Source: Natronosalvus halobius
Lineage (GTDB): Archaea; Halobacteriota; Halobacteria; Halobacteriales; Natrialbaceae
DNA: 64,000 bases
Reading direction: 5' to 3'
Assembly (NCBI RefSeq): GCF_024138145.1
Contig: NZ_CP099997.1
Span: 62,001-126,000, forward strand
The stretch's first letter is position 1. Every line of letters starts with the position of its first letter. The notes under the pieces were generated by a model. It saw only the letters and a list, made by a program, of their open reading frames with translations, did no database searches and was not told the DNA's origin. Position numbers and translations under genes: made by a program. Below are positions 1 to 64,000 of this stretch, piece by piece.

Positions 1-1161
1 GCGCTTGTGAGCCGTCGGTCGGACCTCGAACGCCTCCCGCTCGGCATCTCGCCGTTCACCGTCTGCCTGTTCCTGGCCGGGATCGGACTCCTGCTAGTTC
101 ACCCTCAGCAGATGATCAACGTGGTCGTCTTCCTCGGGGCGCTCGCCGGGGTGCAGTTCCTCGCGAAGCGCCGGTATGACGATCATCCGATGGTGCACCA
201 CCCGTCGCTGTTCGCGCCGGCAGTCATGCTCGGCGTCCTGTTCGTGGTCTGGGCAGCCGCGAACGCGCGGTTCCGACGTGCCTTCTCGGGGCTCGTCTAC
301 GGTTTGTTCAGCCGTGACATCGGGACCGGCTCGACCGTCGGTCAGCGAAGCGGGTCGCTGACGGAACTGGGCGGTAGCCTGCTCGAACTGTTCGCGATCA
401 TGTTCCTGGTCGCCGCCGTGCTCGGGGCTATCGCAGCGCTGTTCATCCTCGCGACGTGGCTCGGGCGAACGAGTCTGGACCCCGACGGTCGCTCGTACGT
501 CACCTACTTCGCGCTCGCGCTGGTGCCCCTCGGCGGCATGTTCGTGGTCTACTTTCTCGGGACGCCGACGATGGCGTTCCGACAGGTTGGCTTCATCTAC
601 GTCGTCCTGACGATCCTCTCGGGAATCGCCCTCGCACACCTCTTCGGTTGGTTGGCCGGGCCGCTGACGACCCCGGGTGCGAACGCACTCGCCGCCGTCT
701 TCGTCGCGGCCTGTCTCGTCCTGACGCTCGTGACGCTGTTCACGTCACCGCTGATCTACCAGCCGACCCAGCACGTCACCGAACAGCAGCAGTTCGGCTA
801 CGACACCGCCCTCGAGACCCGGGCCGACGAGCGCCTGTACGCCGGCTTCGGCTACGGGATCAACCGCTACGGCGACGCTCACTACGGCACCGAGGCCGGG
901 AGCGAGATCAACTACGACGGCGGCGCCGGCGGGGCGGTCCTGGTCGAGGAGTTCGAGGACGGCAACTACCGGGAGGCCTACCACGGTGCGGATTACTACT
1001 TCACCGTGAGCGCCTACGATAAAGCGCGGGAACTCGAGGTCTACGACGAACTCCACCACTCCGAGGCGGCTCTCGAGGGAATCGAGCGCGAACCCTACGT
1101 GGACCGACTGATCTCGAGTGAGGAATTCACGATGTTTTCGGTCGAGGGAACCCCCTCTTGA
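1..1161 (+). CDS. Polytopic membrane protein, 5' end cut by window edge
   Basis: The frame is open to the first base of the window. A GTG at 7 is the first possible start seen, but the protein probably begins upstream, since the visible part opens with a charged loop followed directly by membrane helices. I see about seven hydrophobic segments (roughly residues 15-33, 37-53, 67-83, 122-150, 165-180, 190-215, 225-245 counted from the GTG). After them comes a hydrophilic C-terminal domain of about 140 residues, rich in Tyr, Gly, Asp and Glu, which would face one side of the membrane, probably the outside. This layout (a helix bundle, then an exofacial tail) is common in haloarchaeal surface-polysaccharide and glycosyltransferase-like proteins. 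I do not recognise a specific family, so the function is open. Confidence 0.8.
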   Translation, partial: ALVSRRSDLERLPLGISPFTVCLFLAGIGLLLVHPQQMINVVVFLGALAGVQFLAKRRYDDHPMVHHPSLFAPAVMLGVLFVVWAAANARFRRAFSGLVYGLFSRDIGTGSTVGQRSGSLTELGGSLLELFAIMFLVAAVLGAIAALFILATWLGRTSLDPDGRSYVTYFALALVPLGGMFVVYFLGTPTMAFRQVGFIYVVLTILSGIALAHLFGWLAGPLTTPGANALAAVFVAACLVLTLVTLFTSPLIYQPTQHVTEQQQFGYDTALETRADERLYAGFGYGINRYGDAHYGTEAGSEINYDGGAGGAVLVEEFEDGNYREAYHGADYYFTVSAYDKARELEVYDELHHSEAALEGIEREPYVDRLISSEEFTMFSVEGTPS

Positions 1162-1191
1162 TGCCTGATCGCGGCCGTCGATAGTCCAGCG

Positions 1192-1809
1192 TCAGTTATC
1201 GACGCCCGCTCCCGTCGGCGCGTCCGGCAGTTCCTGTTTGTCGACATCGATTCCCAGTTCCTCGAGGGCGGCCTCCATGTGTTGCTCCTCGGCGAAGTCC
1301 GAGCCGTCCTCCTCGCGGATCCGCTGGGTCGTCGCGAGCACCTCGGCACGGCGGTCGTCGGGAATCGAGAACTTGTCCGTGGCGAGTTCGATGGTCAGGC
1401 CGTTGTTGTCCCTGGTATAGAGGGAGTGGAAGATGCCCCGATCGAACTCGTTGTAGCCGTAGCCGGCCTCCTCGAGGGCCTCCCGGGTGTCGACGAATCG
1501 CTCGGGGTCGATGCTGAACGCGAGGTGGTGGACCGAACCGATCTGATGGCGAAGGGGAGACGGGTTCGACTGGCGGTCGTCGCTCACGAAGAACGTGATG
1601 ACCCGGCCGTCCCCGGTGTCGAAGAAGAGGTGCGTCGATGTCGGGTCGTCCAGGTTCGGCTGTTTCAGGACGAGGGGCATCCCCAGCACGTCTCGGTAGT
1701 AGGCAATGGTGTCCTCGGTGTTCGAGCCGATTAGCGTGATGTGGTCGGTCCCGGTGGTCTGAATCGGGCTGTCGGGTCGGTCGGCGGTGATTTCGAAGTC
1801 GTCGCTCAT
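1192..1809 (-). CDS. VOC superfamily (glyoxalase/dioxygenase-fold) protein
   Basis: A 205-residue protein read from ATG at 1809 (MSDDFEITAD); a longer frame exists upstream but lacks protein-like composition. Around residues 20-30 the motif TDHITL opens a VOC beta-alpha-beta-beta-beta module. SVHHLAFSI in the middle and GLTIELAT further on give the usual His/His/Glu metal ligands of glyoxalase I, extradiol dioxygenase and fosfomycin-resistance type enzymes. The C-terminal 50 residues are an acidic helical tail seen in haloarchaeal members. The substrate cannot be read from the sequence. The gene is convergent with the membrane protein to its left. Just upstream on the minus strand an AT-rich stretch around 1830-1840 could be its TATA box. 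Confidence 0.85.
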   Translation of the reverse strand: MSDDFEITADRPDSPIQTTGTDHITLIGSNTEDTIAYYRDVLGMPLVLKQPNLDDPTSTHLFFDTGDGRVITFFVSDDRQSNPSPLRHQIGSVHHLAFSIDPERFVDTREALEEAGYGYNEFDRGIFHSLYTRDNNGLTIELATDKFSIPDDRRAEVLATTQRIREEDGSDFAEEQHMEAALEELGIDVDKQELPDAPTGAGVDN

Positions 1810-2176
1810 ACCACCTCTAGGTTCCGAGCGTACATACATTTCCGCTAACGTCGATGTCACCCGGGGCCAAATCGCGGCTCGAGTACGCCGTCGCTCATCG
1901 TCGCTACTGCTCGAGAGGCCGCCACCGCCAGGCACGGCATCGCCACGGCCACGCCACACACGGCCGGGAACGGCGCTCGAGCGCGGCGTACGAAGCGAGG
2001 CGCCGTGACCCGGGGGAGGGCAGGCCCTCGCCGGGACGACGCGGTCACGCGGGGCTTCGATTGTGAACCACCTCGATCGTCCTCGCGACCGGGGCCTAAC
2101 TCGACGTCGAACCCACTTAACGCGTGCATCTGGCCACCCCCGAACCTACCCAAACTCGCTCACAAGCGACCGTCAG
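1810..2176. other. 367-bp divergent intergenic region, no gene seen
   Basis: This lies between the minus-strand VOC gene and the plus-strand membrane protein. Frames across it have no consistent codon bias and no recognisable product. A CTTAAC at about 2116-2121 may be a promoter element for the right-hand gene, though it is about 60 bp from the start codon. I see no RNA gene or repeat. Confidence 0.6.
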
Positions 2177-2704
2177 ATGTCACTCGAGTCCGCTGCGCGC
2201 ACCGATTTAGACGGAACCGACTGGGACGGCACCGTCCCCAACGCCTTCGACCTGCGAGTCGTCGCCCTCGTCCTCGTAGCCTCCGGCCTCGCGGCCTCCG
2301 CAAACCTCACCGCGGGCGGCCTCGAGTTTGCCCTCGTCGCGTTCGGCCTGCTGGTCGCCACCGGTATCGCCGCTCACTGGCTCGGCCAGCGCCGCGTCCG
2401 TCACGTGACCGAATCGCTCGTCGAGGAGTGGGTCGCCGCCGGTGGGAGCGTCGAGTCGGTCACCCGGTCGGCGTCCTGGATGCGAACGGAGTGGATCGTC
2501 CGGACGAACGAGGGGCCGGTCACCGTGGGCGGCCTGGCGCTGGTTCCGATCTCGCGGGTGTCGGTCACCTGGCGCGGGATGGGGGAGTCACACTCTGCAA
2601 CGGCGGCGAGCGCCGACCTCGAGTCGCTGGCCGCGGAGTGGTACGCGGAAATTTTCGAATCCGGGCAGGAACGAGTTCGAGAGACGCCGTCTCAAGTATC
2701 GTAG
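2177..2704 (+). CDS. Small membrane protein of unknown function
   Basis: A 175-residue protein from ATG at 2177 (MSLESAARTD). The upstream in-frame extension to 2063 looks non-coding. Two hydrophobic segments lie at about residues 23-40 and 45-65 (LRVVALVLVASGLAA and LEFALVAFGLLVATGIAAHW). A soluble domain of about 110 residues follows, with alternating strand-like pattern (WIVRTNEGPVTVGGLALVPI), which would sit on one face of the membrane. I do not recognise the family. It precedes pstB in the same direction with a 240-bp gap containing a tandem repeat, so a shared transcript is possible but not shown. It is not a PstA or PstC permease, which would have about six helices. Confidence 0.75.
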   Translation: MSLESAARTDLDGTDWDGTVPNAFDLRVVALVLVASGLAASANLTAGGLEFALVAFGLLVATGIAAHWLGQRRVRHVTESLVEEWVAAGGSVESVTRSASWMRTEWIVRTNEGPVTVGGLALVPISRVSVTWRGMGESHSATAASADLESLAAEWYAEIFESGQERVRETPSQVS

Positions 2705-2808
2705 CGGCGACTTCCGGACGAACGACCTGACGTCTTCGGGGATCGACTGGGCAACCTCGAGAGTGACTCTTCGCTCGCCACAGCCGACGATCGCGTCCGG
2801 GTTTCCCG

Positions 2809-2872
2809 TTTCGAGCGTTCTCCCGTCTCGAGCGTTCTCCCGTCTCGAGTGTTCTCCCGTCTCGAGCGATCC
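2809..2872. repeat. Tandem repeat, 17-bp unit, nearly four copies
   Basis: Copies of a 17-bp unit (consensus TCTCGAGCGTTCTCCCG) occupy 2809-2825, 2826-2842 and 2843-2859, with a 13-bp partial copy at 2860-2872. Copies differ by at most one base in the three full units. The array lies between the small membrane protein and pstB, about 70 bp upstream of the pstB start. Confidence 0.9.
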
Positions 2873-2944
2873 CTGCTCTCGATAGTGTGCGTTACGCATC
2901 CACAACAGGTAACTGTTCGAGGGGTGACTAGCGACTTACCGCGC

Positions 2945-3805
2945 ATGACCGCCAATCGACCCGAATCCGGGGAACTCTCCAGGGGCGCAACAGGCGACTC
3001 CGGCGTGACCTCGATGACCGAAATCGCCAGCCCCCGGGGGTCACCCGGAGTCGAGTCGCCCGTAATCCAGTCCCGGGACCTCGACGTCTTCTACGGCGAC
3101 ACTCAGGCGCTCGACGGCATCACGATGGACATCCCCGAACGACGGGTGACGGCGCTCATCGGACCCTCGGGCTGTGGCAAGTCGACATTCCTGCGGTCGA
3201 TCAACCGCATGAACGACCTCATCGACGTCGCCCGCGTCGAGGGCGAACTGTTCTTTCACGGCAAGAACGTCTACGACGACGACGTCGACCCCGTCGCGCT
3301 CCGCCGCAAGATCGGGATGATCTTCCAGCAACCGAATCCCTTCCCGAAGAGTATCTTCGACAACGTCGCCTACGGACTCCGGGTCCAGGACAAGGACGAC
3401 GACCTCGAGGAGCAGGTCCGGACCGCCCTCGAGCGAGCGGCCCTGCTCGAGGAGGTCGAGGATCAGCTAGACTCGAGCGGACTCGATCTCTCGGGTGGCC
3501 AGCAACAGCGCCTCTGTATCGCCCGGGCCATCGCGACCGACCCGGAGGTCATCCTGATGGACGAGCCAGCGAGCGCGCTCGACCCCGTTGCGACCTCGAA
3601 GATCGAAGACCTGATCGAGGAACTGGCGAACGACTACACCGTCGTGATCGTCACCCACAATATGCAACAGGCCGCCCGGATTTCGGACAAGACCGCCGTG
3701 TTCCTCACCGGCGGGGAACTCGTGGAGTTCGACGACACGACGAAACTCTTCGAGAACCCGGAGAGCCAGCGCGTCGAGGACTATATCACCGGGAAATTCG
3801 GATAG
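2945..3805 (+). CDS. pstB: Phosphate ABC transporter ATP-binding protein PstB (orphan)
   Basis: This is the ATPase of the high-affinity phosphate importer PstSCAB. It is 286 residues from ATG at 2945; an internal ATG at 3014 would give the more usual length of about 263, so the acidic leader may or may not be made. Walker A is GPSGCGKST, the Q-loop is [10 protein letters not shown] (the NPFP form is typical of PstB), the signature is LSGGQQQRL, Walker B is [13 protein letters not shown] and the switch His is in VTHNMQQA. The gene stands alone: neither pstA nor phoU is adjacent, and the only phoU in the window is 53 kb away. The substrate call rests on family-specific motifs and is secure; which permease it serves is unknown. 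Confidence 0.95.
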
Positions 3806-3972
3806 CTCGAGGATGTCCGGCTGTTTCTCACATTTTGTGGATTCCTCGAGCGACGACCTGGAGCCGGCAGTTCGGTGCAATCGGTCATTCAGGCGATTCG
3901 GTGTGTTCGATCACTCGAGGTGAGCTGTTTGGGGCAATGGATTATTCGCGACGAGAAGTGCGATGCGCTCGA

Positions 3973-4182
3973 TCACTCTAGGTAGCCCAGCCCCCGGAGC
4001 TGTTCGGCGATCTCCTCGAACTCGGCCTCCGTGAGTTGACCGGACTTCTGGTGCTGGATCACGATGCTCCGCAGGAGAAACCGGGTGAGATCGCTCGTAC
4101 TCTGAAAGCTCGTGCCCTCGATGGTCTCCTCGACGCGTGCCGCGAGATCCTTCGGGATCGAGACCGTCGTGTATTCGGTCAT
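3973..4182 (-). CDS. Ribbon-helix-helix (CopG/RHH-type) protein
   Basis: A 69-residue protein starting MTEYTTVSIPKDL. The first 45 residues match the RHH pattern: a short beta strand (TVSIPKDLAARVEETI) and then two helices (SFQSTSDLTRFLLRSIVI), as in CopG/MetJ-fold DNA-binding dimers. The C-terminal 20 residues form an acidic amphipathic helix (TEAEFEEIAEQLRGLGYLE) resembling the short oligomerisation tails of haloarchaeal RHH and SHOCT proteins. No toxin gene is adjacent, so it is not a convincing antitoxin. It is divergent from the DUF5789 gene across 120 bp and could regulate that spacer; this is inference. Confidence 0.85.
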   Translation of the reverse strand: MTEYTTVSIPKDLAARVEETIEGTSFQSTSDLTRFLLRSIVIQHQKSGQLTEAEFEEIAEQLRGLGYLE

Positions 4183-4284
4183 CTCGTGTCGAAACTGGGT
4201 GACGGATCGGCGTAAAGATTCCCACTGCAGACGACCGTCCGTGAGTGCTCGACCCGTCTCGAGAGCGTAGCCATTTTCGGTCCT

Positions 4285-4302
4285 GAGGTGTTATGGCACC
4301 TC
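4285..4302 (+). promoter_or_regulatory. Perfect hairpin abutting a start codon
   Basis: GAGGTG (4285-4290), loop TTATGG, CACCTC (4297-4302), ending at the base before ATG 4303. GAGGTG resembles a Shine-Dalgarno core and would be base-paired in the hairpin. A GTG at 4288 inside the hairpin is an alternative in-frame start. Confidence 0.5.
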
Positions 4303-4632
4303 ATGGGAGTCCGGCCACCAACGAACGGCCCCGACGACGAGCCGACGAGCATCGAATTCGGCATCGCCGCCGTCGACGCCCGCCTCAAACGAGCCGATCT
4401 CTCGTTTCCCGCCTCGAGAACGGACGTCTCGGCCGCACTCGGCGATGCCAACATCCCCTACGACGTTCACGGGAATACGGTCGGACTCGAGACGGCGCTC
4501 GAGCACGTCGACCGGGAGCGATTCGAGAGCCGACAGGAGTTGCTCAACGCCTTACACCCCGTCTTCGAGGAGTATCGCAAGAATCACTCGGGCGGCTTTC
4601 TCAGGCAGTTCCGGACGCTGCTCCCGTTCTGA
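4303..4632 (+). CDS. DUF5789 family protein
   Basis: A 109-residue protein (114 if GTG 4288 is used). The segment SIEFGIAAVDARLKRADLSFPASR, then a predicted turn and NIPYDVHGNTVGLETALE, resembles the small haloarchaeal DUF5789 family, whose members are often linked to transcription or DNA-associated functions but are uncharacterised. The C-terminus is basic and aromatic (EYRKNHSGGFLRQFRTLLPF), unusual for the acidic haloarchaeal proteome and possibly nucleic-acid or membrane binding. The stop overlaps the first copy of a 26-bp tandem repeat. Family assignment is from memory of the pattern and only moderately sure. Confidence 0.75.
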   Translation: MGVRPPTNGPDDEPTSIEFGIAAVDARLKRADLSFPASRTDVSAALGDANIPYDVHGNTVGLETALEHVDRERFESRQELLNALHPVFEEYRKNHSGGFLRQFRTLLPF

Positions 4633-4732
4633 TCGATTCGGTTCGACTGTCGTCCTGATCGTGTCGGCTTGATGCTCCTTCTGATCGTGTGCGTTCGACG
4701 CTCCTTCTGCTCGTGTCGGTTCGACGTCCCTG
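4629..4732. repeat. Tandem repeat, four copies of a 26-bp unit
   Basis: Units at 4629-4654, 4655-4680, 4681-4706 and 4707-4732 begin CTGATCGTGTCGG or close variants and share TTCGAC and CTCCTT in the second half. The array fills the space between the convergent DUF5789 and aglJ genes and includes the DUF5789 stop codon. Confidence 0.9.
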
Positions 4733-4772
4733 GTCAGGTCTCCACTCGCCTCGAGAGCTGCCGATATCAGTT

Positions 4773-5858
4773 CTATCGATCGTCTCGATCCCGGCGGCTC
4801 TCGAGGCGAACCTGCTCGAGGCGTCGACGCTGTTCGCGGTGGAGGGTGACGATCATGTCCGAGAGGACCCCGAACATGAGCAACTGGACGCCGAGCAAGA
4901 TCGCGGCCGCGGAGACGAGCGCGAGGATCTCGTGGCCGGTGTTGAACTGGATCCAGCGCCAGAGCACGTAGCCCGCGAGGGCGATTCCCGAAATGACAGA
5001 CGCGGCGCCGACGCTCCCGAAGTAAAACAGCGGGTTGTTCGTCTTCGCCAGCGAGTACAGCGTCAGGATGATCGTCCCGCCGTCCCAGACGGGGTGAAGG
5101 TTCGTCTCCGATTCGTCGGGTCGCGCCCGGTAACTCACCGGGACGACGGCCGTCTCGACGCCGTGGCGGACGCACTCGACGGCGAGTTCCGTCTCGATGG
5201 TGAACCCGTCGGAATCGAGCAGGAGTCGCTCGAACGAGTCCCGGGTGAACGCGCGATAGCCCGAGAGGATGTCCTCGTAGTGCGCCCCGTGGATGAACCC
5301 GAACGCGCCGTTGATCATCCGGTTGCCGAACCCGTTGAGGCGCTTCATCGCGTCGTCGTCCATGTCGGCGAACCGATTGCCGATCACGTGTTCGTACCCC
5401 TGGGCCAGGGGCTCGAGCATCGTCTCGGCGTCGGCCGGATCGTATGTGCCGTCGCCGTCGAGCATGAGGACGTAGCGCGCGTCGATGTACTCGACGGCTT
5501 CGCGGACGGCCTGTCCCTTCCCGGAGCCCGACTGGGTCAGTACGCGGGCGCCGCGCTCTCGGGCAATGTCACGCGTACCGTCGTTCGAGTCACCGTCGAC
5601 GACGAGGACGTTCTCGTAGCCACGCTCGCGAAAGCGGTCGACGATCTCTCCGATCGTCGCGGCCTCCTCGAGCGTGGGGAGCAGAATACAGACCTGTTCG
5701 GGCGGCAGTGGGTGGTCGATGGTCGGCGAGTCAGACTCCTCATTGGCGTCGTCCCGGGCCGCGTTCGCGTCGCCATCCGCGTCAGCATTCTCGTCTGCGG
5801 GTGATGCGTCGCCGTCGGAAGCGGCGGATTCGATCCCTGCGTGCTCGTCCATTGGCAT
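4773..5858 (-). CDS. aglJ: AglJ-like family 2 glycosyltransferase (dolichyl-phosphate hexose transferase)
   Basis: The GT-A domain starts near residue 53: VCILLPTLEEAATIGEIV, then VLVVDGDSNDGT, LMLDGDGTY (the DxD metal site) and GYRAFTRDSF. Two or three C-terminal helices follow (about residues 265-285, 300-330). This is the pattern of archaeal AglJ, which loads the first hexose of the S-layer N-glycan onto dolichol phosphate on the cytosolic membrane face. The product is 361 residues from the MPMDEH start; 5852 is the alternative ATG. Compared with typical AglJ of about 300, it has about 50 extra N-terminal residues, almost all Asp, Ala, Glu and Ser, with no internal Met. It follows aglM in the same direction with a 92-bp gap, consistent with a joint N-glycosylation role. 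Subfamily call is good, exact sugar inferred. Confidence 0.85.
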   Translation of the reverse strand: MPMDEHAGIESAASDGDASPADENADADGDANAARDDANEESDSPTIDHPLPPEQVCILLPTLEEAATIGEIVDRFRERGYENVLVVDGDSNDGTRDIARERGARVLTQSGSGKGQAVREAVEYIDARYVLMLDGDGTYDPADAETMLEPLAQGYEHVIGNRFADMDDDAMKRLNGFGNRMINGAFGFIHGAHYEDILSGYRAFTRDSFERLLLDSDGFTIETELAVECVRHGVETAVVPVSYRARPDESETNLHPVWDGGTIILTLYSLAKTNNPLFYFGSVGAASVISGIALAGYVLWRWIQFNTGHEILALVSAAAILLGVQLLMFGVLSDMIVTLHREQRRRLEQVRLESRRDRDDR

Positions 5859-5950
5859 GCACTCGACGCCCGGATTGGAAAAACGTACTGGTGTATTCGG
5901 TGAGTGTTCGGCTTCTCGAACGGAGTACGGCCTCCCTGACGACTCGCCAC

Positions 5951-7267
5951 TCACCAGGTGAGGCCCTCGTAGACCTCGAGATCCGCTTTCGCTTCGGAGA
6001 CGTCGATTCGACGCCCGTCGACGAGTACTCGCCTGGACATCCCTTCGAGCGCCCCCGCGAGGTCGTCGAACTCGGGCCAGTCGGTCGCGACGACCGCCCC
6101 GTCGGCGCCCTCGAGGGCCTCCGCGGCGCTCGCGGCGTACTCGAGGCCGTCGCGGTCGGCGTACTCGGGGTAGGTAGACCGCAGATTTTCGGTGGCGACT
6201 GGATCGTACCCGACGACGGTCGCGCCGCGCTCCAGGAGGGCGTCGATGACCTCGAGCGCGCGGGACTTCCGGACGTCGTCGGTCCCGGGTTTGAACGACA
6301 GCCCGAGGACGGCGATCCGGGCGCCCTCGAGGTCGACGTGGTTCGAGAGCAGGTCGACGAGTCGGCGGGGCTGGCCGTCGTTAACGCGGACGACGGCGTC
6401 CAGGAGTTCGGGATCGTAGCCTTGCTCTCGTGCGCCCGCTCGGAGGGCGTTGACGTCTTTGGGGAAACACGAACCGCCCCAGCCGAGCCCCGAGCGCATG
6501 AACCGCTCGGAGATGCGGTCGTCGAGTCCGACGGCGTCGAGCACCTCGTAGGCGTCGACGCCGTAGGCCTTGGCGACGTTCCCGAGTTCGTTCACCAGCG
6601 AGACCTTCGAGGCGAGGAAGGCGTTGTTGGCGTACTTGATCAACTCGGCCTCGCGGACGCCGGTTTCGACGAAGTCCGCCCCGCGTTCGCGCATGGGAGC
6701 GTAGAGTTCCCACAGGGTGTCGGCGGCCGCCGGGTCGGTCGCCCCGACGACGACTTTCTCGGGCTCGAGGAAGTCCTGGACGGCGGTGCCCATTCGAAGA
6801 AACTCGGGGTTCATCGCCAGCTCGAGGCCTTCGCCGACGGCCCGCCCGCTCGCCTCGCTGACGATCGGGCCGACGACGTCCTCGGTCGTCCCCGGCAAGA
6901 CGGTGCTCTTGACGACGACGATGTGGTCGCCGTCCTTCTCGGCGAGGGCGGCCCCGAGCGACTCCGAGGCCGCGCGCATGGCCGTCAGGTCGAGGCTGCC
7001 GTCGTCGTGCTGGGGCGTCGGCAGGCAGAGAAAGGTGAGGTCGGTGTCGCGAACGGCACCGTAGTCGGTGGTTGCCCGCAGCCGCTCGCCCGCGTGCTCG
7101 GCGATGCGTTCCGCGAGACCAGATTCGTGGATGGGAGCCTCGCCGGCGTTGATCGCGTCGACCGTGTCCTGGTCGATCTCGACGTTCGTGACGTCGTGGC
7201 CGAGGTCCGCGAGACAGGCCGCGATCGTCGTGCCGACGTAGCCGCTGCCGACGATGGAGACGTTCAT
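5951..7267 (-). CDS. aglM: UDP-glucose 6-dehydrogenase AglM
   Basis: A 438-residue NAD-dependent nucleotide-sugar dehydrogenase, oxidising UDP-glucose twice to UDP-glucuronate, a sugar donor for the haloarchaeal N-glycan. It has an N-terminal Rossmann motif MNVSIVGSGYVGTT, the central domain with ELIKYANNAFLASKV, and the catalytic Cys in GWGGSCFPKD. The C-terminal UDP-binding domain contains GLSFKPGTDDVRKSRA, which includes the conserved Lys and Arg. Length is normal and the start is the first Met. It lies upstream of aglJ on the same strand and is divergent from a methyltransferase across 107 bp. GDP-mannose or UDP-HexNAc dehydrogenase are weaker alternatives, but the context with aglJ favours AglM. 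Confidence 0.93.
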   Translation of the reverse strand: MNVSIVGSGYVGTTIAACLADLGHDVTNVEIDQDTVDAINAGEAPIHESGLAERIAEHAGERLRATTDYGAVRDTDLTFLCLPTPQHDDGSLDLTAMRAASESLGAALAEKDGDHIVVVKSTVLPGTTEDVVGPIVSEASGRAVGEGLELAMNPEFLRMGTAVQDFLEPEKVVVGATDPAAADTLWELYAPMRERGADFVETGVREAELIKYANNAFLASKVSLVNELGNVAKAYGVDAYEVLDAVGLDDRISERFMRSGLGWGGSCFPKDVNALRAGAREQGYDPELLDAVVRVNDGQPRRLVDLLSNHVDLEGARIAVLGLSFKPGTDDVRKSRALEVIDALLERGATVVGYDPVATENLRSTYPEYADRDGLEYAASAAEALEGADGAVVATDWPEFDDLAGALEGMSRRVLVDGRRIDVSEAKADLEVYEGLTW

Positions 7268-7374
7268 ACGATGCTCAACGAATCGGAGGAGGTAGTGATT
7301 TTTGGGTTAGTCGCCCGTCGTGTCCGCGACGGGACCACCAACACGGATAGCCCTTCGGCACGTACCCGGACCCT

Positions 7375-8013
7375 ATGACGACGGACGATTCCTCGCACCC
7401 GCTGCTCGCGGCGATTTACGATCCGGCGACTGCACTCGCCGAACGAACCCTGCTTCGTCCCCACCGCGAGTACCTGGTCGACGGCCTCGAGGGCCGGGTG
7501 CTCGACGTCGGCGCGGGAACGGGCGCTCTCTTTCCGTACCTCGTCCGGGTACCCGACGGAGACGCGGCGTTCCACGCCATCGAACCCGACCCACACATGC
7601 GCCGCCAGGCCGCGTCGACGGCCGCCGATCTGGGTCTCGCAGTCGACCTGCGCGACGCTCGGGCCGAGGCGCTTCCCTACCCGGACGAGTCCTTCGACGT
7701 CGTCGTCGCCTCGCTGGTCTTCTGTACGATTCCGGGCGCCGAGGCCGCCCTCGAGGAAGTCGAACGCGTCCTCCGTCCTGGCGGCGAGTTCCGATTTCTC
7801 GAGCACGTTCGAGACGACGGCTGGCGCGGGCAGGTCCAGTCGCTGGTCGAACCGCTATGGAAGCGGGCCGCCGGTGGCTGTCACCTGACCCGACAGACGG
7901 CGTCGCTGTTCGCGGCCGACCGTGCCTTCGACGTGCTCGAACTCGAGCGGGTGAACCTCGGTGTGACGCCGGTGCGTCCGTTCGTCCGGGGACGGATGCG
8001 AAAACGGGTTTGA
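7375..8013 (+). CDS. Class I SAM-dependent methyltransferase
   Basis: A 212-residue soluble protein. Motif I is VLDVGAGTGALFPYL near residues 42-56, the acidic residue after strand 2 is in HAIEPD, motif post-II is DLRDARAEALPYPDESFDVVVASLVF, and motif III is EEVERVLRPGGEFRFLEH. This is a UbiE/Methyltransf_11 type, and the helix after the core (WRGQVQSLVEPLWKRAAGGCH) resembles METTL7-like enzymes that act on thiols or lipids; that similarity is only suggestive. It is divergent from aglM and convergent with a second methyltransferase 60 bp away. Confidence 0.9.
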   Translation: MTTDDSSHPLLAAIYDPATALAERTLLRPHREYLVDGLEGRVLDVGAGTGALFPYLVRVPDGDAAFHAIEPDPHMRRQAASTAADLGLAVDLRDARAEALPYPDESFDVVVASLVFCTIPGAEAALEEVERVLRPGGEFRFLEHVRDDGWRGQVQSLVEPLWKRAAGGCHLTRQTASLFAADRAFDVLELERVNLGVTPVRPFVRGRMRKRV

Positions 8014-8030
8014 CCGTCGCTCGAACGTGC

Positions 8031-8082
8031 GATACGGATGAGCGCTACTCGAGTGAGACGATTCGGACGAACGCTACTCGAG
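8031..8082. repeat. Pair of 23-bp direct repeats
   Basis: 8031-8053 and 8060-8082 are near-identical (GATACGGATGAGCGCTACT versus GATTCGGACGAACGCTACT, each followed by CGAG), period 29 bp. The second copy covers the last codons of the minus-strand methyltransferase. Confidence 0.7.
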
Positions 8083-8634
8083 CGTCGCGACCAGCAAGAA
8101 CGTCTCCGGACGGACCCCCACGTGCTCGATGGCGAAACCTGCCGTCTCGAGTGCCTCGGTCGCCTCGTTGGCGCTGTAGCGCTCGTCGGTCGGCGGGCCG
8201 TCCTGGCCGGTGCCGCTCGCGCCCCAGTCGACGATGGCGAGTCGCCCGCCCGGCGCCAGGACGCGTCGGATCTCCTGGAGGGCTGCCTCGCTCGCGAACT
8301 CGTGGTAGGTCATCGTCGAGAACGCGGCGTCGACGTCCCCGTCCTCGAACGGGAGGTCGCTCACGTTCGCCGTCACGAGGTCGACGTTCTCGGGGACGCC
8401 CTTCTCGCGGTAGTAATCGTGCATCGCCTCCTGGAGGTCGACGGCGTACACCGTCTCGACGTGCGGGGCCACGTCGTCGGTGAAAAAGCCCGTCCCGCTC
8501 CCGAGGTCGGCCACGGTGTCGGTTTCTTCGGGGTCAACCGCCCAGCACAACTCCTCCCTCGAGCAGAATCGGTAGCGGCGCTCGGCGCGCTCGAGTTTGT
8601 CCGCTCGCGAAGCGTCGAAGGTGTGGTGTCCCAT
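8074..8634 (-). CDS. Class I SAM-dependent methyltransferase
   Basis: A 186-residue methyltransferase. Motif I is TVADLGSGTGFFTDDV, followed by VYAVDLQEAMHDYYREKG, the conserved acidic region ASDLPFEDGDVDAAFSTMTYHEF and LAPGGRLAIVDW. The N-terminal MGHHTFDASRADKLERAERRYRF is a cap helix typical of a haloarchaeal subfamily of small methyltransferases. The substrate is not readable. The downstream partner on the same strand is absent; upstream, with a 4-bp gap, lies the DUF302 gene read in the same direction, so the two are probably one transcription unit. Confidence 0.9.
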   Translation of the reverse strand: MGHHTFDASRADKLERAERRYRFCSREELCWAVDPEETDTVADLGSGTGFFTDDVAPHVETVYAVDLQEAMHDYYREKGVPENVDLVTANVSDLPFEDGDVDAAFSTMTYHEFASEAALQEIRRVLAPGGRLAIVDWGASGTGQDGPPTDERYSANEATEALETAGFAIEHVGVRPETFLLVATLE

Positions 8635-8638
8635 GGGA

Positions 8639-9079
8639 TTAGAGGTTCGCGAAGGCGTCGTCCACCAGTTCGCCAGTTGTGGCCACGATGTCGGCCATCG
8701 CGTCGTCGTCCGGAGCCATCCCGACGAGTCGAGCGATGCGCATGATGCTCACGTGGTAGACGCGCTGGGTGCCGGGCGACTCCTCCCAGATGACGACGTT
8801 ACACGGGAAGATTGCGCCGATTTTGTTGTTCGAAACCTCGAGCGCCTCGTCCGCGACGGCCGGGTTGCAGGCTCCGAGGACGTAGTAGGGATCCCGGTCG
8901 GCGTCGACCTTCTCGTTGAGCAACTCCGAGGGGGAGAACTCGACGGGGACGCCGAAGCCGGCGTCGGTGAACACCTCGCGCACGTGCTCGATGGCGTCCT
9001 CGTGGTCCATCTCGAGGGTGGTCTGTTTCGCGCCGATGTCGTCGGGGTCGATCTCGGCAGGGTCGATAGGGAGCGTCAT
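8639..9079 (-). CDS. DUF302 domain protein
   Basis: A 146-residue protein from ATG 9079 (MTLPIDPAEI). It contains the DUF302 core: a helix with EDAIEHVREVFTDAGFGVPVEF, then YYVLGACNPAVADEALE with the conserved Cys, and IGAIFPCNVVIWEES with a second conserved Cys. DUF302 proteins are small alpha/beta proteins of unknown biochemistry often found beside thiol-redox and sulfur genes; the two Cys suggest heme, metal or redox chemistry, which is inference. Its stop is 4 bp from the start of the downstream methyltransferase, implying co-expression. Confidence 0.9.
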   Translation of the reverse strand: MTLPIDPAEIDPDDIGAKQTTLEMDHEDAIEHVREVFTDAGFGVPVEFSPSELLNEKVDADRDPYYVLGACNPAVADEALEVSNNKIGAIFPCNVVIWEESPGTQRVYHVSIMRIARLVGMAPDDDAMADIVATTGELVDDAFANL

Positions 9080-9345
9080 TCGTGTGAAGTAGTGGGGCCA
9101 GCGAGAAAAGTTCTTTCGACAGCCTGCTGTGACGTCTCTCGGCCGGTGCCCGTGTTCTGCGGTCAAATCGAGGCGTAGCGTGGCGATAGCTCGAGAATAC
9201 GAGCGGTTTCGAACGACGATTTCGCCCTTCCTGCATCTGGCTCTATCCGGGGTGAGTCTTGCACCGTCCTGGAACGCCCGTTTCTCTGAGTCGGCAATTC
9301 ACCAAAACGCCCTTCCATCGATCCACCCAATCCAGGACGTACTCG

Positions 9346-10095
9346 ATGGCCCTCGACACGGACATCACGCGACGGCGGGCGCTACTCGCCGGCGGCGGTA
9401 CGCTCGCGTTCGGCGGCGGGGTCACGTACCTGGCCTCGCGCCCGGACTCGAACCCGAGCGACGAGACGTACGTCCCTGAGATGTCCAATCGGAGCGACGA
9501 GACGACCGGCTTCGGCGCCGAGCTTGCAGGGCGACCGATCGCCGGCGACCTGAACGCCCCCATCGACGTCTACTACTGGACCGACTACCTCTGTCCGTTC
9601 TGTGCGCGGTTCGAGGCGGAGACACTGCCGAAGCTCGGTCGGGAGTACATCGACGCCGGCACGGCGCGGTTCGTCCTCCTTCCGTACCCCACCATCGGGA
9701 GCTACTCCATGGAAGCGATGGTGTGGAGCCTGTGCGTCTGGGACGTAGTCGCCGACGAGACGCCTGCAGCCTACTGGAACTGGCACCACCGCGTCTTCGA
9801 GAGACAGTCGGATGCCGAATCGGGTTCCGACTGGGCGACAGCGGACGCGTTCGCGACGATCACTGATGAGACCGCGGACGTTCCGTTGGCCGACGTCGAG
9901 GCCTGCCGCGAGGAACGGTCCGAGGCCGTTCGAGGCCCGATCCAGGACGACCTCGACCTGGGGCAGTCGGCCGGCATTCAGGGTACGCCCGGCTTCGTCG
10001 TCTACAATCGCGAGACGGACGCAGCCGGGAGAATCGTCGGGGCGCAGCCGTACGACAACTTCGCGGACGCAATCGAGCAGGTTCGAAATGCATGA
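9346..10095 (+). CDS. TAT-exported DsbA-like thioredoxin-fold protein
   Basis: A 249-residue protein. The start at 9346 puts a twin-arginine signal (TRRRALLAGGG, then a Gly/Ala-rich hydrophobic stretch to about residue 30) at the N-terminus, so it is probably folded in the cytosol and exported by TAT, with possible N-terminal membrane retention. The DsbA-like domain runs from residue 72. Its active site is CPFC (Cys83 and Cys86) in WTDYLCPFCARFE, with a helical insertion at 115-195 and the cis-Pro loop GTPGFVVYNRE near 218. It would oxidise or isomerise disulfides outside the cell membrane. Its stop overlaps the next start by 4 bp (ATGA), so it is translationally coupled to a CxxC membrane protein, its likely redox partner. 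Confidence 0.92.
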   Translation: MALDTDITRRRALLAGGGTLAFGGGVTYLASRPDSNPSDETYVPEMSNRSDETTGFGAELAGRPIAGDLNAPIDVYYWTDYLCPFCARFEAETLPKLGREYIDAGTARFVLLPYPTIGSYSMEAMVWSLCVWDVVADETPAAYWNWHHRVFERQSDAESGSDWATADAFATITDETADVPLADVEACREERSEAVRGPIQDDLDLGQSAGIQGTPGFVVYNRETDAAGRIVGAQPYDNFADAIEQVRNA

Positions 10096-10649
10096 CGAAT
10101 CGTCGGATACGGGTACGGACGCGCGAGTGGCTGGACGACCTGGGCGAGGCGCTATCGTTCCCGCTGACCTCGGACGGTCGCCTCGCCGTCGCCACCGCGA
10201 CGACGCTGTTCACGTACGTCGTCCTGGTACTGAGCACGTTTCCGCAGTTCTCGATTCAGGTGTTGACCAGCGAACCTGCCGACCTGTTCTTCGCCGTCGC
10301 GACGCTCACACAGGAGACGTACGCCAGCTCTGGCTGGCTCGGTCTCGGACTGCTAACGCTGTACGCCCTCTTGACGGGTGTTGCGGTGACGAACGGGGTC
10401 GCTCTCGTTCGTCGCGCTCGTCGCCGAAGTGCGTCAACGGTCGTGGGGATCGCACCGGGGCTGCTCGCCGCGGGCTGTGCGAGCTGCGGAGCCGGCGTCC
10501 TCGGCGTCCTGGGCTTCGCCGGAGCGATGGCGCTCCTGCCGTTCGACGGCAACCTCCTTCGACTCGCCGGAATCAGCCTGCTGGTGTTCGTCCTCGGCCG
10601 AACAGGCGATCCGCGGACGTGTTCGATGTCGAGGTTAGCGGGGTCGTGA
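10092..10649 (+). CDS. Four-helix membrane protein with GCxSC motif, coupled to DsbA-like gene
   Basis: A 185-residue protein with hydrophobic helices at about 32-51, 80-105, 117-148 and 152-169. The third helix contains AAGCASCGAGVLGVLG, with Cys129 and Cys132 inside or at the edge of the membrane. CxxC pairs in membrane helices occur in DsbD/CcdA, VKOR and MerT-like carriers, but this protein matches none of them by overall layout. A further Cys177 sits near the C-terminus. It overlaps the DsbA-like gene by 4 bp, so a role in keeping that protein reduced or oxidised is the natural reading. The motif and the helix after it resemble those of the next gene. Function is inferred from context; I know no named family. 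Confidence 0.85.
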   Translation: MTNRRIRVRTREWLDDLGEALSFPLTSDGRLAVATATTLFTYVVLVLSTFPQFSIQVLTSEPADLFFAVATLTQETYASSGWLGLGLLTLYALLTGVAVTNGVALVRRARRRSASTVVGIAPGLLAAGCASCGAGVLGVLGFAGAMALLPFDGNLLRLAGISLLVFVLGRTGDPRTCSMSRLAGS

Positions 10650-10783
10650 GTCCCTGCCGGGCGGTTCGTCCGACGTTCGTCGTTCCTGTTGGGCCTCGAG
10701 CCTTTCGCGAGACGGGTGCATCATCGTGGTGCTTTAGTGGGATTTACGCACAATAATAGGACGTATAGCACATCGATTCACAC

Positions 10784-11245
10784 ATGCAGGACTCCATTCG
10801 ACCCGACGACACGACAGCCGACACGACTGCCTCCTCGAGCACTCGAAAACGCGCACTCACGAGCGTCGGCGTCGCCGTCGGCGTCTTTTTGCTGTTCGGT
10901 ACGGTGACTGGACTCGTCCCGAACCCACTCTACGTTCGAATGGTCCCTCGGACGCCCCTCGACTACCTGTTTCTCGTTGCGACGTCGGTGTTCGCCGGCG
11001 CGTTCGTCTACCAGCGGGCGACCCTCGGGGGTTCGACGAACGACCGAACCGCGTTCGGCGGGGTCGTCGGCGGATTCCTCGCCTTCGGCTGTCCGACCTG
11101 TAACGTGGTCCTCCTGGCGCTCTTTGGCTCCTCCGCGTTGATGACGTACGTCGATCCGCTGCGACCGCTGCTGGGCGCCGTGAGCGTCGCGCTCTTCGCG
11201 GGATTGCTCTACGTGCAGCGTCGACGCGGCTGTCGCACCTGTTGA
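10784..11245 (+). CDS. Membrane protein with GCPTC motif and C-terminal CxxC
   Basis: A 153-residue protein with hydrophobic helices at about 25-45, 61-78, 92-120 and 127-145. The third helix carries GGFLAFGCPTCNVVLLALFG with Cys103 and Cys106, matching the GC-x-[ST]-C pattern of the preceding gene in the same topological position. A second pair, Cys150 and Cys153 (RRRGCRTC at the very end), is absent from the neighbour and could pass electrons from the membrane pair to the cytosol or bind a metal. The 134-bp gap before it has AT-rich elements near 10751-10766, so it may have its own promoter. I infer that it works with the DsbA-like protein and the membrane protein before it. Confidence 0.85.
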   Translation: MQDSIRPDDTTADTTASSSTRKRALTSVGVAVGVFLLFGTVTGLVPNPLYVRMVPRTPLDYLFLVATSVFAGAFVYQRATLGGSTNDRTAFGGVVGGFLAFGCPTCNVVLLALFGSSALMTYVDPLRPLLGAVSVALFAGLLYVQRRRGCRTC

Positions 11246-11290
11246 CGGCAAAGACGCGGGAGGTAAAACAGTATTGCATAATTCGAGAAA

Positions 11291-11298
11291 TACTTTAG
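11291..11298 (+). promoter_or_regulatory. TATA-like box for the disulfide reductase gene
   Basis: TACTTTAG, 25-32 bp upstream of ATG 11323, spacing expected for a leaderless haloarchaeal transcript. An AT-rich patch with TTGCATAATT lies just upstream. Confidence 0.55.
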
Positions 11299-11322
11299 TC
11301 GACTCCGCCCGAAGTGTTTCGT

Positions 11323-12669
11323 ATGAGCGATCCCTTCGTCGTGATCGGTGGAGACGCGGCCGGAATGAGCGCCGCCAGCAAGGCGAAACGCGAGGATTCC
11401 GAGCGGGACGTGATCGTCTTCGAGAAGGGCGAGTGGGTCTCGTACGCCGCCTGCGGGATGCCCTACTACGTCAAAGGCGACGTCGAGGATCTCGAGGACC
11501 TCGTCGCAATGACCGCCGAGACGTTCCGCGATGAACGGGACATCGACCTCCGGACGGGTCACGAGGTGGTCGAGATCGACCCCGAGCGCGAGGTCGTCGT
11601 GGTCGAGGCCGACGGAGACACGTTCGAGCAACCTTACGGTCACCTCCTGGTCGCAGTCGGTGCGCGGGCGATCGAACCGCCCTTCGACAGGCTCGGCCTC
11701 GAGGGCGTGTTCACGATCCACGACATGGACGAGGCCGACGCGATCGAACGCTACGTGCGCGAGCACGACCTCGAGACGGCCGCCATCGTCGGCGGGGGCT
11801 ACGTCGGGATCGAGATGGCCGAGGCACTCTCGGCCCACGGCCTCGCCGTCGACCTCTACGAAATGCTCCCCCACGTCCTCCAGCCCTTCGGCGAGGCGGT
11901 CGCCGACGTCGTCGGAGACCACCTCCGTGAGCAGAGCGTCACCCTCAACCTCGATACCGCCGTCTCGGGCTTTTCGGGTGACGACCGCGTCGAGCGCGTC
12001 CACCTCGAGGACGCCGACGAACCGGCCGACGTCGCCATCGTTGGCGTCGGAGTGGCCCCAAACGTCGAACTCGCGGCCGACGCCGGCGTCGAGGTCGGTG
12101 AAACGGGCGCCATCGCGGTCGACGAGTACGGCCGAACGAACGTCGAGAACGTCTACGCGGCGGGCGACTGCGCCGAAGCGCGCCACGTCGTCACGGGCGA
12201 GCCGGATCACGTACCCCTCGCACTGACGGCCAACCGCGCCGGCCGAGCGATCGGCGAGACCGTCACTGGTTCGCCGACGCCCGTCGGCGGAATCGCAGGG
12301 ACTGCCATCGTGAAAGCCTTCGACCTCGGGGCAGCCAGGACGGGACTCCTGGACGAGGAGCGAGCCTGCGAGGCCGGCTTCGATCCCGTCTCGGTCACCA
12401 TCACGGCGGCGACGCGCGCCCACTACTACCCCGGCGGTGCGGATCTCACGGTCACGCTGGTCGCTGACCGCGAAGATGGAACGTTGCTCGGCGGCAGCGT
12501 CGTCGGTCGCGAGGGCGCAAAGCGCATCGACACCGTGGCGACGGCGCTCGAGGCGGGGATGACCGTTACCGACCTCCAGAACGCAGACCTGGCGTACGCC
12601 CCGCCGTTCAGTCCAGTCTGGGATCCGATCCTCACCGCAGCGAAAGTCCTCGGCGGGAAACTCGAGTGA
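11323..12669 (+). CDS. FAD-dependent pyridine nucleotide-disulfide oxidoreductase, CoA-disulfide reductase-like
   Basis: A 448-residue flavoprotein from ATG 11323. It has an N-terminal FAD motif (VVIGGDAAGMSAAS) and an active site SYAACGMPYYV with a single redox Cys44, as in CoA-disulfide reductase, NADH oxidase and NADPH persulfide reductase. The NAD(P)H motif is AAIVGGGYVGIEMAEAL, the second FAD motif is VYAAGDCAE, and a C-terminal dimerisation domain is present (HYYPGGADLTVTLV). The two-Cys disulfide pair of glutathione reductases is absent, consistent with the CoADR/Nox branch. It would reduce CoA-disulfide or low-molecular-weight persulfides in the cytosol. It overlaps the M20 peptidase gene at TGATG. 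Choice between CoADR, Nox and persulfide reductase cannot be settled by eye. Confidence 0.88.
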   Translation: MSDPFVVIGGDAAGMSAASKAKREDSERDVIVFEKGEWVSYAACGMPYYVKGDVEDLEDLVAMTAETFRDERDIDLRTGHEVVEIDPEREVVVVEADGDTFEQPYGHLLVAVGARAIEPPFDRLGLEGVFTIHDMDEADAIERYVREHDLETAAIVGGGYVGIEMAEALSAHGLAVDLYEMLPHVLQPFGEAVADVVGDHLREQSVTLNLDTAVSGFSGDDRVERVHLEDADEPADVAIVGVGVAPNVELAADAGVEVGETGAIAVDEYGRTNVENVYAAGDCAEARHVVTGEPDHVPLALTANRAGRAIGETVTGSPTPVGGIAGTAIVKAFDLGAARTGLLDEERACEAGFDPVSVTITAATRAHYYPGGADLTVTLVADREDGTLLGGSVVGREGAKRIDTVATALEAGMTVTDLQNADLAYAPPFSPVWDPILTAAKVLGGKLE

Positions 12670-13922
12670 TGCCCTCGCTCACGCCCGAGACGTACGTCCG
12701 CGACCACCGTGACGAACTGGTCGACATCGCGCTCGAGTTGCTCGCGATCGACACGTCGAATCCACCGGGCGACACGCGCGAGATCGTCGATGTGCTCGAG
12801 ACGTCGCTGTCGTCGCTCCCGCTCGATCTCGAGCGGGTCGCCGTCGATCCGGCGAAACCCAACCTTCTGGTGCGGGTTCCGGGTGTGGATTCGACGCGAA
12901 CGCTGCTGTTCAACGGGCACCTCGACACGGTGCCCTACAACGCCGACGAGTGGATGCACGACCCTCTCGGGGAGCGCGTCGGCGACCGCATCTACGGCCG
13001 CGGGGCGACCGACATGAAGGGGGCCGTCGCCGCGATGGCGTTCGCGCTCCGGGCGCTGCTCGAGACGGACACCGAGCCGCCGATCGATCTCGTCTTCGCC
13101 TTCGTCAGCGACGAAGAGGTCGGCGGCGACGCCGGGCTTCCCGCCCTGCTCGAAGGCGGTTTTCTCGAGGCCGACGCCTGCGTCATCGGCGAACCGACGT
13201 GCGAGAAGGGGCGTCACTCGGTGACGGTCGCCGACCGCGGCAGCATCTGGCTGACACTCGAAGCGACCGGCCGAGCGGCCCACGGGTCGCGTCCGCCCCT
13301 CGGCGTGAACGCGGTCGACCGACTCTACGGGGCGATCACGACCCTGCGGGAGCGCTTCGGCACGTCCGAACTGGATATCGACGATACGATGGAACCGATT
13401 ATCGAGGAATCGGTTGCGTACTACGGGCCGACCATGGGTCCCGAGACAGCCCGCGACCTCTTCGCGTACCCGTCGATTAATCTCGGAACGATCGAGGGCG
13501 GCGATGCGATAAACAGCGTTCCCCAGTCGGCCCGGGCGGACATCGACGTTCGGTTGATCGCTGGCGTCCACACGCCCGATGTACTCGCTGCAATCCGAGC
13601 GTGCGTCGCCGAATGTAACGGAATCGCGATTACGGACGTCTCCTGGAGCGTCGGCACGGCCGAACCGCTCGAGAGCCCGCTCGTCGAGGCGGTGGCGTCG
13701 ACGGCCGAAACCGTCACCGGCGATCGCGTGTATCGACGAAGCGCGACCGGCGGCGGAGACGCCAAGCGACTCCGAAACGCCGGCATTCCGACGGTCGAGT
13801 TCGCGCTCGGAACCGACACCGTCCACGCCGTCGACGAGTACACGGCGCTCGAGACGCTCGTCGGCAATGCGCTGGTCTACGCACGACTGCCGGCAACGTG
13901 GGCGGAGGCGGACGACGAGTGA
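12669..13922 (+). CDS. M20 family metallopeptidase/deacylase (ArgE/DapE type)
   Basis: A 417-residue dizinc amidohydrolase. The metal-site segments are LLFNGHLDTVPY (first His and the adjacent Asp), GRGATDMKGAVAAM (bridging Asp), VSDEEVGGDAG (catalytic and binding Glu), CVIGEPT and a final His in GTDTVHAVDEY. The lid or dimerisation domain lies at about 180-300, with AAHGSRPPLGVNAVD. It resembles acetylornithine deacetylase, succinyl-diaminopimelate desuccinylase and carboxypeptidase members; substrate not determined. The start codon shares one base with the stop of the flavoprotein gene (TGATG), so the two are translationally coupled, although a metabolic link is not obvious. Confidence 0.9.
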   Translation: MPSLTPETYVRDHRDELVDIALELLAIDTSNPPGDTREIVDVLETSLSSLPLDLERVAVDPAKPNLLVRVPGVDSTRTLLFNGHLDTVPYNADEWMHDPLGERVGDRIYGRGATDMKGAVAAMAFALRALLETDTEPPIDLVFAFVSDEEVGGDAGLPALLEGGFLEADACVIGEPTCEKGRHSVTVADRGSIWLTLEATGRAAHGSRPPLGVNAVDRLYGAITTLRERFGTSELDIDDTMEPIIEESVAYYGPTMGPETARDLFAYPSINLGTIEGGDAINSVPQSARADIDVRLIAGVHTPDVLAAIRACVAECNGIAITDVSWSVGTAEPLESPLVEAVASTAETVTGDRVYRRSATGGGDAKRLRNAGIPTVEFALGTDTVHAVDEYTALETLVGNALVYARLPATWAEADDE

Positions 13923-13947
13923 CTGTGGCGTCGTTCGGGGACTACTG

Positions 13948-14031
13948 ATGGCGGTCATCGGTACCGAGGGCACCCTCGGCTTCCACCTGAAGGGCGTCCC
14001 CTGGCGGCTGTGCCGGACGCCACTGTGCTGA
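13948..14031 (+). CDS. Possible 27-residue small ORF
   Basis: A short ATG-TGA frame in the gap between the M20 gene and the HTH regulator. Nearly every codon ends in G or C, as in real genes here, and the product (starting MAVIGTEGTLGFHLKGVPW, ending in Cys) has two Cys. It may be a small protein or the tail of a decayed gene. No recognised family. Confidence 0.25.
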   Translation: MAVIGTEGTLGFHLKGVPWRLCRTPLC

Positions 14032-14097
14032 CGATCGATGGCGTTTTCGGTGGAACGGCTCACGCAAACTGGCAGTCTCCAGGCGTTCGATACGGAA

Positions 14098-14116
14098 TTG
14101 TGCGATCTATGCACAA
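14098..14116 (+). promoter_or_regulatory. Inverted repeat TTGTGC-N7-GCACAA, operator candidate
   Basis: A perfect 6-bp inverted repeat with a 7-bp spacer, ending one base before a TATA-like TCTTTTAA (14118-14125) and 40 bp from ATG 14156. Position over the BRE/TATA is classic for repression or activation at archaeal promoters. Confidence 0.65.
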
Positions 14117-14155
14117 ATCTTTTAACGGCTCGGCCGCTACGTATTCACGATACTG

Positions 14156-14557
14156 ATGCCTGACTCGATGGCCGAACAACTCCAGCAAGACATGGTCTGT
14201 GAGGGCCTCCTCGAGTGCTTTCACGGCCTCAAACAACTCGACAGGGCGTGTTTCGAGGCGCTGGTGGAAGCCGAGGAACCGCTGACCGTCGACGAGATCG
14301 CGGCGACAGTCGACCGCGAGCGATCGACGGCCTACCGGGCCGTCCAGCGCTTGCTCCAGACGGGCTTCATCCAGAAAGAACAGGTCAACTACGACCAGGG
14401 CGGCTACTATCACGTCTACTCGCCGACCGACCCGTCGAAGATCGCCGGCGACATGCAGCGCCTGCTCAACGACTGGTACGCGAAGATGGGCCAGCTCATC
14501 CAGGAGTTCGAGGACAAGTACGAGCAGGTCGAAGCGACGGCTCCCGCCGAAGGATAG
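14156..14557 (+). CDS. Winged-helix transcriptional regulator
   Basis: A 133-residue protein. Residues 35-85 form a winged helix: FEALVEAEEPLTVDEIAATV, the recognition helix DRERSTAYRAVQRLLQTGFI, and the wing EQVNYDQGGYYHVYSPTDPS. The C-terminal helix (DMQRLLNDWYAKMGQLIQEFEDKYEQV) looks like a dimerisation coiled coil. It resembles TrmB/MarR-like haloarchaeal regulators found near sulfur-handling genes. There is one Cys in DMVCEGLLECFHGL plus another four residues on, near the N-terminus; a CxxxxxC pair preceding an HTH could sense thiols or persulfides (inference). The promoter carries a perfect palindrome overlapping the BRE region, suggesting autoregulation. Confidence 0.88.
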   Translation: MPDSMAEQLQQDMVCEGLLECFHGLKQLDRACFEALVEAEEPLTVDEIAATVDRERSTAYRAVQRLLQTGFIQKEQVNYDQGGYYHVYSPTDPSKIAGDMQRLLNDWYAKMGQLIQEFEDKYEQVEATAPAEG

Positions 14558-14743
14558 TCGATCACTCAGTAGTCGGCTCGCCCAGGCAGATCTCTTCACG
14601 TTTGTCGCCTCGAGAGCGACATCTCGACGAGTCGGGACTGGTGCCAAATAGCACCCGTCGGAATGCGCGGTCCATCGGGAAATTCGATAGCGTCCAGGAC
14701 ATCCGATCGATCTCGTCATACCGGCAGTCGAGCCGATGCTCGC

Positions 14744-15067
14744 TCAATCGGGGGTGTTCGGTTCGCCTGACGGTGTGGCCGAGCGGTCGATCGAACTCGG
14801 TTGCCCGCCATCTTCGCTGATCGTAGCCACGTCGACCGATCCGTCGGCGGAGACGGTTACCCGATAGCCGGCGAACGTAAACGTGAGTTCGTCGGCTGCC
14901 CGGTCGTCGGCCGCTGCCTCGACCGAGAACAGCCTGTCGAGGCTTTCCGGATCGATCGCGTGGTACAGCGGTTCCAGATCGATCGGATCGATCCCCTCCT
15001 TCCTGGCGACCGCGTTCACGACACGATGGCTGACAGCTGATGAATTCTGGTGGTGGTCAATTGTCAT
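14744..15067 (-). CDS. HalOD1 output-domain protein
   Basis: A 107-residue protein from ATG 15067; a GTG at 15079 is possible. The segment VSHRVVNAVARKEGIDPIDLEPLYHAIDPESLDRLF followed by LTFTFAGYRVTVSADGSVDV matches the haloarchaeal output domain HalOD1, found alone or fused to response-regulator receivers. Its role is presumed to be in signal output but the activity is unknown. It stands alone here, with no kinase or receiver nearby; the Bat-like regulator lies 230 bp upstream on the same strand. Confidence 0.85.
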   Translation of the reverse strand: MTIDHHQNSSAVSHRVVNAVARKEGIDPIDLEPLYHAIDPESLDRLFSVEAAADDRAADELTFTFAGYRVTVSADGSVDVATISEDGGQPSSIDRSATPSGEPNTPD

Positions 15068-15296
15068 TCTCGTAGACACGCGCTCCTGATTTCAACGATA
15101 GTTGCAAGACTGTTCCCCGCACCGCCCCCCGTGCACCCCGCGGCGGGTGCTGTGGATCGTTCGATAGTGTCCATGATACCACTCCCTTCGCCGACTCGTT
15201 CTTGGAGAAGCGAGTGGAAAGGTCTGTTGTGGTAGTACGCACGGTGTTTATATTGGGTCCCATCTCGCCGCCTGGACTGGAGTCGTGAGCGGTCGT

Positions 15297-15971
15297 TCAC
15301 TTCCCGCGCACGAGCGTGTTGGCGAGGAGGTTTCGTTGGCCTCGTCGGAGGCGGGCGGACAGCGCGTTTCGCGAGATGTCGAGGTCGGTCGCGAGTTCCG
15401 CCAGCGTCTGATCGCGGGGGACGTCGAAGTATCCGGCGTGATAGGCTGCCTCGAGCGCTTCCTGCTGTTCGGCCGTGACGCCGTACTCCGCCTGTTCTTC
15501 CGGGTTTTCGGGGCGGTACACGCGTTGCGGTTCGAACGAAAAGCCGTGTTCGACGCAATAGTCGTGAAAGTCAGAGAGGGATTGCTCGCCGGGAAAGAGG
15601 ATCTTCACCTCCCATCGGTGTGCTTCGTTGCTCACCGCCTCGAGCACGGTCGCTTTCGCGTCCGAGACGGCCGTGATGAGATTTGGAACGTCCATCTCCC
15701 AGGTCACTCGATAAAATCGTTCCTCCGTGCCGTCCTCGTTCGACCGTTCGTCTTGCTCTTCGAGCATGAGGACCTCCCGGACCATGTCGTCGTCCCGGAG
15801 GTCTCTCTCGAAGGCGTCGAACCCCTCGCCGGAGGCCCAGAGGTAGGGCGTAACGGTGGATTTCCCGCCCACGACGCGCTTGATCTCGATGTGCATGTCC
15901 GGCGACGCCATCAACGTATCCGCGAGGACGAACTCGTCGGCAGGGATCGTGAGTTCCGTGAGTACGCTCAT
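15297..15971 (-). CDS. Bat-like HTH_10 transcriptional regulator
   Basis: A 224-residue protein with the two-part layout of haloarchaeal bacterio-opsin-activator-like regulators. An N-terminal sensory domain spans about 1-155 (MSVLTELTIPADEFVLADTL and a beta-rich body). The C-terminal HTH_10 is at about 160-215, with YGVTAEQQEALEAAYHAGYF, DQTLAELATDLDISRNALSA and a basic end. A small-molecule or redox signal would act on the N-terminal domain; the ligand is unknown. It is upstream of the HalOD1 gene and downstream of the rhodanese-dioxygenase fusion gene, all minus strand, with gaps of 229 and 112 bp. Confidence 0.9.
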   Translation of the reverse strand: MSVLTELTIPADEFVLADTLMASPDMHIEIKRVVGGKSTVTPYLWASGEGFDAFERDLRDDDMVREVLMLEEQDERSNEDGTEERFYRVTWEMDVPNLITAVSDAKATVLEAVSNEAHRWEVKILFPGEQSLSDFHDYCVEHGFSFEPQRVYRPENPEEQAEYGVTAEQQEALEAAYHAGYFDVPRDQTLAELATDLDISRNALSARLRRGQRNLLANTLVRGK

Positions 15972-16083
15972 CGTAGTCGTCGTTCGACGAGCACGACCGT
16001 AAATCGCCTACTGCCGACTCCGTTCACACGATCGGTTCGGTCGTCGCAGTCGTTCGACCCGCTGCGGGGTCGCGAACCGACAT

Positions 16084-17232
16084 TCAGGCCGCGCAGTTGT
16101 TCGGCCCCATTTCGAGTTCGGTCGCCTCGTGCTCGTCCTCGAGCGTCGACTGGCCGGTGTTGATCTCGATGACGCGCTCGTAGTTCGCCGGCTTCTCGGG
16201 CGTGTTGTCGACGAGACGGCTCACGAACTCCTCCTTCTCGAGGCCCAAGAGCTCCAGTTCGTCCCGAAGCGTACCGAGTCGGGCCTCGATCAGGTCCCCC
16301 GGCGAGCCCACCTCGTAGACGCCGTCAGCCGAGACCGAGACGTGGCCGGGCAGGACGCGCGTGTCCTCGGGGAGTTCGAGGAGCGTCTCCTGGAGGGAGT
16401 CGTAGAGCAACTCGGCGCCGTCGGCGGCGTCCTCGTCGCCGAACTGGAGTTCCGTCCGCCCCACGGATTCGACGAATAGCGTGTCCCCCGTCAGGACAGC
16501 CTCACCGTCGACGAGGTAGTTCAGCATCTCCGTCGTGTGCCCCGGCGTGTGGAGCACTTCGATTTCCACGCCGCCCACGTCGATCGTCTCCCCATCGGCG
16601 AGCGGTTCGTAGTCGTACTCGACGTCCCGCTCGCTCGCGCGTTCCCCGAGGTGGTAGGAGACGCCGAGTTCGTCGGCGAGCGTTCGACCACCCGAGACGT
16701 GGTCGGCGTGGACGTGCGTGTCCAGGACGCGCTCGATCGTGAGGCCGGCCTCCTCGGCGACGACCTTGAACCGGTCCGTCTGGCGGGTGGGATCGACGAC
16801 GGCGGCGCTCCTCGACGCACTCGAGCCGACGACGTATCCGAGACAGCCCTTCGCCCGCCGCTGTAGCTGGACGATTACGAGTTGCTCGCTCTCGGTGTCG
16901 ATGGGGACGACCTCGTAGACCGTGGACCAGTCTTCCATCCCACCTTTCACGACGCTGACGTCGTCGTACCCGATGGTCTCGAGTTCGAAACTGAACGACG
17001 TCGAGGTGAGCCCTTTCCCGCAGATCGCGACGATGGATCCTGCGTCGTCGCTGTTACCGATGCGGTTTCGTTGTTGCTCCGTGAGGTCGTCGTTCGGCCC
17101 AAAGGGGACGTTCTTCGCCCCCCGAATGTGCCACCCTTCGAAACTGTCCTCCGGGCGCGTGTCGATGAGCGTGAACGACTCGTCCCCGTCGATCATGTCG
17201 GCGAGTCGGTCGGCGGTGATCTGGCGTACCAT
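16084..17232 (-). CDS. Rhodanese-metallo-beta-lactamase fusion (persulfide dioxygenase-like)
   Basis: A 382-residue fusion. Residues 1-105 are a rhodanese domain with active Cys71 in VAICGKGLTSTSF. Residues 112-330 are an ETHE1/glyoxalase-II-type metallo-beta-lactamase domain with DTHVHADH (His173, His175, Asp177, His178), HTPGHT, LTGDTLF and LPGH. Mononuclear-iron persulfide dioxygenases oxidise glutathione- or CoA-persulfides to sulfite, and a rhodanese partner then makes or uses thiosulfate. The rhodanese is N-terminal here; bacterial CstB-like and BpPRF fusions usually have it C-terminal. The last 50 residues are a poorly conserved tail ending NNCAA. The enzyme would detoxify sulfide-derived persulfides and fits the neighbouring disulfide reductase and redoxin. 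Confidence 0.9.
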   Translation of the reverse strand: MVRQITADRLADMIDGDESFTLIDTRPEDSFEGWHIRGAKNVPFGPNDDLTEQQRNRIGNSDDAGSIVAICGKGLTSTSFSFELETIGYDDVSVVKGGMEDWSTVYEVVPIDTESEQLVIVQLQRRAKGCLGYVVGSSASRSAAVVDPTRQTDRFKVVAEEAGLTIERVLDTHVHADHVSGGRTLADELGVSYHLGERASERDVEYDYEPLADGETIDVGGVEIEVLHTPGHTTEMLNYLVDGEAVLTGDTLFVESVGRTELQFGDEDAADGAELLYDSLQETLLELPEDTRVLPGHVSVSADGVYEVGSPGDLIEARLGTLRDELELLGLEKEEFVSRLVDNTPEKPANYERVIEINTGQSTLEDEHEATELEMGPNNCAA

Positions 17233-17380
17233 GGGTGCCTCCGTACACTGTTACTGCGAGCAGGACGCGCAAATGCATCTCCCTTGCAAGATCATCGGCC
17301 TCGAGCCTACCGTTACGGCCGCGAGGCCGCGGAATTGGCCCTCGAGCCCAGTTTCGATCCTCTCACTCTACAGCTATCAG

Positions 17381-17390
17381 AAAATATATG
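17381..17390 (+). promoter_or_regulatory. TATA-like box
   Basis: AAAATATATG, 24-33 bp upstream of ATG 17414, in the divergent spacer between the rhodanese fusion and the small membrane protein. Confidence 0.6.
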
Positions 17391-17413
17391 ACGGCAAACC
17401 TGAACGGTCGGGT

Positions 17414-17629
17414 ATGGTCAACCCGATACTGGGAACGCTCGTCATCGCAATCGGGCTCGCCGGAGCACTCTGGCCCTACAAACTCGCGCGGTTCGAAGAG
17501 CAGATGGACTCCATCGGGAGCAAACGCTCCTGGTCCAGCGTAGAGCCGGCCGACTGGAAGGTCGCGGTCACTCGCGCGATAGGCATCGCCGTGACGCTGT
17601 TTGGTCTGCTTATCTTCTTCGACATCTGA
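17414..17629 (+). CDS. Two-helix small membrane protein
   Basis: A 71-residue protein. Helix 1 is at residues 3-20 (NPILGTLVIAIGLAGALW) and helix 2 at about 53-70 (RAIGIAVTLFGLLIFF). The loop between them is polar (RFEEQMDSIGSKRSWSSVEPADWK). This is a recurrent haloarchaeal small membrane protein that I recognise by shape but cannot name with confidence (DUF6199-like is a guess). A longer upstream frame exists but is antisense to the rhodanese gene and rejected. The redoxin gene follows 46 bp later. Confidence 0.8.
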   Translation: MVNPILGTLVIAIGLAGALWPYKLARFEEQMDSIGSKRSWSSVEPADWKVAVTRAIGIAVTLFGLLIFFDI

Positions 17630-17675
17630 ACTCGGGAACGGGGCGCTTAAGGAGGATACGGTTGCACACTCCCCT

Positions 17676-18239
17676 ATGGTCATGAAAGAATCCGAGAGCG
17701 AACTCGAGGCCGGCGACCCCGCGCCGACGTTCGAACTCGAGGGCGTCGACGGCGAGACGTACACGCTCGAGTCCTTCGCCGATGCAGAGGCTCTGCTGGT
17801 CGTCTTCACCTGCAACCACTGCCCGTACGCGAAGGCGAAGATCGGCCTGCTCAACGACCTCGCCGCCGAGTACGACGACGTGGCGGTCGTCGGGATCAAC
17901 CCAAACGACGCCGAGGAGTACCCCGAGGACTCCTTCGACCGAATGCAAGAACTCGTCGAGGACGGAACGATCGCCTACGACGCCTACCTCCGGGATCGGA
18001 CCCAGGCCGTCGCGGGCGCCTACGGCGCGGTCTGCACGCCCGATCCGTTCCTCTTCGAGCGTGACGACGGCGAGTTCAGGCTGGTCTACCAGGGTCGTCT
18101 CGACGACGCGCCGAACCCCGACGACGACCCCAGTCGATTCTACATCCGGGAGGCGATCGAGTCCGTCATCGCCGGCGAGTCCGTCGACCTCGAGTGGCAA
18201 CCCGCTCGAGGCTGTTCGATCAAGTGGACCGACGACTGA
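17676..18239 (+). CDS. Thioredoxin-like redoxin (AhpC/TSA-thioredoxin fold)
   Basis: A 187-residue cytosolic protein; a second ATG two codons in (17682) is equally possible. The N-terminus GDPAPTFELEGVDGETYTLESF is the peroxiredoxin/TlpA-type entry strand. The active site is TCNHCPYAK (Cys46, Cys49), the CNHC form seen in YDR-type redoxins rather than the CGPC of thioredoxin. The Pro in VCTPDPFLF is the cis-Pro loop. A further Cys lies near the C-terminus in ARGCSIKW. It probably reduces a disulfide or peroxide. A CTTAAGG at 17646-17652 about 25 bp upstream is the likely TATA element, giving a nearly leaderless mRNA. Confidence 0.9.
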   Translation: MVMKESESELEAGDPAPTFELEGVDGETYTLESFADAEALLVVFTCNHCPYAKAKIGLLNDLAAEYDDVAVVGINPNDAEEYPEDSFDRMQELVEDGTIAYDAYLRDRTQAVAGAYGAVCTPDPFLFERDDGEFRLVYQGRLDDAPNPDDDPSRFYIREAIESVIAGESVDLEWQPARGCSIKWTDD

Positions 18240-18333
18240 TCGGGTCTCGGACCGTCGTCCCATCACTGTCGCCGCCGACGTTGAGACTGCCGGCCGCGCT
18301 CCTTATGCCGTCGAAACCATAGGCGCCGTCCAT

Positions 18334-19488
18334 ATGGTCGTGGTCGCCGCTGTCCGCCCGCTCCAGGCACTTCGCCCGGCGCCGCTTCCCTCCATCCAGG
18401 AGACGTACCTCTCGACGCTCGAGGCGCAGGTGCTGGCGACCGTCGGCATCGTACTCGGGGTCGTTCTCGGGTTCTGGCTCGCCCGACTGGGCTACCCTTC
18501 CCTTCGACGCCGCTACGGCGTCCAGGTCGCCGAAGCGACGACCGTTGCGGCAATGGGTGTACTCGTCGCCGCCTCCGTCTACGCGCTCAGCGTCGTCTGG
18601 CACGTCACCTACGTCCTGGCGTACACGCTCGAGACGATTCAGGTCGATCGATTCACGGCCGCCCACCAACTCGTTACCGTGGCGCTAGTGGCCGTCGCGT
18701 ACCTGGCGATCCGGTTCGTCAACCGTTCGATCGACAAACTCAGCGAGACCGGCGCGATCACGACCCACCAGCGCGAAGTCGCCTACCACGTTACCGACGT
18801 CGCGATCGTTCTCGGGACCGCCTCGATCATCCTCACCATCTGGGGCGTGGACCTCACCAACATCTTCATCGGGGCCGGCGCGGTCACCGCGATCGTCGCG
18901 CTCACCGCCCGTCAAACGCTCGCCGCGATGCTCGCCGGATTCATCCTGCTCTTCTCGCGACCGTTTCGCGTCGGCGACTGGATCGAGGTCAACGACACGA
19001 CTGGGATCGTCACCGACGTGACCATCTTCACCACGAAAATACAGACGTTCACCGAGAAACACGTCCTGGTGCCGAACGACGAGATCACTGACAGCCAGTT
19101 GATCAACTACTCCGAGAACGACCAGCTTCGCGTCGACGTCGAGATCGGTGTCGACTACGATACCGACCTCGAGCGGGCGCGAGCGGTCGTCGTCGACGCC
19201 ATCGAAGACCTCGAGGAGATCCGAACGAGCCCGGATCCGCAGGTCGTCGCCAGACGGTTCGGCGATTCGGCGATCGTGCTCGAACTCCAGCTCTGGATCG
19301 GTGATCCGACGAGGCGTCGCCAGCTCGATGCCCAGACGGCGGCCATCCAGGCGGTGACGGAACGATTCGAACGGGAGGGAATCGAGATTCCCTTCCCCCA
19401 GCGGGTTCACGCCCCGCGAGGCGACGACGGGTTCCCGATCACCGAGGGCTCACGGGAGGGACTCGAGGTCGGTCAGCCGACCGATTGA
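18334..19488 (+). CDS. mscS: Mechanosensitive channel, MscS family
   Basis: A 384-residue protein. Four or so helices lie at about 28-50, 68-90, 112-128 and 155-172. The pore-lining helix is VTAIVALTARQTLAAMLAGF, followed by the MscS beta domain with FRVGDWIEVNDTTGIVTDV and LVPNDEITDSQLINYS. A C-terminal alpha/beta domain contains VEIGVDYDTDLERARAVV and the closing strand after EREGIEIPFPQR. It opens on membrane tension during osmotic downshift, releasing solutes. The start was set at ATG 18334 because the upstream frame overlaps the redoxin gene antisense-like. Confidence 0.93.
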   Translation: MVVVAAVRPLQALRPAPLPSIQETYLSTLEAQVLATVGIVLGVVLGFWLARLGYPSLRRRYGVQVAEATTVAAMGVLVAASVYALSVVWHVTYVLAYTLETIQVDRFTAAHQLVTVALVAVAYLAIRFVNRSIDKLSETGAITTHQREVAYHVTDVAIVLGTASIILTIWGVDLTNIFIGAGAVTAIVALTARQTLAAMLAGFILLFSRPFRVGDWIEVNDTTGIVTDVTIFTTKIQTFTEKHVLVPNDEITDSQLINYSENDQLRVDVEIGVDYDTDLERARAVVVDAIEDLEEIRTSPDPQVVARRFGDSAIVLELQLWIGDPTRRRQLDAQTAAIQAVTERFEREGIEIPFPQRVHAPRGDDGFPITEGSREGLEVGQPTD

Positions 19489-19506
19489 GGGGTGGAGAGG
19501 GTGACC

Positions 19507-20598
19507 TCACTTGCCGACGGCCCGCCGGTACTGAACCGGCCACTCAGGTCCCTCGAGCCCCAGGTCGTCGGCCCATCGGAGCGGGAAGTACGGATCGCGC
19601 AGGAACTCCCGAGCGACGAGCACCAGATCGGCGCGCTCGTTTCGTACGAGGGCGTCGGCCTGCTCGGCCTGCGTGATGCCGCCGACTGTACCCACCGCGA
19701 CGTCGTCGCCGACTGCCTTGTCGATGCCCTCCGCGAGCGGAACCTGGTAGTTCGGCCCTGACGGGCCCTGCTGGTCGGGATGGATTCCGCCGGAACTGAC
19801 GTCTATCAGGTCGACGCCGAGATCCACCAGGTCCCGGGCGAGGCGCTTCGACTGCTCGAGGTCCCACGAGTCCCGGTCGGGGAGCCAGTCGGTGCCAGAG
19901 ATGCGGACGAGTACGGGACGGTCGTCGGGCCACACCTCTCGTACCGCGGCGGTCGCCTCCCGGACGATCCGGGTCCGGTTCTCGAAACTGCCGCCATAGT
20001 CGTCCTCGCGGCGGTTCGTCACCGGCGAGAGGAACTGGTGGAGCAAGTAACCGTGGGCGGCGTGGACCTCCACGACCTCGAAACCGGCCGCGAGCGATCG
20101 TTTCGCACTCTCGCGGAAGGCGTCGATCACGGCCTCGACGTCCTCCGTGGTGGCCCGGCGCATTTCTTCGGGCTCGTTTTCGAACGGGTACGCCTCGGGC
20201 GAGGGCGACAGGACTTCCCAGCCGCCGTCTGCGAGCGGGACGGGGACGTTCCCCTCCCAGGGCTGATTCTTGCTGGCCTTGTGGCCGGCGTGGGCGAGCT
20301 GGATCGCGGGAACCGAGCCCTGCGATTTCAGGAACGCGGTGACTGGCTCGAGCGCCTCCGCGTGGGCGTCGCTCCAGATGCCCAGGTCGTGCGTCGAGAT
20401 GCGCCCACGTTCCTCGACGGCTGTCGCCTCGGCCATCACCAGCCCCGCCCCGCCGACGGCCCGACTGCCGAGGTGGACGCGATGCCACTCCCGCGCCAGG
20501 CCGTCGTTCGGCGAGGAGTACTGGCACATCGGGGAGACGGCGATGCGGTTGGGAATCTCGAGGTCGCGAAGCCGCAGTGGCGAGAACAGGTTCGTCAT
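19507..20598 (-). CDS. Old yellow enzyme family NADH:flavin oxidoreductase (YqjM-like)
   Basis: A 363-residue FMN-dependent TIM barrel from ATG 20598; the long upstream extension overlaps the opposite-strand gene and is rejected. Characteristic segments: LFSPLRLRDLEIPNRIAVSP, then MCQYSS with the YqjM-type Cys, the substrate-binding HAGHK (IQLAHAGHKAS), the catalytic Tyr in VEVHAAHGYLLHQFLSP, and FMN-phosphate loop VGGITQAEQAD followed by LVLVAREFLRDPYFP. Reduces activated C=C bonds; physiological substrate unknown. Divergent from the BtpA-like gene across 141 bp. Confidence 0.92.
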   Translation of the reverse strand: MTNLFSPLRLRDLEIPNRIAVSPMCQYSSPNDGLAREWHRVHLGSRAVGGAGLVMAEATAVEERGRISTHDLGIWSDAHAEALEPVTAFLKSQGSVPAIQLAHAGHKASKNQPWEGNVPVPLADGGWEVLSPSPEAYPFENEPEEMRRATTEDVEAVIDAFRESAKRSLAAGFEVVEVHAAHGYLLHQFLSPVTNRREDDYGGSFENRTRIVREATAAVREVWPDDRPVLVRISGTDWLPDRDSWDLEQSKRLARDLVDLGVDLIDVSSGGIHPDQQGPSGPNYQVPLAEGIDKAVGDDVAVGTVGGITQAEQADALVRNERADLVLVAREFLRDPYFPLRWADDLGLEGPEWPVQYRRAVGK

Positions 20599-20739
20599 CG
20601 AGCGACAAGACGGACTCGAGGCGGAAAACCGACCCGACGGGCGACGTCCTTGCCGCAATCGAGGATTCGCGAGCGCGTGGAACGCGAGACGCGAACCGAG
20701 CCTCCCAACAGTAATACGGTTCGCCCGAGCACCACGCGT

Positions 20740-21570
20740 ATGGACTGGAATCATCACGACGCCTTCGGAACGGAACGTCCAATCTGCGGGATGATCCACC
20801 TTCCGGCGCTCCCTGGATCGCCGGGCTACGAGGGAAGCCGCGAGGCGATTCGCACTCGCGCGCTCGAGGACGCCGCCACGCTCGAGGCCGGCGGCGTCGA
20901 CGGCATCGTCGTCGAGAACTTCGGCGACTCGCCGTTCTACCCCGACGAGGTGCCGAACCACACCGTCGCCGAGATGAGTGCGCTGGCGACGACGATCACG
21001 AGCGCGGTCGACGTCCCGGTCGGCGTCAACATCCTGCGAAACGACGCCGAGGCCGCTCTCTCGGTCGCCGCCGCGGCGGGGGCGTCGTTCGTCCGGGTCA
21101 ACGTCCACGTCGGCGCCGCGACGACGGATCAGGGGATCGTCGAGGGACGAGCACACGAGACGGTTCGGCTCCGAGACCGGCTCGAGGCCGACGTGGCCAT
21201 CCTCGCGGACGTGGACGTCAAACACGCGACGCCTCTCGGGGAGGCGGGGCTGGCACAGACCGCCCTCGAGACGGCGGTCCGTGGACGGGCTGACGGGCTA
21301 ATCATCTCTGGGGCTGGAACCGGACAGACGACGTCGCTCGAGGACCTCGAGCGGGTGGCCGAGGCGCTGTCGACGGTCGACCGGGACGTACCGATACCGG
21401 TGTTCGTCGGCAGCGGCGTCACACCCAAGTCGATCGACGACGCCTTTGCGGTGGGCGCGGACGGGGCGATCGTCGGGACAGCGCTGAAAGAAGGTGGGGA
21501 GACGACGAATCCCGTTTCACGGGAGCGAGTGGAGGCGTTGGTGGAGGCGGCTCGAACGGCGGAATCGTAA
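20740..21570 (+). CDS. BtpA/SgcQ family protein
   Basis: A 276-residue TIM-barrel protein from ATG 20740. It opens with the family signature CGMIHLPALPGSPGY and continues with VDGIVVENFGDSPFYPDEVP, VGVNILRNDAEAALSVA, FVRVNVHVGA and DGAIVGTALKEGG. Cyanobacterial BtpA affects photosystem I assembly and SgcQ is a putative sugar-metabolism protein; the archaeal role is unknown, with a nucleoside or sugar-phosphate lyase/aldolase activity the usual guess. It is 10 bp from the stop of the convergent dCTP-deaminase-like gene. Confidence 0.9.
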   Translation: MDWNHHDAFGTERPICGMIHLPALPGSPGYEGSREAIRTRALEDAATLEAGGVDGIVVENFGDSPFYPDEVPNHTVAEMSALATTITSAVDVPVGVNILRNDAEAALSVAAAAGASFVRVNVHVGAATTDQGIVEGRAHETVRLRDRLEADVAILADVDVKHATPLGEAGLAQTALETAVRGRADGLIISGAGTGQTTSLEDLERVAEALSTVDRDVPIPVFVGSGVTPKSIDDAFAVGADGAIVGTALKEGGETTNPVSRERVEALVEAARTAES

Positions 21571-21580
21571 CGCTCGCTCT

Positions 21581-22093
21581 TTAGCGATCCACGTCCCCTC
21601 GAGCGTCGACCGGTTCGGAAGCGTCGGTCCTACCGGCCCGCGAATCCTCGTCCGAACCGGGTGCCAACAGCGTCGAGACCCGTGCGTTTTCCTTGATCCG
21701 GATGCCGCCCGCCGGGACCGAGAGTGGGAGCAACGGGAGGTGGGAGAACACGTGGACGGTCGGGTGGGACCCCCCTCGAGCCAGCAGCTCGTGGCGGGGC
21801 TGGAGGACCAGCGGTCCGTCGTCCTCGGCACCCGTCAGGAACTCGTTGTACTGGATGACGTACTGGCCGCCCTCGAGGGTCCACCACTCGTACTCGTCGT
21901 CCGGGTTTCGCGGCTCCGTACCGATCGGCTCGAGGTCGGCGTCCTCGAGCTCGTCGCCGCCGAAGTCCAGGCGGCCGGGTCCGGCGACCTCGTAGACGGC
22001 GGCCACCGTGAGGTCGACGCCGTGGTCGTGGACCTGTTCGGGCTCGTACACCAGGTTGTCGACGAACGGTAACACGTCGTGTTCGACGGTCAT
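21581..22093 (-). CDS. dCTP deaminase/dUTPase-like (DCD fold) protein
   Basis: A 170-residue protein. HGVDLTVAAVYEVAGPG corresponds to the N-terminal strand of the trimeric dUTPase/DCD fold. QYVIQYNEFLTG, LVLQPRHELLARGGSHPTVHVF and the late IRIKENARVSTLLAPG match the beta-roll and tail of dCTP deaminase-like enzymes. The canonical catalytic set of dCTP deaminase is not fully clear by eye, so the protein may be a divergent dUTPase or a non-catalytic relative. Role would be nucleotide-pool cleaning. The last 25 residues are an acidic tail. Confidence 0.75.
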   Translation of the reverse strand: MTVEHDVLPFVDNLVYEPEQVHDHGVDLTVAAVYEVAGPGRLDFGGDELEDADLEPIGTEPRNPDDEYEWWTLEGGQYVIQYNEFLTGAEDDGPLVLQPRHELLARGGSHPTVHVFSHLPLLPLSVPAGGIRIKENARVSTLLAPGSDEDSRAGRTDASEPVDARGDVDR

Positions 22094-22218
22094 ACTGGTC
22101 GAGGCAACGGTCCCGGAGGTGAAAAAGCGTGGTGTCTCTCGTTCGGCTCACGACGTTCGCGGCCGGCTGTCACCGTCTGCACGTGTATTCGAGGCCCCGA
22201 TCTCGTCGGTCCCCGAAA

Positions 22219-23598
22219 TCAGTAGACGTACTCGTCCTCGCGCAACTGGACGTACTTCCCGTTACGGTACTTGAGCTTTCGTCTCCTGTAGGCCATCAGG
22301 ATCTTCGCACCGCCGACGCCAGCCGTGAACTTCTTGTCCAGGATGGAGCCGTCGCCGCTGCTCGAGCCCTGCATCCCGCTGATGACGTCGAACGCCCAGT
22401 CCCAGTCGTCCGGTTCGTAGTCTCTGACGATGTCCGCGAACGCGACGTTCCGGAGGATTTCGTCGCCGATCGCTCGCTTCCAGACCTCGTTGTAGTGTGC
22501 GAGGCCGTCCGTCGCCGCCAGTCGCCCGGCGATCTTGCCCGTGCGAACAGCGACGTGGTAGCCGCCTTCGTGGAAGGCCGAGGTCGTCCCCATCGCGCCG
22601 CCCGCGACGGCGATGTTCGCACCTACGGGGGACTCGATCGGCCGCGTCGACGAAATTGGATACGTTTCGGTTCCCTTCGACTTCCCGCGATCCTCGACGA
22701 TCGGGATGTCTTCCTCGATATCGTACTCGTCACCGTACTCTTGCTCGAGCAGACGGCGGATGTACTCCGCGCCGTTCGGAATCCCGTCGTCGCTCGGTTT
22801 CAGAAGCTTGTACGATTCGGGGTGGGCGACGTCCTCGAGGTCCATCCCGATGGGCATCGTCAGGCCGACGCGGGCGACGGTGCCGTCGTTGGGGAAGATC
22901 CACGGGTAGGCGGTCTCGCCGGGCATGTAGCCCCACCAGAACTTGAGGGTGTCTTCGAACTCGGCGAACAGCTCCTCGGGGAATTCGCGGTACTGCTGGT
23001 AGGCGATGTGGTTCGCCGTCGGGGGCGAGAGGTGGTCGGAGACGCTCTTGCCCACCAGAAATTGATCCAGCGCGTTCAGCGTGATCCGGCGCTGTGGCCC
23101 GTCGGCGAGGACGACGTGGCTCGCCTCGAGTTCGTCGCCGTTCGAGAGCGTCAGGGTGTGAACGGGCTCCCCCGAGAGGTCGCTCTCGAGGTTCTTGACG
23201 CCCGTCCCGACGCGCATGTCGGCCCCCGCGTCAGCGGCACGTTCGTGGAGCCAGTCGTCCATCCGCGCGCGGTGGAAGGTGTAGCCGAACTTGGGGTATC
23301 GGGCCTCCATGCCCGTCGTCTCGAGGCGGATTTTCGTCGTGGGGCCGACGAACTCCGTGCCCTCGAGTTCCCGGAGGATCACCTCGTCGGGAATCTCCTC
23401 GTAGTCGAAGTCCATGATGTCGATCCAGTAGTCGAGCATCCCCGCGGCGTCGGTCGAGTCCGGGCCGAGGCCCTCTCGATCCTCTCGAGGGACGCCCTGT
23501 TCGAACAGGACCGTCTCGGCGCCGTGAGCGGCGGCCCGTTCGGCCGCCGACGCTCCCGCGGGCCCACCGCCGACGATCGCAACGTCAACGCGTTCCAT
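22219..23598 (-). CDS. Geranylgeranyl reductase family flavoprotein
   Basis: A 459-residue FAD protein from ATG 23598. The N-terminus VDVAIVGGGPAGASAAERAA is the dinucleotide fold. HVVLADGPQRR and the FAD motif NIAVAGGAMGTTSAFHEGGY (DxGP-like region replaced by AGGAMG) are in family positions. The C-terminal part (WDWAFDVISGMQGSS, MAYRRRKLKYRNGKY) is typical of haloarchaeal digeranylgeranylglycerophospholipid reductase-like paralogues. It would saturate isoprenoid chains of lipids or quinones at the membrane. Several paralogues exist per haloarchaeon, so this need not be the lipid enzyme itself. Divergent from the thioredoxin gene. Confidence 0.9.
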   Translation of the reverse strand: MERVDVAIVGGGPAGASAAERAAAHGAETVLFEQGVPREDREGLGPDSTDAAGMLDYWIDIMDFDYEEIPDEVILRELEGTEFVGPTTKIRLETTGMEARYPKFGYTFHRARMDDWLHERAADAGADMRVGTGVKNLESDLSGEPVHTLTLSNGDELEASHVVLADGPQRRITLNALDQFLVGKSVSDHLSPPTANHIAYQQYREFPEELFAEFEDTLKFWWGYMPGETAYPWIFPNDGTVARVGLTMPIGMDLEDVAHPESYKLLKPSDDGIPNGAEYIRRLLEQEYGDEYDIEEDIPIVEDRGKSKGTETYPISSTRPIESPVGANIAVAGGAMGTTSAFHEGGYHVAVRTGKIAGRLAATDGLAHYNEVWKRAIGDEILRNVAFADIVRDYEPDDWDWAFDVISGMQGSSSGDGSILDKKFTAGVGGAKILMAYRRRKLKYRNGKYVQLREDEYVY

Positions 23599-23738
23599 AC
23601 AGCGTTGGGACTCAGCGACCCCTATTAAAGTGCCTGAAAGTCGCCGCGACGAGACGGTCGGACTCGAGTCGGCGCCGACCGACGAACGCCCGATGCTCAC
23701 GGCACAAGACAGACGTAGCCTCGAGCCTAATTCCGGGT

Positions 23739-24131
23739 ATGACTGACCCGACGACGGCCGACGTAGGCGAGACGGCCGAGACGAGCGACCAGGCTGCTGA
23801 ACGCTCGGCGCGCCCTGTCGCTCTCAAGAACGAGGCCGACCTGGAGGCGTTCGTCGCGGACCACGACCGGGCGCTGGTCGAGTTCTACACGGCGGGGTGT
23901 TCGATGTGCGACGCGATGGTCCCCGTCCTCGGGGGCGTCGCTCGAGCGACCGACGTCGCCATCGCCACGATCAATCCGCGGGACGACCCGCCGCTGATCG
24001 AGCGATTCGACGTTCGGAGCGTACCCCTGTTAGTCCTCTTCGCCGACGGCGACCCCGTCGCCCGCCGTGCGGACGGGTTCGTTCCTGCTGAAGAAGTCAT
24101 AGGCTGGCTCGAGTCGGAGACCGAACAGTAA
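23739..24131 (+). CDS. Thioredoxin family protein with CSMC active site
   Basis: A 130-residue cytosolic protein: a disordered acidic leader of about 25 residues, then a thioredoxin fold (ALVEFYTAGCSMCDAMVPVL, active Cys54 and Cys57). The cis-Pro is in VRSVPLLVLFADG and the C-terminal helix is PAEEVIGWLES. The CSMC pair replaces CGPC and would shift the redox potential; this is inference. It is the third thioredoxin-fold protein in 15 kb. Confidence 0.92.
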   Translation: MTDPTTADVGETAETSDQAAERSARPVALKNEADLEAFVADHDRALVEFYTAGCSMCDAMVPVLGGVARATDVAIATINPRDDPPLIERFDVRSVPLLVLFADGDPVARRADGFVPAEEVIGWLESETEQ

Positions 24132-24306
24132 CTTACTGGTGTGGAGTCCCGTTGACTGCACCCTGGACGGTGGATGGTCGTGCGTCGAACCCGTCAGAAC
24201 GATCGATTCGCCTCTGTGGCGGATTACCGACTGACAGAACAATGGTATAGAATTAATAGTACCAGTACAATCTACTTGCTGCCCCAATTTTCGTCGATTC
24301 ACCGAC

Positions 24307-24717
24307 TTACCGAACGACGGTGACCGGCATCGGGGCTCGACGAACAACCTTCTCGGCCACGCTCCCGAGCAGCACACGCGAGACACCCTGCCGACCGTGG
24401 CTGCCGACGACGATGTGATCGACGGCGTTGCCTTCGGCGAACTCGACAATCTCTCGAGCGGGGTCGCCGACGGCGGTCTCGATCCGGAACTCGACGTCTT
24501 CCTCGTCGAGCAACAGTCGGAGTTCTTCGGAAACCTCCGGCGCCTCCTCGTCCGCTTCGAACTGTTCTTTGAGGAGGTTGTAGCCGGCGCCCGTGAAGCC
24601 GTCGGCGAGTTCGACGATACGCAAGAGGATAATCTCCTCGTCGGCGTGTTTGCGAACTGCGTGTTCGACCGCCTCCTGGGCGGGGTCCGAGCCGTCGTAG
24701 GCGACGAGAATTGCCAT
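24307..24717 (-). CDS. Universal stress protein (UspA family)
   Basis: A 136-residue single-domain UspA protein. MAILVAYDGSDPAQEAVEHA is the N-terminal strand and helix. The ATP-binding loop GSHGRQGVSRVLLGSVAEKVV follows the G-2x-G-9x-G(S/T) rule, so it is probably an ATP binder, and PMPVTVVR closes the fold. Residues 45-70 form an acidic insertion (KEQFEADEEAPEVSEELR). It is convergent with the thioredoxin gene across an AT-rich 175-bp gap in which I see no gene. Confidence 0.93.
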   Translation of the reverse strand: MAILVAYDGSDPAQEAVEHAVRKHADEEIILLRIVELADGFTGAGYNLLKEQFEADEEAPEVSEELRLLLDEEDVEFRIETAVGDPAREIVEFAEGNAVDHIVVGSHGRQGVSRVLLGSVAEKVVRRAPMPVTVVR

Positions 24718-24810
24718 ACGTGGATTCGACGGCGAGCGCTAATAAATGTCAGTACGGCACGCGCCCGAGAGCGAGAATCGGGCGGCACGCGCTCGAGTTC
24801 AGGTTCGAGC

Positions 24811-24866
24811 GCTGAACGCTGGGCGCTGAACACTGAACGGTGAACGCTGGGCGCTGAACGCTGTAC
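24811..24866. repeat. Heptamer tandem repeat, eight units
   Basis: Eight consecutive 7-bp units: GCTGAAC or GCTGGGC with single-base variants (ACTGAAC, GGTGAAC, GCTGTAC). The array ends 10 bp before the elp3 stop codon. An inverted GTTCAG just upstream could pair with the repeats into a hairpin. Confidence 0.9.
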
Positions 24867-24876
24867 AATCGACCAG

Positions 24877-26538
24877 CTAGAACCGCTTGCTCACGTACGG
24901 CCCGTCCTGGTGGTACCCCAGCTTGTTCCGGTAGTACTCCCGCGCGCCGATGCCCGAGATGACGCTGATCTTGTCGTAGCCCGCGTCGACCGCCAGTTCC
25001 TCGGCGCGGGTCATCAACCGGCGGCCGTACCCCTGGTGTTGGTGCTGGTCGCCCTCGCTCGCGTCGCCCACCGACACTTCGCTGCCGTAGACGTGCAGTT
25101 CGCGCACGAGAGCCGCGTTCTCGAGTTCCGGCCTCACGGGCGAGTTCGGAAACCGGAGCCGGCAAAAGCCGATCAGCAGGTCCTGTTCGAAGTCTTCGAC
25201 CGAGATGAAGTGCTCGGTGCCGCCACAGACCTCGTAGGTCATGACGTCGAGGTCGATCTTCTCGGGTTCGGCCTCGTTCATGCCGACTTCGCGACAGCGG
25301 ATGCAGTCGCAGGTCCAGCCGTGCTCGTCCATCCGCTGGCGGGCGAGTTGACGGAGGTTCGATTTCCAGACCCCGGCGTCGATGAAGTCCGCCGGAATGT
25401 CGCGCTGGACGCGCTGGAGGCGGGTGTACCGGGGGATCATGTCCTTGATTTCCGCGACCAGGTCGGCGGCCTCCTCGTTCGTCAGCGGTTCGTACTCGTC
25501 GTTGTGCCACCAGTCGTAGGTCGCCGTCCCGCGCACCACGAGCGTCGGGTAGATCTTGAGGTAGTCCGGGCGCCACTGGGTCGACTCGAACAGCTCGCGG
25601 AAGTCCTCGAGGCACATCTCTTTGCTCATCCCTGGCTGGCCCGGCATCATGTGAAAGCCGACCTTGAACGCGGAGTCCCGGAGCCGTTGGTTGGCGTCGA
25701 TGGAATCCTTTGTGCCGTGGCCGCGGTGCATCTCGCGGTTGATGCGCTCGAAAGTAGTCTGGACACCGACCTCGACCTTCGTCCCGCCTAGATCGAGCAT
25801 CCGGTCGATCTGTTCGGGGTCACACCAGTCGGGCTTGGTCTCGAAGGTCGTCCCGATGTTGCGGACGTCGTTGGTCTCGTTCTCGGCGATCACGTCTTCG
25901 AGGTAGCGGAACTCGTAGTCCTCGCTGTTCTGTGCAAAGCTCTCGTCCTCGGCAGGTTCGGGATCCTTCTCGACGTCGTAGTCGTTCATCGCTTCGAGGG
26001 CGCGCTTGACGAACCACTCCTGGTAGTCGTGGCTGCGGGCGGTCATCGTCCCGCCCATCAGGATGAGTTCGACCTTGTCGACGGGGTGACCGATCTCGCG
26101 CAACTGCTCGAGGCGCAGGGTCACCTGGCCGTAGGGGTCGTAGTCGTTCTGGACGCCGCGGGCGGCGGCGGGTTCCTGGCCGGTGTAACTCTGGGAACTC
26201 GAGAACTCCGAGTCCGGCCCGCCGGGACAGTAGAGGCACTTCCCGTGCGGGCAGCGTTCGGGACTGGTCATGATCGCGACGGGGGAGACGCCCGAGGCGG
26301 TGCGGACGGGCTTGCGCTGGAGGAGGCCCTCGAGGTCCTCGCGGCGTTCGCTCGGGGCGAAGTCGAGGAGTTCGGAGTTCTTCGGCACCTTCGGTGAGGA
26401 GTGGTCCGAACAGACCTCTAATTTGGCCTTCTCGACCTCCTCGCGTTCGATGTCGCCCTCGAGCAGGCGCTCGACGAGCGCCTCACAGGCGCGCTCGAAC
26501 GCGTCGGTGTCGGTCGGGTCGGGCGTCTCGGTACTCAC
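24877..26538 (-). CDS. elp3: Elp3: tRNA U34 carboxymethyltransferase, radical SAM plus acetyltransferase
   Basis: A 553-residue archaeal Elp3, which modifies wobble uridine to cm5U. The start is a GTG at 26538 (VSTETPDPTD); the frame continues upstream without family similarity. An N-terminal helical region precedes the radical SAM domain, whose cluster-binding cysteines are in CPHGKCLYCPGG (CxxxxCxxC). Then come ELILMGGTMTARSHDYQEW, VGVQTTFERINREMHRGHGT and KIYPTLVVRGTATYDWW. A Cys-rich segment CDCIRCREVG and the C-terminal GNAT domain follow (VRELHVYGSEVSVGDA, HQHQGYGRRLMTRAEELA, YYRNKLGYHQDGPYVSKRF). All expected parts are present. Divergent from mrpA. Confidence 0.96.
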   Translation of the reverse strand: MSTETPDPTDTDAFERACEALVERLLEGDIEREEVEKAKLEVCSDHSSPKVPKNSELLDFAPSERREDLEGLLQRKPVRTASGVSPVAIMTSPERCPHGKCLYCPGGPDSEFSSSQSYTGQEPAAARGVQNDYDPYGQVTLRLEQLREIGHPVDKVELILMGGTMTARSHDYQEWFVKRALEAMNDYDVEKDPEPAEDESFAQNSEDYEFRYLEDVIAENETNDVRNIGTTFETKPDWCDPEQIDRMLDLGGTKVEVGVQTTFERINREMHRGHGTKDSIDANQRLRDSAFKVGFHMMPGQPGMSKEMCLEDFRELFESTQWRPDYLKIYPTLVVRGTATYDWWHNDEYEPLTNEEAADLVAEIKDMIPRYTRLQRVQRDIPADFIDAGVWKSNLRQLARQRMDEHGWTCDCIRCREVGMNEAEPEKIDLDVMTYEVCGGTEHFISVEDFEQDLLIGFCRLRFPNSPVRPELENAALVRELHVYGSEVSVGDASEGDQHQHQGYGRRLMTRAEELAVDAGYDKISVISGIGAREYYRNKLGYHQDGPYVSKRF

Positions 26539-26646
26539 TGGTAGGTACTGGTGCCCGTTCGTGAATAAGCGTGTCGGACTCCCGAGAACGGCGAACCGGG
26601 TCCGAATCGGCGCTCTCGACCTCGAGTCCGAAAATCCGGAAACTAC

Positions 26647-26685
26647 GCGCCGAACACACGTGCCGAACATACGCGCCAAACACAC
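26647..26685. repeat. Three 13-bp direct repeats upstream of mrpA
   Basis: 26647-26659, 26660-26672 and 26673-26685 have the form GCGCCGAACACAC with one to three changes. They end 12 bp before the mrpA TATA-like box. Confidence 0.8.
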
Positions 26686-26697
26686 GAAAGGTAATCG

Positions 26698-26704
26698 TTT
26701 AAGG
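26698..26704 (+). promoter_or_regulatory. TATA-like box for the mrp operon
   Basis: TTTAAGG, 30 bp upstream of ATG 26734, in the elp3-mrpA divergent spacer. Confidence 0.6.
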
Positions 26705-26733
26705 ACGACCTCGTCCTATCGTCGGCGTATCAG

Positions 26734-29394
26734 ATGTCACCCGACCTGCCGGTCGTTCTTGCGGCGGTTTTTCTTCCCTTTCTGGCAGCTGGCTTCGCCC
26801 CGATACTGGTTCGTTTCCTTGGCGTGCGGACTGGCTACGTCGGCGCGCTCGTCGCCCTCTGTTCGTTCGGTCTGCTCGCCACCCAGTACGAGACGGCGAC
26901 GACCGATCCAGGAACGGTCGAACTATCCTGGATACCCACCCTCGATATCGCACTCCGATTCACCGTCGACGGCTGGGGGTTGCTGTTCGCCCTCCTCGCG
27001 AGCGGCATCGGCGTGCTCGTCTTCTCGTACTCGTCGGCGTACGTGCACGGATCGGACGGGCTGGGCCGGTACTACGGGGCGTTGCTCGCGTTCATGGGCT
27101 CGATTATCGGCGTTGCCCTGGCGGCCGACCTGATCGCGATATTCGTCTTCTGGGAACTCACGAGCGTCTGGTCGTTCCTCCTGATCGGCTACTACACGTC
27201 GGACCCGGGCTCGACGCGGGCCGCCCGCATGGCCATGATCGTCACCGCCGGCGGCGGCCTGTTCTTGCTGGTCGGCCTCCTCCTCCTCTCGCTGGTCGCC
27301 GGTGACGTCATCGGCTCGACTGCCGCGTTCGACCTCGCGGCGATGCTCGAGAACCCCGACGCGATGGAGGCGGGCCTCCGCGAACGGGGGCTGTTCCTCC
27401 CGGCTCTTGGCCTGATCGCCGTCGGCGCGGCCACGAAGTCCGCGCAGGTCCCGCTGCACTTCTGGCTACCGAACGCCATGGCCGCGCCGACGCCCGTCTC
27501 CGCGTTCTTGCACTCCGCGACGATGGTCAAGGTGGGCGTCTACTTCGTCGGTCGGGTTCGACCGATCTTCGTCGGCTCCGAGTGGCTCCTTCTGTTCGTG
27601 ACCCTCGGCCTGACGACCATGGTCGTCTGTGCGGTCCTGGCGCTGGCGTCGACGGACATCAAGGAACTGCTCGCGTACTCGACGGCCAGCCACCTCGGCC
27701 TGATGATCGCCGGCTTCGGCGTCCCGTCGTACCTGGGCGCCGAGACGGGTGTCTTCCACCTGCTCAACCACGCGCTGTTCAAGGCCGCCCTCTTCCTCAT
27801 CGCCGGCATCGTCGCCCACCAGATGGGGACCAGGCACCTCTCGGAACTCGGAGGGCTCCGTCAGCATCTGCCGATCACGGCCGGGATGACGACCATCGTC
27901 GCCCTCTCGATGGCCGGCATCCCGCCGTTCAACGGCTTCTACTCGAAAGAACTACTCTTCGAGGCGGTCCTCGAGGTCGGCACCCACCACGACGTCGGCG
28001 TCCTGGAGTGGGTCTACCCGGCGGTCGCCGTCTTCGGGAGCGTGATCACCGTCCTCTACTCGCTGCGGTTCCTGTCGATTTTCTTCGGTGATAGCCTCTC
28101 CACACCCGAGCACGCGGGCCGACCGGCGATCCCGCTGCTCGCATCGCCGGCCGTTCTGACGCTGCTCGCCGTCGTCGTCAGCGTCGACCCCGACCTCGCG
28201 GTCCAGGCGATCGTCCAGGCGGGCTTCGACGCGACGGCGACCGATCCCCACGAGATGCACGTCGGACTTCCCACGTCCCTCAGCCTTCCCGTCGGCATGA
28301 GCGCGGTGACGATCGCCCTCGGTGTCGGCCTGTTCCCGTTCGTCGACCGACTCCACCGCGGAGCAATCGAACTCATCGCTCGAACGCGCGCTGTCAACCC
28401 GTCGCGGTGGTACGACAGCACCGTCGACGGTCTCGAGGTCCTAGCCCATCGGCTCGACGCGACCGTTCACAACGGTCTCCTCCGGACGTACGCGACCTGG
28501 ACGCTCCTCGGCATCTGCGCGCTCGTCCTGGGCGGCTTCGTCGCGACCGGCGCGATCACGCCGTTCGAACTCGGGACGGACGTCCGCCTCGAGGTCGCCC
28601 TGATCCTGCTCGTTGCAGTGCTAGCGAGCGTCGCCGTTGCCCTCGCCAGCAGCCACGTCTCCGGGGTGCTGACGCTCTCGATCCTCGGGTTCATGCTGGC
28701 GATTTTCTACATCCTGGCGAGCGCGCCCGACCTCGCGCTGACCCAGCTGGTCGTCGAGACGTTGATCCTGGTGCTCTTCTTGCTCGTCATCGAGGAAGTT
28801 CCCGAGTACGTCGAGACCGGGCGATCGCTGCTGGGTGAGATCCGGGACATCGGCCTCTCGGCGGTCGTCGGCGTCACCGCCTTCGTCACGGTACTCGTGA
28901 CGACCGGTGCCCGTCCGGACGGGACCACCGACGTCGCCCGACAGTACGTCGCGTGGGCCGTTCCGGAGGGCGGCGGGACGAACATCGTCAACGTCACCCT
29001 CGTCGACTTCCGCGGGTTCGACACCCTCGGCGAACTCGTCGTGGTCGTGCTCGCGGCCATCTCGATTTCGACGCTGATCACGATGCGCTCGAACACCGAA
29101 CGTACGGGTGATCGGGCGAAGCGAGCACGCCTCGAGGCTGACGACTATCCGGACGATGTCGACATACTCGAGCGTGGACTCGGGGGCGATGCGCAGGGGT
29201 TCTACACGACGACTGGTGAGACGGGGATGGACGGAGATACGGACGCAGACGAGGAAACTGGCGACACAGAGACGGGCGCAGATACGGACACGGAAACTGA
29301 CGATACAGGAACGGATACGGATACGGATGTGGATACGGATACGGATGTGGATACGGATACGGATACGGACAACTCGAGAGGTGACGACCGGTGA
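26734..29394 (+). CDS. mrpA: Mrp Na+/H+ antiporter subunit A
   Basis: An 886-residue integral membrane subunit. Residues 1-500 are a NuoL/ND5-like antiporter core, with VPLHFWLPNAMAAPTPVSAFLHSATMVK carrying the proton-channel Lys/His residues and STASHLGLMIAG. A linker domain and then the MbhD/DUF4040-like part follow at about 620-690 (SGVLTLSILGFMLAIFYILASAPDLALTQLVVETLILVLFLL), and an MbhE-like end. From about residue 790 the tail is cytosolic and becomes a Thr/Asp repeat (TDTDVDTDTD), about 50 residues of low complexity not found in bacterial MrpA. It opens a seven-gene operon that exports Na+ using the proton gradient. The 3' end overlaps mrpB by 4 bp (GTGA). Confidence 0.96.
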   Translation: MSPDLPVVLAAVFLPFLAAGFAPILVRFLGVRTGYVGALVALCSFGLLATQYETATTDPGTVELSWIPTLDIALRFTVDGWGLLFALLASGIGVLVFSYSSAYVHGSDGLGRYYGALLAFMGSIIGVALAADLIAIFVFWELTSVWSFLLIGYYTSDPGSTRAARMAMIVTAGGGLFLLVGLLLLSLVAGDVIGSTAAFDLAAMLENPDAMEAGLRERGLFLPALGLIAVGAATKSAQVPLHFWLPNAMAAPTPVSAFLHSATMVKVGVYFVGRVRPIFVGSEWLLLFVTLGLTTMVVCAVLALASTDIKELLAYSTASHLGLMIAGFGVPSYLGAETGVFHLLNHALFKAALFLIAGIVAHQMGTRHLSELGGLRQHLPITAGMTTIVALSMAGIPPFNGFYSKELLFEAVLEVGTHHDVGVLEWVYPAVAVFGSVITVLYSLRFLSIFFGDSLSTPEHAGRPAIPLLASPAVLTLLAVVVSVDPDLAVQAIVQAGFDATATDPHEMHVGLPTSLSLPVGMSAVTIALGVGLFPFVDRLHRGAIELIARTRAVNPSRWYDSTVDGLEVLAHRLDATVHNGLLRTYATWTLLGICALVLGGFVATGAITPFELGTDVRLEVALILLVAVLASVAVALASSHVSGVLTLSILGFMLAIFYILASAPDLALTQLVVETLILVLFLLVIEEVPEYVETGRSLLGEIRDIGLSAVVGVTAFVTVLVTTGARPDGTTDVARQYVAWAVPEGGGTNIVNVTLVDFRGFDTLGELVVVVLAAISISTLITMRSNTERTGDRAKRARLEADDYPDDVDILERGLGGDAQGFYTTTGETGMDGDTDADEETGDTETGADTDTETDDTGTDTDTDVDTDTDVDTDTDTDNSRGDDR
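29308..29372 (+). repeat. GGATAC/GGATGT hexamer repeat encoding the MrpA Thr-Asp tail
   Basis: Hexamers of the form GGATAC and GGATGT run almost without break and are read as alternating Asp-Thr and Asp-Val codons at the end of mrpA. Prone to slippage in multiples of 6 bp, which keeps the frame. Confidence 0.85.
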
Positions 29395-29855
29395 CCACCG
29401 TGATCATGCGGACCACTGCCCGCGTCGTCGTCCCCATCATCCTCGTCGTCGCCGCGTCGCTGTTCGTCGAGGGACACAACCTCCCCGGGGGCGGGTTCAT
29501 CGGCGGCGTCCTCGCGGCCACCGCCTTCGTCGTCATCTACCTCGCGTTCGACCTGGACTTCCTCGAGCGTGGCGTCCTCGGGCGGGAGGTCGAATCCGGC
29601 GCGCCTCCCTCGCGGGATCGCGTCGTCCTCGCTTACCGCCGGCTGTTCGAGTACGGGCTAGCGATCGCCGTCCTCAGCGCGCTGATCCCCATGGCTCTCG
29701 GCTATCCGTTCCTCAGCCAGACGTTCCGCGAGTTCGAGGGGGTCCCGATCTATCACCACGTCGAGATTGCCAGCGCGCTGGCGTTCGACTTCGGAGTTCT
29801 CTGTGTGGTACTCGGGGGCCTCCTGACGATCCTCTCGGTGGTGGGAGACGAATGA
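29391..29855 (+). CDS. mrpB: Mrp antiporter subunit B
   Basis: A 154-residue membrane protein from a GTG start that overlaps the mrpA stop. The family signature is LFVEGHNLPGGGFIGGVLAATAF in the first and second helices. Two more helices lie at about 82-100 and 125-147 (ALAFDFGVLCVVLGGLLTIL). MrpB is an MnhB-domain subunit that packs against MrpA. Overlaps mrpC by 4 bp (ATGA). Confidence 0.95.
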   Translation: MTTVIMRTTARVVVPIILVVAASLFVEGHNLPGGGFIGGVLAATAFVVIYLAFDLDFLERGVLGREVESGAPPSRDRVVLAYRRLFEYGLAIAVLSALIPMALGYPFLSQTFREFEGVPIYHHVEIASALAFDFGVLCVVLGGLLTILSVVGDE

Positions 29856-30223
29856 CCGCCATCGTCGTCGCGACCGTCGTCGGCGCGCTGTGTGCCATCG
29901 GAACGTACCTACTCCTTCAGCAGGACCTCGTGCGCGTCGTCTGGGGACTGTCGCTGCTCAGCCAGGCGGCGAACGTCTACCTGCTGGCGATGGGGAATAT
30001 ACTCCCTGCTGGCCCCGACGCAGTCCCCGTCCTGGCGGGCCATGGCGAACCCCCATCGGGCGTCACCGACCCGCTGGTCCAGGCGCTCGTGTTGACGGCC
30101 ATCGTCATCGGCTTCGGGATGACGGCGTTCGCCCTGTTCCTCTCGTACCGGGTCTACCAGGAACACGGGACGCTCGCGCTGGCCGAGTTGGCCGAAGCGG
30201 ACGAGGCAGGTGATCGGCGATGA
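29852..30223 (+). CDS. mrpC: Mrp antiporter subunit C (NuoK-like)
   Basis: A 123-residue three-helix protein related to NuoK. It has GALCAIGTYLLLQQDLVRVVWG, the buried segment LLSQAANVYLLAMG and VTDPLVQALVLTAIVIGFGMTAFAL, the last being the typical NuoK/MrpC end helix. Overlapped at both ends by 4 bp with mrpB and mrpD. Confidence 0.95.
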   Translation: MTAIVVATVVGALCAIGTYLLLQQDLVRVVWGLSLLSQAANVYLLAMGNILPAGPDAVPVLAGHGEPPSGVTDPLVQALVLTAIVIGFGMTAFALFLSYRVYQEHGTLALAELAEADEAGDRR

Positions 30224-31887
30224 GTGTGATCGCGTCCTGGACGCAGATACCGGCGGCGATCGGGGCCGAAGCGGCTTCTACCCTCGTCGTCGCTCCGCTC
30301 TTGATCGCCCTCGTGACCGCCGTCGCCAGCCTGCTCTCTGGGCGCTGGCACCGCGGCCGGATCGGCGTCAGCGTTCTCGGCGCGCTCGCGTACCTGCTCG
30401 CCGTCGCGGCGATCGACTGGTACATCGTGCTCGCGCCCGACGCACCAGGGATCGCGACCTACCAGGTCGGCGGCTGGGTCGCCCCTTTCGGAATTACGCT
30501 GGTCGTCGACGGTCTCTCGGCGTTCATGCTGACGATGGTCGCCGTGATCGGGATGGCCTCGCTGCTCTCCTCGATTCGCGTGTTGCCCGATCTCGACCGC
30601 CACCGGTACTACTTCCCGCTTTTTCACTTCCTGATGGTGGGCGTGACCGGCGCCTTCCTCACGGGCGACCTGTTCAACCTGTTCGTCTGGTTCGAAGTGA
30701 TGCTCATGGCCAGCTACCTCTTCGTCGCTTACGACGGCAACGCGCTCCAGACCAGGGCCGCGTTCTGGTACGTCAGCCTCAACCTCGTCGCAAGTGCCGT
30801 CTTCCTGCTCGGCGTCGGCGGCCTGTACGCGACGGCGGGGTCGCTCAATATGGCCGACCTCTCGAGGCGCCTCGCGGAACCGGCGGCCTACGGCATCGAC
30901 CCCGTACCGGTCGTCGGTCTGTTCGGCCTCCTGCTCGCGGTCTTCGCCATCAAGGCGGGACTCGTCCCCTTCCAGTTCTGGATTCCGTCGGCGTACCAGG
31001 CCGCGCCGCCACAGATCGCCGCCCTGCTGGCCGGAGCGACGAAGAAGGTCGGTATCTACGCGATCATCCGGCTATCGTTCACCGTCGTCGGCGACGCGCC
31101 GGTCGACGTCTCCCTCGCGGTGCCGTTCACGGGCTTCGAGATGGCCGGCGACTCGCCGCTCGTCTTCGTCGGCGCGGCGCTGTTTGCTATGGCCATCGCG
31201 AGCATCTTCGTCGGCGGACTCGGTGCCATCGGCGGCCGCTCCATCGAGTCGGTGCTGGCGTACTCGAGCATCGGCCAGGTTGGGTTCATCGCGCTCCCCG
31301 TCGCCATCGCGGCGGTGGTCCCGGGGCTCCGAACATTCGGCATCGTCGCCGCGCTCGTCTACGCACTCAATCACACCCTGGCAAAGGGGTTGCTCTTTCT
31401 CGCGGTCGGGGCGGTCAGGACCGCGACGGGGACGAGTCGCCTCGCCGAACTGGGCGGCCTCGCCGGGCGCAGTCCGTCGCTCGCGGTACCGTTCTTCGTC
31501 GGATTGCTCGCGCTCGTCGGCATCCCGCCGCTGTCGGGCTTCTTCGGGAAGTTCCTCGTCTTCGACGTCGCCGCGCGAACGGCCTCGAGCGCGCTCGTGG
31601 TCGTGGTCGTCGCCGGGTCGGTGCTGTCGCTCGTGTACGCGACGCGCCTGTGGACGCGGAGCTTCTGGGGACCGCAGTCCACGGCGGTCGAGACGGCGGT
31701 GGCCGATCACGTGCAGGCGGCCGTCCTCCTCGCGCTCGCTCTCGCAATCGTTGGCGTTGGCGTCGGTTTCGAGCCTGTCTACGCCTTCGCCGAGGCCGGG
31801 GCCGAGGCCGCGCTGGACGCCGACGCCTACGTCGAGGCCGTCGATCCGGCCGACGAGGTCTCGACGGGATCCGGGGGTGACCACTGA
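30220..31887 (+). CDS. mrpD: Mrp antiporter subunit D (NuoN-like)
   Basis: A 555-residue antiporter-like subunit with about 14 helices. Helix 5 contains NLFVWFEVMLMASYL with the conserved Glu, helix 7 KAGLVPFQFWIPSAYQAAPPQIAALLAGATKK with the key Lys, and later helices YSSIGQVGF and YALNHTLAKGLLFLAVGAV (His and Lys). These are the proton-pathway residues of NuoN/MrpD. The C-terminal 30 residues are an acidic cytosolic tail. Ends at TGATG shared with mrpE. Confidence 0.96.
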   Translation: MSVIASWTQIPAAIGAEAASTLVVAPLLIALVTAVASLLSGRWHRGRIGVSVLGALAYLLAVAAIDWYIVLAPDAPGIATYQVGGWVAPFGITLVVDGLSAFMLTMVAVIGMASLLSSIRVLPDLDRHRYYFPLFHFLMVGVTGAFLTGDLFNLFVWFEVMLMASYLFVAYDGNALQTRAAFWYVSLNLVASAVFLLGVGGLYATAGSLNMADLSRRLAEPAAYGIDPVPVVGLFGLLLAVFAIKAGLVPFQFWIPSAYQAAPPQIAALLAGATKKVGIYAIIRLSFTVVGDAPVDVSLAVPFTGFEMAGDSPLVFVGAALFAMAIASIFVGGLGAIGGRSIESVLAYSSIGQVGFIALPVAIAAVVPGLRTFGIVAALVYALNHTLAKGLLFLAVGAVRTATGTSRLAELGGLAGRSPSLAVPFFVGLLALVGIPPLSGFFGKFLVFDVAARTASSALVVVVVAGSVLSLVYATRLWTRSFWGPQSTAVETAVADHVQAAVLLALALAIVGVGVGFEPVYAFAEAGAEAALDADAYVEAVDPADEVSTGSGGDH

Positions 31888-32609
31888 TGCGGACCAGAAC
31901 CTGGCCCCTCGCCGGTGTCGTCTTCGCGCTCCTGTGGGTGTTCGTCCGCGGCGTCACCCTGACGCCGTCTGCCGTCCTCGGACAACTGCTTCTGGGACTC
32001 GCCGTCGGGTTCCCCGTCGCGTTCGTCTTCCGTCGACTCTACGGCGAATGGATCGACGTCCCGCGGAGCGTTCGTGCGATTCCGTCTGCCCTCTCGTACC
32101 TCGCGATCTTCATCTGGGAGATCATGCTGGCCAACGTCGACGTGACGAAACGTGTCCTCTCGCCCTCGATGCCGATCGAACCGGAGGTGTTCCTGTTCCC
32201 CCTGCGCGTCGAGACCGACCTCGCGATCACGACCATCGCCAACAGCGTCTCGATCACGCCGGGAACCGTCACGCTCGACTACGACAGCGAGACGAACGCG
32301 CTCTACATTCACGCGGTCGATGGCCGCGACCCGGAGACGATCGCCAGAACGATCAGGACGTGGGAGGAGTACGCACTCGTGATCTTCGACGAGCGAGCGA
32401 GTCCCGAGGATCCCACGCGAGACATTGTCGTCTCCGGTGGCACCCGGGCGAGCACGCCGGTTCCGCCCGACGAGCGCGCCGACGAGACCTCGACGGTGAA
32501 CCAACTGCCGGCGGAGGAGAAGGCAGAAGAACTCGAGGCTGCCGACAGGATCGAACACGAAGGCGAAGACGAACACGAACACGAAGATGGAGGCGAGAAC
32601 CATGATTGA
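31887..32609 (+). CDS. mrpE: Mrp antiporter subunit E with acidic His-rich tail
   Basis: A 240-residue subunit; the family is usually 110-180. Residues 1-55 hold two helices and 60-165 the MnhE domain (AIPSALSYLAIFIWEIMLANVDV and LTIANSVSITPGTVTLDYD-like strand region). The extra 75 residues are a disordered acidic tail ending in repeated Glu-His and Asp residues (HEGEDEHEHEDGGENHD), with possible metal-binding character. The same DNA overlaps the mrpF start by 8 bp. Confidence 0.93.
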   Translation: MRTRTWPLAGVVFALLWVFVRGVTLTPSAVLGQLLLGLAVGFPVAFVFRRLYGEWIDVPRSVRAIPSALSYLAIFIWEIMLANVDVTKRVLSPSMPIEPEVFLFPLRVETDLAITTIANSVSITPGTVTLDYDSETNALYIHAVDGRDPETIARTIRTWEEYALVIFDERASPEDPTRDIVVSGGTRASTPVPPDERADETSTVNQLPAEEKAEELEAADRIEHEGEDEHEHEDGGENHD

Positions 32610-32931
32610 TCCCACCCTCCTCGAAGTACTCTCGGCCACACAACCGAGCGCTCCGCCGGCCGTACTCGAGACGACTGTCCGTGCGGCACTGGTGCTCGCG
32701 GGTATCCTGTGCGTACTCGCGAGCTATCGCGTCATCCGTGGCCCGACGGAACCGGATCGCGTCATCGGACTCGACGCCATCGCGACAAACGTCGTGGCCA
32801 TCGCCGTCCTCGTGGCTCTGCTGACCGACCGCGGGCTGTTCATCACCGTGAGCCTCGTCCTGGCGATCATCGGCTTCATCGCAACCGTCGCCGTCGCGAA
32901 GTTCCTCACCGAGGGGGAGGTGATCGAGTGA
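32602..32931 (+). CDS. mrpF: Mrp antiporter subunit F
   Basis: A 109-residue three-helix protein. The start is chosen at ATG 32602, inside the end of mrpE; an ATG at 32587 is in frame but adds five atypical residues. The signature is YRVIRGPTEPDRVIGLDAIATNVVAIAVL followed by TVSLVLAIIGFIATVAVAKFL, characteristic of MnhF. Its GTGA end overlaps mrpG. Confidence 0.94.
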   Translation: MIDPTLLEVLSATQPSAPPAVLETTVRAALVLAGILCVLASYRVIRGPTEPDRVIGLDAIATNVVAIAVLVALLTDRGLFITVSLVLAIIGFIATVAVAKFLTEGEVIE

Positions 32932-33359
32932 TCCGAACGGCCCTCGTGATCGGCCTGGTCGTCGTCGGGGCGTTCTTCCTGACCGTCGGCACCATCGGCC
33001 TCCTGCGACTGCCTAACGTCTACAACCGGATGCACGCGACGAGCAAGCCGACGACCCTCGGGACCGCCTCGATCTTCCTCGCCGGCTTCGTCCACTTCGG
33101 TCCCGGCGCCGAAGGACTGACCGCGCTCGTCGGCATCCTCTTTCTGTTCCTGACGATTCCGACGGGCTCACACATGATCGCCCGCGCCGCGGAACGCATC
33201 GGGGTTCCCTTCGTCGAGGGGGTCACCTGGCCCGACCCCGACGCGCTCGAGCGACCGCCCGAACGCACCCGTGACGAACGAGCAACCGATTCTGGCGACT
33301 CGAGGCGATACGAAACGGGAGCGAACCGGTCGGGCGAGCCTGGCGAGGCCGAGGACTGA
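32928..33359 (+). CDS. mrpG: Mrp antiporter subunit G
   Basis: A 143-residue protein from a GTG start overlapping the mrpF stop. MnhG signature: FFLTVGTIGLLRLPNVYNRMHATSKPTTLGT, then two further helices (TALVGILFLFLTIPTGSHMIARAA). The C-terminal 45 residues are a hydrophilic, disordered tail rich in Arg, Asp and Glu. It closes a complete A-G operon in which every junction overlaps. Confidence 0.95.
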   Translation: MIRTALVIGLVVVGAFFLTVGTIGLLRLPNVYNRMHATSKPTTLGTASIFLAGFVHFGPGAEGLTALVGILFLFLTIPTGSHMIARAAERIGVPFVEGVTWPDPDALERPPERTRDERATDSGDSRRYETGANRSGEPGEAED

Positions 33360-33389
33360 CCTCGGTGCTGATTTTCGTCGGACGAACGA

Positions 33390-33962
33390 CTACTCGCGCT
33401 CGAGCGATCGCTCCCGTTCGCCCGGTTCCGACCCCTCCTCTGTCGATTCGTCGCGTTCGCGCCCCCAGACCTCGGCGTCCTCGAGTGTCTCGACCTCGAG
33501 CAAGCGCTCGAGTTTGTGTTCGAACTGCGCGTCGGTCAACTCGCCGGCGGCGTACCTGGTTCGGAGCATCGCGAGCGCGTTGGCCCGGTCTTCTGACGAC
33601 GGGGCTCGAGATCCGGGTAGTCGTTGGTTGGGTTCGTGTGTGGCGGTTGTGCCAGATGTGCCAGATGTGCCAGATGTGCCAGTTGTGCCAGTTTCGTCCG
33701 TTTCGCCGGGGACGTTCGGCCAGCCCGCATCGTCAGCTTCGACAGCTTCGTCCACTTCGTCCAATCCGTCTGCTTCGCCCCCATCGTCGTCGAACAGCAT
33801 CGACACCGCGGGAACGATCCCAACGTACCCGACGATGAGCACGGCGAGCCACAGGTCGCCGCCGATATCCCCGACCAGCAACCCGAGCCAGAGACCAGTG
33901 ACGAGCGTCGACGCGATTCCGGTCGCGTTCGCTCGAAATCGCCCCCACAGATCCTCGTCCAT
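33390..33962 (-). CDS. SHOCT-domain membrane protein
   Basis: A 190-residue protein from ATG 33962 (MDEDLWGRFRAN). Two helices lie at about 17-35 and 38-58 (LVTGLWLGLLVGDIGGDLW and LAVLIVGYVGIVPAVSML). A Gly-Thr-Ser linker follows (GTTGTSGTSGTSGTTAT). The SHOCT domain is at about 130-160 with ALAMLRTRYAAGELTDAQFEHKLERLLEVETLEDAE. SHOCT is a short oligomerisation or substrate-tethering domain found at the ends of haloarchaeal membrane proteins. The linker is encoded by GTGCCAGAT-type repeats near 33650-33690. Convergent with mrpG, 30 bp apart. Confidence 0.9.
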   Translation of the reverse strand: MDEDLWGRFRANATGIASTLVTGLWLGLLVGDIGGDLWLAVLIVGYVGIVPAVSMLFDDDGGEADGLDEVDEAVEADDAGWPNVPGETDETGTTGTSGTSGTSGTTATHEPNQRLPGSRAPSSEDRANALAMLRTRYAAGELTDAQFEHKLERLLEVETLEDAEVWGRERDESTEEGSEPGERERSLERE

Positions 33963-34084
33963 GTACACGCCTGCGTCCTCGCTGTAAAAAGCCGTTTCTC
34001 TCGATGGGGGTTCGTGTCCGTACGATTCGGTGAACTCTACTGGTTAGCCCCTCCTCGCTGGACCTACACTGCTTTATCTCGCAC

Positions 34085-36526
34085 CTAACCAGTAGTGTCC
34101 GGTACTGGAATCGACAACGAAAATGTCGCTCCCTCACCCAACGCCGAATCGACCCAGATGTCGCCGCCGTGGCGTTCGACGATTCGCTTACATAGTGCGA
34201 GTCCGATACCCGTACCGGCGTATTCTTCCTGCGTGTGGAGTCGCTGGAATACCTCGAAAATTCGATCCTGGTCTTCCGGATCGATGCCGATCCCCTCGTC
34301 ACAGACCGACACGACCCACTCGTCACCGTCTCGTGTGGCCGAGACGTGAACGCGTGGCGGTTCGTCACCGCTGTATTCGATAGCGTTATCGAGCAAATTC
34401 TGGAATAACTGGTGAAGCTGGCTCGCATCACCCTCGACCTCCGGGAGATCGGCAATCGTGACGTCGGCGTCGTGTTCTTCGATCTGAAACTGGAGATCGG
34501 CCAACACGTCCTCGAGAATTCCATCCAGTTCCACCGGTTCGAACGCATCGCCCTCCGTCTGGATACGGGAGTACTCCAGTAAGTCCTGGATCATCGACCG
34601 CATCCGGTCAGCACCATCCACCGCGAACTCGATGAATTCCTCACCGTCCTCGTCGAGCTCGTCGGCATATCGATTCTCGATCAACTGGAGATAACTCGAG
34701 ACCATCCGTAACGGCTCCTGGAGGTCGTGAGAAACCGCGTACGCGAACTGCTCGAGGCGCTCGTTCGACTCCTGAAGTTTGCGATCGTACGTCTTTCGTT
34801 CAGTAATGTCACGAGCCACACCGACCACCCTAGTCGAACCGTCATCATCCTGTACGGGGTATCCAGGCGCTTCGATCCACCGTACGTTTCCGTTTCGAAT
34901 AATTCGAATCTCCTCGTGCTTTGGCTCACCTGTTTCGAGAGCCTTCTCGATACCCTGTTGTGCTCGTTGTCGATCGTCCGGGTGAATTACGTCGACGAAC
35001 TCCTCCCACGTTTCGACTGTCGTCCCATAGAGTGATTCTGCGGAGGGATAGAACGACGCTTCGTCGTCATCGACGTCCCAGTCCCAGACGACCGAATCGG
35101 TAGCATTGAGAGCGAACTCCATCCGGTCTCGGATGCGCTGGAGTTCCCACTCTCGTTCTTTTCGCTCGGTGATGTCCTGGACTGCGCCACGGAGCAAGAC
35201 GACTTCTCCGTCATCGACGTCGGGGTCGCCCTTGACGTGAAGCCAGCGTACCTCGCCATCGGGTGTTCTGAACCGAACCTCCACGTCGAACGACTCGCCG
35301 GAGTCGAGAGCTTCCTCGACGGCGTGCTCGATTATCGATCGATCCTCCTCGTGGTAGACGTCGAGGGCTTCGTCCAGCGGTGGTTCGTCGCCATCAGGTA
35401 TCGCCAGAATCTCGAAGAGGTGGTCGGTCCAGAACACCTCTCGAGTGTCGGTGTCGATCTCCCAGCCGCCGACGTCCGCGATGCGTTCGGCCTTCTCCAG
35501 GAGTTCGCGCGTCAGTTCGAGTTCTCTTTCGCGCTCCTTCCGCTCAGTGATATCCCGGAAGTACACGGAGAGACCGGACTCAGAGGGGTATACGCGGACC
35601 ATCGCCCAGATTCCCAGTGGGTCGGAGTACCGCTCGAAGCTCATCGGTTCCTGGGTGACCATCGTCGTCTCGAACTTCTCGAAGAGCGAGTCGGATTCGT
35701 CGACGTCGAGCACCTCCCAGGGTTTTCGCCCGAGAAGTTCTCGTTCCGACGTAGCGAAAAACGCCTCGGCGCGCTCGTTTACGTACTCGAACTGGAACTC
35801 GTCGTCGAGCGCGTAGAACGCGTCGTCAATTCGCTCGAAGACGTCGTCGAGTTCCCGCTTGAAGTCGTCTCGCTGCTGTTCGAGCCGTTCAGCTTGCTCT
35901 TCTAGCTGCTGTTCGTACTCGCGACGCTCGGTCATGTCACGCGTGACCTTGGTAAATCCTCGAAGGGTGCCCTCGCTGTCGCGAATGGCAGTGATCGTGA
36001 CGTTTGCCCAGAACCTCGAGCCGTCCTTGCGGACCCGCCACCCCTCGTCCTCGACACGACCCGCTGTCGCTGCAGTTTCGAGATTTCGATCGGGAACCTC
36101 GTCGGCGATATCGTCCTCGGTATAGAACGTCGAGAAGTGTTCGCCAGTGATCTCCGCTTCGGAATACCCCTTGATCTGCTCGGCTCCCTCGTTCCAGGTG
36201 ACGACCGACCCCTCGGGATCGAGCATGAAAATCGCGTAATCTTTGACCGCACTCACGAGGGCGCTGAACTGCGCTTCGTCCTGGTGTGGGTCGTTAGCGT
36301 TTTCCTCAGCCTTCCACCAGATCCGACTCGAGTCGCCTCCCTGTTTGGTCTGAATTTCGCCCCGCTCAGCGAGGGCCTCCAGACAGTGACGGACGGTTTG
36401 AGGGGGCCACTCGAGCGACTCGGCGACTTCCTCGGTGAACACTGGCGTCGATGGCTGATCGGTTCGACTGAAGAACTCCTGGACGTCCGCTATCGTACGT
36501 TCCGGTGGTGGTCCAGGCGAAACCAT
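34085..36526 (-). CDS. Multi-PAS sensor histidine kinase with N-terminal winged helix
   Basis: An 813-residue cytosolic kinase without membrane helices. Residues 1-70 are a winged-helix-like domain (FTEEVAESLEWPPQTVRHCLEALAERGEIQTK). Four PAS domains follow at about 80-200, 225-335, 345-470 and 475-590, each ending in a D-[IM]-T-E-R-[KR] linker, one after a coiled coil. HisKA is at 600-670 with phospho-acceptor His in FAYAVSHDLQEPLRMVSSY. HATPase_c is at 700-810 with FQNLLDNAIEYS (N box), CDEGIGI and GTGIGLALCKRIVE. No receiver is fused and no response regulator is adjacent. A minus-strand CTTTTAGG at 36549-36556 lies 23-30 bp upstream of the ATG. Confidence 0.95.
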   Translation of the reverse strand: MVSPGPPPERTIADVQEFFSRTDQPSTPVFTEEVAESLEWPPQTVRHCLEALAERGEIQTKQGGDSSRIWWKAEENANDPHQDEAQFSALVSAVKDYAIFMLDPEGSVVTWNEGAEQIKGYSEAEITGEHFSTFYTEDDIADEVPDRNLETAATAGRVEDEGWRVRKDGSRFWANVTITAIRDSEGTLRGFTKVTRDMTERREYEQQLEEQAERLEQQRDDFKRELDDVFERIDDAFYALDDEFQFEYVNERAEAFFATSERELLGRKPWEVLDVDESDSLFEKFETTMVTQEPMSFERYSDPLGIWAMVRVYPSESGLSVYFRDITERKERERELELTRELLEKAERIADVGGWEIDTDTREVFWTDHLFEILAIPDGDEPPLDEALDVYHEEDRSIIEHAVEEALDSGESFDVEVRFRTPDGEVRWLHVKGDPDVDDGEVVLLRGAVQDITERKEREWELQRIRDRMEFALNATDSVVWDWDVDDDEASFYPSAESLYGTTVETWEEFVDVIHPDDRQRAQQGIEKALETGEPKHEEIRIIRNGNVRWIEAPGYPVQDDDGSTRVVGVARDITERKTYDRKLQESNERLEQFAYAVSHDLQEPLRMVSSYLQLIENRYADELDEDGEEFIEFAVDGADRMRSMIQDLLEYSRIQTEGDAFEPVELDGILEDVLADLQFQIEEHDADVTIADLPEVEGDASQLHQLFQNLLDNAIEYSGDEPPRVHVSATRDGDEWVVSVCDEGIGIDPEDQDRIFEVFQRLHTQEEYAGTGIGLALCKRIVERHGGDIWVDSALGEGATFSLSIPVPDTTG

Positions 36527-36875
36527 TGCTTCCGGATATCGCCGTGACCCTAAAAGTTTGCTGTTCTAGGTGTCGTTTCTGACAGATCACCCCTCTATAC
36601 GGACACCACGTAGACTGTTTTTTCGATTCGACGGCTACGTCTTCGTCTAATTGAATCTCCAATCGTCAGTTCGTATCAACGTGTTTTTGACTCTAGTCTT
36701 CCCCCGTCGCTGGGCCAGAGCGAAGCTATTGCTCGATTCAGATTCCGGTTTTGGAAGAGGGTTGGCGTTCGTTAGACGTGGCCCTGAACCCGACCTGAAT
36801 TTCACCGAGTCAAGAATCTACACCCCCTTTTCGTATTCAGTACCGCTCGAGCCGGACGAGACGAGAAAAACCGAC
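36527..36875. other. 349-bp intergenic region, AT-richer, no gene seen
   Basis: Between the histidine kinase start and the RecJ-like gene stop, both minus strand. It is clearly lower in GC than its neighbours, with T-runs (GTTTTTTCG, GTGTTTTTG). The kinase promoter is at its left end. I find no reading frame with haloarchaeal codon bias, no tRNA and no repeat. Confidence 0.6.
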
Positions 36876-39077
36876 TTACGCGAGCGACTCGCCGAGCGCC
36901 TCGAGCGCCGCTTCGCGAACGGTCTCGCGTTCGCCAGAGAGGAACTCGATGTAGCCGTCGCGCCCGCCGACGACGGTGATGCCAGCATCGGGGGCGGTGG
37001 TCTCGAGTGTCGAACCGAGTTCGCGGACGTCGACGTCGTCGTCCGAGCGTACGTAGAGTTCGTCCTCGCCGACGCCGAGGGTGACCGATTCCTCGCTCCG
37101 TCGGTGGAGTTCGTCGAGCAACAGCGTCGTCGTCGGGAAGTCGAAGCGGTGGATGAACGCTGCGGTGTCGATCACGGCGACCGAACGGCCGTCGACGTCG
37201 CGAATTTCGAGGTTCTCCCGGGCCGTTTCGAGTTCCGTCTCGAGCTTGGCCCGGAACTGGGCGGCGACGTGAGCCGCGAGATCGCCGTCGCCGGCGCCGT
37301 CGAACAGCAAGTCGGCGACGAGTTCGCGCTTGTCCTTGTAGGACTGGTAGTACGCCTCGAGGGCGACGGCCTCCCGTCGCTCGGTGCAGGCCTCGGCGTC
37401 GTAGCCGGCGTTTTCCGCCAGATCGGCGTAGGATTTCGGGACGTCGTCCCAGAAACTCACGGCGGGAAGGTGTTCCAGGTCGGCGCGCACATCGTCGTTG
37501 ACGTGGGCGGCGACGTTCGCGGCGAGTGTGGTCGTGGTGATCGCCGAGCGGTCAGCATCGGCATCGGCGTCACCGTCGGCCAGCGACGGCGAAACGGCGA
37601 CCGAAACCGAGTCGGTGACGTCGGCGTCCGCGCGACCGCCGTCGATCACGAGTCGGTCGGCGCCGTAGATGTCGAGCAGTTCGTAGCCGTCGAGCGAGTC
37701 GGTCGTCGATCCGGCGTCGACGAGCACCATCAGCGGCAACTGCTCGCCGTGGCGGTCGCGAGCCTCGAGCATCGAGGTCACGTCGCCCGTGGCGGCGTCC
37801 ATGTCGTAGACGTGGCCGTCGAGCGGTCGGCGCTCGACGTAGTGGTAGACGGCGTCGTCGCGGGTGTGTTTCTCCTCGATTAGCGGCAGGATGGCACGCT
37901 CGAGGGCGGCGCCGGCGACGTAGCCGTCGGCGGTCGCGCTGTGGCGGACGACGATGGGGCGTGCCTCGACGACCGCACGGCGGATGGCCGTCGCGGCGTC
38001 GACGATCTCGTCCTCGACCGTCTCGACGATCGGGTCGTCGACGAGCGGGGCGACGATGGTCGGGCGCGCCTGCTGGTCGATGGCGTCCTCGAGTCGCTCG
38101 GTGACGGTCTCGCGGTCCTCGTCCTCGAGCACCTCGAGGGTCTCCGTTTCGATCTGGAGGTCCCCGTAGTGACGTTCGACCTCGCCATCGAGAGTGACGA
38201 CGTCGCCAATCTCGACGGCGGGGTAGGCGCGGACGCCGGCCTCTTCGAAGGCGGCACACTCGACGGTGCCGGTCTCGTCGCTGAGTTCGAAGACCGTCGG
38301 GCCGCTGGTCTGGCGGACGCCCGTGATCTCGCCCTCGAGACGGACGACGGACCCGACTTGGTTCTCGATCGTGTCGATCGTGGCCCGGTTGAGTGGGGTC
38401 GAGGGCGTCGCATCCTCGGTTGCGGTTGCCGCGTTGGCGCTCGATCCCGAACTCGAAGTCGAGTCTGAACTTGAGTCCGAATTCGAACTCGAACTCGAAC
38501 TCGAACTCGAGGTCGAATCCGAGCCGTGACCAGCGTCGTCGTTCGAGGTCGAGGTCGATGCAGCGATAGATGCCGGTGTCGATTGCTCGTCGGCGCTCGA
38601 CGTCGTCTCGGTGGCGACGTCTGCCGACACGTCGGCAGTACCGCTCGACCGCGTATCGTTCGATTCGTCAGTGGACTCGCCACCGTCGTCGGCTCGCTCG
38701 TCCGGCAGAACGTTGCCGTCGGGGGTCTGGATGACCTTCCCGCGGAACTCGCGGTCGTCCTGGCGGATCGACCACCCGAGGTCGATGTTGCCGTTGTCTC
38801 TGACGTCCAATACTTGTACGTAGACCGGATCGCCGGGCTCGAGATCGAGACTCTCGAGGCGACGATCCAGCTCGCTTCGATGGAGCAAACCCGTGACGTG
38901 GTCTCCGATGTCGACGAAGAGACCGAAGTCAGCGTAGCCGTCGACCGAACCCCGGTAGTACCGGGAGGTGACGAGTTCCGATGCGGAGGTGCCTTCGAAT
39001 TCGAAGGCGACGTCCTCCTCGTGGAACTCGCACACGTGGTCGTCGACGGGTTTGCCACAGATGATACAGGTACCCAT
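36876..39077 (-). CDS. RecJ/DHH-superfamily-like protein with zinc, S1 and OB domains; nuclease motifs degenerate
   Basis: A 733-residue protein. A small zinc motif CIICGKPVDDHVCEFH (Cys4, Cys7, Cys16, His19) is followed by an S1 RNA-binding domain (36-110, RGSVDGYADFGLFVDIG), an acidic linker with a Ser run at about 186-213, an OB fold (240-318, VRLEGEITGVRQTSGPTVFEL), and a RecJ/DHH-like region (from about 345). There, motif I reads VVRHSATADGYVAGAAL, motif II MVLVDAGSTTD, motif III position VIDGG where DHH is expected, and the DHHA1-like end VVGGRDGYIEF. Canonical RecJ has HxDxDG and DHH. If the alignment is right the nuclease centre is impaired, as in Cdc45-type relatives. Haloarchaea carry several RecJ-like proteins; this is one. 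Confidence 0.88.
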   Translation of the reverse strand: MGTCIICGKPVDDHVCEFHEEDVAFEFEGTSASELVTSRYYRGSVDGYADFGLFVDIGDHVTGLLHRSELDRRLESLDLEPGDPVYVQVLDVRDNGNIDLGWSIRQDDREFRGKVIQTPDGNVLPDERADDGGESTDESNDTRSSGTADVSADVATETTSSADEQSTPASIAASTSTSNDDAGHGSDSTSSSSSSSSSNSDSSSDSTSSSGSSANAATATEDATPSTPLNRATIDTIENQVGSVVRLEGEITGVRQTSGPTVFELSDETGTVECAAFEEAGVRAYPAVEIGDVVTLDGEVERHYGDLQIETETLEVLEDEDRETVTERLEDAIDQQARPTIVAPLVDDPIVETVEDEIVDAATAIRRAVVEARPIVVRHSATADGYVAGAALERAILPLIEEKHTRDDAVYHYVERRPLDGHVYDMDAATGDVTSMLEARDRHGEQLPLMVLVDAGSTTDSLDGYELLDIYGADRLVIDGGRADADVTDSVSVAVSPSLADGDADADADRSAITTTTLAANVAAHVNDDVRADLEHLPAVSFWDDVPKSYADLAENAGYDAEACTERREAVALEAYYQSYKDKRELVADLLFDGAGDGDLAAHVAAQFRAKLETELETARENLEIRDVDGRSVAVIDTAAFIHRFDFPTTTLLLDELHRRSEESVTLGVGEDELYVRSDDDVDVRELGSTLETTAPDAGITVVGGRDGYIEFLSGERETVREAALEALGESLA

Positions 39078-39176
39078 CTACTTCTCACAAGCAGGTTCGT
39101 CCTAAAACGGTTGTCGAAATCCACTCGGGTCGTGATGGCGCGAATTTCTCGCCGAAATCGATAGCCGTGGGCGTGA

Positions 39177-39443
39177 TCACTCCTCGAAGACCGGCGATTC
39201 CGCCTCGAGTGCCTCGAGGTCGTCTGCGATCGCGCGAGCGTCCTCGGGGAAGAGCGCGGCCTGGAGTTCGTTCCCGTCGTCGTCCTGGAAGACGAGTTTG
39301 ACACGCTTGTCACCAAACTCGCGGGCCTCCGCGCTGGAGACGTCGAACAGTTTCGCGGTTGCGGACTTGTTCGTCGGGCCGACGTTCTTCAACGAGCCAT
39401 CCTTAAGTTCGATCATGAAGTCCTCGAGCGAGAGGGTGAGCAT
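39177..39443 (-). CDS. Small haloarchaeal protein of unknown function
   Basis: An 88-residue acidic protein from ATG 39443 (MLTLSLEDFMIELKDG). The frame extends upstream but that part is not protein-like. The composition is alpha/beta: VKLVFQDDDGNELQAALFP forms two strands and ARAIADDLEALEAESPVF a C-terminal helix. The layout (short strand pair, then helix) resembles small haloarchaeal conserved hypotheticals, but I do not recognise a named family. It is 99 bp downstream of the RecJ-like start, read in the same direction. Confidence 0.75.
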   Translation of the reverse strand: MLTLSLEDFMIELKDGSLKNVGPTNKSATAKLFDVSSAEAREFGDKRVKLVFQDDDGNELQAALFPEDARAIADDLEALEAESPVFEE

Positions 39444-39776
39444 ACGCTGTACCCTCGTGGCGACCGCTGTAAAGATTGATGATTGACGGTGTGGTACTCG
39501 TCTGACCCACGTCCGGGCTCGTTCCTCCGTCGACTGATCAGTCGCGTCGATAAAAGACACGGTATTGCCGTGTTTCGATACCGATTCGCGCGAACCGGCA
39601 GTCCCCATCTCCCTGATCGCTTTGACCGCGTGGTGTGTCAGCAGTGCGGTCACCGACTATCGAGCACATCGCCACATAAACATTGGTGATCGTACGCATC
39701 CGCGGTCGATGGGCGGAACCAGCCGGCAGCGCTCGCGCCCACCTTTATGCCGACAACGCGAGTAGGTCGACCCGCA
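39444..39776. other. 333-bp divergent intergenic region with one hairpin
   Basis: Between the minus-strand small protein and the plus-strand metallo-hydrolase. It holds an ACACGG-N5-CCGTGT inverted repeat at 39557-39573 and a CTTTATG near 39743-39749 (about 30 bp before ATG 39777) that is the likely TATA element of the hydrolase gene. Several 60-70 codon frames exist but none is protein-like. Confidence 0.6.
39557..39573. promoter_or_regulatory. Inverted repeat ACACGG-N5-CCGTGT
   Basis: A perfect 6-bp inverted repeat, 114 bp upstream of the minus-strand gene and 204 bp upstream of the plus-strand gene. It is preceded by TAAAAG and followed by TTTCG. It could be an operator or the hairpin of a small RNA. 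Confidence 0.4.
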
Positions 39777-40499
39777 ATGGAGCTCACCTGGCACGGCCAC
39801 TCGACGTGGCACGTCACTGTCGGCAGTACCGACCTGCTGATCGACCCGTTCTTCGACAACCCGAAGACGGACATCGAGGCCGACGACCTCGAGACACCGG
39901 ACTACGTGTTACTCACGCACGGTCACGCCGATCACATCGCCGACGCCGGCGCCTTTTCGGAGGCGACGCTCGTGGCGACTCCGGAACTCGTCTCCTACTG
40001 CCAGGACGAGTTCGGCTTCGAGGATGCTGTCGGCGGCATGGGCATGAACATCGGCGGCACCGTCGAGTGCGGCGACGCCTTCGTCACGATGCATCGCGCC
40101 GACCACACCAACGGCATCATGACCGAGTACGACGTCGACGCCGGGATGCCCACCGGATTCGTCATTTCGGACACGAAGCCGACCCAGGTCGAAGACGAGG
40201 AGTCGACGACGTTCTACCACGCCGGCGACACCGGCCTCATGACCGAGATGCGGGAGGTCATCGGCCCGTACCTCGAGCCCGACGCTGCGGCGCTGCCCAT
40301 CGGTGACCACTTCACGATGGGGCCGTGGCAGGCCGCCATCGCGGCCGACTGGCTCGATGTCGATTACGCCCTCCCAATGCACTACGATACGTTCCCGCCG
40401 ATCGAGCAGGACCCCGACGACTTCGCTCGTGAGGTGAAAGCGGCGGGGAGCAGTGCGGAGGTCGTCGCTCTCGAGGGCGACGAGACGTTCGACCTCTGA
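39777..40499 (+). CDS. Metallo-beta-lactamase fold metal-dependent hydrolase (UlaG/YtnP-like)
   Basis: A 240-residue protein: [13 protein letters not shown] is the N-terminal strand of the UPF0173 type, [15 protein letters not shown] the HxHxDH metal motif, [13 protein letters not shown] the next His, [12 protein letters not shown] the Asp, and [12 protein letters not shown] the final His. The family includes UlaG-like lactonases and UPF0173 proteins; substrate unknown. The start is the ATG at 39777, giving a protein that begins exactly at the fold. Confidence 0.92.
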
Positions 40500-40585
40500 G
40501 CCGACCGATCGTACCTCGAAGCGGACTCCGACCCTCGATCGAGAAAACAACGTTTACCCCGGGCGAGCACGTTCGTCGATGTGCA

Positions 40586-40981
40586 ATGACGAAAGAAGTC
40601 ACCACCATCTCCGAGGAGGGATTCGCCGCGACGAACGAGGTCCGCGACTTCAGCGTCGACATCGACGCTACCGGCGAGGGGGCCCCAGACACGCTCGAGA
40701 GCCTGCTCGCGGCCTACGGCTCCTGTTACGTCCCCGCCCTGCGCGTCGGCGGTCAGCAGCGCGGCGTCGAGGAACTGGGGAAAATCGAGATCGACGTCTC
40801 CGGTGACCTGAACGACGACGACAAACTCGAGTCGACGGCCTTCGACATCCGCGTCGAGGCGGACGTCGACGACGAGACGGGCCAGAAGATTCTCGACCGC
40901 GCGTTCGAACTCTGCAAGGTTCACGACGCGCTGAAGGACAGTCTCCACGCCGACGCATCGTTCGAGGGCGACGCGTTCTAA
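40586..40981 (+). CDS. OsmC family protein
   Basis: A 131-residue OsmC/Ohr-fold protein. The two active cysteines are in AAYGSCYVPAL and AFELCKVHDALKDSL, the paired positions that reduce organic hydroperoxides in Ohr/OsmC. The central helix of the fold is preceded by GAPDTLESLL. Roles in peroxide or osmotic stress are known for the family. The gene lies 86 bp after the hydrolase, with an AT-rich ACGTTTACC about 30 bp upstream. Confidence 0.93.
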   Translation: MTKEVTTISEEGFAATNEVRDFSVDIDATGEGAPDTLESLLAAYGSCYVPALRVGGQQRGVEELGKIEIDVSGDLNDDDKLESTAFDIRVEADVDDETGQKILDRAFELCKVHDALKDSLHADASFEGDAF

Positions 40982-41175
40982 TCGCGACGACTACTGTTCG
41001 TCGGTTTCGCGGCCCACCGACGCTGTTTTTCACCGTCCAGGAACGGATCGTCGTCCTACCCTCGATAGTCAGTTGACAGCTATCGAGAACGCGTACTCGA
41101 ACCGCTCGGAACAGCGTCGACACCGGACCGCGGCCGACCGCAGGTCACTTACCCCATCGGCGTTCATCACGGAGT

Positions 41176-42243
41176 ATGCAGATCAAGAGTCGCGAGCCCC
41201 TCGAGGGCGGGCGCGAGCGGGTGACGGTCGTCCCCGAGAGCGTCGACGACCTCTGGCACCTCCAGTACGTCCTCGAGCCGGGCGACCGCGTCGCCGGCGA
41301 CACCACCCGGCGCATCCAGCGGGACGACGAGCAGATGCGCGATACGGGTGGCGAGCGCGAACACATGTGGGTCGCCATCGCCATCGACGACGTCGAGTTC
41401 CACAAGTTCGCCAACCGCCTCCGGGTCGGCGGCGAGATCGTCGCCTGCTCCCGGGAGGACCAGCTGGGCTTTCACCACACGCTGAACGTCGAGGCCCGCG
41501 ACGAACTCTCGATCGACAAGCGGTTCAAGCCCGACCAGAACGAGCGACTCGAGGAGGCCGCCGAGGCCACGGAGAACCCCGACGTCGCCATCGCGACCGT
41601 CGAGGAGGGCGAGGCCCACGTCCACACAGTCGCCCAGTACGGGACCGAGGAACGGGCGTCGATCACCGGTCCGACCGGGAAGGGCGAGTACGCCCGCGAC
41701 CGCTCGGAACTGTTCGCCGAACTCGGGACCATCCTCTCACGGCTCGAGGTCGACGCGATCATCCTCGCGGGGCCCGGCTTCACGAAACAGGACGCGCTGA
41801 AGCACCTCGAGCGCAATCACCCCGAGGTTGCCGAACAAATAACGATGGTCGACACTGCGGGCGTCGGCGACCGCGGCGTCCACGAGGTGCTCAAACGCGG
41901 CGCCGTGGCGGACGTCCAGGAGGAGACCCGGATCGAGTCGGAGGCGGCCTACATCGACGAACTCACGAAGCGAATTGCCGAGGGAGCGAAAGCAGCCTAC
42001 GGTCCCGAGGCGGTCGCCCAGGCCGCCGAGTACGGCGCCATCGAGCGACTGCTCGTCCTGGACGAGAAGCTCCGCAAGGAACGTGGTCCTGAGGGCGACT
42101 GGTCGGTAAACGTCGACGACGTCGTCCGGACGGCCGAGCAGAAAGGCGGCGACGTGACGGTCTTCTCGAGCGAGTTCCCGCCGGGCGAACAGCTCTCGAA
42201 CCTCGGTGGCATCGCGGCGTTGTTGCGGTATCGCCTCGAATGA
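41176..42243 (+). CDS. pelA: mRNA surveillance protein pelota (aPelota/Dom34)
   Basis: A 355-residue protein. The N-terminal Sm-like domain ([39 protein letters not shown]-like loop) is followed by the central eRF1-like domain ([33 protein letters not shown]) and the C-terminal eRF1 domain ([43 protein letters not shown]). It lacks the GGQ motif, as expected for pelota. It binds stalled ribosomes with aEF1A and ABCE1 to rescue them. Confidence 0.96.
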
Positions 42244-42266
42244 GTGGCCTGCGGTACCCATCAATC

Positions 42267-42336
42267 GGATGAGGAAGGATGTGGATGAGGAAGGATGTGG
42301 ATGTGGATGTGGATGTGGAGGAGGGGGAGGGTATCC
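42267..42336. repeat. Simple GGATGT/GGATGA repeat
   Basis: Repeats of GGATGAGGAAGGATGTG and then GGATGT hexamers fill the start of the gap after pelA, ending in a G-rich run. Non-coding on either strand. Confidence 0.75.
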
Positions 42337-42445
42337 ATGACGTCGCTCGAGTACGCCTGACGAGCTAGCTCGAGGCGGTTGACAGCACGGACGGCGGCAT
42401 CCAGGGCCAGAACGTTCATGACCTCGAGTGCGCCTGTCTCACAGT

Positions 42446-43219
42446 ATGACTGACGAACGCGTCGTCGCGGCGATGGCCTACGAGCGCCCGAACGAGGCCT
42501 GGGCGAAACGAGTTGGAGACGTGCTCGACGCACGGTTCGTGCTCGTTCTCGACGCGCCCGAGGATCCGACCGCCCCCGAGTACGCTGATTCGACGCTCGT
42601 CTCTCGCTCACGACTCGGTTTCGGGCGTGCCCGCCGGACGTCGATGCGACTCGCAGCGGAGCTTGGCGACCCCTGTCTCGTCACTGACGGTGACGGGCAG
42701 TATCCGCCGTCGGCGCTCGCTCGCATCTTCGATCGCCTCGAGGAGACGGGTGCTGACGTGGTGATCCCCCAGCGACGTGCACGGTCGGTTTGGATGGAGG
42801 TGAACGGAGACCGGGTCGACAGGCTGCCGTTCGAACGCCTGGAGACGCTCTGTGCGTTCGAAGCGGCCGGCCCCGATGCGACGGCCGACCTCGATCCGAC
42901 CTTCGACTGTCAGCCCGGGGCCTTTGGCTTCAGGGCGGAGGCCGTTCCGGACGCGTTGCCGACCGACAGCGGGTGGCTGGCCGACTGGGAGATCACCGTC
43001 CGGGCGCTCGAATCGGCGCGGTACGCGACGGTCGATGTCTCGACGACCGCGGGCCCACAGGAGGAGACGGTCTTCGAGTGGGACGATCAGTGTGCGAAGT
43101 TCGAGCGCATCGACGACTTCCTCGATCGAGGGGTTCGAGCCGTGTACGAAGACCATCGCGGTCGGTTCGACGAATCCCAGCGAGACGACCTCGAACGCGC
43201 CATCGCGGAGGCCGTGTAA
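42446..43219 (+). CDS. GT2-like nucleotide-diphospho-sugar transferase
   Basis: A 257-residue protein. RVVAAMAYERPNEAWAKRV replaces the usual GT2 opening. The DxD-like metal site is in LVTDGDGQYPPSALARIF, and the middle contains ADVVIPQRRAR and a later acceptor-like region DCQPGAFGFRAEAVPDAL. No membrane helices, unlike AglJ. It is therefore a divergent cytosolic GT-A protein with uncertain activity. The TAA stop shares one base with the start of the next gene, so the two are translationally coupled. Confidence 0.82.
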   Translation: MTDERVVAAMAYERPNEAWAKRVGDVLDARFVLVLDAPEDPTAPEYADSTLVSRSRLGFGRARRTSMRLAAELGDPCLVTDGDGQYPPSALARIFDRLEETGADVVIPQRRARSVWMEVNGDRVDRLPFERLETLCAFEAAGPDATADLDPTFDCQPGAFGFRAEAVPDALPTDSGWLADWEITVRALESARYATVDVSTTAGPQEETVFEWDDQCAKFERIDDFLDRGVRAVYEDHRGRFDESQRDDLERAIAEAV

Positions 43220-44325
43220 TGCTCAGAGCGCCCGACGAGCGAGCGTTGCGCCGCGAACTGGCCGACGTTTTCGAGGGGGTGTTACCCGCGCTCGAGACGA
43301 ACGTCCTGACATGGATAGTTCTCGAGTATCCCGGGACCCGGCCGACGCTCCTGCCGGAGACACTTCGAAACGACCTGGCCGCGGACGCCTCGGAAATCGA
43401 GACGGCGATTCACTCCCTCGTCGAGCGCGGGCTTTTCGCGGACGTCGATCCGGAGGACGAAACCGACGGCCCGTTCCTCGAACCCATCGCGGACGGCGAG
43501 TTCGTCGATCGGTTGATCGAGTGGATCCGCGAGAACGGGACCGAAGCGCGCGCGATGGCGCTCGAGGCCATCGCCGACGACCTCGAGCATCGCCTCGCCG
43601 ACGAGCGCGTCGAGCGACGGGCGGACGTCATCTCGCAGGCGTCGTCGCGGCGGGGAACCGAGACGTTCAAGCGGGATCTGGACTGGGAAGCGTACACCGG
43701 CGTTACCGAACTGTGTCTCGCCGCGTTCTCCCTCGAGACGATTCCGGGTTTTCTCGAAGAATCGCTGAGCGAGGCCCTCGAGAACGGCGTCGACGTACGA
43801 ATCACCCTGTTGCATCCCGATCTCGGTGTAGAACTCGAGAGACCTCGGGTCGGCGAGGAGATCGAAGCCGGCATTCGATCGATCGAACGGCTGGAGCGCG
43901 AACACGCCGAGTCCGCGGGAACGCTCACCTATCGGTTGATACGCGAACGCGAGGACGCCCACTTCTTCGGGTTGCTCGTCCACTCGCGAAACGATCAGGA
44001 GTGCACATATCGCGTGTTCGTCCGCGAACTCGGGCGAGAACGCGGCGTTTCCTCGATTCTGCTCCGGGGACGCGACCAGACGACGGTCTACCGGTTGCTG
44101 TCGCGATACTTCGATCGAGCCTGGGAGAACGCCCACCGTCCCGGACTGGCCGGCCTAATCGGCCGAAACTGGATCTACGGACTCGCCGTCGTTCCCCTCC
44201 TCGGACTGTACCTCTGGGCTACCGGCACGATCGACGACCTCTCGTTCGCGCTCGTTCAGGCAGTGGCGATACCGATCGCCGCCGAGTTGATCAAAGACGT
44301 CGTGCTCGCGGCCGGGGACCACTAA
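43219..44325 (+). CDS. Membrane-anchored protein with N-terminal winged helix and PLD/TrmB-sensor-like domain
   Basis: A 368-residue protein of unassigned family. Residues 20-85 look like a winged helix (LPALETNVLTWIVLEY, then SEIETAIHSLVERGLFAD). Residues 90-145 are a helical, Arg/Glu-rich spacer. Residues 160-315 resemble the PLD-like sensor fold of TrmB regulators (TELCLAAFSLETIPGFLEES, GVDVRITLLHPDLG, DAHFFGLLVHSRNDQECTYRVF). Two membrane helices follow at about 320-338 (WIYGLAVVPLLGLYLWATG) and 345-365. The classical HKD motif is not present. A DNA-binding-like head with a membrane tail is unusual for a regulator. Translationally coupled to the GT2-like gene and convergent, with no gap, to the PP2C gene. 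Confidence 0.8.
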   Translation: MLRAPDERALRRELADVFEGVLPALETNVLTWIVLEYPGTRPTLLPETLRNDLAADASEIETAIHSLVERGLFADVDPEDETDGPFLEPIADGEFVDRLIEWIRENGTEARAMALEAIADDLEHRLADERVERRADVISQASSRRGTETFKRDLDWEAYTGVTELCLAAFSLETIPGFLEESLSEALENGVDVRITLLHPDLGVELERPRVGEEIEAGIRSIERLEREHAESAGTLTYRLIREREDAHFFGLLVHSRNDQECTYRVFVRELGRERGVSSILLRGRDQTTVYRLLSRYFDRAWENAHRPGLAGLIGRNWIYGLAVVPLLGLYLWATGTIDDLSFALVQAVAIPIAAELIKDVVLAAGDH

Positions 44326-45165
44326 TCAGAACGAGAGTGCGACGACGCCTACGTCGTCCGAGGGTTTGAGCCGAGGAAACGCCTCACAGCCCGGATCGGC
44401 GTTCTCGAACGCTCGGAGGAGCCGAATCGCCCTCTCGAGTCCGTTGTCGTCGACGTATCGGAGCACCTGTTTCCAGCCCTCGAAGGCGTCGTACAGTTCA
44501 CAGAGCGGTTCGAAGCCGTCGGTGAACAGGAGGGCGTCGCGGAGCGTCGCCAGGTCGTACGTTCCCGATCGACCCCGCGACGTAGCAGCGGGGTCAAGCC
44601 CGAACGTCCAGTAGCCGTCGGGTTCATTCTGTCGCGCCCGGTGCTCGACGAGCATGGGCCGAACGCGCTCGAGGAGCGCGTCGTGCGGGATCGAACCGGC
44701 CTCGTTACGGATGTCGACCATCGTGTCGATGACGCGTCGATCGAGTTCGCGAGGCCCTTCTCCGCGGATGACGTCTACGCCGTCTTCACTCCGGACGATG
44801 AGCGTACAGTCGCCGAGAACGAAGTACTCGAGTTTATCTTCGGTCCACCGACAGCAGACACCGGCCGCTGAGGGGCGCTCGTGTTGCGCGACGGTCTCGG
44901 CTCTGCGCAGTTTCTCGAAGTCGTCCGAAACGGACGCCACCGCCTCGGCGGCGACCGTCTCGAGGTCCCGATCCCGTTCGAATTGACTCGACAACTCCTC
45001 GGCGAGGCGCTCGACGTACCACCGACCATCCGACTCCCGGTCGGTGACCGATTGGTTACCCAGCCCGGTCGCCCCGTCGAGGATTGCGACCGTGTTCTCC
45101 CCGTGCCAGGCGAGGTCCTCGTTCGGCTTCGAACCGGCGTCGACCCGCGCTTCGATGCTGACCAT
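44326..45165 (-). CDS. PP2C-like protein phosphatase
   Basis: A 279-residue protein from ATG 45165 (MVSIEARVDAG). The metal-binding pattern of PPM phosphatases is present: SKPNEDLAWHGENTVAILDGATGLG (first Asp and the DG), YFVLGDCTLIV, ALLFTDGFEPLCELYDAFEG (late TDG) and SDDVGVVAL at the end (last Asp). Some spacing is unusual. It would remove phosphate from Ser/Thr proteins. Its stop abuts the stop of the PLD-like gene. No Ser/Thr kinase is seen nearby. Confidence 0.86.
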   Translation of the reverse strand: MVSIEARVDAGSKPNEDLAWHGENTVAILDGATGLGNQSVTDRESDGRWYVERLAEELSSQFERDRDLETVAAEAVASVSDDFEKLRRAETVAQHERPSAAGVCCRWTEDKLEYFVLGDCTLIVRSEDGVDVIRGEGPRELDRRVIDTMVDIRNEAGSIPHDALLERVRPMLVEHRARQNEPDGYWTFGLDPAATSRGRSGTYDLATLRDALLFTDGFEPLCELYDAFEGWKQVLRYVDDNGLERAIRLLRAFENADPGCEAFPRLKPSDDVGVVALSF

Positions 45166-45289
45166 TCGATCACAGGCTCGATTCGAATAGTAAAACGGAT
45201 TGTGTTTCGGACTGTCGTTTCGGGAAGCGAGTGACCTGATCGAGGTCAATCGACTGATCGGGACTGGGCGACCGATCGCGATCGATCGT

Positions 45290-46054
45290 CTACTCCGCCC
45301 GTCCGCGCGCTTCGCTGTTGGCCTCGATCAACTGGATCAACACCGAGGCGAACAGCGAGTCGGCACTCCAGATGGCGGTTTCGCCCCCGTCGTCATCGAC
45401 GACGCTGAGTAGAATCGTCTGGTCGTCGACGATCAGGATCCGTCCCGACCGATCGTCGGCCTGGCGATGTTCCGGGGACTCGAACACCGAGATGCCCTCG
45501 AGTCGTTCGAACCGCGACCGGACTTCGGGTGCGGCGCTCACGGCCGTCACTTCGAGCCCGTCGGCAGCACCGTTCTCGAGCAGTTGCTCGATCTCGTCGG
45601 TGACGAGGGGTGGGAGTCGAGCACCGAAGATGATGCGCGCTTCGGCGCGTGAGCAGAGGTCGACCACGCGGTCGTCGATGCGCGCTCGGCCGCGAACCGT
45701 CCAGATGTCCTCTTGTTCTTCCCCGCCCCCGGGTTCCTCCTGGACACGCTCGACGTAGTCGAAGGCCCGTTCCTGTTCTGACTCGAAGCGCGAGCGAAGG
45801 ATCGAGCGTGCCTCCTCGAGGTTCACCGGTCGGTACCGGATGGGACTGGATTGTTGCATCTCGAGGAGACCTCGGTCCGCGAGGCTCTCGGCCACGCTGT
45901 AGACCTGCGATCGAGGGACGTCGGCGACGCTCGCGACGTCTCGAGCGGTACCCGAGCCGAGTTGCTGGAGCGCGATGAACACCCGGGCTTCGTAGCTCGT
46001 CAGTCCGAGTCGTTCGAAGGACTCGATGGCGTCGTTCTCGGTCGGCGCGCTCAT
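45290..46054 (-). CDS. TrmB-family transcriptional regulator
   Basis: A 254-residue protein. The N-terminal winged helix is residues 8-80 (ESFERLGLTSYEARVFIALQQL, then ARDVASVADVPRSQVYSVAESLADRGLLEMQ). A helix with EEARSILRSRFESEQERAFDYVERVQE follows, then the C-terminal PLD-like sensor (RIIFGARLPPLVTDEIEQLLENGAADGLEVTAV, ILIVDDQTILLSVVDDD). The 5' end overlaps the RND gene by 4 bp, so it is made from the same message as the transporter and is likely to regulate it. Ligand unknown. Confidence 0.92.
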   Translation of the reverse strand: MSAPTENDAIESFERLGLTSYEARVFIALQQLGSGTARDVASVADVPRSQVYSVAESLADRGLLEMQQSSPIRYRPVNLEEARSILRSRFESEQERAFDYVERVQEEPGGGEEQEDIWTVRGRARIDDRVVDLCSRAEARIIFGARLPPLVTDEIEQLLENGAADGLEVTAVSAAPEVRSRFERLEGISVFESPEHRQADDRSGRILIVDDQTILLSVVDDDGGETAIWSADSLFASVLIQLIEANSEARGRAE

Positions 46055-49000
46055 TCGTCGTCACCTCCGGCGGTCGCGTCGCTGGCCTCGTGGCCGCCGT
46101 CGCTGGCCTCGTGGCCCCCATCGCTGGCCGGCGTCGGCCGATCGGTCGACCAGTCGGCGCTCGACAGGTCGGGACCGAGGTAGCGCGTCCAGAGCACCAG
46201 GAGCGTCGGGAGGACGATGACGCTCGCGAGGAACGCGTAGATGATCGTCAGCCCAGTGATGATCCCGAACTGGCGCAGGACCGGCAGGATGGCGAACGCG
46301 AGGACGCCGAAGCCGCCGACGGTCGTCGCGGCGCTGCCCAGCAGGGCGCCGCCGGTGCCAGTGACGGTGGTTTCCATGGCCGTCCAGACGTTCCCGTGGC
46401 GCTCGAGTTCGAGCATGTACCGGGAGCTGACGTGGATGCTGTAGGCGATGCCCAACCCGATCGTGAGGCTGGTGATCATCCCCGTGAGGACGTTGAACGA
46501 CATTCCCAGCAGGTACATCGAGCCGAGGATCCAGCTGACCGCGAGCGCGACCGGCAGCAGCGTCACGACGCCCAGCGTCGCACCCTTCCCCGTCAGCCAG
46601 TACGCGACCGAGAGGAAGACGACGACCGCGACGAGCGTGATCAGCAGGCTCTCCAGGACGGTCTGCATCAGGTCGTTCTCGACGACGTAGTTGACGATCG
46701 GGTCGCCGGTGGCAGTCGCCGTCCAGCGAGAGTCGGTGCCGCCGTCGTCGATGTCGTTGGCGATGGCGCGCATTTCCGCGGTGACGTCCGCGAGGTCGGC
46801 GTTCCCCCGGACTGCGATAGACAACTGGACTGCCTCGTACTCGCCACCGTCGGTCCGGTAGACGTACTGGGCGGCCGACGGTTCGACCTCGAGCAGGTGG
46901 TCGTAGACGCCTTCGAGGTTCTCGGTCGGCACCGAGTCGGGCCCCCCGCCGGCGGCGGTAAACGTCTCGTTGAACGACTCGTTCTCGGCGGCCACCTTGC
47001 GCATGGTCGACAGCGGACCGGAGACGTCGGCCTCGTCGTTTGGCAGGACGTAGACGACGTCCTCGTTCGCGGCGGCAGCGGATTCGGCCGCGTCCAGGCG
47101 CTCGAGCGTCTCCGGGTCGGTCACGTCGCCCTCGACGAGAACCTGGGCGCGGACGTCCTGGCGCTGGAAGTGGTCGTTAACGTAATCCAGGTTGGACTTG
47201 GCGGTGTACTCGCCGGGACTCAACGGCCCCAGGTTCTCGGTCCAGGCGGGCGGACTCTCCGCGAGGAAGTCCTCCTCGCTGAAGGAGGTGTCGACCTGGC
47301 TCGCGCCGTATACCCCACCTGCGGTCAACAGGAGCGCTACGACGAGGATCACGAGCGGTGCCTTGCGTGCGGCCGTGGCGCCGAAGGTGAGCGCCTCGCT
47401 GGACCAACCGCTCCCCGTTCCGAACGCCCGTTTCCGCCGGTCGAATCCGCGGGATTCGAGCAGAGCGTCGAGTTCGACCTTCGCGGCGGGGACGAGCACG
47501 CCGAAGATGGCCAGCGCCGCGACGATGCCGAACGAACTGACGATGCCGAACTCGCGGATGGGCGCGATGGGACTGATGAGGTTCGAGAGGAACCCGATGA
47601 CCGTCGTCGCGGTTACCCAGACGAGGGCGACGCCGACGCCGGCGAGCGCGATGTGCATCGACCCGCGGACGTCGTCGGTCGTTCCCGCTTCTTCGCGTTG
47701 CTCGCGGTGGCGCATGAAGACGTGGATGGCGTAGTCGATCGAGAGCCCGATCAGCAACACGGGCACGGCGACGAACATCTGGTTGAACGCGATATCGGCC
47801 CAGCCCATGAAGCCGAACGTCCAGACCAGTACCAGCAGTATGCCGAGGACGCCCAGCGCGATGTCGATCAGGTCGCGATAGGCGATAGCCAGCGCCGCGA
47901 CGACGAACAGCAGCGCCAGCGGCCCGACGATAGCCAGGCTGTCGCCCATCGATCGATCGATCTCGTCCGTGATGACGCCCGCACCGAAGATGAGGTACTC
48001 CTCTCCCCCGTCGTGCTCGCTCGCGAGCGTCTGCATGTCGAGCTGGGCGTCGAGCGCGGGTCCGCCGCCACCGCCCATCTCGGCCATGCCGCCACCCTCG
48101 GACTTCTGGGTGACGAATAGCATTCGCGCCTCGGCGAACGTGTCGCCCGGTTCGTACTCCGCGGGCATGAACGCGAGCGCGGTGGTGTCCTCGCCGTCGT
48201 CGGACAGGACGTCCGCGATCAACTCCTCGTACTCGTCGTCGTCGAGTCCCTCGAGGGCCTCGATCTGTTCTTCGAGCGATGGCTGGTCGGCGGTCTGGAG
48301 GGCCTCCTGGTCCGCCTGGAGCGCCTCGCTATCCTCCTCGAGTTGCGCCCACTCGTCGGCGAGCACGCCGGCAGTGCCCTGCTCGAACAGTCCCTCGCGT
48401 TGCTCGGCGAGTTCGGCGGACTGGGTCTCGTAGGCTTCGTCGCCCATCTCGTCAGCCTCGTACTGGCGTTCGAGCTGGGCCTCCTGGTTGACGACAGCAC
48501 GGAGGTCCTTGACCGTTGCCTCGAAGGTCGCTGCCTGCTCGGACTCGAGGTCCGCAGTCGCTTCGTCGGTGGTTTCCTCGAGTTGGGTTTCGATTGCGGC
48601 CGATTCCTCCTCGTACGTTCCCTCGTCGATCTCGCCGTTTTCGTAGGAGGCGTTGAGGGCGGCGTACTCGCGCTCGAGGCCAACGACGGTCACCAGCGAC
48701 TCGTTGAGACGTTCGGTCGTCTCGTTGAGCTGCTGGCTTCGATTCTCGAGTTCGGCGCCGCGTTCGGCGAGTTCGGCGGCCTCCTGGCTTCGAATGTGAG
48801 TGATCGCAGCGATGTTCTCGACGCCGGTGATGGCGTTTTCGTCGGCAAGAGTCGCGTTGATCGACTCGTTCTCGCGAAGCGCCTGCTGGAAGCGAAGCGA
48901 GTCGATCAGCGACTCCCGGGAGAGGACGTTCTCGCCGTTGCCACGCACGATCACCTGGACAGTCGTCGTGTTCTCGGCGCCTTCGACAGTGAAGTTCTCG

Positions 49001-49176
49001 GCGATGTACTCCGACGCCGCGACTTCCGGCGACTCGCTCTCGAACTGCCCGAGCGAGGAGTCGTCGTCGACCATCGGTGCGCCGGCACCCACCACGAGCG
49101 TGAGCACGAGCATGACCACGAGCACCGCCTTGCTGTGGCTCGTAATCGTTCCGGCGATGCGATCGGCGAGACTCAT
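46051..49176 (-). CDS. RND/MMPL family transporter with coiled-coil exofacial loop (paralogue 1)
   Basis: A 1041-residue RND protein. Helix 1 is at 17-32, then an exofacial loop of about 340 residues holding a porter-like start (50-130) and a long coiled coil (130-310). The SSD-like helix block lies at about 410-570 (LFVVAALAIAYRDLIDIALGVLG, LIGLSIDYAIHVFMRHREQ with the Asp of the proton path), followed by helix 7, a second loop to about 850, and a second helix block (SLTIGLGIAYSIHVSSRYMLEL). The tail repeats ASDGGHE twice. Symmetry of the halves is typical of MMPL/HAE3 exporters. The coiled coil contains two SHOCT-like hairpins (178-197, 239-258). Operon order is paralogue 2, this gene, then TrmB. 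Confidence 0.93.
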   Translation of the reverse strand: MSLADRIAGTITSHSKAVLVVMLVLTLVVGAGAPMVDDDSSLGQFESESPEVAASEYIAENFTVEGAENTTTVQVIVRGNGENVLSRESLIDSLRFQQALRENESINATLADENAITGVENIAAITHIRSQEAAELAERGAELENRSQQLNETTERLNESLVTVVGLEREYAALNASYENGEIDEGTYEEESAAIETQLEETTDEATADLESEQAATFEATVKDLRAVVNQEAQLERQYEADEMGDEAYETQSAELAEQREGLFEQGTAGVLADEWAQLEEDSEALQADQEALQTADQPSLEEQIEALEGLDDDEYEELIADVLSDDGEDTTALAFMPAEYEPGDTFAEARMLFVTQKSEGGGMAEMGGGGGPALDAQLDMQTLASEHDGGEEYLIFGAGVITDEIDRSMGDSLAIVGPLALLFVVAALAIAYRDLIDIALGVLGILLVLVWTFGFMGWADIAFNQMFVAVPVLLIGLSIDYAIHVFMRHREQREEAGTTDDVRGSMHIALAGVGVALVWVTATTVIGFLSNLISPIAPIREFGIVSSFGIVAALAIFGVLVPAAKVELDALLESRGFDRRKRAFGTGSGWSSEALTFGATAARKAPLVILVVALLLTAGGVYGASQVDTSFSEEDFLAESPPAWTENLGPLSPGEYTAKSNLDYVNDHFQRQDVRAQVLVEGDVTDPETLERLDAAESAAAANEDVVYVLPNDEADVSGPLSTMRKVAAENESFNETFTAAGGGPDSVPTENLEGVYDHLLEVEPSAAQYVYRTDGGEYEAVQLSIAVRGNADLADVTAEMRAIANDIDDGGTDSRWTATATGDPIVNYVVENDLMQTVLESLLITLVAVVVFLSVAYWLTGKGATLGVVTLLPVALAVSWILGSMYLLGMSFNVLTGMITSLTIGLGIAYSIHVSSRYMLELERHGNVWTAMETTVTGTGGALLGSAATTVGGFGVLAFAILPVLRQFGIITGLTIIYAFLASVIVLPTLLVLWTRYLGPDLSSADWSTDRPTPASDGGHEASDGGHEASDATAGGDDE

Positions 49177-49249
49177 CTCGGGCCTCCACTTTCGTCTCGA
49201 ACTGCTGGGGGTACCATTCTGTTGTTACGATCCTACTAAATCAGTGCAT

Positions 49250-49258
49250 AAATACTCG
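49250..49258 (-). promoter_or_regulatory. AT-rich promoter element for the paralogue 1-TrmB unit
   Basis: On the minus strand a stretch with AGTATTTATGCA at about 49246-49257 lies roughly 70-80 bp upstream of the ATG at 49176. It is one of several AT-rich words in the 157-bp gap; a second is AGTATAATC at about 49265-49273. Gives the second transporter a possible independent promoter. Confidence 0.35.
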
Positions 49259-49280
49259 TTGTTATGATTATACTAACAGA

Positions 49281-49304
49281 ACCAGTGGCTGACAGGCCAC
49301 TGGT
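49281..49304 (-). terminator. Hairpin ACCAGTGG-N8-CCACTGGT between the RND genes
   Basis: A perfect 8-bp inverted repeat with an 8-base loop, 30 bp after the stop of paralogue 2 (minus strand) and followed on that strand by a T-rich stretch. Reads as a terminator or attenuator between the two transporter genes; an operator is the alternative. Confidence 0.55.
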
Positions 49305-49333
49305 AAACGGCTAACTCACACGGCGATCGCGGG

Positions 49334-52300
49334 TCACTCCTGATCATCGTCTCGAGTCGGGCGCGACCACAGCGACCCCCTCGAGGGGGCGACCGCGAGC
49401 GACGGAACGCGATAGGGTTCCGGGGCCAGATATCGCGTCCAGGACGCGAGTAGCGTCGGCAGGACGAGGATGCTCGCGAGGAAGGCGTACCCGATCGTCA
49501 GCGCCGTCACCAGGCCGAACTGCCGGAGCAACGGGACGAGGGCGACGACGAGGACGCCGAAGGCACAGCCGGTCGTCACGACGCTCCCTGCCAGCGCGCC
49601 ACCGGTCGTCGACAGCGTCCGCTCGAGGGCATCCCACGCGGTTTCGCCGGCCTCGAGCGCCCCGAGTTCGCGCGTGTACCGGGTCGTGACGTGGACGCTG
49701 TAGTCGATGCCGAGGCCGATCGTCAGGCTCGCCACCATCCCGGTCAGGACGTTGAACGGGAGGTCGAGGAGGGCCATCGTCCCCAGCGTGGCGCCGAGCG
49801 CGACGAGAACGGGAATCGCGGCCACGAGTCCCAGCGTCGCCCCGCGGCCCGTGACTCGGTAGCCGACGGCGAGCAGCGTGACGATTGCCCCGAGCGCGAC
49901 CGCGAGTGCGCCGACGACGCTCTCGAAGAGGGTTCGCTCGAGCGCGTAGGTGGTGAGCGGGCCGCCGGTCGCGATGGCGTCGCCGGCGTCGCCGTCGCCC
50001 TCGAGCGCTGCGGCGACCGCCCGCATCTCTGCGGCCGTCTCGTCGTTCTCGGCGCTGGTCTGCACCCCGACGAGCAGCCGGATCGCCTCGTACTCGCCGG
50101 ACTCGCTGCGGTAGACGACGTCGCTCGCCGAGTCGGGGTTGTACTCGAAGAGGCCGTCGTAGAGTCCCAGGTGGTTCTGGTCGGGCACGCCGTTTTCGGT
50201 TCGGTCGGCCAGCGAGAACGTCGCGTCGAAGGACTCGCTTTCGTCGGCCGTCGCCCGCATCGCCGACAGCGGCGACCGGACGTCGGGTTCGCCGTGCGGG
50301 AGCACGTAGACGTCGTCGCTCGCCGCCGCGCGCGCCGTCGCGTCCTGGACCCGCTGGAGGGTGCCGCCCGCCGTGACGTCCCCACGCAACAGGATCTGCA
50401 CCTGTCCGCCCTCGCGCTGGTAGCGCTCCTCGAGCACGTCGAGCGTCGACTGCATCCGGTACTCGCCGGGGGCGAGCGGGCCGAGGTGTGCCGTCCACGA
50501 TGGGGGGTCACCCGCCAGGAACGAGGTTTCGTCGAACGTGGTGTCGACGTGAGTCGCCCCGTAGACGCCGCCGGCGGTCACCAGCAGGGCACAGACGAGG
50601 ACCACGAGTGGCGCTCTCCGGGCGGCGACCGCACCGACGGCGAGCGTACGGGCGACGTGGACGCTCCCGCCGATCGCTCGCCGACGACGGTCGAAGCCTC
50701 GCGCCTCGAGGACGGCGTCGAACTCGACCTTCGCGGCCGGGACCGCGGCCCCGAAGACGACGAGCGCGGAGACGATGCCGAAAGCGCTCACGACCCCGAA
50801 CTCCCTGATGGGAGCGATCGGACTGACGACGTTGGCGAGGAAGCCGATGGCCGTCGTCGCGGTGACCAGTACGAACGCCGTTGCGAGCCCCGCGAGCGCG
50901 CTGGCCATCGACGTACGAACGTCGTCGGTCGTTCGGACGTCCTCGTCCTCGTCCTCGCTCTCGCCCTCGTCCTCGCGTTCCTCGCGGTGGCGCATCACCA
51001 CGTGGATTGCGTAGTCGATCGAGAGCCCAATCAGCAGGACGGGCACGGCCACGAACACCTGTGTGAACGCGACGCCCGTCCACCCGGCCATCCCGAGCGT
51101 CCAGACGAGCACCGTCACTGTGCCCGCGACGCCCAGGGCGATGTCGAGAACGTCGCGGTAGGCGATTGCGAGCGATACGATTACGAAGAGCAGCGCGAGC
51201 GGGCCGACGATCACCAGACTGTCGGCCACCGCGCGGTCTACCTCGTCGGCCACCAGACCCATCCCGAAGACCAGATTCTCCTCGTCGCGCTCGAGGACGC
51301 GCTCCTCGAGGGCGAGCTGGCTCTCGACGACGTCGGGACCGATTTCTCCGGGCGGTCCTGCCCCGCGGTCGAGCGACTGGGTCACGAGCAGCAGTCGCTC
51401 GTCAGATTCCAGCGCCCCCGGTTCGTACGACGACGGGAGGAGACGAAGCGCTGCCGCACTTCCCGGACCGTCCTCGGCCAGCACCAGGGTGAACGCCCGG
51501 TCGAACCGGTCGCCGTCGGCGCGCTCGAGGGCCGAAATCTGCTCCTGAAGCGGCGGTCGGTCGAGACGTTCGATCGCGTCGCGCTCGGCCTCGAGTTCCC
51601 TCGCTTCTCGCTGGAGGGACTGGAGTTCGTCGCCGAACAGCCAGCGCGAGCCGTCGACGATAGTCTGTTCACGGTCGTCCTCGAGGGTCTCCATTCGAGC
51701 CTCGTACTCCCGGTCCGTGACGGAACCCGCGGCTCGCCGGCGTTCGAGGTCGGCCATCTCGCTCTCGATCGCGCGAACGGTCGCGGCCGCCCGTTCGAAC
51801 TGCGTGACTCGCTCTCGTTCGAGGTCGGCCGTCGCGTTCGAAACGGTGGCGTCCAGGTCGGCCTCGATGGCGGCCGCCCGCCGGTCGTACTCCTCGTCGC
51901 TCACCTCCCCGGCCGCGTAGGAGTCGTTCAGGGCCTCGTAGTCGGCCTGGAGCGAGCCGACCGTCTCGAGGGCGGCTTCGAGGTCGTCGATTCGGTCCCC
52001 GAGGTCGCTCGCTCGTGTCTCGAGTTCGTCCACGCGATCCTCGAGTTCGTCCGCCTGTTCCAGTCGGATGATCGCCGTAGCGACGACGTTCTCGACGCCG
52101 ATCGTCGAGTCGTTCTCGACCAGCGTCGGTCCGATCACCTCGTCCTGGCGGAGCGACTGCTGGAACCGGAGGCCTTCGAGCAGTGACTCGCGCTCGAGGG
52201 CGTTCTCGTCGGTGACGACGACGTGAGCGGTCGTCGTGTTCTCGCCTCGTTCCTCGAAGTGGCGATCGGCGTACGCGAGCGCCTCGCTCTCGGGGGTGTC

Positions 52301-52441
52301 GGTCCGGAACTGTTCGAGGGTAGTGTCCGTCTCCAGGGCGGGAATCCCCGCGCCGAAGAGCAGCGTCGCGAGGAGACAGCCGACCAGCACGAGACGCGCG
52401 TGGGTCGTGATCGCCTCGACCAGTCGGGAGCGTCGCCTCAC
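49334..52441 (-). CDS. RND/MMPL family transporter with coiled-coil exofacial loop (paralogue 2)
   Basis: A 1035-residue paralogue of the next gene downstream, with the same order of parts: helix 1 at 17-33, coiled coil at about 127-290, SSD-like block near 405-570 (LLIGLSIDYAIHVVMRHREER), second loop and second block (SLTIGLGIDYSVHVTTRY). The start is a GTG at 52441; the first residues read as R-rich. It keeps Asp in the second block (GLGIDYSVHV) where paralogue 1 has Ala (GLGIAYSIHV), which may alter the proton relay. The coiled coil also carries two SHOCT-like hairpins (175-194, 236-255). An inserted Glu/Asp stretch near residue 490 (EDEGESEDEDED) is absent from paralogue 1. Confidence 0.93.
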   Translation of the reverse strand: MRRRSRLVEAITTHARLVLVGCLLATLLFGAGIPALETDTTLEQFRTDTPESEALAYADRHFEERGENTTTAHVVVTDENALERESLLEGLRFQQSLRQDEVIGPTLVENDSTIGVENVVATAIIRLEQADELEDRVDELETRASDLGDRIDDLEAALETVGSLQADYEALNDSYAAGEVSDEEYDRRAAAIEADLDATVSNATADLERERVTQFERAAATVRAIESEMADLERRRAAGSVTDREYEARMETLEDDREQTIVDGSRWLFGDELQSLQREARELEAERDAIERLDRPPLQEQISALERADGDRFDRAFTLVLAEDGPGSAAALRLLPSSYEPGALESDERLLLVTQSLDRGAGPPGEIGPDVVESQLALEERVLERDEENLVFGMGLVADEVDRAVADSLVIVGPLALLFVIVSLAIAYRDVLDIALGVAGTVTVLVWTLGMAGWTGVAFTQVFVAVPVLLIGLSIDYAIHVVMRHREEREDEGESEDEDEDVRTTDDVRTSMASALAGLATAFVLVTATTAIGFLANVVSPIAPIREFGVVSAFGIVSALVVFGAAVPAAKVEFDAVLEARGFDRRRRAIGGSVHVARTLAVGAVAARRAPLVVLVCALLVTAGGVYGATHVDTTFDETSFLAGDPPSWTAHLGPLAPGEYRMQSTLDVLEERYQREGGQVQILLRGDVTAGGTLQRVQDATARAAASDDVYVLPHGEPDVRSPLSAMRATADESESFDATFSLADRTENGVPDQNHLGLYDGLFEYNPDSASDVVYRSESGEYEAIRLLVGVQTSAENDETAAEMRAVAAALEGDGDAGDAIATGGPLTTYALERTLFESVVGALAVALGAIVTLLAVGYRVTGRGATLGLVAAIPVLVALGATLGTMALLDLPFNVLTGMVASLTIGLGIDYSVHVTTRYTRELGALEAGETAWDALERTLSTTGGALAGSVVTTGCAFGVLVVALVPLLRQFGLVTALTIGYAFLASILVLPTLLASWTRYLAPEPYRVPSLAVAPSRGSLWSRPTRDDDQE

Positions 52442-52564
52442 GCGACCACCTGCCGATCGTGCGACCCGTCTCCCTGCATTCGATGAGTCGTTGACAGGCC
52501 GCGAGTATATAGCTTGATGACGGCGCGTCTCGAGCCGATGCCGGTTCGACCGGGCGTAGGTCGG

Positions 52565-53299
52565 CTATTCGATCGAAATCGTCTGGAGGTCCTCGGCGAA
52601 TCGCACATCTCCGTCGTAGTGGCGAGCGATCGATTCTCGCATCTCCGTGTGGCGGCCGTCCGTGTGGGGGTAGAGGTGACTCAGATAGACGCGACCGATC
52701 TCGTGCCCCTCGAGGACCTGCCCCAGTTCGCTTGGCGTGGGGTGGTTCGACACATCGACGTCGTCGGGGAACGAACAGTCGTGAATTAGAATCGCCGAGC
52801 TGTCGGCGAAGTTCGCCAATCCCGCGAACGCCTCCGTGTCGCCGCTGAAGGTGACGTAATCGCCGAAGCGGTAGGCCAGACACGGCAGCGAGTGACGCGT
52901 CTCGTAGGCCTCGACGTCGAAGTCCGCCACCGTGAACGAGCCCGGAACGACCTCCCTGACCCGCAACTCGAGTCTGTCCTGCATGTACTCGTGCACCTCG
53001 AGCAACCCATCGACGAGCGCTTTCGTCCCCTGCGGGCCGACGACCTCGAGGTGCTCCTCGCCGGCGAGCCACCGCGCTTTCATCAGTGGAAGCAGGTCGG
53101 AGACGTGATCCAGATGGTGATGGGTCAGGAGGACGCTCGAGACCGCCTCGAAGCCGACGCCCGACTGCTGAAGACGCTGGAGGACGCCGGCGCCACAGTC
53201 GACGAGGACGGTTCGTTCTGCGTCCTGGACGAGCAACCCGGTCTGGAAGCGTTCACCGGTCGGGATGGCGCTGCCGGTGCCGAGAAACGTGACGCGCAT
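52565..53299 (-). CDS. RNase Z-like metallo-beta-lactamase hydrolase
   Basis: A 244-residue protein. MRVTFLGTGSAIPTGERFQT is the beta-strand opening shared with RNase Z/ElaC-type enzymes. SSVLLTHHHLDHVSDLLPL is the HxHxDH motif, TRHSLPCLAYRFGDYVTFSGDTE gives the His and Asp, and VYLSHLYPHT the last His. The exosite of tRNase Z is short or missing, so it is better called an RNase Z-like or arylsulfatase-like phosphodiesterase. Divergent from the DUF7344 gene. Confidence 0.9.
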   Translation of the reverse strand: MRVTFLGTGSAIPTGERFQTGLLVQDAERTVLVDCGAGVLQRLQQSGVGFEAVSSVLLTHHHLDHVSDLLPLMKARWLAGEEHLEVVGPQGTKALVDGLLEVHEYMQDRLELRVREVVPGSFTVADFDVEAYETRHSLPCLAYRFGDYVTFSGDTEAFAGLANFADSSAILIHDCSFPDDVDVSNHPTPSELGQVLEGHEIGRVYLSHLYPHTDGRHTEMRESIARHYDGDVRFAEDLQTISIE

Positions 53300-53430
53300 A
53301 CTCGTTGATGTGGCCGGATCACGGATATATGTTCGTGGCTGACGGCTCGGGGGCGAGCAGTCGTTCGGTTGGCCGGTTCGAACCGATGTGCGCTGACCAT
53401 CCTATCAAAAGTGATATGTGAAACCATCAA

Positions 53431-53440
53431 TTTATATAAT
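53431..53440 (+). promoter_or_regulatory. TATA box TTTATATAAT
   Basis: The cleanest TATA box in the window, 28-37 bp upstream of ATG 53468, which fits a leaderless transcript. Confidence 0.75.
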
Positions 53441-53467
53441 GCGGTTTACGTATCGGGTAACGTATAA

Positions 53468-54124
53468 ATGAGTCCCGGGCAGTCTGCCCCGTCGAATCCG
53501 GCGGTAGCGGTCGGGGAGGTGTCAGCGACCGACGGGCGTCGTTCGGGTGACTCCCCGCCGTCGCTTCCTCCCGACGACCGGTATCACATCTTACAGACGC
53601 GGCGTCGTCGCGATACGCTCCGGTACCTCCGCCGGTGCGACGGGCCCGTCGACGCACGGGAACTCGCCGAGTGGGTCGCCGCGCGCGAACAGGAGACGAC
53701 GCCAGAGATGCTGACCTCCCGCCAGCGCCAGCGCGTCTACATCTCGCTCTACCAGACGCATCTGCCCAAACTCGACGAGTACGGAATCGTTCGTTATCAC
53801 AAGGACCGCGGGGCCGTCACCCCGCTGGCGCTCGTCGAACACTTCGATGAGTACCTCGCCCCATCCGAACTCGAATCCGAACCCGGGGACGAGGACGAGG
53901 ACGAGGACACTCGAGCGTGGTGGCGACCGTACCTCGCCCTGTCCAGCCTCGGCGTCGCGCTGATCGGGCTGTCGGCAGGCGGCGTTCTCCCGCTCCCCGC
54001 ACTCGCCATCACGGGTCTCGTCGTCTCTTCGTTCGCGACCCTATCGGTTTTCCACGCGCTGGTGGCAACGGGGTGGACGGAAGGACTCGACCTCGCGGCG
54101 GTAACAACCAGGATCGGTCGGTGA
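53468..54124 (+). CDS. DUF7344 HTH protein with C-terminal membrane anchor
   Basis: A 218-residue protein. The DUF7344 core spans about 35-130 (DDRYHILQTRRRRDTLRYLRR, DARELAEWVAARE, SRQRQRVYISLYQTHLPKLDEYGIVRY). After an acidic linker (ESEPGDEDEDEDTRAWW) come two membrane helices at about 160-178 and 180-203. DUF7344 is a haloarchaeal winged-helix domain; the membrane tail implies a membrane-tethered regulator, or a domain re-used for protein contacts. Confidence 0.85.
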   Translation: MSPGQSAPSNPAVAVGEVSATDGRRSGDSPPSLPPDDRYHILQTRRRRDTLRYLRRCDGPVDARELAEWVAAREQETTPEMLTSRQRQRVYISLYQTHLPKLDEYGIVRYHKDRGAVTPLALVEHFDEYLAPSELESEPGDEDEDEDTRAWWRPYLALSSLGVALIGLSAGGVLPLPALAITGLVVSSFATLSVFHALVATGWTEGLDLAAVTTRIGR

Positions 54125-54365
54125 CGGCGGTAGTATGATCGGTCGCCGACCCTAGTCGCGCTGCAACGTGGGCGACTCAGCTTCGTTGAACCCCTCGAGC
54201 GGTGATAGGTTTCAACGACTGTGCTGAATACAAAGCGCGAATGTTCCACGAACCAGCGGCCACTCAACGCAGAATGCTGATTGCTTAATACAGAGGATGC
54301 ATTGATCAAAATTCAAATCGTGATTGAGGGTTGGGGTGTGGGATACCCTGTTCACCTGGGGCTAG

Positions 54366-55175
54366 TTACTCGTTGGTTGCAATGGTTTGGCAGTACTGGT
54401 TCTCCACGATGGCGGTTCCATCCGTGGCGCGATTGTAGCGTCTGAATATCTCCCCAAGGTCGTCCCGAAGCCGTTCTTGTGCGTCCGGATCAAGCATCTC
54501 AAGAGCCCGGATCGTCGGGCCGAAGTAAGAACTGAACACGTCCACCGCATGGTCGATCGTCCGATAATACTGGAGTGCAGTTCGCCGTTCACTTTCGATC
54601 GAACGCGTGCCCGCACCGAGTAACTCGTCGAGCCCCTCGTCTGTGCCCCACAGAAGAGGCGAGGGGACGTCCGGTGGTGGGGGGACGTATTCGGCGTGAG
54701 TAGCAAACCAATCGCCACTCCACCCCTCGGAGATCGGACCTGCCAGACTGATTTTGCCCCCCGGCTTACACACTCGCAGTAACTCGCTTGCCGCCTGCTT
54801 CTGGTCGGGTGCGAACTGCACCCCGTACACCGAGAGTACTACATCGAAGCTGTTGTCGGGGAATGGCAGGTCCTGTGCATCGCCAACGCGAAAGTCGATG
54901 GACTGCCCGTTAGCCTCTGCCCGGGTTCTCGCACGTTCGATCAATTCGGGGACGTAATCGAGGCCGGTGACCTCACAGTACCGTCGCTCTGCGACCAGTG
55001 CCGCTGTCCCACTCCCACAGGCCACGTCCAGCACACGCTGGCGGGGGTGGGGATCAACCGCCTTGCAGAGTGCTTCTGCCATGACCACGTTTTGGCGGGC
55101 AATCTCGTTGAAATCGCCAGTTGCCCACGTCTCCTTTTGATTCTTCGTAATGCCCGTATAGTCTGTGTCGCTCAT
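54366..55175 (-). CDS. UbiE-like class I SAM methyltransferase
   Basis: A 269-residue protein from ATG 55175 (MSDTDYTGITKNQKETWATG). The family body has RVLDVACGSGTAALVAERR (motif I), VTGLDYVPELIERARTRAE, GDAQDLPFPDNSFDVVLSVYG and LRVCKPGGKISLAG. It belongs with ubiquinone/menaquinone and small-molecule methyltransferases. Codon use is less GC-biased here than in the flanks. Together with DoxX and a Bat-like regulator it forms a patch of lower GC, possibly acquired. Confidence 0.92.
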   Translation of the reverse strand: MSDTDYTGITKNQKETWATGDFNEIARQNVVMAEALCKAVDPHPRQRVLDVACGSGTAALVAERRYCEVTGLDYVPELIERARTRAEANGQSIDFRVGDAQDLPFPDNSFDVVLSVYGVQFAPDQKQAASELLRVCKPGGKISLAGPISEGWSGDWFATHAEYVPPPPDVPSPLLWGTDEGLDELLGAGTRSIESERRTALQYYRTIDHAVDVFSSYFGPTIRALEMLDPDAQERLRDDLGEIFRRYNRATDGTAIVENQYCQTIATNE

Positions 55176-55488
55176 GTTCTCTTCCCTCCGTCCACGAAAG
55201 GCGTCGATCGCCGGTCGTGGCACATCCCTCTCGTCTCAGTGATTCGTCGATGTGAATTTGAGTCGAATGAGGAAGCGTTCTATGTGGTACGTTAACTAAC
55301 AACATAACGATGCCGGAAGGGTGCTCTGGCCACCTCCTCATCTGGTATAGCTGTCTCATCCGAAGCATAACGAACCCACCTAGATCTACACCCGCGTAGT
55401 TATCGAGGGCGACCATCCGCTCGAATCGCGCCTACGAGTCCCGTCCTTATCGCAACTGGGGCAAGTACTGCTGCTCGTACTTCGACGG
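55176..55488. other. 313-bp intergenic region, AT-richer, no clear gene
   Basis: Between the methyltransferase start and the DoxX stop, both minus strand. A GTACGTTAACTAAC near 55290 is AT-rich and could be the methyltransferase promoter, though far from the ATG. On the plus strand near 55409-55491 is a short open stretch ending TAG with two adjacent Cys (KYCCSYFDG) that I could not assign and that may be a decayed gene fragment. No mobile-element ends were found. Confidence 0.5.
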
Positions 55489-55857
55489 CTAGAACGACAG
55501 CAGGTGAAATCTCGTCACGAGGAGTCCGACGGTGAGATAGGTCGCTGGCCCAACAAATCTCCAGAGCGGATCGTCAACCCGAAAGAGATGTGTCAGGATG
55601 GCTCCGGCCATCGTGGCGACGATTAACAGTCCGCCGAGAACAGCGAGAATCGGCGCGAACACGAGGCCGACGAGCAAGCCGAGACCCCCAAACGTCTCGA
55701 TGCCGCCAGTAACGAATCGGAACCACTCTGGATAGCGGTATCGGTCGAAATCCTCTACCACGAGGTCAATGCCGATTAGCTTCGCGACGCCCGCAGCCAG
55801 CATGATGAGTCCGAGCAACCCTTGCACGAGGGTGATGGCCGTTTCAATTGTACTCAT
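55489..55857 (-). CDS. DoxX family membrane protein
   Basis: A 122-residue four-helix protein. Helix 1 is IETAITLVQGLLGLIMLAAGVAKLIG, then a charged loop with DFDRYRYPEWFRFVTGGIETFGGLGLL, two further helices (VFAPILAVLGGLLIVATMAGAIL) and a last one (YLTVGLLVTRFHLLSF). DoxX-like proteins include thiosulfate:quinone oxidoreductase subunits and many small membrane proteins of unknown role. Divergent from the Bat-like regulator, whose palindrome lies between. Confidence 0.92.
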   Translation of the reverse strand: MSTIETAITLVQGLLGLIMLAAGVAKLIGIDLVVEDFDRYRYPEWFRFVTGGIETFGGLGLLVGLVFAPILAVLGGLLIVATMAGAILTHLFRVDDPLWRFVGPATYLTVGLLVTRFHLLSF

Positions 55858-55965
55858 AGTCTACTATTCTCACGCGATTCGGACGGGGTTTCTTCATAAC
55901 GTTCTGCCCTCGTCTCTGACGGAAGGCACGGGTCTGCTACGCGTGTTGAGACGACGGAGTTTCCC

Positions 55966-55979
55966 GTGAATATATTCAC
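55966..55979. promoter_or_regulatory. Perfect 14-bp palindrome GTGAATATATTCAC
   Basis: A perfect dyad centred at 55972/55973 that contains a TATA-like core (AATATATT). It is 55 bp upstream of the Bat-like ATG 56034 and 109 bp upstream of the DoxX ATG. A protein bound here would cover a TATA box of one or both divergent genes. Confidence 0.65.
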
Positions 55980-56033
55980 CTTTTTAAGTCACTAGGAAGT
56001 TTGTTAAGCCACTCGCCAGCCAACTCTAGTGAT

Positions 56034-56660
56034 ATGGTTCGTGTACGCCTGAAAGTCGAGATCGGGGTAGACGACGACAACTGGCTGGCTGGTGTCTCGA
56101 CCGACTTCTCGGATTCCGAGTTTAAAATCCTGACGAGCCAGCCCGTAGACGATGGCGTGCTCGAACTGATCGAAGTAACGACATCGGATGGGGACGCCAT
56201 CGTTCACCGGTTTGACGACGCACCGGAGGTGCGCTCGTACGAAGTGCTCCATTCCGACGACAGAATGGTACTGATCCAGTTGGTGTTTCCAATGCCGTCA
56301 ACGTACGAGGTGAGGCGTTCGATGGGGATCCTCCCGCGATTTCCTCTCATCATCCGAGACGGATGGGCATTCGGTGAACAAACTACCTCACACGAGCAGT
56401 TGTCGGCGTTAACTACCGAGCTAGCGGCGGCTCACATTCCGTACGAGATACTGTCGTTGACCCAATCATACGACTCGAACGGACTTCTGACCGAGCGTCA
56501 GCGAGAGGTCATCACTGAAGCGGTTGAACGGGGGTATTACGACAGTCCTCGCGGCTGTTCGCTCGTCGAACTTGCAGACACATTGGGGGTTAATCAATCG
56601 GCGGCCAGTGGTGTCCTCCATCGAGCCGAAGGCCGGATTATCAAGGAATTCCTCTCATAG
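56034..56660 (+). CDS. Bat-like HTH_10 transcriptional regulator
   Basis: A 208-residue protein from ATG 56034 (MVRVRLKVEIGVDDDNW); the frame is open further upstream without matching composition. The N-terminal sensory part is about 1-130 (beta-rich). The C-terminal HTH_10 at 150-208 has LLTERQREVITEAVERGYYDSP, SLVELADTLGVNQSAASGVLHRAEGRIIKEFL. It resembles the regulator at 15297-15971 in layout, but the sequences differ in the sensory part. The palindrome upstream suggests it binds its own promoter and that of doxX. Confidence 0.9.
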   Translation: MVRVRLKVEIGVDDDNWLAGVSTDFSDSEFKILTSQPVDDGVLELIEVTTSDGDAIVHRFDDAPEVRSYEVLHSDDRMVLIQLVFPMPSTYEVRRSMGILPRFPLIIRDGWAFGEQTTSHEQLSALTTELAAAHIPYEILSLTQSYDSNGLLTERQREVITEAVERGYYDSPRGCSLVELADTLGVNQSAASGVLHRAEGRIIKEFLS

Positions 56661-56831
56661 GCGGCGATAAAGGTAGACGAGTCGCTCTTGTCTCACCTGA
56701 TTATCGGTGGACACCTGATGACGAATTTACCGAGAGCTACACTACTTGCAATACCACATTGCTGCATACATCCCTCTGAATTCAGCACGTGATTCCTATC
56801 AACTGCGAATGAAACCAACAGAGCCGGCGAC

Positions 56832-57503
56832 TCAGTAGATGAGTTCGTCGTCGTTCTCGACCATGTACAGCGTCCGGGCGGCGATGTTGACCGCGTGGTC
56901 ACCTACCCGTTCCAGGTCTCGAATCGTCAACAGGAGACGAGAGACGTCCTGGAGGAGGGTCTCGACCTCTTCGGGCGCGTCGAGTTCCCGCTCGATGAGA
57001 TCACGGACGACGATCTCGCTCGCCCGTTCGGCGAAGTGGTCGAGATCGTCGTCTCGCACCGCGAGTTCCCGACAGGCGCCGACGTCCTCCTCGTCGTAGG
57101 CCTGCATCGCGTCGTCGATCATCTCGAGGGTAAGATCGCCCATCGCCTGTACGTCGACGTCGGGAAAGAGGTCCTGTTCCGCGTCGATAGTATACTCCCC
57201 GAGGTTGACTGCCAGGTCGCCGATCCGTTCCAGGTCGGTGATGACCTTGAACGACGAGGCGATAAACCGCAGGTCGCTGGCGACCGGCTGCTGGAGCGCC
57301 AGGAGGTCGATACACTGTTGCTCGAGGTCGAGGTACATCCGGTTGATCTCGCCGTCGCCCGTGATGACCTCGTTGGCGAGGTCCTCGTCTTTCTGCTCGA
57401 GTGCGTCGAGGCCCATCCGGAGGCGTTCCATGACGACCTCGCCCATGTAACAGATGTCCGATCGAAGTTCCAGAAGCTGTTCCTGATAGGAGGTTCTGGC
57501 CAT
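56832..57503 (-). CDS. phoU: Phosphate signalling protein PhoU
   Basis: A 223-residue three-helix-bundle-pair protein. It has the two PhoU repeats: MARTSYQEQLLELRSDICYMGEVVMERL opens the first, and the metal-site motifs are KVITDLERIGDLAVNLGEY and the late RDLERVGDHAVNIAARTLY. PhoU represses the phosphate regulon in bacteria; in archaea it is linked to the Pst importer. It is not beside pst genes here; its neighbour across a 311-bp divergent spacer is a small winged-helix protein. Confidence 0.95.
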   Translation of the reverse strand: MARTSYQEQLLELRSDICYMGEVVMERLRMGLDALEQKDEDLANEVITGDGEINRMYLDLEQQCIDLLALQQPVASDLRFIASSFKVITDLERIGDLAVNLGEYTIDAEQDLFPDVDVQAMGDLTLEMIDDAMQAYDEEDVGACRELAVRDDDLDHFAERASEIVVRDLIERELDAPEEVETLLQDVSRLLLTIRDLERVGDHAVNIAARTLYMVENDDELIY

Positions 57504-57814
57504 GCACGAATCACCGCGGCCGGCGTCCAAATACCTTACGTACGGGTGCATCATCTCCGCGTCGGCGTTCTGGACTCGAGTCCGTCGGTCACGCCCGACC
57601 GACCCCTCGTTTGCTACGGCAGAAACGATTATACACCCTATATGAGATCGTTGTACTGACGGAAAATCGCCGCTACGACCCGTTTTATCGGTTTCAGGTT
57701 CGAAGCGTGTCAATCACAGTGTATCGACGTATAGTGACCCCATAGTTCCGTGAACGATGGGGGCCGTTGATAGTGGGATCCGTGGTCGGTCGACGTACCG
57801 ACCCGCCTCGACCA
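57504..57814. other. 311-bp divergent region between phoU and a winged-helix gene
   Basis: AT-rich in the middle. It contains an AACGAT-N17-ATCGTT inverted repeat at 57624-57652 around TATA-like words (TTATAC and CTATAT). Further right are TTTTATCGG at about 57682-57690 and GTATAGTG at 57729-57736, the nearer candidates for the right-hand promoter. No gene inside. Confidence 0.6.
57624..57652. promoter_or_regulatory. Inverted repeat AACGAT-N17-ATCGTT
   Basis: Perfect 6-bp arms enclosing 17 bp with two TATA-like words. It is 121 bp from the phoU start and 163 bp from the winged-helix gene start. A candidate phosphate-control operator. Confidence 0.45.
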
Positions 57815-58081
57815 ATGAGCGTCACAGATACCGAACAGACTAGCGACGAATCGACGCAGAGTACACTGGTCAGCGACCTTCCGCCGAGTGCCAAACTGGT
57901 TTACAAGGTACTCGAGTACGAGGGCGCGATGACCCAGGAAGAGATTGCGACGGAGTCTCGGCTGTGCGCGCGGACCGTCCGCTACGCGCTCACGAAACTC
58001 GAGAACGTCGACTGTATCGACAGCCGCCCGTCGCTTCGCGACGCGCGCCGGTCGATCTACACGGTCGACGGCGAGTTGTAA
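57815..58081 (+). CDS. Small winged-helix DNA-binding protein
   Basis: An 88-residue protein from ATG 57815 (MSVTDTEQTSDES). After a 20-residue acidic leader comes a winged helix: LPPSAKLVYKVLEYEGAMTQEEIA, then TESRLCARTVRYALTKLENVDCI, then a wing (SRPSLRDARRSIYTVDG). MarR/TrmB-like size and layout. Being divergent from phoU, it may control that gene; inference. Confidence 0.85.
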   Translation: MSVTDTEQTSDESTQSTLVSDLPPSAKLVYKVLEYEGAMTQEEIATESRLCARTVRYALTKLENVDCIDSRPSLRDARRSIYTVDGEL

Positions 58082-58229
58082 CGGCCGATTCGGTCGTTCG
58101 CTCCGGTTCGGGGGTGGCCCGCCCCGTAACCCTGTCACACCATCGCACCACCACAATCGGGCCACCCATTCTTCGATCGCTTGCCTGGCGAGCCGTCGAT
58201 ACGTGACTCGCACGCCGACCGCTCCCGTC

Positions 58230-59246
58230 TCACTTTCGCTTCCGATACCTGTTGATCAGCACATCGAGTCCGAACGCCCCAGACGTGACCGTATAGTAGG
58301 TCTCGAGACGGGGATTGAACTTCGCCTTGTAGCGGTTGATGCTCGGCACGCCTGCCCCGACCAAGTCGTAGCGCTCGAGGCCGGCCTCGAGGCCGTCGCG
58401 CATGACGTGCCAGTCGAGTAGATCGTTGATCGGCAAGTCGACGTCCGCATCCGGCTTCACGCCACCCTGCCAGCGATACCGCGTCGACTCTGACTCGAGC
58501 ACCAGGATGCCGCCCTGGAAGTCACCGTTCACGCGACAGACGTAGGGCCGGACCGATCCCTGGGGGAGTTCCTCGTAGAGCGACCGGACGAACGCCGCGG
58601 AGAGGTGAAACGACTGCCCCTGGCTCGCGTAGCGCGACCGGACCTGCTCGACGATCCGGTCGATGTCGTCGATCGAACCTTCCTCGATCACGTACACGCC
58701 CTCGAAGTCGTCGGCGCTTCGCACGTTGGATCTGGCGTCGCTGCTGAAGGTGTCGAGCAATTGGTCGAGATTGTCCCCGAGGTCGACGACGTAGGTGTAC
58801 TGCGGCTCGACCTCATAGCCGCTCCAGACGAAGGGGCGGACGTCGCCGACGCGAACCGACTCGAACTTGGCGTACATCGGCGAGAGGGTCGCCTCGATCC
58901 ACGCGAGGCTCTCCTCCAGGAACGTCTTCGTCCGCCGGTCTACCTTGCGCCGTTTCAGCTTCTCGAGGTTGCACATGACCGGCCCGAGGTAGCACGCCCA
59001 GGAGTACGGCGCCGGCGAGAACGCGCCCGTGACCGGCCCCTTCCTGAACTCGAACACGGGAAAGAGGCCGACGACCTCCTGTCCCTTGAACCCGACCAGC
59101 GGGTGGACCGTCGTGTTCGTGTCCTCCGCCTGCAGCGCGAGCGATTCGGCCCGGAAGAACGGGTGCGTCCGGTCCGCACGCTCGACGTGCCGGTTCCACT
59201 CGTCGGCGTCCTCGCGGATGTCCAGTCGATCGATTTCGACGCTCAT
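58230..59246 (-). CDS. FemAB-like GNAT-fold transferase
   Basis: A 338-residue protein of the FemAB/BioF2-like GNAT group. PFFRAESLALQAEDTNTTVHPLVGF, GQEVVGLFPVFEFRKGPVTGAFSPAPY, LEESLAWIEATLSPMYAKFES and the C-terminal acetyltransferase half (ARSNVRSADDFEGVYVIEEGS, GGILVLESESTRYRWQGG, DLVGAGVPSINRYKAKFNP) match haloarchaeal proteins that may transfer an acyl or aminoacyl group in surface-glycan or lipid assembly. No peptidoglycan exists here, so the acceptor is something else. Its start is 2 bp after the stop of the phosphatase-superfamily gene, so the two are co-translated. Confidence 0.88.
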   Translation of the reverse strand: MSVEIDRLDIREDADEWNRHVERADRTHPFFRAESLALQAEDTNTTVHPLVGFKGQEVVGLFPVFEFRKGPVTGAFSPAPYSWACYLGPVMCNLEKLKRRKVDRRTKTFLEESLAWIEATLSPMYAKFESVRVGDVRPFVWSGYEVEPQYTYVVDLGDNLDQLLDTFSSDARSNVRSADDFEGVYVIEEGSIDDIDRIVEQVRSRYASQGQSFHLSAAFVRSLYEELPQGSVRPYVCRVNGDFQGGILVLESESTRYRWQGGVKPDADVDLPINDLLDWHVMRDGLEAGLERYDLVGAGVPSINRYKAKFNPRLETYYTVTSGAFGLDVLINRYRKRK

Positions 59247-59248
59247 GG

Positions 59249-60862
59249 TCAGAGGTACCCCAGGTCCGTCAGTCGGTCCTCGACGGCCGCGTCGTCGGTG
59301 GCCGTAATCACGTCGGGTTCGTAGCTCGGGTACTCGGCGCGCTCACTCGCCTCGACCACCGAAAGAGCCTCGCCGTCCATCGCCGCGTCGATGTCCACGT
59401 CGAAGAACGAGCATATCGTCGGTGCGACGTCGAAGATCGTCGCACCCGACAGGGTCACCCCCTCATCGAAGCCCGTTCCGGCCGCAGCGATCACGCCCGT
59501 TCGCTTGTGGTTCCACGACTCCCAGGGCTCGGCGAAGTGTTCACCCTCGAGCCCTTCGACGACCGCGTTGTCGAAGCCCGCCGGGACCGTCACGATGTCG
59601 GGCGCTCGCTCGAGTTCGGGACCGTCGAAAACCGCCTCTCGCGGCTCGACGGCCTCGAACATCGGCTCGCCGTTGGGCGTCTCGACGGCGCGGAGGTCCT
59701 CGATAAGGGCCTGCCGGTAGACGTCGTACTCCTCGGGCGACACCTGGCCGTTGGGCTCTCGTCCCTCGAGGTTGATCCTGACGCCGAGTTCGCTCTTCGA
59801 GCGGAGGTACGCCCGCGAGTTCGGGAAGTCGACCTGCTCGCTCGCCGACCGAATCACGTCGTTCGGAATCCGCTTTCCCACGGTCTCCTTCAGCCCGACG
59901 CGGTCGAGCGCGGTGGCGACGCGCTGGGTGGTGATTCCGGCCCGGGCTGCCAGGTTCGTCGCTCGCTCGAACGCGCTCCGGTCGTGGTCGCCCGCCGACT
60001 CGCCCTCGAGCAGGTCGTTCTGCCAGGCCCGCGTCCAGGTGGGCATCCCCTCGCCGCCGCTCCTGGCGACCACGTCTCCCCGATCGCGGAGGTACTCGTT
60101 GATGCGGAACTCCCAGCCCTCGACGCGCCCCATGCCGTGGTCGCTGACGACGAGGACGTTGTCCGGTTCGAACTCGAGGATGATTCGGGCGAGCTGGTCG
60201 TCGACGGCCCGGTAGACCGCCTCGACGGCTCGCTTCTCGCCCGGGCGCTCGTGAAACACGGAGTCCGTCTGCTGAAACTGGAGGAAGGCGAACGCGGGTT
60301 CGAATCGCTCGAGGAGGTACCGGAAAGCCCGCCCGCGCCCTTCGATGGTTCGCTCGTAACCTTGGATCGACGTCTCGGGTTCGGGGCCGCTCTGAGGGTA
60401 AACCCGGTACTCACCGCACTCGGCTTCGATTTCCGCGAGGATCCCCTTCGGGTGACACGGCGGGTCCTCGGGTGCGGTCATTCCCGGAATCAGCGCGCCG
60501 TCGAACTCCCGCGTCGGGTGGGTCACGGGAACGTTGACGACGACGCTCGAGAGGCCGTGGTCGCTCAGCAGCTCCCAGACTGGCCGGGCGCGGACGTGCG
60601 AGGCGTTGACGACGTCCCAGTCGTAGCCGTCGAACCGGAGGAAGTCGTAGACGCCGTGCTTCCCGGGGTTCTGTCCCGTGTAGAGGCTGGGCCAGGCGCT
60701 CGCTGTCCACGGCGGTAGCTGTGACTCGAGCGGGCCGCAGGCACCGATTTCGAACAGGCGACGAAGCGTCGGCGTCGTTCCCGCCTCGAACAGCGGATCG
60801 AGCACCGGAAAACAGGCGGCGTCGAGCCCTACGACGAGCAGTTGTGGTCCGTCGTCATCCAT
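59249..60862 (-). CDS. Alkaline-phosphatase superfamily phosphodiesterase/transferase
   Basis: A 537-residue protein of the type I phosphodiesterase/nucleotide pyrophosphatase group. LLVVGLDAACFPVLDPLFEAG gives the first metal Asp, PPWTASAWPSLYTG the nucleophile Thr, VVSDHGMGRVEGWEF the Asp-His pair, and HKRTGVIAAAG the late His. There is no signal peptide or membrane helix visible, so it may act in the cytosol, possibly as a phospho- or sulfo-group hydrolase or transferase in envelope glycan making. Minus-strand TATA-like ATATAATC lies near 60896-60903. First gene of a pair with the FemAB-like gene. Confidence 0.9.
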   Translation of the reverse strand: MDDDGPQLLVVGLDAACFPVLDPLFEAGTTPTLRRLFEIGACGPLESQLPPWTASAWPSLYTGQNPGKHGVYDFLRFDGYDWDVVNASHVRARPVWELLSDHGLSSVVVNVPVTHPTREFDGALIPGMTAPEDPPCHPKGILAEIEAECGEYRVYPQSGPEPETSIQGYERTIEGRGRAFRYLLERFEPAFAFLQFQQTDSVFHERPGEKRAVEAVYRAVDDQLARIILEFEPDNVLVVSDHGMGRVEGWEFRINEYLRDRGDVVARSGGEGMPTWTRAWQNDLLEGESAGDHDRSAFERATNLAARAGITTQRVATALDRVGLKETVGKRIPNDVIRSASEQVDFPNSRAYLRSKSELGVRINLEGREPNGQVSPEEYDVYRQALIEDLRAVETPNGEPMFEAVEPREAVFDGPELERAPDIVTVPAGFDNAVVEGLEGEHFAEPWESWNHKRTGVIAAAGTGFDEGVTLSGATIFDVAPTICSFFDVDIDAAMDGEALSVVEASERAEYPSYEPDVITATDDAAVEDRLTDLGYL

Positions 60863-61030
60863 ACTCGAGTGTTGGCTGTCGACGCCATTGTTATGCGATT
60901 ATATTGACCATGTACGTCGAGATTTCTCCCAGTCGGCGGACGATACAGCGGGGTTCCGTGCAGCCGTAAGCCGACGTTGAACGACCGAACCGATTCGTAT
61001 CGTCCGCATCACTAAGCCGCTGGCCGTCCG

Positions 61031-61084
61031 TGGTTTCACCGATGATGGCAGGGCGGGTGGCTTCGCCGATGGTGGCAGGACGGA
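61031..61084. repeat. Two 27-bp direct repeats
   Basis: 61031-61057 and 61058-61084 match at 22 of 27 positions (core TTCACCGATGATGGCAGG versus TTCGCCGATGGTGGCAGG). They lie 35 bp upstream of the DegT-like start. Confidence 0.8.
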
Positions 61085-61118
61085 AATCGACCGACTGCAG
61101 ACGGACGTGGGCGAAGCG

Positions 61119-62426
61119 ATGATCGGGGGAAAGCCGTCAGTGCTCGCGTCGATACGCAACGGTGGACGCCCTCTTCTCGAGCAGGCGTTCGTGGCGTCGA
61201 CTCGATTCCGAGCCCCGGATACGCTCGCGGACGACACCCCTCCGGCGTCTCGCACGAACCGCCCGACCGTCGCCTCCTACCTCGAGGGACGTGCCGACGA
61301 AATGGCATACTACGGCTCGAGCAAGGCGGCGCTCCGCGACGGCCTCGCGACGCTCCTGGCGATGGACGAGGGCGGGGCCACGAACGTCCTCCTCCCCGCG
61401 TACCTCCCCGACGCCGTCGTCGAGCCGATTCGTGAACTCGACATCGAGCCCCGTCGCTACGCAATCACCGAGTCGCTCGCGCCAAACCGGGGAGACCTCG
61501 AGTCCCGCATCGTCGACCGGACGCTCGCCGTCATCTCCGTGAACTACTTCGGGTTCCCCCAACCCGGGTTCGACGTGATCGAAGCGCTGGTCGACGAGTA
61601 CGACTGCTACCACGTCGAGGACAACGCACACGGCCCCCTCACCCTCGAACGTGGCCGATTGCTCGGAACGCGAGGCGACGTCGGCGTGACCAGCCTGTGG
61701 AAACTGCTGGCGATCCCGAACGGAGCGGTGCTCTACCTCTCGAACCCGGACGTTTCGGCGCAGTTCGAACCGTCCACTCTCGCCGGTGTCAACAGTCGCG
61801 TTCGCCGGTCGGACCTCGCGTTCGTCTGCAAATCGCTCGCGACCGGCGCCTTCGCTCGACGTTCGTCGCTCGAGGACGCCGCCACCAGATTCCTGGCGAC
61901 CAATCGCGGCGCCGAGGGGATTCCCGATCCAAATCGACGGTACGAGGCGTCGAAGACGCGCCTGTCGCGGCTATCAGCTGCAGTAATCGCGGGATCGGAC
62001 CCCGACGAAATTCGTTCGCGCCGACGGGAGAACTACCGCGCCTGGACCGCGTTGTTCGCGAACCGTCCCGACGTCGATCCCCTCTTCGAGACGCTCCCGC
62101 CGGGGGTCTGCCCCCAGGTCTTTCCGGTCCAAACCGATCGACCCGAACGGCTCCGTCGCCTGCTCGAGTCTCACGGCGTCGGCGGCGTACACACCTGGCC
62201 GCGGCTCTCGCGGTCGGTTCTCGAGAATCCTGCCTTCGAAACCGCCCGTCACCTCTCCGAGACGGTCGTCCTCCTGCCGGTCCACCAGCACGTCGACCCG
62301 GACGCCATCCGTGCGGTCGAACGGGCTATCGACCGCCGCCTCGAACCACGTGACGAAAGTTCGATTCTTGCCTCACGACGCGCTACGACGGAGGTCCTGG
62401 CGACCCGGCTACGCCGGTTACTATAA
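61119..62426 (+). CDS. DegT/DnrJ/EryC1-like PLP enzyme
   Basis: A 435-residue fold-type I PLP protein (439 if GTG 61107 is the start). ADEMAYYGSSKAALRDGLATLL and NVLLPAYLPDAVVEP lead into VDEYDCYHVEDNAHGPLTLER (the Asp for the pyridine nitrogen), with the Schiff-base Lys in GVTSLWKLLAIPNGAVLYL. The family transaminates sugar nucleotides at C3 or C4. Here the sequence is divergent and longer than typical at the N-terminus. It stands near the FemAB-like and phosphatase-like genes, divergent from them, and may contribute an amino sugar to the same surface polymer. Confidence 0.85.
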   Translation: MIGGKPSVLASIRNGGRPLLEQAFVASTRFRAPDTLADDTPPASRTNRPTVASYLEGRADEMAYYGSSKAALRDGLATLLAMDEGGATNVLLPAYLPDAVVEPIRELDIEPRRYAITESLAPNRGDLESRIVDRTLAVISVNYFGFPQPGFDVIEALVDEYDCYHVEDNAHGPLTLERGRLLGTRGDVGVTSLWKLLAIPNGAVLYLSNPDVSAQFEPSTLAGVNSRVRRSDLAFVCKSLATGAFARRSSLEDAATRFLATNRGAEGIPDPNRRYEASKTRLSRLSAAVIAGSDPDEIRSRRRENYRAWTALFANRPDVDPLFETLPPGVCPQVFPVQTDRPERLRRLLESHGVGGVHTWPRLSRSVLENPAFETARHLSETVVLLPVHQHVDPDAIRAVERAIDRRLEPRDESSILASRRATTEVLATRLRRLL

Positions 62427-62537
62427 AATTTGTAGTATGGGCTTCGGGCTCGAGGTGCGACGTCGTCCTGGAGACCACTTCGAGGCGCAAACGATCGTCC
62501 GACACAGTCAATACCGTCTCGCCCGTGGCCACTCGTA

Positions 62538-63191
62538 GTGAGTCGATTCCAGACGCTCGTCGTGGACCCCTTCCTCGTGATGAACGCGATCGGACTGGTC
62601 GCGTTCGCCCTGGTCGGATCCGCCAAGGCGATTCGTGCGGAGTTCGACCTGTTCGGCGTCACCGTCGTCGGTCTCGTGACGGCGTTCGCCGGTGGCGCGA
62701 CGCGCGACGTACTCGTTGGCCGCGTCCCGCTCGCACTACAGACCGTGGAGGAGATCGCCCTCGGGCTCTTCGGCGTCTGTCTGGCGGTCGTCCTCTACGC
62801 GTGGCTCGAGGCGCCCGACGATCGACCGATCACGCTGTACGCTGACGCGGTCGGCCTCGCGGCGTTCGCCACGGCGGGAGCAATCGTCGCCACCGAAATC
62901 GGCTTGCCGGCGTTTGGCGTCGTTGCCATCGCCACGATCAACGCCGTGGGCGGCGGCGCGTTCGCCGATCTCCTCCTGGATCGCTCGCCGTTCATCCTCT
63001 TCGAGGACTTCTACGCCAGTTGCGCCGTCCTCGGCGGGAGCGCCTACTGGCTCTTCACGGCGCTCGCCGCCGACGCGACTCTCGCAGCCGCGGCCTGTGC
63101 GTCCGTCACCGTCGGGACCCGGGTACTCGCTCTCTCGCGGGGCTGGACCGTGCCGACGGCGCAGCGACTCGAGACCGTCGCCGGTGAATAG
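62538..63191 (+). CDS. TRIC (UPF0126) family membrane channel
   Basis: A 217-residue protein from a GTG start. Seven helices with the inverted-repeat structure of TRIC cation channels: GLVAFALVGSAKAIRAEFDLFGVTVVG and GGATRDVLVG in the first half, GLAAFATAGAIVATEIGLPAFGVV and GGGAFADLLLDRSPF in the second. Bacterial and archaeal TRICs form trimeric monovalent cation channels; YicG/YadS names are also used. Convergent with rpsB, 134 bp apart. Confidence 0.92.
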   Translation: MSRFQTLVVDPFLVMNAIGLVAFALVGSAKAIRAEFDLFGVTVVGLVTAFAGGATRDVLVGRVPLALQTVEEIALGLFGVCLAVVLYAWLEAPDDRPITLYADAVGLAAFATAGAIVATEIGLPAFGVVAIATINAVGGGAFADLLLDRSPFILFEDFYASCAVLGGSAYWLFTALAADATLAAAACASVTVGTRVLALSRGWTVPTAQRLETVAGE

Positions 63192-63325
63192 GGGTCCCGC
63201 TCACCGAGGACCTCGGCGCGCACCTCGGGTCCCAGTACGCCCTCGCTAGCCACTCTAACACGACACCGATAGCGCTGACGCTCACCGGCTCGAACATTCG
63301 CGAAAAACACGAGCGAAACGCGACC

Positions 63326-64000
63326 TTACACCAGGCTCTCGAAGTCCTCGAGCGCGTAGCTGGGCTCTGCGCCGCGGCGGTCGAGGGTCTCGTTGGCCAG
63401 CAGCCAGTACACAACCGACAGCGCCTTGCGCCCCTTGTTGTTCGTCGGGACGACGAGGTCGACGTTGCTCGTCTGGTTGTTCGAGTCACACATCGCGATG
63501 ACCGGAATGCCCACCGTGATGGCCTCCTTGACGGCCTGGGCGTCGCCGATAGGGTCGGTGACGACCACGACGTCCGGCTCGATGTAGCCGTCGTACTTGG
63601 GGTTGGTCAGCGTCCCTGGGATGAACCGCCCGGTGCGGGCGCGCGCACCCACGGCCTCGGCGAACTTCTCGGCGGGGAAGCGACCGTACTGGCGACTCGA
63701 GGTCACCAGAATCTGTTCGGGCGCGTAGTTCGCGAGGAAGTCCGCGGCCGTGCGGATGCGGCCGTCGGTCTTCGAGACGTCCAGCACGTAGAGCCCGTCG
63801 GTCCGGACACGGTGGATGAACCGCTCCATGTCCTGGGTCTTTTGCTGGGTCCCGATGTGGACCCCGGCGCCGAGGTAATCCTCGACGGGGATGAGGAGGT
63901 CGGCCTCCTCGTCGCTCATGACGTCGTCGTCGAGCGTGGGTCCAGCTGATTCCTCTTCTTCCTGTTCGTCCGCGGCCGCCGCATCGCCGGCCTCGGCGTC
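63326..64000 (-). CDS. rpsB: 30S ribosomal protein uS2, 5' end beyond the window
   Basis: The S2 body starts [24 protein letters not shown] at 63919 but the frame stays open to 64000 with 27 more codons encoding an acidic leader ([16 protein letters not shown] just before the Met). Haloarchaeal uS2 has such an acidic extension, so the true start is outside the window and 63919 is internal. Conserved segments: [77 protein letters not shown], and [18 protein letters not shown]. It sits on the small subunit platform and is expected in an operon with enolase and RNA polymerase subunit genes, not visible here. Confidence 0.95.

Follow-up and report, generated by a model that had tools for sequence, protein, structure and literature searches.

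A conserved DsbA-linked pair of four-helix membrane proteins in haloarchaea, with relatives on bacterial plasmids

We analyze a set of three genes in a 64,000-nucleotide stretch of Natronosalvus halobius DNA ("the window," to which all coordinates without a locus label refer), in which a gene for a secreted DsbA-like protein is followed by genes for two four-helix membrane proteins, here called TM1 and TM2. The set is real, conserved across haloarchaea, and unnamed. Profile comparison makes TM1 and TM2 distant paralogues, each a branch of a single unnamed family with a CxxC motif in helix 3 and further cysteines on the predicted cytosolic side, and we found no description of the pair in the open-access literature. 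The best explanation, to which we give close to an even chance, is that the family carries thiol exchange between its dedicated secreted DsbA-like protein and the cytosol, in the direction of outward reduction. In a wider and tentative description, TM1 and TM2 might be a further class of DsbA-partner in archaea and (for TM2) bacteria: a small conduit with a MerT-like hairpin that, in sulfane-sulfur and copper handling, would move thiol-bound cargo or electrons from one side of the membrane to the other via the mid-helix CxxC together with a cysteine site on the cytosolic side.

The plus-strand order in the window is DsbA-like gene, TM1, TM2, and then a gene for a flavoprotein of the CoA-disulfide-reductase type. 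The DsbA-like thioredoxin-fold protein (249 aa; 9346-10095, +) starts at an ATG with a Tat-type N-terminus (MALDTDITRRRALLAGGG) and has both a CPxC active site (CPFC, read in the sequence at 9592-9603, +) and a TP cis-proline motif (QGTPGF). It matches Thioredoxin_4 (PF13462, E 2e-16) and DSBA (PF01323, E 1e-8) in Pfam, both over cut-off. Among solved structures, the closest by sequence is BdbD of B. subtilis (E 2e-19), a known oxidase, followed by DsbA and metal-resistance/ScsC-type entries. The TGA of the DsbA-like gene (10093-10095) and the ATG of TM1 at 10092 share the letters ATGA, a 4-bp overlap, and the gap from TM1 to TM2 is 134 bp. An earlier note on this DNA had reported the twin-arginine signal, the CPFC and the overlap, and had placed GCASCG of TM1 and GCPTCN of TM2 in the third of four hydrophobic segments; the sequence confirms each of these. 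The flavoprotein gene (11323-12669, +) encodes a cytosolic FAD/NAD(P)H disulfide reductase of the CoA-disulfide/persulfide reductase type, a possible electron source judging by its position. On the other side lies a recurrent neighbour, a DUF302 protein (8639-9079, -); a methyltransferase gene and this DUF302 gene, just upstream in the window (8074-9079, -), occur together at many DsbA-TM1 loci.

TM1 (185 aa; 10092-10649, +) carries GCASCG (C129 and C132; 10473-10490, +) in helix 3 and a third cysteine, C177 (10620-10622, +), in its predicted cytosolic tail. Both the motif and C177 are invariant in 66 aligned sequences; the motif is present at 74 of 75 haloarchaeal loci, and at 65 of the 75 the protein has exactly three cysteines, the third close to the C-terminus. 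No conserved cysteine appears in the outer loop, either in the 66-sequence alignment or at the 75 loci. Charge counts under the positive-inside rule favour a cytosolic position for both ends, with a net positive charge on the N-terminus, 2-3 loop and tail and a negative one on the 1-2 loop (+0.7/-3.0) and 3-4 loop (0/-0.7). Having a single tail cysteine, TM1 alone could form no tail disulfide. It belongs to no Pfam or NCBIfam family, its AlphaFold model falls below pLDDT 50 at residues 126-130, and it was detected in haloarchaea only, among the sequences searched, which for bacteria were plasmids. Natronococcus jeotgali has a decayed TM1 copy, its motif turned into SGRASRGAG, beside an intact TM2 (L083:7131-7526, the same place as L175).

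TM2 (153 aa; 10784-11245, +) has GCPTCN (C103 and C106; 11087-11104, +) in helix 3 and ends in a second CxxC, CRTC (C150 and C153; 11231-11242, +). All 45 haloarchaeal TM2 proteins linked to TM1 have both CPxCN and the C-terminal CxxC, the latter being invariant in the haloarchaeal alignment, and the C, P, C and N of the motif are invariant in 20 archaeal and bacterial sequences. By charge, the N-terminus and tail are clearly inward and the loops near neutral, so that the predicted topology rests partly on kinship with TM1. TM2, too, has no Pfam or NCBIfam family, and the mean pLDDT of its AlphaFold model is 67. In some TM2 proteins, helices 2 and 3 are joined by a long loop rich in His and Asp, which resembles the metal-binding loops of ion transporters (L077:7022-7630, -; L152:5510-6061; L143:5513-6082).

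In stand-alone relatives of TM2 the tail pair is missing, and two cysteines occur instead in the 2-3 loop, which is predicted to face the same side. At L086 and L091-L095, all TM2 loci without TM1, ACPHCN is accompanied by a loop pair of the C-x-G-D-x-C type and the C-terminal CxxC is missing; the loop cysteines of stand-alone L090 are, by eye, spaced further apart. Each bacterial TM2 protein examined has at least one cysteine in the tail or 2-3 loop position (by eye). This swap between tail and loop suggests that cysteines on the predicted cytosolic face of TM1/TM2 relatives form a functional site, a feature absent from the earlier note, which mentioned neither C177 of TM1 nor CRTC of TM2. 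Chance is excluded as the origin of the layout: over tens of haloarchaeal genomes, the cysteines of motif and tail vary hardly or not at all. Several stand-alone TM2 loci lie in conserved housekeeping surroundings, with PurM-, Dps- and macro-domain-like genes (named by eye).

Kinship between the two membrane proteins emerges when TM1 is compared by hhalign with a broad TM2 alignment of haloarchaeal and bacterial members (probability 88-96% by direction, E 3e-6 to 6e-9), while most unrelated membrane-family pairs in the same comparison gave 0.1-6%. Haloarchaeal sequences alone gave 15% (first, narrow alignments) and 78%, so the conclusion depends chiefly on the broad set. Neither protein has a Pfam match to DsbB (PF02600) or VKOR (PF07884), and hhalign gives only 0.1-0.3% against haloarchaeal DsbB, 0.1-0.4% against VKOR and 1.0-1.6% against CcdA/DsbD_TM (PF02683), from which both also differ in having the two motif cysteines in one helix; as a DsbB-versus-VKOR control reached just 1.7%, such low scores carry little weight against remote kinship. 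The earlier view that TM1 and TM2 stand outside DsbB, VKOR and CcdA is thus borne out by profile and by the lack of a named family. No similarity to MerC was seen. PDB sequence searches with the two profiles returned chance matches only, and Foldseek of the AlphaFold models against the PDB found no fold match, the models being too weak at the motif to count against a fold.

The association of TM1 with DsbA-like genes was seen first in whole genomes and then in 75 named loci. A DsbA profile match lies within 3 kb of TM1 at 72 of these 75, which is the conserved co-occurrence on which the earlier note had staked its proposal. At 36 of the loci the two genes share a strand with a gap of less than 10 nt or an overlap, and at 26 of the 72 they are divergently transcribed. 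Within ~5 kb of TM1, raw counts among the 75 loci are 28 for thioredoxin, 16 for CoADR-like, 15 for DUF302, 12 each for MBL-rhodanese and SCO, 12 for CcdA (16 by clustering), 8 for TlpA and 5 for halocyanin; DsrE, TusA and TauE are further sulfur/copper neighbours. In the comparison set, which consists of 14 stand-alone TM2 loci, the tested families (thioredoxin and CoADR-like included) occur at 0 of 14. An 84-aa two-helix protein with SLCC in its first helix and cysteines at the C-terminal end, a MerF-like layout, is encoded at 20 of the 75 TM1 loci (L116:2763-3014, -, and 19 similar genes).

The earlier note had imagined a haloarchaeal system, and for TM2 that limit is wrong: tblastn against plasmids finds homologues in ten bacterial genera, namely Rhodococcus, Arthrobacter, Mycolicibacterium, Streptomyces, Pseudonocardia, Rubrobacter, Azospirillum, Tabrizicola, Sinorhizobium and Thermomicrobium. 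Wherever the gene is listed it is annotated as a hypothetical protein. Its company often includes a DsbA/Trx-like gene, one for CcdA or DsbD, and genes of sulfane-sulfur or copper handling. Pseudonocardia, for instance, has DsbA-CcdA-TM2 with 4-bp overlaps; Azospirillum has DsbD-DsbA-TM2 and then sulfur transferase, MBL-fold protein, TauE and YeeE genes; in Streptomyces, TM2, thioredoxin-like and CcdA genes adjoin rhodanese and TauE genes; and in Rhodococcus and Arthrobacter, TM2 stands beside DsbA/Trx-like and CcdA/DsbD genes, with DsrE and DUF302 also present. The Thermomicrobium and R. erythropolis CERE8 genes have no such partner alongside. On an Arthrobacter plasmid, a "CYT" module of a regulator, two "CcdA" proteins, DsbA and DsrE has been described next to a sulfur module (PMC6305408). 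One of its five positions is the TM2 homologue in the pA58H2 record, where only one gene is annotated CcdA, versus two in the paper. The CcdA label that those authors apparently gave to the TM2 gene is unsupported, since TM2 has no profile similarity to haloarchaeal CcdA.

These observations support a reductive thiol relay through the DsbA-like linkage, the TM1/TM2 homology, the tail or loop cysteines that every TM1/TM2 relative examined has on the same predicted side, the bacterial redox partners and the sulfur/copper neighbours. Stepwise thiol exchange suits the anatomy, with cysteines placed on the predicted cytosolic side, in mid-membrane and, as CPFC, outside. A cytosolic thiol donor, either thioredoxin or the neighbouring CoA-disulfide-reductase-type flavoprotein, would reduce C150/C153 of TM2 and C177 of TM1; from these, reduction would pass to the CxxC halfway along helix 3 (C103/C106 and C129/C132, respectively), and from there to the extracytoplasmic CPFC of the DsbA-like protein, which in its reduced form might then handle thiols damaged by sulfane sulfur or copper outside the membrane. 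We infer the contact with the DsbA-like protein, the outward direction and the substrate; outward reduction is favoured by the nearby genes for cytosolic thioredoxin and CoADR and by the CcdA/DsbD partners in bacteria. Against the relay, bacterial operons that already have CcdA or DsbD should need no second reductive channel, the DsbA-like protein is closest in sequence to BdbD, TM2 resembles MerT, a metal-ion carrier, TM1 has a single tail cysteine, and the predicted structures are weak at the motif and give no fold match. The electron-carrier relay of the earlier note stays plausible, and gains from the conserved DsbA linkage, but the MerT likeness makes transfer of thiol-bound cargo a live alternative.

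That likeness is moderate but repeated. TM2 scores 65-73% against MerT profiles in hhalign (E 3e-5 to 6e-5), far above 100 column shuffles (≤2%), the reversed profile (0.7%) and other membrane families (≤4%, apart from 5.5% for a small CC-hairpin family). In Pfam and NCBIfam scans of 20 TM2 members, too, MerT comes up most often, every match lying below cut-off (best member 16.3 bits against 32.9 for PF02411; best NCBIfam E 0.014). The resemblance is limited to the helix 3-4 hairpin, where CPxC aligns with the MerT helix cysteines, and only TM2 combines a helix pair with a cytosolic pair on the following hairpin, the side being predicted from charge counts. On these grounds TM2 may be a distant MerT relative. 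In MerT itself, Cys24/25 of the first helix take Hg(II) over from MerP, and the ion moves on to Cys76/82 at the cytoplasmic face and then to MerA (PMC5715351). By analogy, the DsbA-like protein or a small thiol would bind a soft cargo (sulfane sulfur or Cu(I)) and hand it to the helix-3 CxxC of TM2/TM1, from where it would reach the cytosolic cysteines and cytosolic acceptors. Such an importer is a serious rival to the relay, if a less likely one in our judgement, and it would make sense of the His-rich cytosolic loop of some TM2 proteins, the copper/sulfur neighbours and a flavin disulfide reductase downstream, like MerA in mer. However, TM1, which accompanies DsbA more constantly than TM2 does, lacks the MerT signal (hhalign 0.3-1.7%); the gene neighbourhoods examined contained no recognisable mer genes; in place of a MerP-like metal-binding domain, the partner is a redox protein with a thioredoxin fold; and one hairpin is all that is alike.

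The source genome lacks DsbB and VKOR. A search with PF02683 suggested that it had no CcdA either, wrongly: the haloarchaeal CcdA is overlooked by this profile and recovered by a protein query, so absence calls with PF02683 are unsafe in haloarchaea. An SCO-TlpA-CcdA operon lies at about G000:C1:186300-188375 (L213:4306-6376), ~113 kb from DsbA-TM1-TM2, and the claim that TM1 and TM2 are the only membrane candidates accordingly holds within the window but not genome-wide. The genome also encodes a second DsbA-like protein, a lipoprotein with CGHC. In other haloarchaea, overlapping DsbA-DsbB pairs stand in a position like that of DsbA-TM1 (L204:1555-2965; L206:1699-3109).

Across 194 haloarchaeal genomes, TM1 and DsbB occur together in 7 versus 12.2 expected under family-stratified shuffling (P = 0.011; Mantel-Haenszel odds ratio 0.30), an avoidance that finer relatedness could inflate, as stratification was by family only. 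This avoidance would fit a DsbB/BdbC-like oxidase, in which TM1 (with TM2) re-oxidises the DsbA-like protein and passes electrons to quinone or a cytosolic acceptor as a stand-in for DsbB; so would the 24 of 43 TM1 genomes without DsbB and VKOR, the DsbA-DsbB overlap in the same arrangement in some haloarchaea, and BdbD as the nearest solved structure. We consider it improbable, because DsbB and VKOR need a second extracytoplasmic cysteine pair, which TM1 lacks, the extra conserved cysteines lying on the predicted cytosolic side; VKOR is not avoided, TM1 being independent of it (P 0.37); 56 of the 194 genomes have none of TM1, DsbB and VKOR; and the bacterial partners CcdA and DsbD are reductive. 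A general replacement of DsbB and VKOR by TM1 is rejected on the second and third of these points. Least probable of all is mere co-regulation, with TM1 and TM2 doing something else within the same stress response, in no direct thiol contact with the DsbA-like protein: it would explain TM2 standing alone beside housekeeping genes and the divergent DsbA/TM1 loci, but not the gene overlap, the near-constant adjacency or the invariant cysteines.

To our knowledge, secreted thioredoxin-fold proteins have DsbB, VKOR and CcdA/DsbD as their recognised partners in the membrane. If the relay is true, an unnamed DsbA-linked family with a different cysteine layout, in archaea and bacteria, would be an additional membrane route, and TM1 and TM2 would help explain thiol handling in haloarchaea without DsbB and VKOR, the source genome included. 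If the TM2 and MerT hairpins share descent, mercury transport would be connected with ordinary thiol or sulfur traffic.

Among known systems, DsbB/BdbC resembles TM1 as a four-helix partner of a DsbA-like protein, in its overlapping genes in some haloarchaea and in the mutual avoidance of the two, but differs in its second extracytoplasmic cysteine pair and shows no profile similarity. MerT (PF02411) shares with the TM2 hairpin a cysteine pair in a helix, an acidic/Pro/Arg turn and a cytosolic cysteine pair after the next helix, whereas it has three helices and not four, CC and not CPxC, MerP and not a DsbA-like protein as partner, matches only below curated cut-offs, and does not match TM1. 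Like TM1/TM2, the transmembrane domain of CcdA/DsbD has membrane-embedded cysteines and an extracytoplasmic partner with a thioredoxin fold, to which its cysteines deliver reducing equivalents, and it is found in common gene clusters with them; it has a single cysteine in each of two helices, in contrast to a CxxC in one, and scores about 1% in hhalign against TM1/TM2, which have four helices and a second, predicted cytosolic cysteine site. No counterpart of TM1 or TM2 is known to us from Scs (suppressor of copper sensitivity) clusters. Set against an ScsB/ScsC/ScsD set in a single operon, Azospirillum has DsbD-DsbA-TM2, and in the source genome SCO-TlpA-CcdA lies apart from DsbA-TM1-TM2. Scs, too, brings together DsbA-like, DsbD/CcdA-like and TlpA-like genes in settings of copper or thiol stress (PMC8900818, PMC3672137).
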